Source: Salminus brasiliensis
Taxonomy: Eukaryota > Chordata > Actinopteri > Characiformes > Bryconidae
Direction of reading: 5' to 3'
Assembly (NCBI RefSeq): GCF_030463535.1
Contig: NC_132878.1
Coordinates: 33,249,761-33,313,760, forward strand
DNA length: 64,000 nucleotides
Shown here: positions 1 to 64,000 of the stretch, in pieces
How positions within the stretch are numbered: the first letter of the stretch is position 1
Layout: the number at the start of each line of letters is the position of its first letter
Made by a program: the position numbers and the translations under genes
The notes under the pieces: generated by a model
Seen by the model: only the letters and a program-made list of their open reading frames with translations
Databases searched by the model: none
Told to the model about the DNA's origin: nothing

Positions 1-3000
1 TGCATTTGTTCTTTTTGGCATAGATTTGACTCTAAAGAGAAAAAAAAACAGTAAATCATAAATCTATAACTAGGGCTGTCAAATTATTTTATTCACATTA
101 ACACATTATTCTGTGTTATGAACTGCAGTTAATTAGGGCTGTCAAACAGTTAACATAATAGTGATTAATAGTTGTGATTGTACTGTGATAGCTCTAGAGC
201 ATAGAGTTAGTTCTTTCAGTTATTAATTCACTAACATTATTTTCACCATATGACCATAGAACTCACGACCTGAACATGAAAATCACATGGTTTCCATATA
301 GTATTAAAACCACTGTGACCGCCCAGCACTGTCGCAGCCTTCTGTGATTAACCGACTATATATATCGTGCAGCCTTACACCTAACCTGCTTTGTGAGCAT
401 TAGGGCAATAATAAGTATAGCTACCATTCAATCTCCATCTGAACTGGATAAGACCCTAGTAAGGGTCTATGGGGAAAGGGTTAAAGGGATACTTCACCTA
501 AAAATGCTAATTCGGTTATGCAAGGCTGAAAACTGCCTTGTTGGCATTTTTAGATGAGGCATTCCTTTTTAGATGTTTTTTGGACTGAGCAGTCTGCCTT
601 GTAGCTCTGCCTCACTGCCTGGCGTTTTCCCTCTTTCTATTTGTTATTTAGACCTCAGTACTAGTGCTGCGATGCTTTAGAGAGCAGTTATGGATGTAGA
701 CGAGCATGGTTTTAAAGTGACGCATTTTACACTACAAGCATATGTCGGTTTTGTAGACTTTTTATACACAGCCTGTCCTTCATTCGTTTGTTCGTTGTAT
801 TGTTTATCCTCATGTATTGCACTCTTTTGACTCGGGTCAGTTTGTATTTATGAGGCCTTGTCCTGATTCTTCTTGAACGTTACCTTTCCTCATCTTGGCA
901 AGAGAAAGAATGAGAAACGACCAGATGTACCAAAAGCTGGCAAATTGCAGACCATGCCTGGTGGTTTGGTCTGCGTGTTAATTGCTGTTTATGGCCTGAA
1001 CTAGGGTTTCTGTAGCTTGGGGAGAAGATTCAGTCCATTGTTACAGTTGAAACTTTGGCAGCCATTGTCTTCTGAGGGCCAAGTTTCAGAACCAGACTGC
1101 CATAATGACACTTTTGGGATTCGACTGTCATTTTTATGCACAAATACCAGTTAGTCTGCTTATTTCGCCATGGTTCTTTTCTACATACCCACTTGTCTGT
1201 TTTTTCCCTGTGTAAGTAAAGGGGGGAAATCCTATTCGGTAGCCAGCCTGGATCCTTACACTACCATAGCTTTAAACTCACTGCAGTAAAAATGAGTAAA
1301 GGACACTGTAAAGAACTAGGAAAATGAATTATCAGTTGGACTTGATTCATCTCTGACCCCAGATGCAGTAAATAAGCTAAGACGTGTTTTGTCCAGCACT
1401 CGTCCAGTCCAGTAATTACATAATAGTATAATATTCATCCTACAACGCTTTCATAATGCAAAATCTTCGATATTACATACTGCTACACAACTTTACATAA
1501 CTGTTTTTTGTTCATTTTAAGTTTTAAGAGTATTCAGAGTCAAACGCCAATTCAGCACTTGCTCACAGAAAGCCCCACATCTGGTCAGATGTAGAAGGTA
1601 AGCCATTTGGATTCAAGCAATACAAACTAATGCAGCTGTCCTCAGTCACAAAAGCGCACACTTTCAACATGTTTTTTTGTGCTTGTCCTGCTCTAACACA
1701 CCTGGCTCAGCCTATGAAGGCTTTGGTAAGCTTAAATCGATGTGTTAGAGTAATATGCAGTGGGCAGGAATTGGGACTGAGCTCTGCTGATCCGAAGCAT
1801 AGAGATTTTTGCTTGCGCTGGGCGTCTGGCAAAGCGGGCAAGGATGAGGAAAGGTGCCGTTCAAGCTCATGGAGGAGGCCAAAAACTTGTACACACCAAA
1901 TAAACCATGTCTTAGAGCTGGTACTCGTGCATTCTGATATTGTTAAAGCAAGAAGTTAATAAACATTGGGTACCTCAGTGTCTTGAGTCCAGTTTCTTTT
2001 TTTTTTTTTTGTCTGTTTAACGTGTCCACTAGGGGGCAACGAAGCATAAACTAGTAAAACCCCCCTAGGTAGTTTTTAAGTTTAAGCATATTTATATTAC
2101 TTTCTGTATAACATGTTGCATATATATTTTTTTATATTTGCATGAATTATTAATGTACACACAAGTCAGAGGCACCAACTACACAGAACAGGGATACAAT
2201 ACCACCATTGAGTTAGTTAGGAATTCATAAAAAGACTATTTGTAATTCTAATCATACATATTGATAATGAGAGTTATTAGGGCTGCATACTAAAGACAAT
2301 GCTGTGTTAAACAGTGTCAGCATTGCTGGGTAAAATTAATAATACATTTCAATTACAATAAAATTATAATTAACCTTTAATGATTGGTCAAAATAGTGAT
2401 AACCCAAATATATGGCTACTTTGATCCAGCACAAGCTTGTTTTTAACTGAATTTTATTATTTTCTTTTTCCTAATTTAAAAAAAGAGGTTAGGTTAGTTT
2501 AACAAGATTTCTCATTTTATTTAAAATGTAAAATTAATTTATGCTTCCTCTTAGCTGGATGTAGATATTCTGCCATGGGTGTTCCAACATGTAAAGAGAA
2601 AATAATAATAATAATAATAATAAATAAATAAATAAAAAAAAACAGAAAAACGTTTTTTGTGGAACATAAATAAAACACATTGCAAATATTTCTCACTCAG
2701 AAACGTCCCCAACATCAGGAGAAAAGCAGTCAGATAAAGCTGGTCTAGCCATGTTTGGTTGGTTAGCCAGGTTAGCTAGCTAGCTATCTGGGTAACTCGG
2801 CTTGTATGCTAGTGTTAACCAAAATACAATAATATTTTTTCTTTTCAATATTACACAGATGACATTAATGTGTAAGTTTCTACTAACAAATATCAGAAAT
2901 GGGACAGTGGACCCTGACAGAACCTAAGCTAACCATTAGCCAGTTAAAGCAAGCTTACATTAGCTAACCCTATTCCTCCACCTCAACCGCTCAAAAACAC

Positions 3001-3089
3001 AGTTCATCATTTTTACTTGAAATGAAACATTGATTTGATTTGATTTGTCTGAACAGGCAGTAAAATGTCTCATTATAATATTTTTTATA
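1..3089. other. Intergenic, no gene recognised
   Basis: I see no exon with recognisable protein similarity on either strand. The sequence is AT-rich, with an (AAT)n/(AAAT)n simple repeat at about 2603-2640 and two copies of a short 'agggctgtcaaa' motif near 74 and 135 that look like ends of old TIR elements. A CTCF-like motif at about 2025-2039 is listed separately. The 109-codon open frame at 1630-1959 has no recognisable domain. Confidence 0.6.
2025..2039 (+). promoter_or_regulatory. CTCF-like motif
   Basis: The bases CCACTAGGGGGCAA fit the vertebrate CTCF core (CC-N-S-Y-AG-R-K-GGC) at every constrained position. Binding cannot be inferred from sequence alone. The site lies in unannotated DNA left of clec11a. 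Confidence 0.45.
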
Positions 3090-4525
3090 CACCGCTCAAA
3101 AAAATAAAGGGAACACTTAAACAACACAATATAACTCCAAGTAAATCAAACTTCTGTGAAATCAAACTGTCCACTTAGGAAGCAACACTGATTGACAATC
3201 AATTTCACATGCCGTTGTGCAAATGGATTAGACAACAGGTGGAAATTATTGGCAATTAGCAAGACACACTCAATAAAGGAGTGGTTCTGCAGGTGGGGAA
3301 CACAGACCACTTCTCAGTACCTATTCTTTCTGGCTGATGTTTTGATCACTTTTGAATGTTGGTGGTGCTTTCACACTCGTGGTAGCATGAGACGGACTGT
3401 ACAACCCACACAAGTGGCTCAGGTAGTGCAGCTCATCCAGGATGGCACATCAATGCGAGCTGTGGCAAGAAGGTTTGCTGTGTCTGTCAGCGTAGAGGCA
3501 CTACCAGGAGACAGGCCAGTACACCAGGAGACGTGGAGGAAGCCGGAGGAGGCCGGAGGAGGCCGGAGGAGGCCGGAAGAGGGCAACAACCCAGCAGCAG
3601 GAGCGCTACCTCCACCTTTGTGAAAGGAAGAACAGGAGGAGCACTGCCAGAGCCCTGCAAAATGACCTCCAGCAGGCCACAAATGTGCATGTGCAATGGT
3701 TAGAAACCGACTCCATGAGGATGGTATGAGGGCCCGACGTCCACAGATGGGGATTGTGCTCACAGCCCAACACCGTGCAGGATGCTTGGCATTTGCCAGA
3801 GAACACCAGGATTGGCAAATTCGCCACTGGCGCCCTGTGCTCTTCACAGATGAAAGCAGGTTCACACTGAGCACATGTGACAGACGTGACTGGAGTCGCT
3901 GTGGAGAGTGATCTGCTGCCTGCAACATCCTTCAGCATGACTGGTTTGGCAGTGGGTCAGTCATGGTGTGGGGTGTCATTTCTTTGGAGGGCCGCACAGC
4001 CCTCCATGTGCTCGCCAGAGGTAGCCTGACTGCCATTAGGTACCGAGATGAGATCCTCAGACCCCTTGTGAGACCATATGCTGGTGCGGTTGGCCCTGGG
4101 TTCCTCCTAATGCAGGACTATGCTAGACCTCATGTGGCTGGAGTGTGTCAGCAGTTCCTGCAAGATCCTGATCCTGGGAGGAGAAACCCTTCAGGAGGCC
4201 ATCCGCCACCTCATCAGGAGCATGCCCAGGCGTTGTTGGGAGGTCATACAGGCACGTGGAGGCCATACACAATACTAAGCCTTAGTTTGACTTGTTTTAA
4301 GGACACTACATCTAAGTTGGATCAGCCTGTAGTGTGTTTTTCCACTTGATTTTTGTGTGTGACTCCAAATCCAGGCCTCCATTGGTTAATAAATTTGATT
4401 TCCATTGATTTTTGTGTGATTTTTGTTGTCAGCACATTCAACTTTGTACAGAACAAAGTATTCAATGAGAATAGTTCCCTGAGTGTTCCCCTTATTTTTT
4501 TTTTTTTTTTTTTTTGAGCAGTGTG
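3090..4525 (+). mobile_element. Decayed Tc1-like DNA transposon with TIRs and TA target site
   Basis: The ends are inverted repeats: CACCGCTCAAAAAAATAAAG on the left, and on the right a copy read inward as CACACTGCTCAAAAA followed by a long A-run. Each end is bordered by the TA dinucleotide that Tc1/mariner elements duplicate. Inside, a transposase is spread over three frames: an N-terminal helix-turn-helix part begins at 3387 ([20 protein letters not shown]), a middle part at 3696-3911 carries the FTDESRF catalytic Asp motif, and a part from 3963 carries MVWGVIS and MQDYARPH. The segment that should hold the third catalytic residue (the SPDLNPIEH region) is missing near 4170. Frameshifts, internal stops and this deletion make it a non-autonomous relic. 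The left TIR region extends well beyond the short match. Confidence 0.85.
3387..4285 (+). pseudogene. Tc1-like transposase pseudogene
   Basis: This is the broken transposase of the element at 3090-4525. It can be followed through at least two frameshifts and one in-frame stop. The paired-like DNA-binding domain is cut short and replaced by a low-complexity GGA/GGCC-rich stretch at 3535-3600. Two of the three catalytic-site motifs remain (FTDESRF; QDYARPH, where the family usually has QDNARPH), while the third is deleted. The C-terminal tail (RHL-RSMPRR-WEVIQARGG-like) is still legible in a different frame near 4195-4260. No full-length product is possible. Confidence 0.8.
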
Positions 4526-4802
4526 TATTATATATTATCATTTTTATATGTTCAGAAACATTTTCTCATTCCTGTCAGTTGTGACTATTTGTAAGGTTTC
4601 TGTTAGGCTTCCTGAAGTGTTGTTAATTATTCTGACTGACTTGTCAGTTATTTATGCCTCTTGTCAGTTAATTAATGCTGATTACTGACACATTGGCTGG
4701 GTTTCTCTGTCATTGTCAACAACCCATCAGCTGGTAATAGCTGATACTTTGGACAACTCGGATAACCCAGCAAAATGACCAAATCTAGTGGATGTTTTAA
4801 TC
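4526..4802. other. Intergenic, nothing recognised
   Basis: AT-rich sequence between two transposable elements. It has repeated 'cttgtcagtta' words at about 4640-4675 but no gene or RNA signal that I can see. Confidence 0.5.
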
Positions 4803-5288
4803 TTAAGAGCCCTATTTTAGCGAACTATAGGCGAGCCGTCAAACGTGCATACGGTTCAGCTTGATTTAGGGCTTGTCAGTATGTCTTTCCTATCTTTGCA
4901 TTTTTCCTGCTGTTCCGATGCTTTAAGAGCCAGGTGCAGTCTGACTTTGGTGGATTGCTATTTCAATGGTGCTAAGCGGCGGTGTACGGGCGTCGGGCAC
5001 GCGCCGGTGTTGACAATTAACTGCCAAGATAGCAACGAACGTCTGACTGTTGACATCTGCCTAGGTAGTTTTCAGTCAGTGGCACTCCTCTGTTTTCCAT
5101 TACCGAGACAGCAATATGCCAGAAATTTACCCTCACACATTACCCATTTCGAGACCACCGCACCTTTCGGCGTAGATATATTAGCAAGCACCGTTGCTAT
5201 TTAAACAACGGGAGGCGTGTAAATGGATGTTAACGATAGCAATGAGCATCACGGCGAGCCTTGCGCTGGGTGTAAAATAGGGCCCTAA
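4803..5288. mobile_element. Non-autonomous TIR element (MITE-like), family unassigned
   Basis: The left edge CTTAAGAGCCCTATTTTA and the right edge, read inward, CTTAGGGCCCTATTTTA are inverted copies about 485 bp apart. The inside is GC-richer than the flanks (CGGCGGTGTACGGGCGTCGGGC) and holds no transposase. The 119-codon open frame at 4845-5204 lies wholly inside it and has no recognisable similarity. The edges resemble the 'gggccctattttaa' ends common in fish genomes, but I cannot assign a superfamily. Confidence 0.6.
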
Positions 5289-5689
5289 GTCTGGACCTTA
5301 ATAAAACCTAGAGCATGCGGTTGTTACTCCTGCAGCTGTAAAATGTATTAGCCATGGCTTTTAAATAAGCCGCTTTTATCCACAAAGGAGCTCATTAACT
5401 GTAAAGACCTGAGCTGAATGAGTGTGTAATCATGTATTAATGAGTGCGCTTTGTTGTGAGCATGGTTTCACTTTCTGTGTAGAGCCTACATTCTCATCTT
5501 GGAGAGATTTAGTTACTTGGAGAGAAGTGGAGTTATATAACGAAAGGATCCAACTGAGGCCAGACTCCACCTCCTTACATCCTCACTCCCATCCAAACAC
5601 CAGGGAGAGAACAAAAGAGTGTGTGTCTCTGTTTGTACATCAGAGAGACTTTTTTGTTTCTGAGCTTTAAATTAGTTTTTCATATGACA

Positions 5690-6340
5690 TTTTTAGAAAA
5701 ATATTACCTGGCCAAACTTACATAAGCATAATGACACATTACATAGTCCCTCCATTTTCACAGGCTCCCAAGTAATTTGACAAACTAGATTATTTTTAAT
5801 AGAATAGAATTCTAGAAGTCTGGAACCTATGGACGTCCCCAAATACTTTACAGGAGTTTCCTCCTTTAGATACTTTGGCAGGCCTTCACTGCAGCCACCT
5901 TCAGTTGCCGCTTGCTTGTGGGTCTTTCTGCATTCAGTAAGTGAAAAGCTACTCATTTGGGTTGAGGTCAGGTGACTGACTCAGCTTTTCAAGAAACGCG
6001 GGTTGCTTTCACTGTATGCTGTGGCTCATTATCTATCTGTACTGTAAAGCGCAGCATTCGACTGACCTTGAGCAGAATGTATAGGTCTATACACTTCAGA
6101 ATTCATCCTGCTACTTCTGTTACAGCTGTCGCATCCCAATAACCACAAGTGAGACAGTGAGACCCGCAGCTATACACGCCCATGCCGAATCACTGCCTCC
6201 ACCATGTTTGATAGATCATGTGGTATTGCTTTCTTTCCTTCTCCATAATCAAGTGAATCCTGCCTTCATTTGTCCAAATAATTGAACTAAAAGTCTTATT
6301 ATTTCTCACCTGGGAATAATTCATCGATTGTAGTAGTGCT
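5690..6340 (-). mobile_element. Tc1-like transposase relic, minus orientation
   Basis: Read on the minus strand, the interval encodes pieces of a Tc1-like transposase C-terminus (AATEGGCSEGL, then GTSIGSRLLEFYSIK) with stops between them. A related copy lies in plus orientation at 17250-18560, where the same words recur (AAAEGGCSERL; DVHRFQTSGS). Opposite orientation and independent decay indicate two old insertions of one family. No TIRs could be placed. Confidence 0.6.
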
Positions 6341-7199
6341 GTGTGGTCTTCAGGGTTTGTTTGGGGTTTTTTGGTGCTGCTGAGTCTGCATGGTTGATTT
6401 GACCTATAGTTTCTGTCATGTCATGTCAGGCTTGCTTTAATTGCGTTACCTCTTTCAACCTCAACTGTTCCCATGAACAGTTACCTATATACAGCTTCAG
6501 CACTTGGAATAATCTCCAGATCCTTTATCTACTTAATTTGTCATTAAATAATTAGCAAACAGGCCACCCTGGCAATGACAATGCTAATCAGACAATTTTC
6601 CAATGAATTCATTGTTGTTATTTTTTAATTAAAATTATATTATTACTTCTGTCTGTACAAATGGCTGCAATTCCTAAATAGTTAATGCAGTACTTATTGA
6701 ATTAAAGCTATCATGTCTAATAAAAGCATCACAAAAATTGTGCTGTCCAACAAAAAACATGTATTTCCAAAATAATAATAATACATAAGTAATAAGTAAT
6801 TTCGAGCATTTCTATTGGTCCATTCATCCAGAATGATTTACACAGTGTACAGAGCAGCTACAGAGTTCAACCCATGGGGAAAACTAAAAACAGACAATAT
6901 GGAGACCTCAGGCCTTCTAACCCTGCTGATATTTGTGGTAACAGAGCTGCCTTTTCACACTAAAACTGTACCACTCCGCTGACGCGCTGACAAACAACTG
7001 AAAGCCAAGTCTGTTCACTCCGTGGCCTTGTTTGCAATACTGCCATGCACTAAAATTTACTGTTGCAAAAACTGTATTTGAAATCACAGCTAAAATCTGA
7101 CAGAAAGCTCATGAATAGTTTGTAGCGCTCCTTTATGAACCTTAATGAACCTCTACTGGTCCTGGTGTTCTGAAACTGCATAGCAGTAACTCAGAGGAT

Positions 7200-7690
7200 T
7201 AAAGCATGGCATGCAAAAGTTTAGGCACCCCTGGTAAAAATATCTGTTACTTTAAAAGCTATCTAAAATGACCTGATTTCCACGTCTTTTAAGGTATAAG
7301 GTTCATTTGTTTTATATATTTTAAGCAAGATTTCCATTTCATTTTCAAATGTCACAGTTTCCTAATAACAAAAAAAGAAAAGGAAGCAAAAGTTTGGGCA
7401 CCCTGCATGCTCAGAGCTTTCGCAACAGGCATCTAGTTCTTGGGCTGCACTTCTCTTCTGAGGTCTATTTACAAATTTTCAATGATGTTAAGGTCAGGGA
7501 AATGTGAGGGCCACAGCAAAACCTTCATCTTGTGCCTCTTGATTTGGAGGGATATCTTCATCATCATCTTCAGCCTTGCTAAGATGGCGTGATGTTTGCT
7601 TCCAGAATCTGCTGGTATTTCATTGAAATGTTCCCTGTGCAACTGGCTGCAACACAAGCCCAAAGCATGATCGATCTAGCCCTGCTCTTA
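7200..7690. mobile_element. Tc1-like relic with 'aaagtttaggcacccctgg' edge
   Basis: The left edge at 7207 (GCATGCAAAAGTTTAGGCAC) is a TIR type common in fish Tc1-like elements, and a second partial copy occurs at 7386. On the minus strand near 7469-7530 the decayed peptide LLWPSHFPDLNIIENL corresponds to the W-P-x-x-S-P-D-L-N-P-I-E motif of Tc1 transposases. The right terminus was not found, so the element is truncated. Confidence 0.6.
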
Positions 7691-8244
7691 ACAATTGGAG
7701 ATGTGTGCTTTTCATGAAATTCTCTTCTCTATACATACGTCTGCACCATTGCAACCAGAAATGTCAGTTTTAACCTCAGGACCTCAAAACATTGTACATT
7801 CAATTCTGTGGTTAGGACTAAGGAACAGTTTTCTGCTGGTGACCATGAAGGTCATGTTTGTGCAGGCATTTCTGCACAGTAGAACAGTGCACTGATGCTG
7901 CTGTACATTTCCCCCAATATGCAAATGAACAAGTGTGGTGTATTAGAATGTGCAGATGTGTTCTCCATAGACAATGTGTAGGCCCACTCATTTACGCTTA
8001 GAGCATCAACAATGTCATTTGACCAGGAGTGCCAAAACTTCTCCAACTGTGTAAATAGAACATACTGGACAAGTCCCCACACTGTATATAAAAACATTTG
8101 TGAGTGTGTGAAACAGAAAGAGCGTGTCTGTGAGAGAGAGAGCGTTTTGTGTGGCCGGGCCATGGAAATTCCTTCCATGTGAAGAAGGAACTCAGCTGCT
8201 GCAGAAACTTGCTCATTAGTGGCTTCTTTAGCGGCCACACACTC

Positions 8245-8275
<31 letters not shown>

Positions 8276-8631
8276 TCCAACATGGGCCTGAGGGGCTCCA
8301 ACAGTGATGACACCCCCTAAGGAATTAACACAAGGCTTTCTCTGTGTTTGTGTGTGTGTGTCTGTGTGTTTAAAAGGGAAACAAAGCGTGGAAGTAGGAG
8401 GTGGGACAGGAGTTTCCTGTTGTCGGTGGAGATTTACTCAAGACGAGACGGCAGGAGAGAGGGAGAGAGAGAGGGAGAGAGAGAGGGAGAGGACAGAAAG
8501 AGAGGGTGAATTCAGTTGAGAGAAGAGACCGTAGGTGGCGGCGGGAAGAGGAGGAGAAAGAGGCAGAGACAGAGCTAAAAGTCAAAAGAGAGGAAACCTG
8601 TCCAGCTGGAAGACCAGTGATTTGAGGGAAG

Positions 8632-8943
8632 ATGGTTTTAGCCGTGCTCCTGGTGGTGTTTGTGGGATTGACGTGTGTGTCCTGCACCGATAATGAAGGA
8701 AACAGTACAAGACTGATCCAGGACCAGACTGTCTCTGAAATTCAGGTAAGGCTTACACACAGACACACACACACACACACAAACACAGATGGGTACCAGT
8801 TAATACAAAATACAATACTAAATTTAGAATCAGTTTATCCATGTGGCCTGTCCAGGCTCCGCCTACAAAGTCTTTCGTAGCAACTGTTGCTAGGTTGGAC
8901 AAGCTTTACAGAACACAAGCAAAAATCCCATCAATCCCATTTA

Positions 8944-8983
<40 letters not shown>

Positions 8984-11900
8984 TGTGCCCAACTAAACCT
9001 ACAATATACTACAATAAAAAATCTAAAATGACATTTTTATTATCATAGGACAGAAACCCAGTTTTACACTTATTAGCCCAACTGTGTTCTGTAAAGCTTG
9101 TCTACATTTGTTGCTAGGCATACATCAGCCAAGACATATTTGGTGTAATGAAGTGCTAACTTATAAAGCTAATAATGTTTATAATTGGTTGCTTAGACCC
9201 TAAAAACTATCATTGTATACATTTAGCTGGCCTTTTTGTTTCTAGTTAGTTTTGATATTTTAACATCCATAAGAATTAATATATGGATATTCATTTAACT
9301 GCAGGGACAAGAAAACTAAATCATTCAGAAGCACAAACAGTTCAGTGGTATGTTATAATTACAGTTATATTGTATTATTCAGAAGTAGCTGAACAGCTTT
9401 TTGTGTGTGCTGAATAATAAAGGCTACACCTTCGGGTGACTAGTTGTGAGTACTTGTTGTGTTCTATACTATAGATTTTCTTCAGGGGTGTCCCGATCAA
9501 GATTTCTTAATGATGAGTATCAGCTGATATATGACCTTTGTGTTTGTGTAAGTAACACAGTCACACAGTCTAGATAAGATGTGCTGCTGATTAATATGTT
9601 CAGTAAAATCTGACTCAACTCCCTGACCATTCAGCTCCCAGCTCCCAGCGTGTGTTCTATAGTGGGTAATTGTGCTGAGGTTTGCTTTTTGGGCACTGGT
9701 CAACTCGCCCACATCATGAGCGTGTTTTTCTTTGATGGTCTGAACAACAGTAATAGGGTCTTTCAGTGAAAGCTGTGACGGAAGAGGGATTAGCTGTACT
9801 TCTTTGCCGATCAAAATCACGACAAATACAAAAAGCAGCTCGTCTTTTTAGTTTTTTGCCAGCAAAACCTCTGTGATTTTGGAGTATATTTTGTATGAAC
9901 TATCAATCCAGGTAACATTAGCATGTAATTAATATGGCCATTTCCATCCTATCTAGTTTCAGTTAGGCTAGTCACAAAGTATATCCTGATAGAAGTCGTA
10001 GTTTCACATTCGGTTAAATGGGATTTTTACCAGTGCTCTGTAAAGCCTGTCCACCCTAGCAGTAAATGCATTTGTGGACAGACCATCAATGTATTGCTGA
10101 AGTTATTGAGTAGTAGTGATCACAGTGATGGATTTGTGTTAATCTGAGCTTTGAAAGTCAAGGGAAATTTACTCTGTATGGTGTACAGTATGGCAGTAGA
10201 CCAAAAGGTAGTCCAAAGCAGTTCAAACATTTGGACACATTTAACTGTATCTGTGTTTTTCTTTATCTTTATCATTATAATTATCATAGTTGCAAGTAGG
10301 GATGCACCGATACCACCTTTTCCTTTCCAATACCGATACCGATACCAAGTATCTGCCGATGCCAAAGACCGATACAAGCACTAACTTAAATACTGGATGG
10401 CTGAGTATCTGTGCATTTGAAAAGTTTTAGAGCTTTGAAAAAATATAATTTGCCAACAATGCAAAACATGTGCAAGTAGGAAAGCATAATCTGGCTAAGC
10501 TTCACTAAACAGCTTTTAACTGGTGTAAAATTCACATTTCAGAACAGTTTAGAAACAGAAAGTGCTTATTCAGCAGTTTCACAATCAGGTACACGTCTCT
10601 ATGTATAAAAGTATTGCTTTTATGAAATATGTAGAAAAAAAATGTAGGCTTCATAGTATTAGTGCTCTCTATTGCCGATACCGATACTGTGTGTAAGTGC
10701 CGGTATCAACACCAATATGGTATCTGTGTCGGTGCAACCCTAGTTGCAAGCACTGATCATAAGGGGTCCAAGCACTAATTGGCAACTTTGTCCCTATTTG
10801 TATGAATTGCAGTATCATCATGTGGTGATGTGGTAGAATGTACTGCTGGAATCCTAACAAGCTGTGTTTCTGTATAATACCGTATGGGCTAATGGGTGAA
10901 CAGTACGATTTGCAACTTTAACAAGCTCTAACAAACTCTTTCATTTCAAAAAGGAAAACGAGAGACAGTTTTCCCTTCAGAAACAGTATTTCAATATGTT
11001 TTGCAGAATGACGCCGGCCACAGAGGAAGAGGGGACACTCCAGACATTGAGGATGAGGAACCCGAACTTAAGCCTGAGCCTGAGCCCGAGCCCAAGCCTG
11101 AGCCCGAGCCCGAGCCCGAACCCGAACCTCAACCCGAGCCTGAGCCCGAACCTCAACCCGAGCCTGAGCCCGAGCCTGAGCCGACGGCTGCTGTGTCTGA
11201 CTTGGAGAACACCTACAACTACGTGTGTGCGTCCACAGATTACACCGTTTCCTCACCCCCTATAGCCATTCAAAGGCATGCCTGTTCTTCCACAGGACAG
11301 GCACATGCAAGCCACACTTAGTATTCAAATCAGCGGAGCTGGCAGCAACAGATGCCTTACACTATCTGGGACAAACACACAGCTTCATCTGAACCATTTC
11401 AAGGGTTCCGTATTGAAGGTGATGCGTGTGAAGTGTAGCTGACTTGTAAAAGATAGCCTCTGTATGTGTACAAAGTACTGCACTCTGGTATCGGTACAAC
11501 CTATAAAAAGTGTAATAGCCGTGTAATTTATAGCCGTTCTATCCAGTATTTAAGTCAGAGTTGGTATCAGTATTGGTACACGGTATCGGCAGATACTTGA
11601 AAATCCAAAATGGTCACCTAGTCCATGTCATGAGCTCGTCTTTTCAGTTTAGCTTGTTGTCTGTTAGCAGAAGTGAAAGTTTCTGATGCTGTCATTTTTA
11701 GCTTTAGAATTTGTCCCTGTTTATTAATGACATACATAGGCAGAAACCACATAAGGGTACAAACGGTGGGGGTACAAGCTGCCATTACTTGTTAGCTGCA
11801 CTTCACCAGTAGCCTGAGTGCTAAACTAAAGAAGCCAGCTTCAGACTCCAGACTCATCTTGGCTGATTCATTTGTAGTGACTTTTTACCAAACTTCTATT

Positions 11901-14900
11901 TTAGCATATCAGGTTTGACTGTAGAATTCTGTATTTCTGTGTTCACTAAACCTTTTACTTGGGGATGTGCAGAAAGGAACCCTAAAGGAATGTAGGTTCA
12001 GACTTTCTTCTGCAAACGGTTGATTTAAAGCAGCTGCCACACATTTGTACAATGAAATATGGGATTCATCGCTGATGTCAGTAATCACAAATGTTTCCTG
12101 TGTTTACTCGGCAGCTCCCTAACCTTGGGAAGAGTGCTTATTGCATGAGTTCCTACCTCCTGTCATTTGAGTTCTAACACTCTATTATAGATTTTGGACT
12201 CTATTACAGACGTCTTTCGGATGCAGACGTACAGTCAAAACAATCTCTTAGCTTCATGCGGGCATTTGTGAACCTCAGATTCACTGGACCTACATCTACA
12301 CACCCTGTTCACTAACATCATACCTTGGGAATAGAGCCAAAGGCCAGACATTGTCTCCTCTTCTTTGGTCCTCAGTTCCAGGGATTAGGATTCTGTTTGG
12401 TTTTGATATTTCAATATCCATAAGAATTAATATATGGATATTCATTTAACTGCAGGGACAAGAAAACTAAATTATTCAGAAGCACAAACAGTTCAGTGGT
12501 ATGTTATAATTACAGTTATATTGTATTATTCAGAAGTAGCTGAACAGCTTTTTGTGCGTGCTGAATAATAAAGGCTACACCTTCGGGTGACTAGTTGTGA
12601 GTACTTGTTGTGTTCTATACTATAGATTTTCTTCAGGGGTGTCCCGATTAAGATTTCTTAATGATGAGTATCAGCTGATATATCACCTTTGTGTTTGTGT
12701 AAGTAACACAGTCACACAGTCTAGATAAGATGTGCTGCTGATTAATATGTTCAGTAAAATCTGACCATTCAGCTCCCAGCTCCCAGTGTGAGTTATATAG
12801 TGGGTAATTGTGCTGTGATTTGCGTTTCTATAGTGTGTGTGTATTAGCTTTAGCCTCCACTCAGTTCTGCATGAGCTCTTCAGTGCTGGTTTAAAAACAG
12901 AGAAAGTACGCGGTTCTCCCGCTGGTAAAACTGAACGTGCATATAATGCTTCACTGTAAAATAGCTCCACACTGCAGATTCTACACTCTTTTATTTACCT
13001 TCTGAGAACGTCTGCAATGACACTCTGACCACTGTGGTTAATACAAACGAGTCTCGAATAGCTGATACCCGATCCATTAAAATATGCCTAACTTTCTAGT
13101 CAGTGGATGAACAGATACTGCCACTACTTCTGACCTCTCAAACAGGTGCTTAGCGACATGTTTTGGAGTAGCAGCAATTATATATACAATTTATATTCAC
13201 TAATACAACTGAAACCACAATTCTGCTCAAACCTAAAAGCATAGATCAGAATGGTGATTTCAATATTAAAATACCTTAAACGATTGACCAAATACTCAGC
13301 GTTCAAAACCTTCAGCTGTTAGAAATGCAAAAGAACGCATGGTTCTTCCAGACCTTTGTAAAAGTAAACACTTCTGAGGTTCCCTCTTCCCTTTTTTTCC
13401 AGTGTCCAGGCTGGCCGCGATGGACCAGGCTATCCACAAGCTCAACGTGGGTCACTACACGCTGGACGTCAAGGTGGTCCAGCTGCTGGACAGGCTGACT
13501 CGGCTGGAGAACAAAGTGGCCAACACTGAGGAGTCCATTGAGCAGGTCTCGGCCTACTGCAAGGACAACCGCAAAGAGATTGGCCGCCTGGAGGGTTCGT
13601 TGCTCCTTCATGTTTACTTCTCACTGTTATGAAGACACGAAAAAGATTTCTGAATGTTGCATTCATTGCAATCAATTTTTGGAACATAATTGGAGGACTG
13701 TTTTAAAAGAATACTCAGACAGTTTTCAACCTAAATGGCATCTGGAGGATAAGGCTGAGCTCATTTCACCACGTTTCGTTTATTTTGATTAAAGACTTCT
13801 TGATTTGCCACACATTTGTAAATAAGGCCAGTATTTCATTTCCTGAAATAACATGTCAAAGGTCAAATGACAGGCTAAGCTATGAAGTGAATCAGCTTTA
13901 GCTGAAGCCATATTCCAGATGGAGTAGTTTCTACCAAAGGAGGTCCGGTAATGTAATTTGTAAGGCATCTGACTGGCTGATTCAAAGAATCCATGAAACT
14001 AGCCAGAATGTCAGCAAACAACAAAAACTTCCAGTCAATGGCTCATTGAGTAGCATTAGGCTAGTAACGTGGCCTATTTCAATGTACCAAATACCAACCA
14101 ACAATCTCATTAAGAGATTTCATTGTCCGTTAGACCATCACCAAATGTGGTACCAAAAGTGTTGCAGGTTACCGCAGTCCTGTGTTGAGCCGGAGGGTGA
14201 AAGAACTGGCAAATCACGCTACAGTCTAGTGATTAGCCATGCCTGCCATTCATCAAAAAAGAAATGCTGTTGTCTATTATAGCAAGTTTTGCTATTACAT
14301 TATCTTGAATTCGTTTCATACTGGTGGTACTGGTTTTTAAAGAGGGCGCTCTGGGTTTGGTGAATTATGTGATCTTTTTGAGCTGGCCTAGCTTAACCTG
14401 AGGAGTGGGTACTGTCATTCAAATAATTACCATTGAGATCCAGGATTCTCATCCAGTTGGAATCTTGGACTTTTCAAAGCAGTTATTTCAGAGAAAATGA
14501 CCTTCTATAATTGACCAGCTCGGTCTGTAATAGACATCTTGTTCGAATGGACCTCATGGTAATAACAAAACCTGGTAAGAGACAGCAGAAGGCTAACCGC
14601 AATTTTTTTGTTAGCCTAATTTAAAGGAGATAGAGAATGCTAACCTTGAAAATCTCACAGGACAAGAAGTGCAGGTTCGGTCTTTTTGAGTGTCTTGTAG
14701 TCAGTTGAATGAGGTGTTGGTGTTGGAACTGACTGGAAGTGTTTATGTGTTTGAACCCGTTTTATTTAAACTCAATGCGAACGTTAACATCCAGGCTACT
14801 GCATTTACATCCTGCTGTCACTTGGGGAAATTTCATAGATGTTTAGTCCCATACAAATTGACCAGTCAGATCCCTTACAAAGTTCATTACTGGACCTTCT

Positions 14901-16757
14901 CAGGTTAAACAAATCAGGCTTTTGAGTGTAATTCACTCAGGTATTATTAGTTTGCAGACAGATTTATCCAATGTTCTATAAATCCTGTCCAACCTGGCAT
15001 GCATTTTGTGGGCAGAGCCTGGGTCAAATAGTACTTAACTGGTTGAAAACAATACTCATCCTGTGGCACAGCAGAACTAATTAAAAGTTTCAGAAACAGC
15101 ACCCTGGCTGACCCAAAGCCCTCTGCTTAGCTCTAAGCACAGTCAAGGGCAGTGTTCCGCAAAAAATAACTATCTAGCGCACTGACCGGCTGAACAGCAA
15201 CCCCTGACCAAGTACTTATGTAAGCTTATAAGAACAAAGAGCAGGGATTTAAAATCCTAGGCTTACTTTTCAGAATTACTTCAAACATCAAGGCTACAGG
15301 TTTTTTCAGACCCACACAGGCTTTACAGAACTTCTGGAAATTCTATTCAGCCTGATTTACGGCTGAAGTGATTAATTAGTAAAGATATTTATTCCAATAT
15401 TTTGTGATGTAGTGATGTAGTGGATGATTTTGTCATGTAACCGTGCTAACATTAGCATGATGGCAAATGCATCGTTGTTTCCAGGCTGCCAATAGCCGGC
15501 TATAACTACGCAGTGCAGCTAGGTACAGGAATCGGAAATTCAGCCTTCCATAGCGACTCTATAGAACTACGTTACAATGTATTAGGCCAGATTGCATTTT
15601 TTGGCAATGTCCTTAAAACAACACCAACATGCTAAACTGAACATAAACTAAATATATGCATAAAAATATTTTATCGAAGGGCATGAGTTTATACTCATCT
15701 TAAAAGTCCAGGTAAACAGTACAGGATTTTACGCTACTCTCCAAAATCAAAACACACTACTGTGGCATTTTTCACATTTCCCACCAAACCAAACAAAAAG
15801 GAAGTGTTCCTCTGTGCTTTACGAATATTTAGATTTTGGCCTGTGTTTAAAAGAACCCCCTTACCAATAAATTAACATGAAATACCACTGCAAGGAGTTT
15901 ATGCTGGTGGTTGGTGTGGCACAACAGGTAACACCACTACCTCCCAGTGAGTTATTAGACCATGTGGGAGTCCAGGGTTAGATTCCCAGTCTGGGTGACT
16001 GTGCTGTGTTACATTAATAATAGTGCTTGGGCAAGACTCCTAACACTGCATTGGCTTACTTCTGTAATACAAGTAACCTTGTAAGACGCTCTGGATAAGA
16101 GTGTCAGCTAAATTCCGTAAATGTGAATGACTCAGTAGCAGCCACCCCCAAGCATGAATTTTGGCATTACTCAGTGTGTGATTTACACAATGCTAATTTG
16201 GTGGGCTATAAACTTTCCTTACTGGTTGGCTACATTAGCCTCATAGCTCCAAACTACATAAGCCAACTTTAGACACCAAACCTCTTGTCTGAATGACTAC
16301 ATTTTAGTTAGGGGGTGGGAGAAGTCCTTTATCAGTGTTCCTTCTCTGTGTGGCAGGCTGTGTGAAGGGCAAGAAGGTTGGCAACAAGTGCTTCCTGGTA
16401 TACCGGATGTACGAGGCGTATGCAGGAGCGTCCCAGAAGTGTCAGGAGCGCGGTGGGCGCATGGCCATGCCCCGGGATCGGCGGGAACAGGAGGCGCTGG
16501 CCGATTACGTGAAGTCTGCATTCCACCCAGGGAACTGGCCCGTGTGGTTGGGCATCAACGACCTGCGCTCTGAAGGTCTTTACCTGTTTGAGGACACCAC
16601 CCGCGTCACATACTTCCAGTGGAGGAAGCACTTCCTGTCCAGCCAGCCAGACGGCGGCAAGCGTGAGAACTGTGTGGCCATGTCGTCTGACGACGGCGAC
16701 TGGTGGGACAATTACTGCGACCGGCGCATGTACTACCTGTGTGAGTTCGATGCTTGA
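8632..16757 (+). CDS. clec11a: C-type lectin domain family 11 member A (stem cell growth factor/osteolectin)
   Basis: Four coding exons were joined at GT-AG sites with matching phase: 8632-8745, 11007-11226, 13403-13594 and 16357-16757 (927 nt, 308 aa; human about 323). Residues 1 to about 20 form a signal peptide ([17 protein letters not shown]). Exon 2 encodes a GRGDTP motif (RGD at residues 46-48), then an acidic stretch and about 18 Pro-Glu dipeptides. Exon 3 encodes a coiled coil ([17 protein letters not shown]). Exon 4 encodes the complete C-type lectin domain: [19 protein letters not shown], a QPD-GG-ENC calcium/sugar-type motif and [10 protein letters not shown], ending MYYLCEF. The order RGD - acidic linker - YVL-RLA-MD helix - GRLEG-C lectin domain is that of CLEC11A, a secreted growth factor for blood progenitors and osteogenesis. 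The donor of exon 2 was chosen at 11227 because only it yields the family's Y-V-L-x-R-L-A junction. Confidence 0.93.
9250..9700 (+). repeat. Interspersed repeat, copy 1
   Basis: Nearly identical to 12401-12835, with scattered substitutions (for example GATCAAGATTTC versus GATTAAGATTTC). Both start near a short palindrome (ATCCATAAGAATTAATATATGGAT) and end near GTGGGTAATTGTGCTG. Similarity is lost sharply beyond these points. The high identity of two copies 3.1 kb apart, both in clec11a introns and in the same orientation, points to a recent insertion pair or segmental copying. I recognise no coding content. Confidence 0.75.
10297..10742. mobile_element. hAT-type MITE with 8-bp target site duplication
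   Basis: The left end TAGGGATGCACCGATACCAC and the right end, read inward, TAGGGTTGCACCGACACAGA are inverted repeats. Both sides are bordered by the identical octamer GTTGCAAG (10289-10296 and 10743-10750). An 8-bp duplication and TAGGG-TGCACCGA ends are typical of hAT elements. It is 446 bp long, contains further inverted CCGATACCGATAC words, and has no transposase. It lies in clec11a intron 1. The perfect target duplication suggests a fairly young insertion. Confidence 0.85.
11227..13402 (+). other. clec11a intron 2
   Basis: The donor is GTGCGT and the acceptor is preceded by a strong pyrimidine tract (CCCTTTTTTTCCAG). It holds CGGTATCGG words at about 11486-11600 resembling the interior of the MITE in intron 1, and the second copy of the interspersed repeat (12401-12835). 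No exon was seen. Confidence 0.75.
12401..12835 (+). repeat. Interspersed repeat, copy 2
   Basis: Second copy of the repeat at 9250-9700, same orientation. It shares long blocks such as GGACAAGAAAACTAAAT and CTACACCTTCGGGTGACTAG. It lacks about 10 bases of copy 1 near 12762 and diverges after 12825. Confidence 0.75.
13595..16356 (+). other. clec11a intron 3
   Basis: The largest intron of the gene (2.76 kb). It carries a tRNA-derived SINE near its end (15907-16130). The rest is single-copy-looking AT-rich DNA in which I see nothing else. Confidence 0.7.
15907..16130 (+). repeat. tRNA-derived SINE, family A
   Basis: It begins GGTGTGGCACAACAGGTAAC, has a degenerate polymerase III box B (GGTTAGATTCCCA) and ends with a GTAACCTTGTAAGACGCTCT body. 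Reverse-complement copies occur at 50011-50207 and 62627-62844; the clearest box B (GGTTCGATTCCCG) is in the 50011 copy. The three copies share head, body and tail, as expected of retroposed SINEs. Confidence 0.75.
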
Positions 16758-17249
16758 CCTTTGACCTCTGATTATGAGGCCAGGTTGGTTAGACGAGAGG
16801 GGTTGGGGAGTTTTACAGCATTTCTTGTTTTTTTTTTATGTAAAGGTAAGAGGAGCAGCTATCCAGTGTTGTTTACTTGCAGTTGTCGCACATGTAGCTA
16901 ATGAGGGGGGAAATATCCTTTTATTAATAACCAAGGGGTTTCTGAATACCCCAGGAGGATTAAAATAGACATTATTATTATTATTATTATTTAATTCAGA
17001 ATCAGAATATTTTTTTTCTTCAAAAAATAAGATGGTGCAGGAGGCATTTGTGATCAATTACAGCCATTTTGAACATAGTCTGGACTGATAATAAGGACTG
17101 ATAAGCCGTTTCATGGCAAGGTAGGGCCTGTTCCCTCATTATACATTATAAATTAAGAACATAAAGGATCTGGAGTTGATTTGTAATTGTTGAATTAACT
17201 TTCAGTGCTTGTTCATGGAAACTCTTCATATGTAAGCGTGGAGGAGATT

Positions 17250-18560
17250 ATCATTATGCTGAAAAAACTAAATTGAAAGGTAGCAGAGTTTTTTTGAGTG
17301 AACAAATCCACTATTTGGTGCCTTCTAAAAAAGAAGCGATGCTCTGGCAAGCTCTGGAAGACAACTAAAGAAGATGTTGGCAGAATTTTATCATCATAAT
17401 ATATAATAATACTCTAAGTCTACAATCAAGAGAAAACCACTATTAACACCCGAGAACAGAAAGGTCAGATTAGACTGCCCAAAAACATCTAAAAGGCTGA
17501 CCAGATCTGGAACAAAATTCTTTGGACAGATGAAAACAAGTTTAATTTGAGTATGGAGAAGGAAAGAAAGGGTTAATCATCCGAAGCATACCACAACATC
17601 TGTCAAACATGGTGGAGGTACTGTTACAGTATGGGCATTTATCACTGCCAATGAAACCAGAGCTGTGTTCTAAAGCATGGGCTAGGGCAGGGCCTCAGTA
17701 GGCCTGTCTTTTGAAGACTTCTTCTTAGTAGCCTATTGATCACACAGATTGAACAGTCTAATCAGGCTGCGTGTTGACATCAACGGGTGTTCCCGTTTCT
17801 TTCAATTGTGGCATAAGAACTTGTTTGCTTTTTTATTTCTTCATGAATAGTAACATTTTAAAATGAACTCTGCTCTGGAAGCTTCATTTTTCGCGATTTT
17901 TGTAGTGTTGTTTTTCCCCTTTTTTTCCCCCATGCTGAATGTGTGCAGAGAACTGTGAGTAACCGAGGGCTGGGGAGGATACGTCAGTTCTGTTCTCTAA
18001 GTCATGCTGCATTTCTGGACTGTATACGAAGAGGCTATCACTTTGGTACAGCCTTTTGTGACGCAGCGGCCGAGAAATTCAGCAACTGAGGCATTGGGAC
18101 GTAGTTAAGTCACTGTTGTTCATTGATGATGGGGCGGCTGATAGAAGTAGCAGGGTGAATTCTGGATTGTATAGAGTTATACTTTGTACTCAGATTTAGT
18201 AATTTTGCAAAACAGATTGGTTAGATCCAGATTGTACAGTACAGAAAATGGGAAAATGACCCACAACGAAAAAGCAATCTAAGAGCTTTTCAAGGCGAAG
18301 AAATGGATTGTTCTTAAATGGCTGACTCAGTCATCTGACCGCAACCCAACTGAGCAGCTTTTCTCTTACTAAAGACAAAACTGAAAGCAGAAAGAGCCCC
18401 AAACAAGCAGCAGCTGAAGGCGGCTGCAGTGAACGCCTGGCAAAAAATCTCAAGGGAGGAAACTCAGCATTTGGTGATGTCCATAGGTTCCAGACTTCAG
18501 GCAGTCTTTGCCCACAAGGAATTCTCATTCAAGTATTGAAAGTTTTTCAAATTACTTTTC
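17250..18560 (+). mobile_element. Tc1-like transposon relic, plus orientation
   Basis: Decayed transposase pieces run in order: a segment around 17460-17560 reading LTRSGTKFFGQMKTS (the catalytic W/FxDE region), then HPKHTTTSVKHGGGTVTVWA at 17580-17640, and after about 0.5 kb of unrelated sequence a C-terminal part at 18300-18560 (KQAAAEGGCSERLAKN). Frameshifts and stops are frequent. The interruption at about 17690-18150 looks like a later insertion. The same family occurs in reverse at 5690-6340. Confidence 0.65.
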
Positions 18561-19800
18561 AGCCTGTGAAAACCAAGGGATTATGTAAAAATGGCTGTAA
18601 TTAATGGTTATTGCTAAGTTTCTATTAAATGTCTTGAATGAAAGCTGGAAATCTACTCTTCAATCTCCTCTTGATTGCTGTGCTGAGTCAAAAACAAATA
18701 GTCACAGTCCAAATACTGATACCCTGAGAGTGTGTGTGTGGAGATACAATTCTTTCTTCAACAGATTTCAAAAAGTGAGTCTTTCAAAAACTGTTCTATA
18801 TGCTAAACACATTATTGAACCCTTCTATTTGTAATATTGACATCATACACACCATAAACATGTCATATTATGTCCAGTAATATAACAGTAGATGTGTTCC
18901 ATACAAAGTATTTGTGTGAAACTTACATTGTCTGTTATATTTAATGAATGTGTTTTTTAACCCCATTGACTGGGTTCTCCATGTTAGAAATGTTGCAAAA
19001 ACCTGCTTCTGAAAAGAACACCGTTATCACGGAGGCGCCGTCCCAAACTGCACACTCTCTTCTCTATTTAAAAACTAGAAGTGCACTCAACAGGATAGCA
19101 AGTAAGAGAAAGCTCCAGAAATGGCTGCAGCCTTTTTAAACTTTCTTTTAACACATAATGTCATGTGTTCAATCAGAGCTGGTAAAAAAAAAATTGCAAA
19201 CATTAATATGCATCAACATTTTAGAGCTTATAAATTGTGCAGAAAGTCGATGGAGCTATAGCTTGTGTCATGTCACCATCACGGGTACCCATCATGGCAG
19301 ATACATCCATATACAGATGTCATGAGTTTAAATGTGCATGTCACATACATGGTCATGACACCACTCCCAATATCTATCTTGACAGTCAGTGGTCATGGTA
19401 ACATGACACATAATCTTAGTCTTCAAATGCATGCATATGACATGTCTTTGGCTTATGTCTATGTTGTGTAGCATGGTTGATGTACAGTGTTATTATATAA
19501 ATGATCACTGTTATGCCAGCCTAGGACGGCTGTCTACAAATGACATTGTAAATGATGATCATAGGGGTCCAAGCACTACACACTATTATATAGCCAGAAG
19601 GAGACAAATGATGGGTTTTAAGAATGACCTCTATGTATCTGATGTGATTTGTATCTGAAGTCAGATTTCATACAGAAATAGAAAACAGTACATTGTTCTC
19701 TTAGAGAAAAGGGAGTGGAACCAGAGTTCCTAATTTGGGCATGATGCTGACAACCAAATTACAGGTCTTTAGTAGTCTACACTGGTCTAGAGATCTTTTT

Positions 19801-19806
19801 TTTATT
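19801..19806 (-). promoter_or_regulatory. Candidate poly(A) signal for the SelL gene
   Basis: AATAAA on the minus strand, about 520 bp beyond the SECIS element and the first perfect hexamer I noticed after it. Its use is not shown by the sequence. Confidence 0.3.
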
Positions 19807-20324
19807 TTTCAGAGACAACATTTGGATTGTTTTAAATCGAGGCATAACGCACACCTTGTAAACCTTTAAAATATGCATATCATTACATCCCAAATGTATT
19901 TGTACAGAGCTTTTTAGAACATCTTTACAAAAGCGACTGTGGCAAGGAAAAACTCCCTGAAAGCTGAAGGAAGAAACCTGGGGAAAAACCAAGACACACA
20001 CATAGACATGCATATACAGTACACACACATATACCATGGTATTACAGGAGTAGTAGATCAAAAGTAGTAGATCATCATACTTCAAATATTATATCTAGTA
20101 GCATTCTCACATTTTCAGGTTTGACAAAAAAAACCCTGCACCAGATCACATTAATCAAATCAGTCAATCATTTTTTCTCCATTGCTCCGTTAGTAAACAT
20201 GTGCTTCACATTCATGAGATTATTATTTAGAAGATTTAGTCAGTGTATAAAAATGGTCCATTCATCTGTAAAAATAGTGTGAATGACAGTGCAACTGCAG
20301 ACTCAACATAAGAGAAGCTGAGTG

Positions 20325-20404
20325 GACCAGAAGGTGTGTACTTTTTCAGAAGTGACTCTTCTACCTGAATTGGAGTCACCTCGTCATTCTCACAGCATCT
20401 GGTA
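20325..20404 (-). promoter_or_regulatory. SECIS element, type II, of the SelL gene
   Basis: On the minus strand the core runs from ATGA (20384-20387) to TGA (20346-20348). After ATGA comes one C, then the stem arm GAGGTGACTC, which pairs with GAGTCACTTC (10 bp, one G-U wobble). The apical part is C-AA-TTC-AGGTA-GAA: unpaired AA exactly 12 nt after ATGA, then a 3-bp mini-helix TTC/GAA, which defines a type II SECIS. Below the non-Watson-Crick quartet the flanks pair as ACCAGA/TCTGGT with TGTG/CACA. This matches the eukaryotic consensus ATGA-N(10-12)-AA-N(18-27)-TGA. It lies about 1.3 kb downstream of the SelL stop codon on the same strand, as needed to direct selenocysteine insertion. Confidence 0.88.
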
Positions 20405-21679
20405 CAGCACTCTCTCTCTCTCTCTCTCTTGAGTCTGCAGAATTCACTTCAACCCTGCAAAGTGAACGTATGAGGAGCCAAGTTGCTCCTCAACTGAAAC
20501 CGACTGGACTCCTGAAGATCTTGGGATAAGCTGGCGTATAAATAAGGCGTTAAAGCAGAAGAAAAACAAAACACTTGGGTGCACGTGGCTGATTTTCCAG
20601 GCGCAGTGTGACAGTAAAATGATTTTCACTGCAGATACTCAGCTGACAGTGTGATTTTAGCCAAAATCTGGCAGAATCTTTAACCTCTCAAACTGCAAAG
20701 ACTCACATTTCAGTTCTTCATAATAATCATAGTAGTAACTGAATAATTTATAGTCACTGAATCATTTGTAACACTGAATAATTAATAGTTACAAAATACT
20801 TCACACTGATGGCTGAATCATACTTAGATAATGGTAGTGTATGAATAATTTATAGTAATTAATCAAGAGTAACTGGTAAATCACTTACTGCATTGTGTCA
20901 CACAGAACTTAATGAATAAAATTATAGAAGTTACAAAATAATGCATAGTAATACTTGAAGCATTCATTGTAGTTACTAAATACTCCACAATGCAAAGCAG
21001 TTAATAAATTAATTAATAAATTATATTAAATACATTGTAGTTTAGATTCACATGCTGAGGTTTTAAGATGAATAAGAATTACATTAAAGAATATCTTATA
21101 TATGAACATGTAACTATCACACGGACTAAGAAATTAGAGTTATTAAAAAGAGTCATTAAAAAAACAACAAAAATTTTGCAATTTGCCAAGAAAATAAGTG
21201 TCTGGTTTACATTAGTGATTAATCTAATAAGTAAAGTAAAAAAATAATTGTAGTTACTGAATACTTTTTAGTATAAATAGTCTATAAACATAATGAGTAA
21301 TTCGTAGCAGTTACTGAATGATTTAGATGAAATATGTCCAAACAAGAAAAATATTAAAGGGTAAACTTGCAGTTTAAGAGGTCAAAATAATTCAATCTTA
21401 TATACGGACAACTGTGTATATGTTTACTTTTTGCAGATTCTAAGCTGGAAGAAATGGTCAAACTATGCTGGACTAAAGCCCATCAGCACTGGAGTTATCA
21501 CTATGCTAAATGGTGTGAAGAAACATTCATTTTTTGCTACCTCCGTTACTCTGCGTGCTAAAGAAGTACATTTAAGACAGTAAACCATGCCTTGGCTGAT
21601 TAATGGCATTTGGAGGAAAGAGGTGGGAAGTAAACGTGAATCTGACTGATGGTCAAACTGTCGCTTTAAGCAGAGGCAG
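20405..21679 (-). other. Presumed SelL 3' UTR between stop codon and SECIS
   Basis: No coding signal. From about 20700 to 21340 it is a very AT-rich, degenerate tandem-like stretch in which words such as TAGTTACTGAATAATT recur. A (CT)n run lies at 20411-20428. This spacer is what separates stop codon and SECIS by 1.3 kb. A 3' UTR intron cannot be excluded. Confidence 0.5.
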
Positions 21680-24600
21680 TTAAGATGAAGCCGAGAGGGC
21701 AGCCAGGATGTGTTCAGCCGAAGGCCGGTCCACTGGGCTCTGACACTGGTGGGAAAAGATCACTGTACCTCCTTCATCCAGCACAAAATCACCACCCATC
21801 TATCAGCCAAAGAGGAGTAGAGAACAGGAGAGAGGTTGACAGCAAGTGAGAGAAAGAAATAAAGAAAACACGACCAACAGAGAATACAATAACAAGACAG
21901 AGGAGGGAATGAAAGAAAACATGTTTTTCTTTCAGTTGGTGTTAAGCAACATTTCCAAGGAATTCTGTTTCATTTGGATTACTGGAGCCCATTCCGTTCA
22001 CATGAGCAGCATTCCAGGAAAGATGCAAGCTCCGATATTCCCCAGATTTAATCAGAAACATTTACAGACTTGTACCTGCAAAAGCTGGGAGCTTATTCAT
22101 CAGTGGTGCTGTCAATGTAGCCTCATGTGCTAAATGTAAAAGGGTACCTGAAAAAGGTCTTCAATAAACTGCGGAGGAACTTGAGGAATGCTCCGCTTGG
22201 TCACATGGTACTTCGCGTAGCTTAGCATGTTGTTGAACTTCATCACTTTAGCAAAGGAGGAGCCCAGAGAGAATGCCTGGTAGACCTAAAGCAACAGAGA
22301 ACAGGAAATGATCACACAGCCGTTACAACAGGGTTCTCTGAACAGGAAGTTTTTTCTGGAGCCAGGAACAGAAAAGTCTAGAATATCTGGTAAAATGTAC
22401 AAATTGTTTTTGAACCTTTGTGAACGCCCTCTTTTCCACCAGCGGTACAGACTGTGTTCAAAGGCTACCCACTCAGAGCACCCAACCGAATAACATGATC
22501 CAATTATCTTGTCACAGCAAAACTAAACTAAAACTAAACTAACAGGATAACAAAAAACTAAAATTAAACAATTAACTAACTAAACTAAACTACACTATTA
22601 ACTAAACTATGTATACCTAAAGCTAGTTCATAATACTAAATTAACTAGCTAACTAAAAAAAACTAAAAACAATGAACTGAAACTTGTAACTATCCATCTA
22701 ATTAAGAAATTAAACTGAGTAATGAAATACAGAATAAAGGGCTTTATTTAGCAATTAGCTACCAAACTCTCTAAGGAACTAAGGAGCTACCTTATCGTCA
22801 CCTATCAATGAATAATTTAATTAGTAAATTAACACATTTACTGATTAAGGAACAGATTAGCTAAATAATGAACAAATTAATAAACTAATCAATCCCCTAA
22901 TTACTACAAGAATGCACAAATATACCAATTGGTAAACAAACTAATGAACTAACAAACAAATATGTTGATGGACAAACTATCCTACTAACGAAAAAATTGA
23001 ACCAACTGACTAGCTAACAACCTTGCTAAAAATTAACTACTAAACTACCCAGTTATTAAACAAATGAACTAAAAGACTATTTAATAATAAGCTATTATAA
23101 AACTAATAAAAATACATCGATTAAATAATTGTGTTAACTAAAATTAATCACTAAGAAATGAACCAATTAGGTAAACAGACTAATTAGACCAATTAGGTAA
23201 ACAAACTAGTGAAGCAAAATGAACAAATGATCTAGAAAGAAACTTAACAAACATAAACTTTTAAACATTTAATATGAGGTTGCAGATTCTCCATGAGGGA
23301 GGGTACTGCACTTTTCTGCATCAGTCCTGTGAAAGCCTGCATGGCTAAAAATATTCTCTGGTAAGGAAAGAGTCCAGTTTGTGTGTGTTTGTGTTTGTCC
23401 ATGTCTCGTGTTCCTGCATGAGACATGTCACGCTCCCAGCACCCAGTGCTGTTTTCCAGAGTTTCTGTTGGTAAGCAAACCGTGCAAGAAATCAATTCCC
23501 AGAATGATTTCTGGGTACAGGTTGTGCTCTTTGGGTGTCAGTTAAGTATGAATCAGACACAATCAAGTGTGTATCTGGTCAATCAGGGACTTGTATGAAC
23601 AGACACCTTAAGGGCCAGAAGCGACTGAGGCCAAACAGCTGAGGCAAAACTTAAACCACACAGCTGAGTCAGGTGGCACAACTCCAAGGCCATGTTCCTG
23701 TTGCTGTCAAAGCAAAGGCTGCCCAGCAACCAAACAAAGTTCTCCAGGGACAGCTGGGCCTTGAAGGCAGTTTGGGCAGCAAAAGGACAATAAGCTATGT
23801 AAACTGACTGATGTTATTTTAGGATCCTCAAACTTCATGAATAGTCTATAGCTCCTGAATAATTCCTATTGCTCTATTACTGCAGTTTAAAATCCCAAAG
23901 AACCACAGCAAACACATACAACCTTCCTCACACATGACTCCAAACACTAGTCACCTTGATTCACCACAGCTAGACATCTAAATTAAGAAGTGTTACAGTT
24001 ATGGGATCCTCAGGTGATGTGTGATTTGTGACCTTTCTGACCTTACGCTCGGGATCAAAGACCATGTCAAAGTCACAGCTGGTCTGAGTCAGCCAAAACT
24101 CTGCCCCCTCCAAAGAACCGTACGAAAGCACCAGAACCCGCACATACTGAGCCTCAAGAGCAGCCTGAGAGGGAGAGAGAAAGAGAAAGAGAGGTGAAGG
24201 TTTCTTGGCACTAAAGGACAGCAGAGAATGTTCCAAATGGAAATGAAATTCCACAGACTTTGGCAACCTTATCACTGCACAGCAGGGCTCTGCCAGGGAA
24301 TGTAGCAAAACATGGAAACAATCAAAGTGAAACTGAGGACTGCAAGGTCAGCAATGTCCAGATTAAAAAAAGGAACCTGAAACCACTGTAATTACAATAT
24401 AATGCTAAAAATAAGATTTTAGGAAAATTATAGGTAGGGTTTGGGTGCTATTGCCAGTTTTTAATCACATGGGGGGGGGGGGGTTATCAGACAAATTTTA
24501 CAGGTGTAATTACAGTATTCAAATATTTTATTACAAAAATAATACAATCAGAACATCAGCATCAGAACAGTGCTTATCCTATCTATAATAAATATATATT

Positions 24601-27600
24601 ATAATAAATGTTAGGCCTGAGTGTAAATGCATGCATCAATTACCCTTTTAAACATATTAACGTTTAGCCATTAGAATCTCTCTCTGACCACAGACTAATA
24701 GCAGGCAAAATGGAGGCAATAAAATTGCGCCAGCTTTTACTAAACCATTTTTCTTACATTTATTTACATTTTTTGCCAGATAAACTCACTGGTTTACAAA
24801 TAATAATTGGTTTACCAATAGTGGCAGGTTGTCAAATTGGGGTATCGAAGCCAAAACCCTGTTCTCATTAACCCAGGGCTCTAACCATAACGGTCATTCA
24901 GTCGTTGAGTTCAGTCTGGCTTAAGAACATGAAACCATTTAAATTCTAAGAAATATGATCCATTCTATTTTTAGATGAACTTAATTCTTCTTTATACAAC
25001 ACAACCATCAGAATTAGCATGAACCATAAACCATATTAAAAATGATAAAAGTGCAGTTCTTACACCATACATATACTGTGCGCATGTCCAGTAACCAACC
25101 GCTCATTGGAATTTTACCTTATTGTCCTGAAGCTCAGTCAGGTGGTCTCGTCACGGCAGTTATCCGAAATGCCTGAGAAGGACCAGCAACAGTTTTTGCC
25201 CTTTACCCAGGTACTGAACCAGAGAAACAGTCCTACACACACACACACACTTATAGAGCATTCAGTACAGTCCTCTCTTAGCCTAACACACAATACAGCT
25301 GCAATTCAAATCAGACTTATCAGCAAAATGTACAAATTTCCGCTGTTTACCATAAATTAATCAAACAAGACCAACTTAAATAGCTCAACACAACTAACAG
25401 AACAAGAGCTTTCTCCATATTTAACACACAATGCCATTTTTAGTGACCACTGCAGTCTCAGAATTATTCAACCCCTGAACAGAAACCCTCATATAAGCAC
25501 ACATTTGCAAATCAGGGGCTTTATTAGTTGCATCAGGTGTGCTGCATCAGCCTCTGCTGGTTGGGGCATCTCTAAGAGTGGAACTGGGGATCTCCTGCTA
25601 ACATGGCCAACTCTTATGGTACGTAGCCACTGCAGGCAAACTTGTCATCCCCAAATGCCACCCCTATTTATTTTCTATGGGTAGTAGCAGACAAATGCGT
25701 GAAGGACCGCCCAACCATTAGCTCTGTCTGCACAGCTCTGTCTGCACGACATGGACAAAAATCAAATAAAGGCCACTGCTCTATTTGATCCTACGCTGCA
25801 AGAATACAGAGACAAAAGTAAAAGAAATGCACAGCATGGAAGAAGGTCTCGGACATCATCAGGGTTCCTAGTGAGTTAAAATACAATGCTGCTTCGCAAT
25901 AATAGCAGGCCAAATACAGACCTTTATTAGAACTATGTTTATGAGAACAGTCTACTCTATTTGAGAAGACCATTCCCCATTACCTTTCATTCCTGATAGC
26001 CATGTTAGCAATCTGCAGAGTGTTCAGCTACTGAGCGTTCTATACCTGATGTGTGGGGAGTAAGGTGTAATACTCACTGTTTAGTTCTGACATCAGTAAG
26101 CTGTAAGTCAGGGCTTAGCATGTGTGCTGGCGGAACGACAGAAAGAGTCCCATCACTCATCTGGGTCTGAGTGTCCAAGCGGGCCAGAAACCCATCCCAC
26201 TTGGCCTGTTGATCAAAAGGAATGTGTTTTGAATTTGAATTTGTGACACAAGTCACTGTTCAGATGGGGGTATAAAAAAACTTTTTTATTCATATTTTCA
26301 TTTTAGACACTAATCAGCTTGAGCTAACATTAGCATGGCATGTTGCTAAAAGCTTGCAGGCAACAGCAAGGGTTCCCCACACTTCATTACGGCTCTTTTA
26401 TCAGTTTACTGTTTATTTATAAATAAAATAAATGATAATTTTTTCTGTATTTAGATGTGATCCAGTCAGCACAAATGATCAGTATGAACATAATAATACA
26501 GTCCACTAATATTTAGCCACATTTTACAAGTGTTGTGATCCGTGCCGTTAAGCTACAAGCCTGGGATTCCTCTGAGCACAAATAAAAGGTTGTTGGGAAA
26601 TGGTAGAGCGAGCATCAGATGAAACACTCTCTCCACCCATTTAAGATGATCTTAATATTAGGAAGCTGTTGAGGACGGTTTCTCTGTATCTGATCACTCT
26701 GTCAGTACTGGTTTCACTGGTGTGTAACTGGGTAGTAACCAGTCACTGCAGACAGAGAGGATTATTTCAGACTTCAGTTTAAAAAATGTGGACGAGTGAC
26801 GCGCTTCAGGGCATTTTTACACCTGAAAGTCCAGAGGAAGGTCTTAACCAAGGCTCATGTTTTTGTTATGTTGTATAACCCTGAACCAGATACTTTTGGT
26901 TTCACACTGCAATTTAGTGAGTGCACCAAAGAACTTCAAGGGTGAGCGTCTGGGGTCAGAGTGTTGTCAACTCGACGGGACTCTCTTTGAGTGCACTAGC
27001 GTCAGACAGCAGAATGAGCGTAACAGATTATGCTCCAAGGAGTCCTTTCATTTCTGTTTAGAAATAAGGGTCAATCAACATTTAAAGTGTAACTGTGTCT
27101 TTAAAAAGATGAAAATATCATGTAAATGTCAAACAAATGATGAGAATGCTGACACGTGACTTTCTTGGTTTTTTTTTTCAGACATCCATTAACATCCAAA
27201 AACCAGTGTGCTTCACAAAGAATCAGAAACACAGTGGCAGTGTTCTGATGTTTGCTATGCTGGAAAATTCAAGAGAAAGAATTATTTAGAAACAGACACA
27301 ACAGAAATTTGCAAGCGAAATCTGTTGCAACTTCCCACACACAAAAGGAGGGTCGGATTTCGGCACAATGCTAGTTATTTTATCCTGCTGTTGTTTCTAG
27401 GTGCCTCATTTCACATCTACTATTTTGGTGCGGATCAAACTGAAAATTCTGAAGATCCGGACCAAAGAAGGTAACCTGCGTCCCAAAGCCTAGACTGCAG
27501 CCGAGGTAGACTGCATTTCTCAGTCGATACGTCATAGAAGGCTGTTCCACAGAGAAGGAACTTTCGTATACAGCCCAGAAATGCAGCCTACGTTCTGTGG

Positions 27601-30600
27601 GTTTTCAAGGCAAATGACGCAACTGATGGATCTTTCCATCTGTCGGTTACCCATAGTTCTCTGCGCACATCTAATAGGAACCCTCCATAACAGAGTTTAA
27701 AACAGTTAAAAATACATTTTTTAGAAGTGTGTGTGAGACCAATAGGCTACTAAGCAGGAGTCTTCATAGGACAGGTCCCACAGAGGATCCGCCCTACCTT
27801 AGCTGCAGCCTAGTGTTTGGAATGCAGCTTTCCTTAGTACCCTTGGAAGTACGGTGAACCAGTTTCGGGTGAAACCTGCGCTTGTGAACTTTAGTTCTGC
27901 ATTACATTCATCAATTTTTGCACACACACATATCGGCTATGTGTACTATGTACTTAATGGGATGCACTAAACCATGATGGTTGGGGGCGAATACACATAC
28001 CGCTACTCCCCTACAACCAATCAATGAAAACACATGCAGAACCAAATAAACTGTGACACAATACAAAATATCAAAGTGACATTTGTAATCCAGATAAAAA
28101 AATCAAATAACTATATTAGAGAGAGAGAATATATATTTAGCATCACATACTTCCAGCTGCACCAACTCTTCAACACTATCCTGGATCTCTGTGTTCCTAA
28201 TAGAAAAGTTAAAGAAAAAATTCAATATAACAATAATGAATTAACTTAATAATTTACTTTATTACTGTGTCAGTTTAACATTACCCACACATATTTACTT
28301 ATCAACACAATCAAATGTGACTGTTCTATTTAGAAAAGGTGTCTCATGTATGAAGGAGATGGCAGTTTCATCTTAGCTTCCAACTTTTCCTAAATTTACA
28401 TGAGTGAAATCAAATGTAATGAAACTGAATTTCCCTCACCAGTCCAGTCTATATAGAGAAAACTTTAACCTACCACAATTTATCCCCGCCCATTCTTATT
28501 CTTATAGGACAGCCAACCAGTGCAAAGTCCATTTCAGTTCTACACCAGGAACTATGCAGCTCCTAACAATATTCCCCTCCCTGTCTGAAATGTTTTAATG
28601 TAAGTTGCTATGGGTAAGAGCATCAGCCGACTGTAAATATTATCTAATATCTGTCCAAGCCTGTTTAATCCTGAGCGTTAACGAAAGGTTGGAAATGTTG
28701 TATAAAAAAAATTAAGACCCTTTTTGAAACATAAAGCTGCACAAATGTTACCAGTGAACCTCAGAGAAAGAAATATAATACAAGAAGATATCGGACTAGG
28801 GCCTTTAAGCTAATACTGTTGTATTGGCCAATATCGCTGGGCTTTGATGCGTTCATGAAACCGAACAGCACATATTGAAACAAACCTTCAGAAAATGCAA
28901 AACGTGTGGGATTTGTCTTCACAGCTGTGAGACCGCATGGGAGAAACATGAGTCTTAAGAAAGAGACATGAGACAGAGACATGCACTTCAAGAATCATGA
29001 TTAATCAAGTGCAACAAGTAAAGCCCCTCTTTCGTTCTTTCTGAAAGTGCTGCTCCCACAGGCTCCCAGCTTCTCCCCTGGTTTTCACAGAAAGGCTGAA
29101 AAATATCAAGAATATTAGCCATACGTAAGGTCAGGCCATGGGGAAAAACATTAGACAGATGATGTCAACAATATGCAAGAGAAAAGTGAATCACGGATGG
29201 AGCAAATATCTGTCTTTCACCTGTTGAAGAAGCTGGCACCTGCAGCCTGTGATCCACCTGCAATCCAAACCTGAGTGAGCCCCTAATGGAAAACAGTCTA
29301 CAGGAATAGTAGGAACAAGACAGGAATGTCTATATCCTATAGACCAATACACACTACACTGGAATCTATCGAACACTTTAACATAGGAGTTGGTGACCTG
29401 ACATAAATACACAATACCTCAAGACAAAGCTGAGCAATATGATGATATTTTTTCATATTGTGATAAATTGTGTTATCGTGATATCAATAAGCTTTTCTAA
29501 GTTTATGGAGGATACTGTTAGTGCATAATAAACACTGATCTGCTGCAGGTTTCAGTAACAACAGACTGTTTTAATCCTCCTCTCAAGGATTCTCCTTCTC
29601 GACCCGAGGAAGTTTTTTTCCAGATCTCTGTAAAGCTGCTTTGTGACAATATTTGTTATGAAAAGCCTATAGAAATACATTTGAATGAAACCGATTTAAA
29701 CTAAACTAATTTGAATGAAACTGAACTGATTTGAATTGAACTGAACTGATTTGAATGAAACTGAACTGATGTGAATAAAACTGAACTGATGTGAATTGAA
29801 CTGATCTGAATTAAACTGATTTAAATGAAACTGAGATTTTAATGACACTAAACTGATTTGAATTGAACTAATTTGAACTGAACTGATCTGAACGAAACTG
29901 AACTGATTTGAATGAAACTGAACTGATTTGAATGAAACTGAACTGATTTGAATGAAACTGAACTGATTTGAATTGAATGAAACTGAACTGATTTGAATGA
30001 AACTTAAGTGATTTGAACTAAACTGAGCTGATTGGTCTTTGAGGTTCACTTCTTTAGTAGGAACAGAAGGTGTTAGAAACAGGAGATGTTGGGAACAGGA
30101 GACGTTAGAAAAAGGAGATGTTGGGAACAGTTGTGTTGGGAACAGTTGTGTTGGGAACAGGAGACGTTGGAAACAGGAGCTGTTGGGAACAGGAGGTGTT
30201 GGGAACAGGAGACGTTGGGAACAGGAGGTGTTGGAAACAGGAGGTGTTGGGAACAGGAGGTGTTGGGAACAGATGTTGGAAACAGGGGGTGTTGGGAACA
30301 GGAGGTGTTGGGAACAGGAGACGTTGGGAACAGGAGACGTTGGGAACAGGAGGTGTTAGGAACAGGAGACGTTGGGAACAGGAGGTGTTGGGAACAGGAG
30401 ACGTTAGAAACAAAAGGTGTTGGGAACAGGAGATGTTAGGAACAGGAGGTGTTGGGAACAGGAGGTGTTGGGAACAGAAGGCGTTAGGAATAGGAGGTGT
30501 TGGGAACAGGAGATGTTGGGGACAGGAGACGTTGAGAACAGGAGACATTAGGGACAGGAGGCGTTGGGAACAGGAGGTGTTGGGAACAGGAGGCGTTAGG

Positions 30601-32558
30601 AACAGGAGGCGTTGGGAACAGGAGGTGTTGGGAATAGGAAACGTGAAAAGTTGTGAACAGGAGGCGTTGGGAATAGGAGGTGTTGGGAACAGGAGGCGTT
30701 GGGAAAAGGAGGTGTTGGGAAAAGGAGGTGTTGGGAACAGGAGGTGTTGGGAACAGGAGACGTTAGGCACAGGAGGCGTTAGGAACAGGAGGTGTTGGGA
30801 ACAGGAGGTGTTGGGAACAGGAGGCGTTAGGAACAGGAGGTGTTGGGAACAGGAGATGTTAGGAACAGGAGGTGTTGGGAACAGGAGGCGTTGGGAACAG
30901 GAGATGTTAGGAACAGGAGACGTTGGGAACAGGAGGTGTTGGGAACAGGAGACGTTAGGCACAGGAGGCGTTAGGAACAGGAGGTGTTGGGAACAGGAGG
31001 TGTTGGGAACAGGAGGCGTTAGGAACAGGAGGTGTTGGAAACAGGAGGTGTTGGGAACAGGGGGTGTTGGGAACAGGAGATGTTAGGAACAGGAGGTGTT
31101 GGGAACAGGAGGCGTTAGGAACAGGAGGTGTTGGGAACAGGAGACGTTGGGAACAGGAGGCGTTGGGAACAGGAGATGTTAGGAACAGGAGACGTTGGGA
31201 ACAGGAGATGTTAGGAACAGGAGACGTTGGGAATAGGAGATGTTAGGAACAGGAGGCGTTAGGGACAGGAGGTGTTGGGAACAGGAGGTGTTAGGAACAG
31301 GAGGTGTTGGGAACAGGAGGCGTTAGGAACAGGAGGTGTTGGGAACAGGGGGTGTTGGGAACAGGAGGTGTTGGGAACAGGAGGTGTTGGGGACAGGAGA
31401 CGTTAGGGACAGGAGGTGTTGGGGACAGGAGACGTTAGGGACAGGAGGTGTTGGGAACAGGAGGCGTTAGGGACAGGAGGCGTTAGGCACAGGAGGTGTT
31501 GGGAACAGGAGGTGTTAGGAACAGGAGGCGTTAGGGACAGGAGACGTTAGGGACAGGAGGTGTTGGGAACAGGGGGTGTTAGGAACAGGAGGCGTTAGGG
31601 ACAGGAGACGTTAGGGACAGGAGGTGTTGGGAACAGGGGGTGTTAGGAACAGGAGGCGTTAGGAACAGGAGGTGTTGGGAACAGGAGGCGTTAGGGACAG
31701 GAGACGTTAGGGACAGGAGACGTTAGGGACAGGAGGTGTTGGGAACAGGGGGTGTTAGGAACAGGAGGCGTTAGGCACAGGAGGTGTTGGGAACAGGAGG
31801 TGTTAGGAACAGGAGGTGTTAGGAACAGGAGACGTTAGGGACAGGAGGTGTTGGGAACAGGAGGCGTTAGGAACAGGAGACGTTAGGGACAGGAGGTGTT
31901 GGGAACAGGAGGCGTTAGGGACAGGAGGCGTTAGGCACAGGAGGTGTTGGGAACAGGAGGCGTTAGGAACAGGAGACGTTAGGGACAGGAGGTGTTGGGA
32001 ACAGGGGGTGTTAGGAACAGGAGGCGTTAGGAACAGGGGGTGTTGGGAACAGGAGGCGTTAGGAACAGGAGGTGTTGGGAACAGGAGGCGTTAGGGACAG
32101 GAGACGTTAGGCTAACGCTGCTCACAAACACTGGACTTCGTGTCACCAATCTCAGCTCTGTAAATACACGCCAACAACATTACTCAGTCCTCTTACAGCA
32201 ATCTTCAACTGTCCGGTGCTGATAACTCAGTGTGTTTTAGCGGGACCCCCTCCATAAAGAGGTCATACACACATCACCACACCTGTCCGCAGAGCTGAGC
32301 GCTAGTGTCTGGACCCGCTACTGGCTTCCTCAGTAAAACGCGGGCTATCGCTCCTAGGAAAGCGGCATACAAACTACAGTACCTCACTCAACAGAGGAAG
32401 TTTTAGCTCAAATACTTAAATAAGGACTGTCTGCGCTGTTTAACTCAACATCTGTTCTGTTTCCGTAGTCTTTTGATAGAGTTTGGTCTTTATTGACGTA
32501 AATAAAACTGGCAACGTTGGCCCAGCGTCTCGTGCCCTTGGTTGATGGACTGCATCAG

Positions 32559-32603
<45 letters not shown>

Positions 32604-33173
32604 AATTACTTGGACAAATGGGTCCAGGAAAACGTACTTTTTTTTATATATTAATTTTTATTTAAAAAAAAAAAATAATAATATAAAATCTCTATAATAA
32701 AAGCATACAGTTCTGTGTGTAAAAATAACTGCTTTTAATCCACTGCGTAAGTCTCACTACTGCTGCTCTCTAATACAGCACGAGCGGTGTCCTGTGCTGG
32801 TGCTGCTGCAGCTCTACTGTGTAAACGGGGAGGAATGTGAAATGTGGGCGCTTAGGAGGGAAACGACCAGCTGCAGAAACAGAAACAGGACACAAATCAT
32901 TCCTGACAAAAACAGAGCATGGCATCACCTGAATCCAGTTAAGTTAGTGCAAATACAGCAGAAGAGAAACAAACACATGCTCGACAACAGCAGCTGGGCC
33001 TCCTCTGCTTGATGCTCTGCTGCCCTGGTCATGTGGGTTTGGTGAGCAGGCTCCAGTTGGGCTGTAAGGCTGTTCGACTCACCCTGAGCTAGCTTTTTCT
33101 CCACGCCGTCCAGCTGAGCGCGTCCAACGCTGACCAGCTCTCTCAGTGCTTTAATGGGCGAGATTTTGCCCAC
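21680..33173 (-). CDS. selenol: Selenoprotein L (UxxU thioredoxin-fold/Prx-like-2), first Sec codon is TAA
   Basis: Seven minus-strand exons join in phase: 33083-33173, 32283-32353, 26078-26205, 25118-25232, 24042-24164, 22148-22285 and 21680-21799 (786 nt, 261 codons plus stop). The last five exons are certain by family. They read AKWDGFLARLDTQT, then LTDVRTKQTVSLVQYLGKG, LLLVLLRHFG-[TAA]-LP-[TGA]-RDHLTELQ, VRVLVLSYGSLEGAEFWL, DFDMVFDPERK, YQAFSLGSSFAKVM, and MGGDFVLDEGGTVIFSH to the end. The fold and order are those of Prx-like-2 proteins, with the CxxC position occupied by the UxxU motif that defines SelL, a selenoprotein of fish and other aquatic animals reported to form a diselenide bond. 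Residue 124 is TGA, the Sec codon; residue 121 is TAA, which tRNA-Sec should not read. A SECIS follows 1.3 kb downstream. The two N-terminal exons are inferred from phase and splice sites only. The start is GTG. Confidence 0.82.
22286..24041 (-). other. SelL intron with degenerate CTAAA-rich sequence
   Basis: Intron between the exons ending DPERK and starting VYQAF. From about 22520 to 23230 it is made of irregular CTAAA/TTAACTAA words (cryptic simple repeat). Nothing else is recognised. Confidence 0.6.
24165..26077 (-). other. SelL introns around the redox-motif exon
   Basis: Intron 24165-25117 has a poly-G run on the plus strand at 24473-24483. Intron 25233-26077 ends with a (TG)n tract directly at the acceptor of the UxxU exon (plus-strand CA repeat at 25235-25251). 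No other exon is needed for phase continuity. Confidence 0.65.
25151..25162 (-). other. selenol: UxxU redox motif codons: TAA-CTG-CCG-TGA
   Basis: The TAA occupies 25160-25162 and the TGA 25151-25153 (read on the minus strand). Both lie in the exon 25118-25232, in the frame fixed on the left by QTVSLVQYLGKG and on the right by RDHLTELQDNK. In Prx-like-2 relatives these two positions are the redox pair (Cys or Sec). Neither of the other two frames gives a family-like product, so both in-frame stops belong to the true reading frame. A single G-to-A change would convert the expected TGA into this TAA. Confidence 0.85.
27477..27826. mobile_element. Short TIR element (MITE-like)
   Basis: The left edge TGCGTCCCAAAGCCTAGACT and the right edge, read inward, TGCATTCCAAACACTAGGCT continue as imperfect inverted copies for about 32 bp (through GCAGC-AGGTA). 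The inside has no coding potential. A clear target duplication was not identified. Confidence 0.55.
29680..30022. repeat. 20-bp minisatellite
   Basis: Tandem units of CTGAACTGATTTGAATGAAA, best preserved at 29880-29990 and decaying to the left. The minus-strand open frame across it is a by-product of the repeat. Confidence 0.85.
30057..32113. repeat. 16-bp G-rich minisatellite, about 2.06 kb
   Basis: About 128 tandem units of GGAACAGGAGGTGTTG with a few variant positions (GGTGTT, GGCGTT, GACGTT, GATGTT; GGGAACAGG, AGGAACAGG, AGGGACAGG). Because 16 is not a multiple of 3, the array cycles through all three frames with a 48-bp period. Since the unit rarely makes stops, it creates long open frames on both strands (322 and 285 codons) that repeat a 16-residue peptide. 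The left half is dominated by GGGAACAGG units and the right half (from about 31380) by AGGGACAGG variants, with a 64-bp higher-order unit visible at 31518-31680. It lies in an intron of the SelL gene, 170 bp from the inferred exon 2. Confidence 0.95.
32283..33173 (-). CDS. selenol: Candidate N-terminal exons of the SelL gene
   Basis: Exon 33083-33173 encodes G-KISPIKALRELVSVGRAQ and LDGVEKKLAQ, an amphipathic helix-like stretch, and ends in a strong donor (CAGG/GTGAGT) in phase 1. Exon 32283-32353 has a good acceptor (CGCTTTCCTAG) and donor (GACAG/GTGTGG), enters in phase 1, leaves in phase 0, and so connects without a frame change to the sure exon starting AKWDGF. The first codon is GTG with G at -3 and +4; an in-frame TGA lies three codons upstream and there is no ATG in either exon. 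I do not recognise the N-terminal sequence itself. A different, unseen first exon is possible. Confidence 0.45.
32562..32600. repeat. (GT)n microsatellite
   Basis: About 19 GT units between the inferred first two exons of the SelL gene. An A/T-rich stretch follows at 32640-32700. Confidence 0.9.
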
Positions 33174-34803
33174 ACCAAGTCAGCTAGAGTCGGCCGTCTT
33201 TAGGCAAGGCTACCTGTCTCTCTCTCCACGGGCCACCTAGCGGCCACTGTGTTGAACTGCACTGGCCTACAAATGATAGTACTATACGATTCACACAAAT
33301 AATAAACAGTAATTCACATTTTGAATTAAAAATTTAATTTACATCATTATATTGTACAGTTTTACACTGATCAGCCATAGTGATGTGTTGAGGACATGAG
33401 GTCTAGACGACTGCGTCTCCAGAAGGGCAGCTCTTGTGAAGTGTTCCTGTTATGCAGTGGTCAGTACCTCCCTGGCGAAGTACCTTCATGGGCACCCAAG
33501 GCTCAAAGCTATTTTGAGCCCCCTTATAGACAATCTAGATGAACATGAGTGAGTAAGTGAGTAAATGTGTGAGTGCATCAGGTCCATGAGGTTCATCACA
33601 CCAAAAAATAATAATAATAAAATAATCAGGGCAGCTTGGATTGTTAATCTCATGACTTTTATTAACGCTTGTTTCCCCCCCACTGCTCTTCAAAAAAAAC
33701 TCAACCTTTATTCAAGTTTCATTTCAGGATAAGACAATGCCCTCCTAGAGTAAGCCATTCAAACGTCTCCTCTTTAAATCAGTACTTAAATAAAAACCTT
33801 AAGAAAAGGAACTTAAAACATGGCATCAAGTAAAAGGTTCAAGTCAAGCAGTTGGAAGGCTTTTTCCAAATAAAATACAGAGAGTGAATCTTAACCAATG
33901 TTTTGTTCTTTCAAGTTCACAGTAGAGAGACAAACTAAATGTTGAACAGGGAGGAGATGGCAGGACTGTTTCTCAAAGAATCCGTTTCTCAGCTTCTAGG
34001 AAACTCTTCCACCATCCTCCACGCTCAGACACAGACTGAAAATGACCTGAAACGCTCAGAGGTGAAGGGGAAAAAAGGAAGCAGGGTTACATTCTGAATA
34101 ATAAGAGATCAAAATAATTCAATAAACCCTGCCTAACGGCTCTTTTTCTTCCAAACATCACAAAGACCATTGTTTTGTTGTTGCTGTTGTTGTTTTTTTG
34201 GCTATGATCAAGTATTTGGACTCAATAAGTGGTTCTCAGTATCCAGGCTCAATGAGTCCAGCACATTTATTTTGGTCTTCACATTTTTCGGGTTTCCCCG
34301 CTTGTGCGCAGATGTTTCAACTCATGATGGAATTATCAAGCCTTTAACAAGCGTGTAACCGGGAAATCCACAATGTTCAGGCCACGAGGGTGACTTGTGC
34401 TGGGTTTGCAGTCTTTGCTTCGAAACGTTAATCAAACTCCAAAGCCAAATTAAAATATGATTGTCATGAAATTTAAAAGAGAAACAATTCAAAACAGAGT
34501 TTAAGAAAGAATAGGTTTAAGTGTGCTTTGTTTGGGTCATTTCTAATAAACTAAACCATCTGCGGGCATCAGCCAGGAGGGAATGAACACACAGGCCTAT
34601 CTGTAAATAGGGACGTCAGTGGAGCCCCTAAGTTTAAGACTTGAAGGGAAAAGGGTCTGCCGTTGCCCGCTTTACTGTGAAGCAGCTTTTTAAATGGAAG
34701 ACAGGATAAGCAGAAATCCAGCCCATGTGGGTGTAGAGGGGGGGAAGGGGGGGGGGGGCAGAAGGAGTGGAAGCAGCCCGTGTCAGAACAGGACGAGGCT
34801 ACA
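33174..34803. other. Spacer between SelL and ttc13, with CTCF-like motif
   Basis: It contains the presumed promoter and 5' UTR of the SelL gene (33174 to about 33260, GC-richer) and the 3' UTR of ttc13 (from 34803 leftward). The two genes are in tandem on the minus strand. A CTCF-like core (minus strand CCGCTAGGTGGCC) lies at 33229-33241. Several minus-strand AATAAA hexamers (for example near 34267 and 33704) could end the ttc13 transcript. A G-run occurs at 34738-34758. Confidence 0.5.
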
Positions 34804-37800
34804 TTAAGATTTTTTGGGACAGTGGGAGGAAGAGTCAGTGTTCAGGACTTCGATCATGGTTCTGGAAAACTGGAATGTCTCCGCTACAGATGGAAGGTTC
34901 TGATACCAACTCGGCAAACTGGAGAAAAACAGAGGGGGGAAAAAAAGGTGAGAAGGACAGTGAGCAGGACCGTCAACACCAATATGACAGTAATGGCTGG
35001 GGATGCATTCGGTGTTAATCTCATCAACACAATTAATGATATAAATGTATATGAACACTATAGAGACAGGGGCAACACACTGGTTCATGGTCTCTTCTGA
35101 AATCAAGGGTATTACAATGAGTTTATCCTGCTTTTGTTGGAGTAACTGTTTCTACTGTCCAGAAAAGAAGGCTTTCTGCTAGATTTTGGAGCATTGCTAG
35201 GAGGATTTCATTGCATTCAGCGACAGGATGTTGGATGATCACCACCCCACATCATCCCCAACTCATCCCAAAAGTATTAGATGGAGCACCATGTTTCTCC
35301 TATTTTATTGGCAATACTTCTCTACAGGGACTAGACAAGCTGTGGGTGTGCACTTGCACATCTGTGTCAGCAATGGGTGCAATTGAAAGTAGCTGAATGC
35401 CTATAGTATAAGGGGTGCCCACAAACATTGGGACATATAGTGTATATCTGACAGGTGCCACTGTAAGTAGATAATCAGGGTTATTCACTGCACCTGTCAG
35501 TGATTTTACTGTAAGCCATTTCAGTCGTCATAAAACACTAAAATTGAGTAAAACAAAAAGATTCACCACTGTGCGCAATCACATCAACATAGGACAGATG
35601 GCATGTTTATTGACTACTGCACTAAAATTATATTCATTTTACTTCTCTTGTAACCCCAGAATAAATGATAAGATTTCTTGGTTTATGTAGCAGCATCAGC
35701 AGATGTGTACATGAAAAACATCACATCAGCCAACATTTCCATGTGTGTTTAATTATAAAAATGGGCTGTCACTATTTTACACTTATATAACTAATCAGAT
35801 CGTCTGTAGTTTTAGTTGTTATCACAATAGAAAAGTGATTTAACTGAACATTACAAAATATATATATATATTTTTAAGAAGCCCTCACATCAAAATATAA
35901 ATCACTTATATTTTATACTTCAAATGATAAAATGCAAAAAAAGTTCCAAGTATAACAACCATTCCTCAGGGTAACAGGGTTGAATAAACATCATCTTTCA
36001 GTTTTGAACTTTGTATTTGGCAAAGCAGTTTCAGTATAGGGACTAATGTGCACCTTGTTCTGACTGGAATGACAAAACCAAAACCCTCCCATTATAATAA
36101 CAGAGCTACGTCTGGTTATAAAGTACCCTGATTACACCAGTAACACTAAGGAATCTTCAGGAAAAAAACCAAAACAAAACACAGCTCAGCGTATCGCTAA
36201 AAGCCAAAAAACACACATCACTGGAGAACAGTTTGTGCTGCCATTAAATAAGCATGATGGTACATGCTTGTTTAATGCGCCCGACATTTCAGCAGTTGGA
36301 TTGTATTCATTATAAACATCTGTGGGGGCTCTGGCTGCAAAACATTTAAGAACACCCAAGGTTTTTTTTTTTATTATCCTCCCTCTATTGTTTTTATTTT
36401 AGAAAAATAAATTAATTGAACAATGAAAATAAAAAAATGAGAGCTCATTTTTAATGGAAACTGCTGCAGTGCTGGAAGTTTCAGCTAGTAATTCTGAGCT
36501 TTCCTGTGATTTGTTTACATTTGCACGACATTTAGACATGTCTGGTGCAGACTAAAGTGATGTGATGACACATTGGGATACTTGGGAAACACATTGGGAG
36601 AAGAAAATTGAGTAATCTTGACAGCCCTCTGACATGTTGCACAGCACTAAGAAGAAACAGACAGACAGACAAATGAATAAATAAACAAACTCATTTTAAG
36701 CAGTTCTGCAAAGTCTCACCTCTTAAGGTTCATCCAGCTTTTGGTGGTTTTACTGAAGCGATCAGGACTGGGTGTGGTCATGGCCTCAAAGTCCACCAGC
36801 TGGAAGATGAACCATAACTGTTTATTGCATTCACACAAACACTTGTTCAAAATGAGCTGTTCTCTAACAGACTGCTGACTATTAGCTGTCGACTGCTGGG
36901 AGAACGTACAATGAGATTATGAAATTGCCTTTAGGGCAATTAGGGCTAGGCTTAAAGAAAGACTTCAGTAAAGTCAACTCCCTTTTGACTTTTCTCACAT
37001 ATGTTTGATCAACCAGGACAGGTCTGGTGTCTAAAGTTGGCTCATTGGCTAAATGTAGCTGGCTAATGTAGCTGGAAAGTAATGGAAGCTTACAGCCACC
37101 AATTGGAATCACGGAAACAGTGTGGCTGTATTCAGGAGTCTATAATAGACTTGCTTATGTGGTTTTGACGTTACCTTTCCAGATGGGATTCGGCCTACCA
37201 CCTCTTTGCCACTAGCCATCAGCGCTCCCATCACGACGGAGTAAGCCACAATACTGCAGGACAAAAGCACACAAAATTTATTCCTAACTGAACTGTTAAA
37301 GATAGACCTAATTATAAGACTTCTAGTCTCCACCTTCTTAAAGGCCCTCCATCATGACAATCTAAAACTCGCTCACTTCATTAAAATAAAGACATTTGAA
37401 GTAACATAATTGTTAAAATGTCAAAACCTCCTGTTTACTACGCCAGTCTGAACTGTCCATACAAGGAAATAAAGTAAACAGCCCATTTTGAATGAACTGC
37501 TTCTCTGGTGAAAACCAACTTATTTACATATGTTGCAAGGTTTAAAAGCCTATTTCATGCGAAGGGATGAGCAGCAGTTGTGAAAAAATGAATTATGACA
37601 CAAGTGGACCTTAAGGAAACATAAAAAATAAATCCATAAAAAGTGTAGGATATGGGCCCTATATAAAACTAGTAAAACCTCTTCACACACACTTAGGTGA
37701 CCCAAAGCAAACCACACAAGCTCACAACAGCATGTGACATGAACTGCAGTGTGCTTTATATAATACTGTTACCACCGTTCACAAGAATGGCAGCAGTGAA

Positions 37801-40800
37801 GTACTGCTAAGCTGTGAAGTAATGTTGCTAAGTGTAAGTTGCTACTGTACAGAATGGATTCCTTTACCTGGAGCCTCTGGACAGGGGCATAAGGTTACAG
37901 AAGTAATACACCAGAGAGAGGATTAGATTACACACAGCATCTGCATCCTGCAAGGAGAGAAGGTGTAAGCGAGCAAAGTAACATATAAAATTAACTAAAC
38001 AATAATAATGAATTTATTTATAAAACACATTTATTATTCATAAAAAGCAACAAAAACAATTCTTTAGCCAAACAATAGGCTACAATTAGACCCATGAGTG
38101 GTTCAGCTGTCCAGTGATGTTGTGTTAGTGGTTCCGGCTTCACATCGGCTTCGACTCGGAGGAAGCACATGGAAGTGCCAGTGCTGGAAGTCATCCACAA
38201 TGCTTCCAGCACTGGCAGGGTAAAGCCAGCCAACTACTTTTTCTGAACTATGACTGAAGAGACATAAATGGACAGCTAAACAAGCTTAGAGGTAAATGCT
38301 AACTGACAGTTTTTTGCTCTGAGTCATGGGGGTGGGGGAGGACGACACTGACAGCAAACATCTCTAAATGATTAGGCCAACACTTGGATGATAGCACTAC
38401 TGTAAACTACAACTAAATTATTATTATTAATAATAATAATAATAATAATAATATTTTAAATATACTTAACATACAAAAGCAACTGAAATAAATACAGTCA
38501 AACAACACATTGAGCTGCTGTTTAAGTTTTATGTTTGAAAAATGGCCTGAGGATGAAATGACTACAATCTATGGTGGTCAGAAGAGCAGGTTCAGGGAAT
38601 GTGAATAGCAGACCTGTGTACTTAGGAGAAGGGTATAACCTTCCTTGTCTCTGTTAATGTATCATGAAAAGACAGGTTGCAAGGTTTAGGTTTTTCCACA
38701 TTTAAAAAAGGCCATTCATCATATTAAATAGTGACATGAGTGATCTGTGTTAAGGCCAATGTGGTGGAAGCTGTAATGTAATGCATTGTAAAAAGATTAC
38801 ACTTCCTGACTGCTGTCTAATTAAGAATTCTGTTACTCGTGTCATGTCTGTAATAACTTGAATTACTAGTGCACTAGAACATAGGGTGTACAGAGCCATT
38901 TGAGATTCAGCCTCTGATTTTCATATTGCTGTAAGGAGCCATAGCTTGCCTCTCAATTCTCAATACAGAATACTGTGCTGATGTGGTGGTTTAGCAGTTA
39001 GAGCCCTGGGCTATTGATGACAGGGCAGTGGGTTCGGCTCGGCAAGCTGCCACTGCCCGGCACTTAAGCAAGGCCCTTCACCCTCTCTTTTCCTCTTCGC
39101 TGCCCACTGCTCCGAGCATGTGTGCTAACAATTACTGTGTGTGTTTGAACGTTTGGTGTGTATGCATGTGTTCACTGCATGGGGTAGGTTAAAGGGAGAG
39201 GCTAAATTACATCTGTGTCCACAAATGGTGAATATGGTTGTCTTTAGGACATTAGGACTATTCTCTGTCTAATAGAAAGCCACAGGCTGGATTTTTTCCA
39301 CTATTTAAGTGCAGAAGCTATAGTTTCATGACTTATGTGGTGCACTATATAGGATATAGGGAGCTGATTTAGTTGATTCAGCCATAGTGAATCGGCCACA
39401 CTAAAAATCTAGTGCACTATTTAGGAAATAAGGAGCTGATTTAGTTGATTTAGCCATAGTGAATCGGCCACACTATAAAAAAGTCTTTCATACAACTATA
39501 CCACATAAAAGACATCAGTGTACATCACTGCACATGTATACAAAGTGAACAGTAAACTGGATCAAACCTATTTAAAATTATAAACAAAAAGTAAAAAAAA
39601 GGTAGAAAAGTAGAAACAAGGCCTAGAAACAAAAATGTCACATTATAAACATTTTACAAATTATGAATTAGCACCTAATGGTGTGGCTGTGACATCCCTA
39701 GCTAAGACTACCGTTTAAGAAACAGATTTAGGTGCTCTGGAAAAACTGACTTTTCATGTTCATGCCAATAAAACGCATTTGAATGAAGCGGAGTCAAACA
39801 TACCCCTAGTTCAGAGGAGAGCATGAGCGCTTTTCCTTTAGCAGTCAGGTCTTTATAAAGGGCCTCAATCTCAGACTGATACTGCTGCGTCCTCTCCTCC
39901 GTTGTCTGAGTCTCCACTGAAAACAGCATGTTCCCCACACTAGACACATACAATTTTTGTTTATATTAATACATCATATCTCTAAATACACACTGTTGGT
40001 ACTGTAAATTAACCAACCAATTAGCACTAGCAGAGGTGAAGGACTTAACACATGTGTCGGAGGATAAGCCAGACACCGACTCTTTTCTAACTGAAGCTGA
40101 TGTGGCATTACCAGACAGCTGAGATGCTCAGACTAACAGACGTCCTAATAGACCAATTGTGCTCTCAGACTCCGGATGCTGATGGCAAAGCAGCATGACT
40201 CAGGATTCAAAGTTATGAGCCTCAGACCACAGTGGTAGCGCATTAGACCGCTGAGCCATGCTGAGCCACGCTGAGCCCCTTACATATAACATTTATTAAG
40301 CTTATTAAGTGTTATACTTATATTGTGCTTATTTCAACAAGCATCAGTTTTCCCAACACATTCCAGGGTTAAATGGCATCAAAATGCACAAAAGCAGCTT
40401 AAACAGGTTTAAACGAGCAGTTTGAGAAGTCATCACATAACACAAAGCCAGATCTTAGAACTTGTGATATGTTAGTCTGGCTCCAGACATCCACTACATG
40501 TTATTTCAACATCATTATGATATTTTGCTCTGAAAGCCCAGGATCAAGTGTTCCACACACACCTACAGATGGAATTCAGTCTAAGCAACAGTCTTTACTC
40601 ACAGCCAGCGTTTCAGAAATCAATTCTCCTTTAAAAATCTGGCCTGCATCCTTTCTGGCAAAAGAGAAGCGACTCTTATCTATGTGTTTTTAGAAAAAGA
40701 TGTTTTATGGAGTTTAGAAAAAAAATGAATGGGAATATAATGTTACATAATAAAGACAAACAATTTTTTTACAGTGAAATGTCAGGTTTACTGCTGAATT

Positions 40801-41288
40801 TATTTTCCCCTCTCTGGGAAATATTATTCTGTTTCAAGCCCTGTCACACAGCTTGATATATGCGTACAATACTAATACGAGACAAATGCCTTCCAACTGC
40901 AAGTCTCAATCCAAACCCAGCCCAGCTTTTGTTTGCCATACTTGCTTTCTTCCAACAATCTTGTAGTTGAGGTTAGGTTTCGTTTAAGTATTGGAAGCTT
41001 GTAGCTCATCAAGTAGCCCGCCAAAGCCATCCCACACTTGCCTGATATAGGTTACTTAATATAAGCTTCCATTACCTGTTAGTAACATTAGCCTTGTAGC
41101 ATAGTGAAATTAAGCTCTGGTTAGGTAACGGTTAAAGGTTATAGAGGCATCTTTTCTGACCGGTCTCCGGTGATGGTGATAGTGAATCCGTCATATTCTT
41201 TCCCAGGATCTTTTATACTAGGCACCTTCGAGTTCACCGTGAAGCCATCCCTCGTCTTACTATTGAACTGCTTCAGGGGGACACATGC

Positions 41289-41319
<31 letters not shown>

Positions 41320-42700
41320 GAAATATGCAAATATACACCATTTAGACAACTAAAGAATATGTACAGATGTATGTATAAAAATCAATGATACGCATTACTT
41401 TTCATGTTTGCACAAAACACAGAAGAGCACGACTGAAAGTTCTGTAATAAAATGAAGACACCTGACTTCTAAATTAGGAAGAGCACATCCAAACCAAAAA
41501 GTTAAGTACTACTGGTCTATCCCTGATCTGCTGCCAGAACCAGAGATGGCCCAGTCCGAACAAGTGACTCGGTATTAGGGGCCGATTCAGACATTTTTAA
41601 TGGATCAGGTATCGGCTTTTAAGGTTCCGATCCACTTTCTATCCTTGTAGCAGGGTACCATCTGGCGTCCTCTAGACCTGATCCTCTGCTGTAAATAAAC
41701 TTAATTTTTTTTCAGAAAACTATATATTTTTGTTCTAATAATGTATGTATGTTCCAGGATCAATAAAGTTCTCTTTTAATTTTTTTCTCATCTTACCATC
41801 CTTTCTTTGGCTAATGCACACATAAGTGATCTGACTGCAGAGTTTTAAAGGAACTGGGAGCTGAATGGTCAGTTAGGTCAATCATACTGGATTGCGAGGT
41901 ATTACACACTACAGAGTTTAAAACAGTTGTTTTAAATTGATCCAAACTAAGTAAATCAGTTTAGGAACTGTTCCTAAAAATAGGGATTTCACTATTGTTT
42001 ACTAGTGTACATTAGCTTATCTTGAGGACTGTATTATTTATAGAAACACAAAGATTGGATTGGTATCTGCCGACTGTCAGCAATATATGACTCTTATATT
42101 ACTGAGCAAAATAGCCTTCCTTAACAGGGGATCATCAAGAATAACAGACTGCTATACCTTCATTATAGGCAGCAGATCCTCCACTTTATTCACATTCTCC
42201 AGTGCCTGTTTCACATCCTGAAGACCACGAGGGTTATATGCCCTAAGAGAAAGAGAAAGAATTCATAGATTAACCTCTTGAGACCCCCTGCGTTCTCATA
42301 TGGGGACATTACATTTCTGACTTCAACAATTAAAAACAAGACAAACAAGCTTTAAGATCAACATGTTTTGCCTCGAAATGCTACTTACCCGTGGTAGACT
42401 AATATTCTTTCTTTGATGAAGTTTAATATGCTGCCAAAATATTCCATGTATCTGATGTTGATGATCTGTCCCCTGAAAGTACAAAAACTTAACCATTTTA
42501 GCTACTACTAAGCTTTGCTCCAGATTCAAATAGAGAGCACATTCATTAGCATAAAACGGGTGTCATCCTTTACCTGATGAGGTTAATGTGGTTATTAAAT
42601 CCTCTGCTGAGACTCCTCGCTGGCATCTGGTCCAACCACAGAACAGGCTGGTCTGGATCTGCAATTCTACACACAGACACACACACACACACGCACACGC

Positions 42701-42750
<50 letters not shown>

Positions 42751-45700
42751 CTTAACTCTGACATACGTGACAATACTTTTGTCCTTTTAACTAAACAGAT
42801 TAAAGGAAAGCCTTATATGGCCATCTCAGGTCTCACCTCCTCCATTTAACAGCAATATCGAACATGTCTCTCCACTGCAGCTGCCTGGTTTTACCATTCA
42901 CACGCACTTTTGAGTTACTCCAGGTACGCTGCATCGCCTGCATAACCTCGATGGTGGCCAAACCCATAGCTTTCAAATCAGAGAGAGACGCATATTAATA
43001 GCTTTAATTAAGGAGTTTCTTCAGTTCTTTCATTTCTGAGGCTTTAAAAAAAAAAAGAAGACAATATTTATTTCCTAAAATCAGTGCAAACTCTGAGGAG
43101 TAATTATTCCTGAACTGTTCCTGATAAGTGCATTTTTGTCGTTTAAGGCAACCTGAGATGGATCAGGGCTGTGGACTGACCCCTTTGTATGCGCAGGTTG
43201 GGCAAAAAGCCTGATGTGTTGTACTGCATCAGACTACCGAGGTGATCCGCCGTACATATCAACTTCTGCACCTCTGGAGAATAACTCTCAAAGTCCTGAG
43301 GTAGAACATCTCTAGAAGAGAGACAGAGAGAAAGAGAAAGAAAGATTGATTTAGTGATTTAGATTTTAGAGTGAGGATATGTGTAATTATGAAATTAGTT
43401 CCTTAAGTTCTGATGATTACAATTAACACAATTACACATTCTTTCTTTCTATTGTTTGCAATTGTGCCATTTTCATTTACCATGTTTTTTCCCCTTGTAT
43501 TTTATGTAAAGTACTTTATGATTTTGGAACTAAAAAAATGCCACATTAAAATGAATTTATCATGTTTATATTTCATTACATTCAGGATGCATGAGCCAAA
43601 ATTAAATGATAACGATTGTATTTATTGTCTATATTTTGGTAGTCTAAATTGCCACTCCAGAAATTAATTTAGAATCTAATTCTAATCTAATAAAATGTAA
43701 TTTAACTAATAAAATGTAATTTATGAAATAATAAAATGTCATATTATATTATTATATTATTATATTTTATATTTAATATGACATTTTACATTTCATAATG
43801 CATTAAATCATTTCTTACAAAACTATAATCAATCTAAATCCCTATACAGTCAAAGTCAGTCCTAAAAATGAATTTTTGGACAGAATATAAACAGCCAGAC
43901 CCAACTCACTTAATGTGTGGCTGTAGGCCAGGCTGTTCCTCATAGTCCTCTATCAGAAAAGGCAGGTTTTTGGCCCAGTGGTTCTTGAAGTTTCCAGGGA
44001 GATCTTGGTCCACATTGTATTCTGCTACAGGGATGTCCAGATGGGAGTGCAAATATCGAGAATATTCTGAAACAAGAAAGAATGGACATGATTAAATGAG
44101 GAAACCGAGCTTTGAGCTGATCTCCTACTCAGAAACTCTGAAGCTTCATCAGCTCAATCAAGTGTGATACATTAGAAGTGTGAGAACATTTATAAACTGT
44201 TCAGTCACTGTTATCAACAACAAGGGTTTAATACAATACGTACAGTTTTACTAGACAGTGTATTATGTTAATGGACAGCTTGGTGCTAAACACCAGTATT
44301 ATGGATCTTTGTTTTAAAAGCCTGTGTGCTTTTCTGTGTCTCACCTCGGAGGTATTTGACTTTCAGGTATTCAGAGCTGGCTTTCTGGCCTAGCAGAGGG
44401 TCGTTGAGCATGACTTTAGTCTGAGCCTTTATGCCCTCGTAGAACTGTCCCATGGCCACGTGGCTCAAACCCTTCATATATTGGCACACCTCGTTATACG
44501 GCTCGAGCTGCAGGCATCTCTGCAGGGGAAACGGTTAAACAAGAGGGTCAACATGGTAACAGGGCAAGCGATTTTACCTTAATACGTCCCACAGAGCATA
44601 CATTCTACATCACTCCCTTAGCTGCACACTGCCAAGCTAGCTAGGTTGAGTTGGGTTAGGTTATATTGTATGAATGGATATTTTGATTTCTATTGCAACA
44701 AATATACAAAAACACATTAAAGATAAATAAACATTAGGAATGTCCAAATCCAATCTAGTTGATTGGGATAGTAATCTGTTGTATTAGGCTCATTCCACCT
44801 CCAATTCCTTAATTTCTATTTCTCCAAAAAAACATTCCCCACACTATTGTCTCCACCAGCCTAGACTGTTGACACAAGACAGGCTGGGTCCATGGATTCC
44901 TGCTGTTGGTGTCAAATTCTGCCTCTACCATCTGTGTGTCTTAGCAGAAACAGAGACTCATCAGAACAGGCTTTATTTCTCCAGCTCTTCAGCTGTCCAG
45001 TTTTGGTGAACCTGTTTCCACTGCAGCCTCAGCTTTCTGTTTATAGCGGACAGAGGGTGGAACCCCACATGGTGTTTTGCTATGGTAACCCATCTGCCTC
45101 ATGGTGTAGCTGCTTTTGTGGCCACCACAATTGCACAGAGTGGTTAGAGTTACCCCAGCCTTTCTTTCGAACCAGTCTGACCAGCTTCCTTCAAATTTTC
45201 CATTATCACAACATTTTGCTTAAACAGTAGAGAACGTTGTGCATCGAACTTGTAGGAGATCCGAGGAGACACACACACACATACATACATACACACTTGC
45301 CTTAAAATTGCCAATGGCATCCTGCAAGCTGCCATGGTGATAGAGCATCATCCCCCTGAGCTGCAGAGACTGGAGGTGATTCTGGTTGAGCAGCAGAGCT
45401 TTCTGGAAACTCTCCATGGCATTGTCAAAATCCCCCAGCTCCCTACAAAACACACATACATACACAATTGTATACGGTCATATCCATATAAGCAGAGCGA
45501 TCCTGGCTGTGTGGGTGTGAACAGCACGGTTCTGTCTTACCTGTAGGCTTGAGCCAGGCTTTTGTGTGCGTCGATAAAGTCTGACTTCAACTTCAGTGCT
45601 TCTTTAAATGTTTCAATGGCCTCCTGCACATGAAAGAAAAGCTGGTTAAATTAGACACAATTCTGTTCCTAATGCCCTTTAGCTTTTACTGCAGTGTCCT

Positions 45701-47402
45701 CTGGGTTTCAAACAGAGAAGAGAATGTAGAACACTTGTAGGCCACAACATGGCCTAAGTTGACTTCTTATTTATTATTGAATAATGCAGCTGTTACATTT
45801 TATTTCTTTTTCCTGTAATTGTACAGTCAAGGTGATGCTGTCCAGTGTTTGTCCGTGTGTCTCAAAATATGAGTCGTCTAATTATCTGATCGGGTTTAAG
45901 GATGTCCTAATATTGTAGCAAAAAGAGAACACAAGGCCTTAAGTTTTCTATACAGAAGTTCTGCAAAGTAAAGAAAAAAAGTCCAGCAAAGAGGGCCAAT
46001 ATGTTGCTTTTACATCCTAAAGCAATTGTCTTAGAAATAGAAATAGAAAGTAAAGATCATGGCCTAATGACCACATACCACATACCACATGAACTTTGCA
46101 ACCAGAGTAATTCCTCCTTTAGCCAATTAGTTTCTACACACATACAGAGGCCTGTGTACCTTGAGTAGTCCCCTGTGGAAGAAGGTGAGACCTTTATAGA
46201 GCATGGCGATGGGCTGGTTCCTCTTCAGCTCCAGAGATTGCTGGAAATCCTCCATAGCAGCGATATAGTCCTAAAACACACATGCATAGAAAAACAGCTC
46301 TCAGATAAGAGACATAAACTCAGATGACTCAGATTGGTCTCTATAATCTACCAATTCGGTTCATTCGGTCCAGTGTGTATACCTCTGAAATAAACAGCAG
46401 TGTTCCTCTGTGGCGGTACAGTCTGGCTGAAGGCTGCAGCTGGATGGCTTTAGTGAGGTCACTCAGAGCTTCACTGATACGGCCCAGAGGAGAGAGGATC
46501 TTAAAAAAATAAATAAATCAATCACACACACACATTAATATAACACTATACACTAAGTAACACATATACAATGAGCTTCAATTAACTTCCAATATCCATT
46601 ACATACAATAATTATCAAACTCATACACAATGCATTGTATTGTATTGTATTTTGTTTCAGTAACCCAACAGAGACAACAGTGATGGGTTTCTTACTCTGT
46701 GTAAATCCTGCATAAATTTTAAACATTATTTGAAGGCTTGCATAGTGACTCCCTAAGGCATGCATAAGCACGGAGGAACATATTTAAAACTATGGGTATT
46801 TCTAAACAGCTTATGTCAGTGCTGATAAGATGAGCAAAGATGGTGATGAGGTAAATGGCCAATAGAGCCCTAAACCAAAGAACTGAACATTTCTCCCATT
46901 TATAACACGGTTATGAAGCACCATTCCAAGTAATAGAACACCCACCCCCACACACATACACACAGACACAAGTGAGATTAATACATATTTGCCTGTGGAG
47001 AATTACCAGGGGAACTAGGGGCAGTGGTGGCTCAGCGGTTAGAGGGCCGGGCTGTAGATAACAGGGTTGTGGGTTCGGAGTTGGCTGCCCACCGCTCTTG
47101 GTGTGTGTGTACTCACTGGCCCTAGTTCACTAGTGTGTGTGTGTGTGTGTATGTTCACTACCACAGATGTGTTAAATGCAGAGGACACATTTCGCTGTGC
47201 GGTGTACACTACGTGCACCTTTAGCTTTTTTTTTTACCAGTGAAGGACAAACATGCAAATGCATAAATATGCTCTCTGCTCATACACAAATATGCAAATG
47301 CATACCTCTGCTCTCTGCTCATACACCTCAGGCCTGTTAGGCTCCAGTGTGATCACTCTACTCAGCTCATACAGAGCCAAGTCTGCATTCTTTATGTCCT
47401 AC

Positions 47403-47433
<31 letters not shown>

Positions 47434-50400
47434 TTGATCGACAGACAACGAGTGAAACGGTTATAGCGCAAGAGAAGGGGAGGGAAAAAAAAAAAAAAGA
47501 CAAAAAAAAAAAAAAAAAAAAAAAAAAGAAGACCCGATGAGCATCACCTCTACACACACAATAAGGACAATGGAATTAGAAAAGCCTGTCGTTTGCCTCT
47601 AATCCATTAGCATTGTTTATACAGGTGTGTTCCTGCTGACAGCCAGTTTTAGAGGTGCATTAACGGCACTGAGCCACTGATTTGACTTTGTCTCCTCACA
47701 CACTGTAATCAGAGCTCATCCTAAAACTGCTCTGGTAAGCACTCTCCACAGCCAGACAAGGGGGAAGCAGGGTGATGTCATTCAGCAGGTAATGCAGGCT
47801 CCAGATAGGCCCGAAGGGATGGGCTTCTCTTCAATTTGCATCACAATACGCTTACTGTGAATACTGTATGTGCGCTTTGAGATTCTGCTCCATGTTGACA
47901 TGATGGTGTCATGATTTTTCAGGAACACTGTTATTCTGCGAATCTCCTATTCTACCACATCCAAAGGTCCTATTGGAAGACGACTGCAGAACATAGCTCA
48001 CTGTCATGTTCAAGAAACCAGTTTGAGGTAAATTGTGCATTAGCCATAACATTAACACCTACCATTAGCTGCCTACGATTAAGTATTATTGAGTAGGTCC
48101 CTCTCATACTGCCACATAAAATATGGCCAATAGGCATGGACTGCACAAGACCCCTAAAGTAGGGTTAGGCAATGAGACAAAATTTGATCAAACGTGATGG
48201 ATTTTGTTATTGTGATACAAGCGAGCTAATCGTGGGTATAGTCAGTACCTAAGGAATCCAGACCAACTGCACAGTTCATTACAGAGGGTGTTATCAGTGC
48301 CGTTTAATTAGATGCAGTGCAGCAGATTGTGAATATACATCATTGTCACTCAGAGCAGAGTAAATAAACAGCAGTTTTTAAGAATCTGTTGCTACTGATG
48401 CATGTATGTATACATATATACTGATCAGCCATAGCATTAGCACCACTGACAGGTGATGTGAAAAACATTAACTTAATCTTAATCTACAGTGTTTTTTGTC
48501 AAGTGGTGGGACATATTAGGCAGCAAGTGAACAATATCATATTAAACAGCATTAAAAGTTATGATGTCTTACCTGCAGGCTTTTTTTCCCATAGGCTATC
48601 CCTCTCCCATACATGGCGCTAACCAGCTCTGGGTCGCCCTGATGAAGAAACCATTTAGTTGCTTACAAACTAATTTAAATCACGGTGCCTTATATTGAAT
48701 GTAGCTGATTAACCAATACATGTTTGGCATCTGCGGTTTGCCGCTTCAGTTTTGAACTGCAACTACAAGGCTGATGTAACTAACAAGCTGATAACCGCAT
48801 CTACAACCACAAATTCGCATTAAGGCAAACTGCTTGCCTTAAGCAGAAACATCCTCAAAATTGCATCAAGCTGATGAGGGGGAACTCAAAAATACAACCA
48901 TCACTAATTCTGTTGTAAACATGCCTACTTGCCCCTCGGCAGTGCTGCAGTAGCCTTTAGAGAGACATTTGCAGGTTTAAAGACAAGGAAACCCCCATTG
49001 TGATGACGCAGCTTGAAGGTGGGACGCTGAAGCTGTTTAATATGCTTCCAATTTTACTTTCTTTCTTGCCTTTAGTAGTATATTCTCACTATGGCAGACA
49101 CCAAACAGGTCTTGGCTGATTGACTAGATTTGTGGGTAGATGGGAAATTGTGTAGTTGTGTGGTATCAAACTATATGTTTAAAGGACTATTAACAGACAG
49201 CCATTCAATCCATAGACATAAAACTGACCTGCAGTAAGAGGGAGAAGTGTTTGACGGCTTCATCGTAGAGCCCGTTGCCAATGAGGACGTATCCTATGGC
49301 TGCAAAGCCAGCACACATCCACATCAGTACAATACATTACTCACCCTTCACACAATTTCCTGAGAGAGAAAGCACATAACGGAACATACCAAGCTCTTCA
49401 TTGGTGCTGTGGTCCTCAACGGGGAACGGGAAGCGCTGCTGCTCCACAAACAGTCTCGCCTGGCTCTGCAAGGAGAGTCACACGGAGTTACTCACCACTA
49501 CTGCTAATGTGATTTCTGACAGTGTATGACACTCTCTGCTGTTTAATTATTTCCTATGTGGCTTAAAATGTTGGCACAATACAGCCTGCTATAGTTATCA
49601 CAGTGCTGACCGCTGCAGAAGGTGGCTGTGTGCAAATGAAATCACAAATCAGTCATTTCTACTGTGCACACACCGATATTCAAATACTCCTATATCAAAT
49701 TACAAAAGTCCACACGTCTCTTCATAACAGCAACACAGTCTCCATGACTGTCCATAGCCGAAGAGGGATCTAGGTGGAACTACAGAACGTCAAAACTTTG
49801 CCAAGCCCCTTTACTTTGGTCCAGACCGCCACCCTGTGCACCTTTGCATAATTATCAATATCTTTATAACATACTGTGAATAACACTACATTTTATGTTT
49901 CCTCAGAGCTTAAACATGTACATATTTACTTCATTCATTTGAGTTCAGCCTTTAATAAAGGTTTTGTATATATACCCCTGCACTACCAGGTTAAATCAGA
50001 TTAGTTTTTTTTACATTTACATTTAGATTTACATTAATGGCATTTAGCTGACACTCTTATCCAGAGCAACTTACGAGGTTACTCCTATTACAGAGGTGGG
50101 CCAACCTGAGTCCAAGGCAAGCGGCATAGTGACCCAGACCGGGAATCGAACCCCAGTCTCCCCAGTGTGGTAGCTAGTGGTGTTATCTGTTGCGCCACAC
50201 CAACCACTTTTTCTGATCTGAGTCTAATCTTCTCAGATTTGAGCCAGTATTAGTTGCGGTCCTTGATCAAATAACCATCAGAATATATTACTCTGACATA
50301 ATGAGCAGCATCAAATGTCTAACAAAGAGCTGTGGTGTTCCAGTCTGTGTGTACAGATATTCTCATTCGCATCTTCCTGGCTAGGGTCACGGTGGGTCTG

Positions 50401-52869
50401 CAGCCTACCCGGAATCAAAGGACACGGTTATTCTATTACACACCTAGGGGCAATTTAGCATGGCCAGTTTACCTACCATGTGTGTTTTTGGGAGTTGGAA
50501 GAAAATCAGAGTACCCAAAGGTAACCCACACAGACCCAGGGAGTGCACACAAGCTGTGAGATGCACGCACTTCCTGCGGCCATCAGACCTGAGCAACGGG
50601 GTTCTATGAAGTGTAATTCAGTGACTCCCAGACAAGTTAAACTAGGGCTTCCAGCTAGTTTTGTAAATTATACTCAAGTTTTGTCCTTATCTTCGTTTAA
50701 GACTGACAAGTTACAAAACCCCAAATTTACTTTTTTCAAACATTCTAATCCTGACAGCCCCAGAAAGCACCACCATCTTCAGCTCCAGTACCACACTGAC
50801 AAACAGACGGACACTGCATTACAGTGCAACCTCAAAGCTCTTTAAACAGTGGCCCTGACTGGAACACAGTGTGTTAGCTAACGTAACACCTACCAGGATC
50901 TTTTCTGCATTCAGAGAAAAGACTGACTCGCATGGTGGGCTGCTCCCCTCCTCACAGTCAGGGTCTTCCAGCTGGAGGACCGTAGTTTCTGCAGGACAAC
51001 AAGCACACACACACTCAATTATGTTGCAGGTGTTCAACAGGTAACAGTTTGACCCCACCCACCCCCAATCAGTAACAGCAGAGTATCAGTGCTGTGATTC
51101 AGTGAGACTTTGGACCAGCCTGTCAGCTTCACTGCTGAATATGCTTGTCATTCACTGTTGTTCACATCCTATCTCTATACTATACTAATAAAAGTCAAAT
51201 AATGAGAGAACACTGTCTAAGTAATGCTAAAGCAGTAAAGTCAGATAGGAGATAGGATCAGTGGTATGTAAAGCAGTTCAGAAGTAGAACCAGCAAAACA
51301 GAAAGACATTGAAGGTCATGTGAGGAACTCAGGAAGGAACTAAATGGGAACAACTGAGTAAAACATAGATTACTTGTCCCCATTCATATACTACAACATA
51401 CAGTGCTAACACTACAATAAGGCAAAGTATAATCTATATATATATATATATATATATAGTCTAGGCTGCCCCACTTTTATTAGTGGCCCATTCGAAATGA
51501 CTACTCAACAGTACTTTCAATTTGAACATGATATGAAACATAAAAAACATGCACTCGCTTTAATACGCGATTAAAATATATCAGCCTGGAGGCCTCGCTT
51601 ACTTCGAGATCAGTGTTTGTAATTCTGCGATTTGACTATGACTTTTTTACAGGACATGAGTACCGTCATATCTAGCGTAAACCTAACACAGCATCCCACA
51701 ATAAGAACATCATACTAGCTGTCAAACATGGTGGTGGTAAAAGGTGTAAAGGTGCAGGGATGCATTGCTGCTTCGGGGCACTGGGTGACTGGCATTAATA
51801 GATAGAACCATTCAGGAGTAGTCAAAGTCCTGACTCGGAAGTCCAGGCACTAAAGACCCTCGAATGTGACTGAGGGCCGGGCTGTGACCCCCCCCCCCCC
51901 CCCCCCCATCTTCAGTATAAAGGTATTAACAGTGAAATCACACCGTGAAACAGAACTTACTGTGCATTTCCTGTGATAAACAGAAGAGCGCTATCAGGGA
52001 GGGTCTCTGAGCTAGCTGGGTGTTTTCTCTCCATGACAGATGGGGGATGACAGATGAAACACGATATTATTTCCTAATACTGTTCTGCTCTGCACACTTG
52101 TGCATGCTGACATCAGGGGCCTTTTGGAGGCAGTAAAGGTAAATACACTGTGATGGGAAAGTAAGACGTTTTAAGCATGATTTGAGTAAACTTGCACTGC
52201 ATTTGAAGCTAGCTAGACGTGTGTGTGTGCTTCTGTGGCTTTGCACTAGAGCTGCAAGGCTGGAGTACACTGGAGGTCTGTCAGTCAAGAAGCCCAGCTG
52301 AGTTACATTAGCGGCCTGACTGTAGTTTTCACTGTGAACCAGGGGCTTCACTAAGCTGGCTGGCTGGCTAGGGCTAAGTAAACATGGCATGTGTCAAATC
52401 CAGCTCAGCAGAAAGTGTTTCAAAGTAGTCTTATCACAGCAGGAGTAGTTTGGTGTTTCTAAGCTGGGCTGACTCTCGACATTAGGGTGAGAGGGTAGCT
52501 ATCTAGTACTGGAGAAAACCCGCGGACAAATGGGATATTTGGCCCAAACCCACAGGCTGAGTTGCATCAACCAACGCCTGTCAACGGATCCGGAAACATG
52601 AAACATGAATTAGAAGAAGAAGAAGAAGAAGAAGAAGCGAGTTAGGAGGACGTGGCGAAAAAAAAAACTGTGTGTGGAGGATTAAAACTCTCCTTCTTAC
52701 CGCAGTCCGCTGCGTACTCCTCCCACTCGGACGGCGGGCCGCAGCCGTGCTCGCTCAGCTCGCCGTCGGAGAACGTGAGCGTGGAGAAATACTCCGTGGA
52801 AAAAATAGCCCGGCTCAAGTACAGCAGCGACAGCGCTACCACAACAACAGCCCTGCCAGCAGGTGCCAT
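34804..52869 (-). CDS. ttc13: Tetratricopeptide repeat protein 13
   Basis: Twenty-three exons joined in phase give 826 aa (human 860). Exons, 5' to 3' on the minus strand: 52701-52869, 50894-50988, 49390-49465, 49229-49299, 48573-48638, 47306-47398, 46383-46499, 46160-46270, 45541-45623, 45301-45442, 44345-44519, 43910-44066, 43181-43311, 42837-42969, 42574-42666, 42389-42472, 42158-42242, 41161-41270, 39804-39939, 37868-37947, 37175-37253, 36720-36799, 34804-34918. The protein starts with a signal peptide or anchor (MAPAGRAVVVVALSLLYL). Six or so TPR units follow from about residue 80 to 390 (for example ALLLNQNHLQSLQLRGMMLY). The large C-terminal region unique to TTC13 contains IADPDQPVLWLDQMPARSLS, GKEYDGFTITITGD and a hydrophobic LILSLVYYF segment. 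The end is IEVLNTDSSSHCPKKS. Its biochemical function is not established; TPRs usually bind protein partners. It is transcribed divergently from arv1. Confidence 0.95.
35130..35445. mobile_element. Fragment of a fish DNA transposon
   Basis: The segment ends with GGGACATATAGTGTAT, the reverse of the 'atacactatatggacaaaagt' type TIR frequent in fish genomes. The expected left TIR is not found, so it is truncated. It lies in the last ttc13 intron. Confidence 0.45.
38977..39240 (+). repeat. tRNA-derived SINE, family B
   Basis: Head GGTGGTTTAGCAGTTAGAGC (box A-like), then GTGGGTTCGGCTCGGC (box B-like), then the body ending in CAAATGGTGAATATGG. Relatives lie at 47019-47225 (same strand) and 53525-53726 (opposite strand). 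It is in the ttc13 intron 39804/37947. Confidence 0.7.
39340..39475 (+). repeat. Tandem duplication of about 67 bp
   Basis: Two adjacent copies of a segment running from TGCACTATATAGGATATAGG through GCTGATTTAGTTGATT to AATCGGCCACACTA, differing at a few bases. Intronic in ttc13. Confidence 0.75.
40030..40280 (-). repeat. Probable SINE-like repeat
   Basis: GGTAGCGCATTAGACCGCTGAGCCA at 40231-40256, read in reverse, resembles a tRNA-derived head (TGGCTCAGCGGTCTAATGCG). The rest is unlike families A and B. Intronic in ttc13. Borders uncertain. Confidence 0.4.
42667..42748 (-). repeat. (TG)n tract abutting a ttc13 splice acceptor
   Basis: On the minus strand a TG repeat of about 80 bp runs straight into the acceptor GTGTGTGTAG of the exon encoding IADPDQPVLW (42574-42666), leaving almost no ordinary pyrimidine tract. 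Confidence 0.9.
45299..45300 (-). other. ttc13: GC splice donor (GC-AG intron) in ttc13
   Basis: The exon 45301-45442 ends TTTTAAG and is followed on the minus strand by GCAAGTGTG instead of GT. The exon-side AAG and the AAGT after the GC fit the strong U1-pairing context known for GC-AG introns. The acceptor at 44520-44521 is a normal CTGCAG. No in-phase GT donor lies nearby that keeps the conserved AIGNFK-RCLQLEPYNE junction. Confidence 0.8.
47019..47225 (+). repeat. tRNA-derived SINE, family B
   Basis: GTGGCTCAGCGGTTAGAGGG head, GGGTTGTGGGTTCGGAGTTG box B region, and the tail CATTTCGCTGTGCGGTGTAC. It is intronic in ttc13 and is followed by T-runs. Confidence 0.75.
47403..47530. repeat. 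(GACA)n and poly-A tracts
   Basis: GACA units at 47403-47433 and A-runs at 47488-47527, just upstream (in gene sense) of the ttc13 exon 47306-47398. Confidence 0.85.
50011..50207 (-). repeat. tRNA-derived SINE, family A
   Basis: Reverse-orientation copy of the family seen at 15907-16130, with a well kept box B (GGTTCGATTCCCG on the minus strand, at about 50145). It lies in the ttc13 intron between exons 2 and 3. Confidence 0.75.
51600..51860 (+). mobile_element. Tc1-like transposase fragment
   Basis: AGCTGTCAAACATGGTGGTGGTA followed by a decayed continuation (ATTAATAGATAGAACCATTC) is the 'VKHGGG' region of a Tc1-like transposase. Flanked on the right by a poly-C run at 51890-51907. Intronic in ttc13 (intron 1). 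Confidence 0.55.
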
Positions 52870-53077
52870 GTTTCTGAGGCCACTCGCTCAGGTAAGGCAG
52901 CGGTGGCGGCTCGGTATTGTAGTTCCGTGGCACTGCTCGCCGCCGGCGACAGCGCTGGAACAGGAAGTCGAGAAAAACTACAATTCCCAGGCCTGACCGC
53001 GCACGAAGGCGGATGCGTTCCCGGATGTTGAGCGTTTGAACGCCTGTGGCCGGCAAACGCTGTCCAAATGTGTCAGG
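52870..53077. promoter_or_regulatory. Bidirectional ttc13/arv1 promoter
   Basis: Only 208 bp separate the two divergent start codons. The interval is GC-rich and lacks a TATA box. ACTACAATTCCCAG on the plus strand (52977-52990) matches the ZNF143/Staf-type motif typical of vertebrate housekeeping promoters. A second ACTACAAT sits on the minus strand (52916-52923) pointing the other way. An ETS-type site ACAGGAAGT lies between them (52960-52968). A short upstream frame starting ATGTGTCAGG at 53068 overlaps the arv1 start. Confidence 0.75.
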
Positions 53078-53356
53078 ATGGCAAAACCGGCTTTTAAGTG
53101 TATTGAATGTAATGAAGACGCAGCTGAATTACACCGGGATTACAGCAACGGGATACTGAAGATAACTATCTGTGTGAGTAACGTGTCTGTATGGGTGCTT
53201 TTGTTGATGTGTTGTTGACGACACTGTTGCTAGCTAACTATTGCCGTGGTGATCAGAGAGGTCACCAGAGAATGGACAGACTGGGAGCAGCTCGCAGAAA
53301 GGCTAGTCAGATACAGATACATCCTTAAGGCGGATGGACTTCAACAGCTGAAGACC

Positions 53357-53388
<32 letters not shown>

Positions 53389-56300
53389 TTCAAAATGATG
53401 TCAGTTAAGGACAGAAAGCTGAGGCTGCAGTGGTCACAGGCTCACCAAAAGAGGAGTAAAGTGGAGCTGGAGAAACGTAGCCAGGTCTGATGAACATCCA
53501 TTTCTGCTGAGGCACATAGATGGTAAAGGTGCACATATTTGTCACTGTACTATGTACAGCGAAATGTGTCCTCCGCATTTAACCAATCTGTGAACACACA
53601 CAGCAACTGGGCAGCCAACTCCAGCACCCAGGGAGCAGAGAGGGTAAAGGGACTTGCTCGGGAATCGAACCCACAACCCTGTTATCAATAGCCCGGCGCT
53701 CTAACCGCTGAGCCACCACTCAGCCACCCCCATAAAGAAACTACGCCCAACGTGGGACTCGAACCCACGACCCTGAGATTAAGGGTCTCATGGTCAGAAT
53801 TCAGCACCAACAACATAAATCCGTGGCCCCTCGCCTGCATTGTGTCAACAGTCCAGGCTGGTGGAGGTGGAGTAATGGCGTGGGGAATGTTTTTTGGCCT
53901 GGTAATACCAATCAGCCATTGTTTGAATGCCACAGCCTGTTTGATTATCCATCTTCTAATGGCTACTTCCAGCATGATGATGCACCATGTCGTAAAGCAA
54001 AAGAAGTCTCAAACTGGAGCATGACTGTTCTCTGCTCTTTAGTGGCCTTCCCAGTCACCGGATCTGAATCCAAGAGAACATCTTTGGGATGTTGTAGAAT
54101 GGCAGATTTACAGCTATTAAGTGCTCCTGAAAAATCTGCAGGAATTGTGTGATGTGATGCTAGCTAACTATTGCCTTGTTGATCAGAGAGGTCACCAGAG
54201 AATGGACAGACTGGGAGCAGCTTGCAGAAAGGATACTCAGATACAGATACAGAAACATCTTTAAGGCGGATGGACTTCAACAGCTGAAGACCACAACACA
54301 CACACACACACATTTAGGATTCAACATTATGTCAGCATGGACCATGTCACAAAGAATTGAAAGATATAGAAGGCAAAAGATACCCAGTACTAGTATAGTG
54401 TTCCTAATAAAGGACTCTCTGAGTGTATATTACAGTGGTTCATTGTAGAGGTGTCTTTACAGTGGTGATAATAGGAACCAGGGGCCATCCTGTCTACAAC
54501 ACACATACACATCCAATTTATTTTCTATCCAAACACCTCAGTGAATCACATGTGTTCTGAGTTTTAGATTGAGCTTTAGATTGTAAAGTTTGTGTGGACT
54601 AATTTTTCTGTATGAATATTCTATGTCTGTTTGTAATGTGAACATAAAATATATAAAAATTATAAATATAAGTCTGAAAGCTTCTTAAAACTAATTTGGA
54701 ACAATATCTCATGCATGAGGCAGTATACTTGTAACCCTGTCCTATAAAAGCTTTCTGTGAAAAAGCTCTTAAAGCTCTAAGCATTAAACCTTTTAAGGTA
54801 CGGCTCCAATTATCACCACTGTGAATATTTTTGACCTTTTTAATTATTATTCTTTAATAAAAGTGACTTTAGTGTCACTTAAATTAGGCAGTTAGGTAGT
54901 TAAATTACGTAGTTAGGTAGTTATGGATACCACATAGGCTATAAAGCGAACAAATGAACTATGTCACTTTGATTTTTCCAATTACTTATCAACACATTTA
55001 ACACTGAATATTAAATATACTATGTGTTATCAGGTGTGGACTGCAGTTCATGGCAAACAATAGAACTGCACTCTCAGAATTATAATAATATAGTAATGAC
55101 AGGATAGTATGGTTAGAGCCATACCAATGGGATAATAATAGATTACATATCATGGCTAGATCGATGGCAGTAGGATAATACTGTGGCTAGGACCTAACAA
55201 TGCAATTTGACAACAGAAGAATAACATTATGGTTACTGATTGGATTCTGTTGTTTTATTTGGCTGTTACAAATTAAGATTCTGTGTTCAATCCTTTTCTT
55301 TTTAGAAATCATGTGCGAAGCCTGTGGACAAGTACATCGAATATGATCCTGTCATTATTCTAATAGATGCCATATTATGCAAGATCCAGGCTTTCAGGCA
55401 TATTCTATTCAACACTGAAATAAAGGTAAGTGTGTTCCCTTTCCAAGGCAGTGCTGACATTCCTACAGATCGTTTTTATGGGTGCCATTTAGTATTTTTA
55501 ACAGCCATTTGAGGACCAGTATTTGTGCTGCCAGTGGCTGAAGTTGGGTAGTACTTCAGAGTTTTAGGTTTTTTAGCATTGAACACAGCAATTCACAAAA
55601 TATGCTTAGTTAGCATCCAAGCTATTTGCCAAATGCAAAAACAATTGACATCCTCTTTTAACTATCTTCAGGAAATTCTGATGATGTAACTTTTAGTAAA
55701 ACAGGTGAGTTGTGGAATATTTCAAATACGTCAGAGATGTGAACCTGTTCAGGTAACAGGGTCGAGTGAGTGTTGAAGGACACAACTAAAACACATATTT
55801 CTCATAACCTACATTGAATGAAATGGGTTTCTAATGCATGTTAATATATTTTGAAGTATTCTAATCGGCGAAATATGGTTATAGTGTGCTGGGACATACA
55901 AAAGCTGCTTTGTAAGTTATCTGTCTGAAGCGTTCACAGAGGTTGTTGGGACAGACATGCATTGCATCAACCTTATGAATATAACATGGGTACTAGAATA
56001 ACTGGGCATGATTCTTCTGTGACTAGCATCTGAGTGTGTTAGCTTGAGGCTAATATATTAGTTTGCAGAACTAAGTGTGTCATATCAGTGCAATATAAAG
56101 CACTGCTTTCACTAAACTGAAGCAAAACCTACCTGTGCTGTTCTGATCTAAAGGTTCTAATATTGTACTATATATTGTCAAGCAAAAACCTTGTCCCTCC
56201 ATTTTTGCTGTTTTCCACTTTAACATAATGTAAATCTGCCAGTTGTTCTGTACATTTTGTGACACGTTCATGGCGAATGGACTAATAGAAATGTTCTGAA

Positions 56301-58542
56301 TGACTTTAAATAAAGTCTTTGCACTTCTATTGAAAGTTAAGAAGGTTAACTCCTGGAAAGCTGACATTTTGGAGATTTTTGCACAGCGGTACGATATATA
56401 AAAAATATAAAAATCAGAGGTTCATTAATTTGCTGTTTTTAATTGAGATTGTGTCAAACAGAATTATGACTTATGAAAAGGCTTATGTGTTTGAGACCTT
56501 CAGAACTGACAGAACTGAACTTACCCTCCTTTTCTGTCTTTTTCCAGATTCACTGGAAGTTGTGCATCTTCTGCTTGTTGTGCGAGGCATATCTGAGGTG
56601 GTCCCAGCTCCAGGGTTCAGACGTAACCAGCGATCCTGCTGATATCATCAGATACACAAAAGAATGGGACTTCTATGGGATGTTTGCTCTGGCTGCTCTC
56701 GGTAACCACACACTGCATGGTGCACGAAAAAAAACCCCTACAAACTGACCGCCTTTCGTTGTTGGATCACATTTTTGGATGACCTGTTTCAGTACGCTAG
56801 TTCCTATAGGAGCATCTGCAAGCAAGTCCATGCTTGTAGGATCATATTAACTGCACAGAGGATTGTTGTTTTCCCGTCCTTTGGAGACCTTAGCAGTACA
56901 GTGCTGTGGCAAATGAGGCACTCTTCCTTTTTGGAACTTTGCATTGGGGGGGTTCATGTAATGAAGGCTTATAGCCATCATTTATCATAACACTCACCTC
57001 AAACCTGGCGAGTTGTTTATGGGGAAATTCCACTGATATTTAAGATCTGCAGTTCAAAGGCTTAGATGTAATCAAAGTCATGCAGAGTGAATGGATGAAA
57101 GATTTATTGTTGAGAAGCTTACCCACACAGATTTCTCGATTTTACAGTGGCGGTAATACGAACTAGGAGTTACCATGAGTACAACACATATATAATATTT
57201 TTTAATTACCTTTCAAAAAAAAAAAAAAACCAAACACAACTTGTCTTTAAGGGTTGTGGAAGAATATATCCTCAAAAAAAGAGCATCATGACCGGCCTCC
57301 ATGACCTTCCACTGTTAATGATTTCAATCCAGTACATTGTTGTTGTTGTTGTTGTTGTTATTTTTGTAAATATTCAGGGTACGTTTCCTCATGGTTGGCA
57401 AGGTCTCCGATCTGTTTGTGCAATGGGGAAAAAAAAAAAAAAAAAAAAAGCTGGTGTGTGTACTCAGTCCTAGATCAGTAAATGGGAAACAAAGAAAGTA
57501 TCTCGTACAACACTGTTCCAGCCAATCAGCAACAGGGGGCGTTCGTGCTCACGCACAGACGGGGGATGGAGAGGGGCAGGGGAGACTGTGCATCTGCTAC
57601 GTGCTGAACTACATGCATTGTCAAGGAGAGATGGCCCAGAAACAGCCCAAAAGTAGATGGGTGAAGACACACGTGTAAACATTGGTGGGGTGCTTGGACG
57701 TCATCATTGTCATTACCTTGACATTACGCGTGCATTAATTTGGTAGGTGTGGCTTCTGAATGAGCACTGAAGGGAGGGGTGTGTGTGTTTTGCTGTTGGG
57801 TTTAAATATCAAAAGCTGTTCTCCAGAATCACATACAGAAATGTGATACACATATACAGAAATGCATGAGCCATCATATTGGTATGCATTTCATGGAATA
57901 GCTTTTTGTGATTGACCTTTGAAAGGCACGCAGTTCTTCAGACGTCTGATTCCTTTCACCGCCACTGTGAACAATCCTGACTAAGCAAGTTTCTCTAGAA
58001 TAGGGCGTTTCACACCGAACCTGCTCTGAAGGACGGTTTATATTTTGACATGTTTTCACCTTTTCCATTTGTCCAGTCATAGATAAGATGGTCAGAAAAC
58101 GCACCAGAAAGTCTATTAGACATTACTTGGTATATGATGGTATATGAATTTTTTTTATTTTTTATTTTATTTTTTTTTATGCAAGCAGCAGTTTGCGCAG
58201 TGCTAATTGGTGGTGTAAAAACTACCATTATTTGTTAGCTTAATTAGCCTCACAGCTCCAGCGAAAACCTAAGCAAGAAGCAAACTAAGTGTGTAAGTGT
58301 GTGTGTGTGTTGTCAGAGTTGGCGGTGTACTGTGCAGGCGTGTTGGCAGTGTTGTGGCCGGTGCAGTGGCTGTACGGCCTCTCTTTGGAGGTGATTCCAC
58401 TGCTGAAGGGTTTGCTGCTCTCCTGCTACGGGAAAGTGCTGCTGATTCCTGCGGTGATCTGGGAGCACGACTATTCTCCCCTGTGCTTCAGACTCATCAG
58501 GCTGTTCGTCCTCACCTCCAACACACAGGCCATACGGGGTAA

Positions 58543-58600
<58 letters not shown>

Positions 58601-60642
58601 CAGTGTAGGAGGGTTTAAAGGCATGTACAGAGTGGATGAGCATAAATCCACCCCCTAGGCCATACGTACACAGGCCGGTACATATATCTCCAGCACGCAG
58701 GCCATTTAGGGTCAACACACACCCTGACAGATAACATAACTCCATAAAGAGTAAACGCAGACATTCTGGAGCCAAAATCACCAACATGCTGACCTGTACA
58801 GAAGTAAGAAACACTCATTGAGGGAATGAGGATTTGCCACAGTTTGCAAACTATATCTTCAGTGAATATTTTTGGAAAGCAGGATTTCTCAGTATTTATG
58901 AAGCTGGATAACTTGTCCATTAGGAATACCCCTGAGCTCCTATTGGACAGCTTTGAGCAGCCCTAAATTGTGTCATTATGTTATTTATTGCTTTTCTTAT
59001 TTACCATAGTGTAGTGCTACCAGCGCTGGGAGAGTGAAGGCTAGCACATATACTTCTTCAGAGCATGCATTTATTGATTTATTTTTACTGCCACTAATGC
59101 AGTGCAATGATGACTACCAGTTCTGCAGCCTAGGCTAACATATGCCTGCATTAGATGGCGCCAGTGTGCTAAGACATCTTTCTGCTTCTGTTCCTGTTGT
59201 TTTGCTTTGCTCTGCGTATAAGGTGGGAAATTCTCACCTGCAGAAATGATGTTCTTGAGTGTTGGATACTCTACATAAACGGTTATTACAAAACCCTTGC
59301 TCAGAGAAATGGAGGAGAACAAACAACTTCACATCACTGTGTCGCATTTTCATTATAATTTAGATGATTCATTTAGGGCTCATGTTGACCTGTTAACACA
59401 ACAGTAACTTCTGATGGAAATCAACATGATATAATATGGCTGAATCCCAATTGCATACTACACACTACTACTATAAGGTATATGCTATGCACTAATCTTA
59501 ATATTGTGGGTTTGACAGTGTGTATATGCAAGGTATATACTATGTACTGTACTCTTAAAAGCAAAGGTTAAGTACACAAAGTTTTAATGTACTAACTAGG
59601 GCTGTACAACATTGCAAAAAACTGACATGGCAAAATAAATATTTTCTGCATTGTATATTGCGATATTTAAAATATACATTTTTAAACAGTTTTCACCAGA
59701 AGTCAATGATCCGACTTGTCATTATATAAAAAATGCACTCATTGTATCCAAGAGTAAAATACTGGGCAAACAATACTGGGCAGCTCTGGTAGATATGTCA
59801 TGTGTCAGATATGTCAACAAGAAGAACAGTGTGGATTTACATTTTCTATCAAGCAGCAAAAAACTTGTTCATCACGTGTTTGATATAATTTTACATTATT
59901 ATTATTCATTACAACGCGAGTAGCTCCTCCCTTTCTGTTTCGCATTGCATTGTGGGGTAATGTCCATAGTCACCACACTCAAGAACGGTTCTTAGCTATT
60001 TAAATATACTCAACTGTGACACTTTTATCTATTTAACATACTTCAAACTAGTTAGTATTAGTAATTAGTATGCAATTGGGACACACCAGATCTCTTGTTT
60101 TTACTTATAAACCCTAACAAAGTCTAAAGTGCGCTTTCTACACAAATTCTGCTCTTTTTTCCAGTTCAAATAAAAATACAAAATAATCCAAATCGAATTA
60201 CACCAAGCTTTTGTTATTGTTTGCAATAACTGCATCCTCTAAGGCGGTTTACACTCCTCGTTTGTTTGGGTGCCTATCTTTAACATCCTTAACGGTCTGT
60301 ACGTGAGAATCTTGTGCTGCAGGAATCACGCGAGTGCCTGTGAAGAGTGAAATGTTGAACAGTCAGTACAGCGCTGCCCTGAGGGCTCGAGTTATCTGGC
60401 TAGCTGAGAAATCCTGCTTCATCAAGCATCCCTGTGTGCTCGTTCTTCACCACTCATTCTGCTGTTTGCTTTAAGTGACTCTGGGCTCTCCTGTGTGTTG
60501 TGTTTCAGTGATTTTGAACTGCAGAAGAAGACTATCCGTCTTGGCTGTGTTCGGAGGGCTGCTGTTAGAGATGTGTGTGTCACACGCTTTACAAAAACTG
60601 CAGCTAAACTCACAGGACTACCTGCCGGACCTGTACACCTGA
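53078..60642 (+). CDS. arv1: ARV1 lipid/sterol homeostasis protein
   Basis: Five coding exons at GT-AG sites in phase: 53078-53173, 55306-55425, 56548-56701, 58317-58538 and 60509-60642 (726 nt, 241 aa; human 271, the difference being the shorter N-terminus). Residues 1-65 form the ARV1 homology domain with the zinc-ribbon-like cysteines C8-x-x-C11 and C32-x-x-C35 ([29 protein letters not shown]). Next come [20 protein letters not shown] and [13 protein letters not shown], then hydrophobic segments ([52 protein letters not shown]). ARV1 is an ER membrane protein implicated in sterol trafficking and GPI-anchor synthesis. The start is the ATG in AGGATGG; the upstream in-frame TTG is not needed. 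The acceptor of exon 4 sits in a TG-rich tract. Confidence 0.95.
53525..53787 (-). repeat. SINE family B fused to a tRNA-Lys 3' half
   Basis: On the minus strand the insert begins with the 3' half of a tRNA-Lys(CTT) (53744-53787). It continues with a short T-rich trailer, then the family B SINE (GGTGGCTCAGCGGTTAGAGC, TTGTGGGTTCGATTCCCG) and its tail to 53525. The pentamer ATGGT flanks the whole insert on both sides (53520-53524 and about 53788-53793), so tRNA half and SINE entered together. Confidence 0.65.
53744..53791 (-). pseudogene. tRNA-Lys(CTT) pseudogene, 3' half
   Basis: Minus strand GACCCTTAATCTC is the anticodon arm with anticodon CTT. GGTCGTGGGTTCGAGTCCCA gives the variable region and T arm with a full GGTTCGAGTCC box B, and CGTTGGGCG is the 3' acceptor arm. 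The D arm and 5' acceptor strand are absent, so it cannot form a tRNA. It is the upstream part of the SINE insert. Confidence 0.8.
54426..55305 (+). other. arv1 intron 1, distal part
   Basis: AT-rich, with short repeated phrases such as TTAGGTAGTTA at 54888-54920. No exon or known element was recognised. Confidence 0.6.
56702..58316 (+). other. arv1 intron 3
   Basis: It contains (GTT)n at 57340-57360, A-runs at 57216-57229 and 57430-57449, and a CTCF-like word AACAGGGGGCG at about 57531-57541. The acceptor region is GTGTAAGTGTGTGTGTGTGT followed by TGTCAG. Confidence 0.65.
58539..60508 (+). other. arv1 intron 4
   Basis: It starts with the donor GTAAATATATAC and runs directly into a (CA)n microsatellite (58548-58598). 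The rest is AT-rich, with an 'agggctgtacaacattgcaaaa' phrase at 59608 that looks like a DNA-transposon edge. No exon was recognised. Confidence 0.65.
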
Positions 60643-63600
60643 ACCGGTTACACCGCCGTGACTGTGTAGCGTACTGGTGGCAGCTAAGGGAACACTACCA
60701 GTCGGCAGCTCCTAAGACGTTTTGCACTGCCTTTGCAGCAATAAGTTGTGGAAGTGTGTCAAAAACCAACTAGGTGCCTTTTGCCTAATAATGCATGCCT
60801 GCCTCTAGGACTGTTTATTCATTGCTTTGGATCACACTAGCAGTGACAAGGACAACAGCTGCTTCTCCTGGAATCCACGATAACATAAGAATATTAAAAA
60901 TGTGAGTGCATACAGCTTGCTGCATAACTTTACAGGATTTTTACAGTTGTACCTAAATCTCACAAATGGTAACTTTTTAGAAGAAGGGAAAAACACTTAA
61001 ATGTAATGTAGGTTAAGGTCAGTAAATTTCTGAATGACCTCATGATCGCATTTTGATGTGCCAGTGTACGCAGGAGGGTACCTCAAACCTACGGAGCAAG
61101 GAAGGTAAAGCTTGGAAGTAAGCAGGGATCCATGCTAGGCTAGAAGCTGATGCTAGCTGACCAGTTTTACCATCTGCTCCCTCAAAAACAAACTGGACTA
61201 CCTCATAGTATAGCTAATCTTACAGCAGAATAGAACTCAGAAATGCAGTTTGCGGACGCTAAACCCGAGCAAGATAGCTGCACACCATAGCAAGTGGACA
61301 GCAGTTATTCAGGAAAACGTGTTGTAACCTGTTACAGTGCTAAGCTGTGTTAGGCTAGTCAAGGCTAGGGTAGGCTAGGCCAAGCAGCTCCAGTGGGCCA
61401 TGGTGCTGCTGTAAACCAACCCCCATACAAAAAAGTCATTGTGTTTTATTCTGAGACAAAATAACAAGGGTTTAAATGAGCATCTAAAATTGTCAGCAAA
61501 GTCAAAGGCTTAATTATACACCAAAAAATTATAATAATAATAAAAAAAATTGATACTAAATAAATGTATTCTTTGACCTTCAATGGATTTTCATCTTCAA
61601 TGGAAAATCTATGTAATGCACAGACAGGCTTAAACCTTAGCTGTTCTTTACATTGTGTGAACGCTACATAAGGCATAGACCCATAGAAAACAGTCCAAAA
61701 TTGAAATGCTCTTAATGTACATTTCAAATTTTCCTCCTTCAGTTGCCGTGAGTTTTTGTTATGACTGTAAAAAGAAGCGCTAAGAATGATCAACCAACCT
61801 TCAGCTGCATGTGTGTGTAGGAACACTTTTACGTAATCTTTGTTCCAGGCAGGAGGGAGAAAACCGTGCCAGCTTGCCCCATTACATATGTCGATGAAGG
61901 CAGAGGGCAGAATCCTGTGCGTGTTTACGGAGTTTTCAGAGGGGCTGCTGCACATTCCTGAGGTCATTTGTCAAATTCTTGCCAATTAGCTTCACTGAGC
62001 TGCAGACATTTAGCCAAACACACTGCAGATGTTGGCCTGTGCCTACAGCACACACTCCTATTCATTAACCTCTGCCATGCTTCACAATCCTAATGTGATT
62101 CTGTACACTGAATAAAATATGTATAAAGCTATTTTGTTTACAAATCAGCAGTCTGTGTATATCTGTTACGAACCTGTCTGCAGGAGGTGGCTTTGCAGAC
62201 ACCGATTAAACCAGGTTTCAGACCGAGTTCCTCTGTTCTTGGTGGTGGGAGGGTTCTTTATTCTAAACCCCTTGTTCCTCCCGCTGGCTGAGCTTAATCT
62301 GTGTCTGGAAATACTTGGAGCTCATTGACTGTTTTTGAGGATTAGCTGTTCTGCTACGCCACCCAACATTGTTTTGCAGATTCTCATTCAGGAATTCTGC
62401 ATTTACACCAGGACACACTTCAGAGATACACTTTAAAGGAGTAGTTTGACAAAATAATGAATGAGCTTGATGATCACTGACCTCAGATGCAGTCGATCAA
62501 CAAAGCTATGTTTGATATCTGAAATTTGCTTTTTGTAGTTTACAATGAGAGACGCTAGGCTAATGTTGCTAACAAACACTGTCACCAATCTCCAAAAACC
62601 TCTTTATTTGTTTCACACAGAAAATCATTTACATTTACATTAATGGCATTTTAGATGACGCTCTTATCCAGAGCGACTTACAAGGTTACTCATATTGCAG
62701 AGGCGGGCCTATGTAGTGTTCGGAGTCTTGCCCAGTGACTCTTATTAATGTAGCGCAGCACAGTCAGACCGAGAATCAAACCCCAGTCTCCTACATGGCG
62801 TGATGATCATTGACGGGTGTTATCTGTTGCACCACACCAACAACACAGACAAATTAATGTGGTTTAGACCAGAGTATGGCCCTGTCCCATTACTCTTGCA
62901 CCCTCGTACCTCTCGTTTGCACATTCCCACTAGGTGTGCATGTTCCACAGCGATCCAGTGACATTCCTTGCATTAACCATCCAAAAAATGGAGAAAAGAG
63001 ACTCTCAAAGTGTTTTACTTGCTATAGTGATATTGAAGTCTTATTATTCTTGAAATGGTTCTCTGCCACTGACCACTCATGCAGTTTAGCAGCAAGTGTG
63101 TCCCAATTCTGCTCTAAACTCTTTCGACACCTTTAAAGCTCAAGCCCCCTTTTCCTGCCCTTCGACAACTTCATAAAAGTGCACTTCCAGGCGCTGCTTA
63201 AGGCTTAGGCCCTGTCCCAATTCTCGCCTTATGATTTCACCTTGGTTAGACAAGTTACCTTACAACAACATACGTATTGTTGCATTCTAGTGTGTGTGTT
63301 ATTGTCCCGTACTTTGTGCTCAGCTTTCAACAGCACTAACATTTAGCAGCATTAAAAACGCATGGCTTAACCAAGTCTAATATGACTGCTAATACACCAC
63401 TGGCTTGTGTTTCATTGTTCTAAAAAGGTCTAAGTTCATTACTTCACTGTAATGATGATGTAGCCTCTGCTCATTAGCATCAGCAATAATTTAGCCGAAA
63501 TGTTCACAAGTCGTCATCCAGCCTGGTTTCTGAGTACATCCCTGTACCTGCGAGGCTGAGGACTACACTTTGTATAAGTAGGAGAAATGGAGCAGTAAAG

Positions 63601-64000
63601 CATTGTGGCTAAGGGGCTGATGTAGGGGAGAGCCAGGCTAAAGCTAAGCTGATGCTGATCTTTAGCTGTGGATCACAGACTGCACCCTTTGCAGGACAGG
63701 AATATTTACTGCGATGAATCAAAGAAAGGAAGGCTGGTAATGCTTATATACTAGGACTCCTGGGCCTGGATGGCTGTGGCAAAACTGGGGTTTGCACTGT
63801 TGTTTCCTGATGATGCAGCCAACGCAAAATTCCAGGCGTCAAGATACCTGCTAATACGCTACAGTCTTATAAATAATTGTGTTTTTTGGAGGAACAGTTA
63901 TTCCCCAGCAGATATTCAACATATGTTCATTGGTTAAAACTGCAAGCCATATGTTTCTTGCACTTGCTTAATATAAGACACCACGGGACTTGCGCAAGTT
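60643..64000. other. Intergenic right flank
   Basis: It begins with the arv1 3' UTR; poly(A) signal candidates are ATTAAA at 60893 and AATAAA at 62110. A family A SINE is at 62627-62844. Repeated CCCTGTCCCA phrases at 62880 and 63211 suggest the ends of a further DNA element. The 173-codon minus-strand open frame at 61446-61967 shows no known domain. I recognise no gene. Confidence 0.5.
62627..62844 (-). repeat. tRNA-derived SINE, family A
   Basis: Third copy of the family, reverse orientation. It has a body (GATGACGCTCTTATCCAGAG), a degenerate box B and the head GGTGTGGTGCAACAGATAAC on the minus strand. Confidence 0.75.

Follow-up and report, generated by a model that had tools for sequence, protein, structure and literature searches.

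A TAA codon at the first selenocysteine position of a selenoprotein L gene in Salminus brasiliensis: a probable loss of function

Among vertebrates, selenoprotein L (SelL) is reported from fishes only, and its two selenocysteine (Sec) residues are described as being served by a single SECIS (PMC3316567). It is presented as a Prx-like protein containing two Sec residues, for which a diselenide has been discussed (PMC2397514). A multi-exon SelL-type gene with an intact frame lies on the minus strand of the 64-kb stretch of Salminus brasiliensis DNA analysed here (the window), and the first Sec codon of its UxxU motif is TAA. Has this gene lost its function, does it make a selenoprotein by an unusual route, or is the TAA an error of the assembly?

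Seven exons, the first of them tentative, could be joined into a single frame of 241 residues: 33083-33148 (tentative), 28151-28188, 26078-26205, 25118-25232, 24042-24164, 22148-22285 and 21680-21799, all on the minus strand, the last coding exon carrying the stop codon TAA at 21682-21680. All six introns of the model have GT-AG ends. The fourth exon (25232-25118, 115 nt) holds the motif and, translated in the joined frame, reads ...LLLVLLRHFG-TAA-LP-TGA-RDHLTELQDNK, with the TAA at 25162-25160 and the second Sec codon, TGA, at 25153-25151; these two codons are the only in-frame stops ahead of the final TAA. The protein matches AhpC-TSA_2 (PF13911, E=1.1e-14) and AhpC-TSA (PF00578, E=1.8e-10) in Pfam, and a bacterial UxxU protein (L005) in blastp (E=2e-30, 35% identity over 162 residues). 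Solved structures gave weak matches only, to peroxiredoxins (best E=0.0017) and to a prostamide/prostaglandin F synthase (E=0.0066). The reading frame is fixed by the Pfam matches and by the homology to the bacterial UxxU protein. A sequence-only reading of this DNA had identified the gene as SelL, with this TAA and this TGA in RHFG-TAA-LP-TGA-RDHL and with frame and splice sites intact, and on each of these points the letters, the coordinates and the homology agree with it. It had also placed the end of a terminated product at residue 120, which our model does not confirm: there are 100 residues ahead of the TAA in it, and its candidate first exon has no ATG. By its sequence the locus is a SelL homologue by descent that, as a working SelL, fails one defining feature: the AhpC/TSA-like domain and the second Sec codon are present, and the first Sec codon is not.

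About 1.3 kb past the SelL stop, at 20387-20345 of the minus strand, lies a SECIS-like stem-loop with ATGA, an 11-position helix containing one mismatch, AA opening the apical loop and a closing TGA, and a single polyadenylation-type signal stands 3' of it, at 19806. Run over both strands of the window, our own scanner for such elements returned this ATGA-type match and one GTGA-type match (36998). In 20 dinucleotide shuffles it found 0.15 ATGA-type matches per 64-kb strand, and of 1000 shuffled versions of the 2 kb that follow the SelL stop two contained a match, figures that have to be read with the post hoc nature of the scanner, whose criteria were composed after the element had been spotted by eye. 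A search of Rfam reported no SECIS at this element. Because the scanner is post hoc and Rfam is silent, the SECIS call rests on the core features, and it is in this conserved core that the element is intact, as had been claimed from the letters, though with no position given.

Elsewhere in the window, a neighbouring gene lies upstream, also on the minus strand; its last coding exon, a C-terminal exon, occupies 34806-34920, ends at 34806 and resembles TTC13. A TPR match lies in the frame 45477-45223. On the plus strand, there is a C-type lectin exon at 16308-16754 (PF00059, 3.5e-17) and a UnaL2 LINE 3' element at 16068-16121 (48.1 bits, under the gathering score of 55).

How constrained is the position at which the TAA stands? 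Scanning of the genome_contigs DNA for motifs of the RHFGUxxUR[DE] type gave 21 bacterial stretches and, in viral contigs, four loci; only L005 (35%, 2e-30) and L003 (28%, 5e-18) were judged to be true relatives. A tblastn search of plasmids found nothing. In a follow-up search of 396 genomes of the phylum of L005, 172 had a match, and the 30 best-scoring loci together with L003 gave 31 bacterial sequences. At the first position of the motif, 29 of them have Sec and two have Cys; at the fourth, 27 have Cys and four have Sec. UxxC with Sec first is seen in 25 of the 31, and UxxU is found in L070, L073, L074 and L003. Since L003 and L005/L070 were found by a pattern that demands UxxU, a less biased count excludes them; in the remaining 29, the first position is U in 27 and C in two, and the fourth is C in 27 and U in two, although Cys forms are probably under-counted because these loci are the ones that scored best against a query containing U. 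Over an alignment of 17 of the 31 sequences (all but L079, a Cys form, and L089-L101), identity to the fish protein is 23-35% across 146-178 aligned residues. Nine columns are invariant in the 17 sequences when Sec and Cys are pooled, and the fish protein keeps eight, missing only the one at the TAA codon. It is not perfectly conserved, since of nine columns that are nearly invariant (at least 85% of the 17 sequences) it matches five and differs in four. From the counts at the first position and from the invariant columns, we conclude that the TAA is a lesion on the most constrained position of the motif; the more variable fourth position retains its TGA. The view that the first Sec of UxxU is affected is therefore strengthened, the residue hit being the more conserved Sec of the motif in bacterial relatives. 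By analogy with thioredoxin-like CxxC chemistry, the first residue would attack and the fourth would resolve. One weak bacterial match (G011:C2:130916-131350) has one TGA and one TAA inside.

A second exon or gene copy supplying the UxxU motif was rejected after searches of the window and of the host genome. Over the window, the only tblastn matches better than E=0.04 were exons of the same SelL gene. A protein search of the host genome (1,066,335,885 bases in 103 contigs) with SelL returned five matches, all of them exons of this gene, the short exons being missed by the search, and a DNA pattern for the motif allowing up to three mismatches occurred at one place only in that genome. No other exon supplying the motif was thus found in either the window or the host genome.

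We consider the gene to be a genuine null allele or a very young SelL pseudogene, with a probability of roughly three in four, and prefer this interpretation of the locus to all others; most likely the change is a recent loss of function and not a novel form of decoding. If the first Sec codon was formerly TGA, a single G-to-A substitution would account for the TAA; that TGA was the ancestral codon is what we infer from bacteria rather than from fish. Release factor would then terminate translation at the UAA, ahead of the motif. The SECIS would be unable to rescue the codon, because the anticodon of Sec-tRNA, UCA, does not pair with UAA, and since exon junctions lie downstream of the UAA, the mRNA is expected to be a target of nonsense-mediated decay. 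No diselenide protein would be made from the TAA allele, a null that may be segregating or may be fixed as a very young unitary pseudogene. There is a human counterpart: a SELENON variant with the Sec codon TGA changed to TAA, giving a premature stop, is among the variants listed as pathogenic or likely pathogenic in one report (PMC8584023). The fish gene shows the same pattern of a Sec codon turned into TAA in an otherwise intact gene, allowing for a tentative start codon and for an ancestral TGA deduced from bacterial relatives, and the codon change, from Sec to a true stop, is identical. The human variant, however, is a disease allele of another protein, whereas the TAA of the fish stands in the only copy found in the genome and is followed, three codons on, by a second Sec codon. 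What counts against a null is that, apart from the tentative start codon, SelL has no second lesion; the kept second TGA and the SECIS are also expected of a working gene.

The TAA could instead be a consensus error of one base in the assembly, with the animal itself carrying TGA and making a normal SelL. This we regard as unlikely, though as the most probable of the rivals. It would fit a lone change in an otherwise intact reading frame, but the assembly is contiguous (1.07 Gb in 103 contigs), the window contains no N, and a substitution error falling exactly on a Sec codon would be improbable a priori. Other selenoprotein genes of the same genome also argue against it. Among 16 glutathione peroxidase (GPx) exon matches, six have an in-frame TGA, each at NVAxxUG, and among seven deiodinase matches, five have one, the four U-PPF codons found all being TGA and one match (L068) having a further, unplaced in-frame TGA; none of these 23 matches has a TAA or TAG breaking the frame. 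A search with SelP_C (PF04593) gave no match, and its control was equally silent.

It is also conceivable, with a rather small probability, that the decay of the gene predates the TAA, the start codon having been lost and the motif exon's acceptor having eroded to (TG)n, so that the TAA came late and was neutral. There is no ATG between 33316 and 33083 of the minus strand, that is, in the tentative first exon and about 170 nt upstream of it, and although no donor of the gene scores higher on a splice-site matrix than the one of this exon (33148-33083; 6.1), its acceptor is poor (-4.6). The acceptor of the motif exon (25233-25252, minus strand) scores no better (-4.5), having a (TG)n run right before its TAG and no T tract, which may weaken inclusion of the exon. 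Against early decay, eight of the nine invariant residues and all frames are intact, and the first exon may simply have been mis-assigned: an alternative start, the ATG at 33032 with a donor scoring 3.3, is in a frame that fits an acceptor at 28196, which scores 7.4 as compared to 1.2 for the acceptor at 28188 used in our model. Either the SelL start codon is also lost or the first exon is mis-assigned, for example because the true start is the ATG at 33032; were the start codon gone, early decay would gain in probability. The intron between the tentative first and the second exon contains tandem arrays within 29698-32103, one of a 20-bp unit in about 17 copies and one of a 16-bp unit in about 128 copies.

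If loss of function began with the TAA, its age can be bounded because no further lesion is seen, a bound that is valid only with the start codon intact. Assuming that the TAA removed all constraint, and counting 663 nt of coding sequence and 12 splice dinucleotides, there are about 70-114 disabling targets per unit divergence, and the divergence since the loss is bounded at about 0.026-0.043 per site (95%). If 3-6e-9 per site and year is taken as the rate, with indel ratios that are likewise assumed, this corresponds to roughly 4-14 million years. The change looks isolated and recent, as had been proposed: the frame, the splice dinucleotides, the second TGA and the core of the SECIS are all kept.

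Recoding of the UAA, its routes taken together, is very unlikely, and a SelL that works as an editing-gated or UAA-decoded selenoenzyme, drawing the first Sec of its diselenide pair from a genomic UAA, is less likely again. Editing of the middle base from A to I would yield a UGA-like codon to be read as Sec, and the gene is otherwise intact, with SECIS and second UGA kept. A U as 5' neighbour, as found here, suits ADAR. Both local folds, however, place the TAA codon unpaired in a predicted hairpin loop, and in a duplex scan whose centre was the T of TAA, one base off the A concerned, and which covered partners up to 2.5 kb away, the best partner (-36.5 kcal/mol) was bettered at 8 of 40 random sites of the SelL gene. 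Editing of a selenoprotein pre-mRNA has a reported precedent in SELENON, at a splice site (PMC9076623). With the codon in a loop and no exceptional duplex partner within 2.5 kb, A-to-I editing, which had been put forward as a way of restoring a UGA-like codon, gains no support and must be held even less probable than recoding as a whole. Least probable of all is direct decoding of the UAA, whether a variant tRNA-Sec inserts Sec there or readthrough inserts some other residue, which would leave a protein with one Sec: the otherwise intact gene would allow it, species that insert Sec at UAA or UAG and have a tRNA-Sec to match are reported (PMC10778597), as is a human heterozygote for a C35T variant of tRNA-Sec with a TTA anticodon (PMC8584023), but of 33 tRNA-Sec family matches in the host genome, the only one above the cut-off has the anticodon TCA, and another residue at the first position would probably not work, since U or C stands there in 31 of 31 relatives. 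A further 14 of the 33 matches proved to be tRNA-Ser, so that no tRNA-Sec with a UUA anticodon was seen among the 15 of 33 looked at; the earlier suggestion of a recoded UAA finds no backing here in a tRNA-Sec that reads it. A genome-wide change of the Sec codon was ruled out, all ten other Sec codons placed (six GPx, four deiodinase) being TGA.

The preferred reading, loss of function, leaves a gene that resembles fish SelL in domain family, in motif spacing, in the single SECIS 3' of the stop and in the second TGA, and differs from it in the first Sec codon, TAA in S. brasiliensis; the UxxU motif cannot, because of this codon, be made by standard decoding. With the bacterial UxxU and UxxC SelL-like proteins it shares eight of nine invariant residues (17 sequences), and it differs from them in having a stop where all 31 have U or C. 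No fish SelL with TAA was reported in the published titles and abstracts that we searched. It is a known kind of event, in a gene for which the literature search showed no such description. For annotation it carries a warning, as SelL will be called truncated by tools that accept TGA only, whereas the loss will go unseen where every stop is masked.

If real, the TAA would show an early phase in the loss of a selenoprotein whose gene, among vertebrates, is known in fishes alone: the more conserved Sec is gone, but the second Sec codon and the SECIS have both survived. It would also offer a clean test of codon specificity, in which UAA precedes UGA by three codons and a single SECIS serves both, and a natural experiment on the dispensability of SelL.
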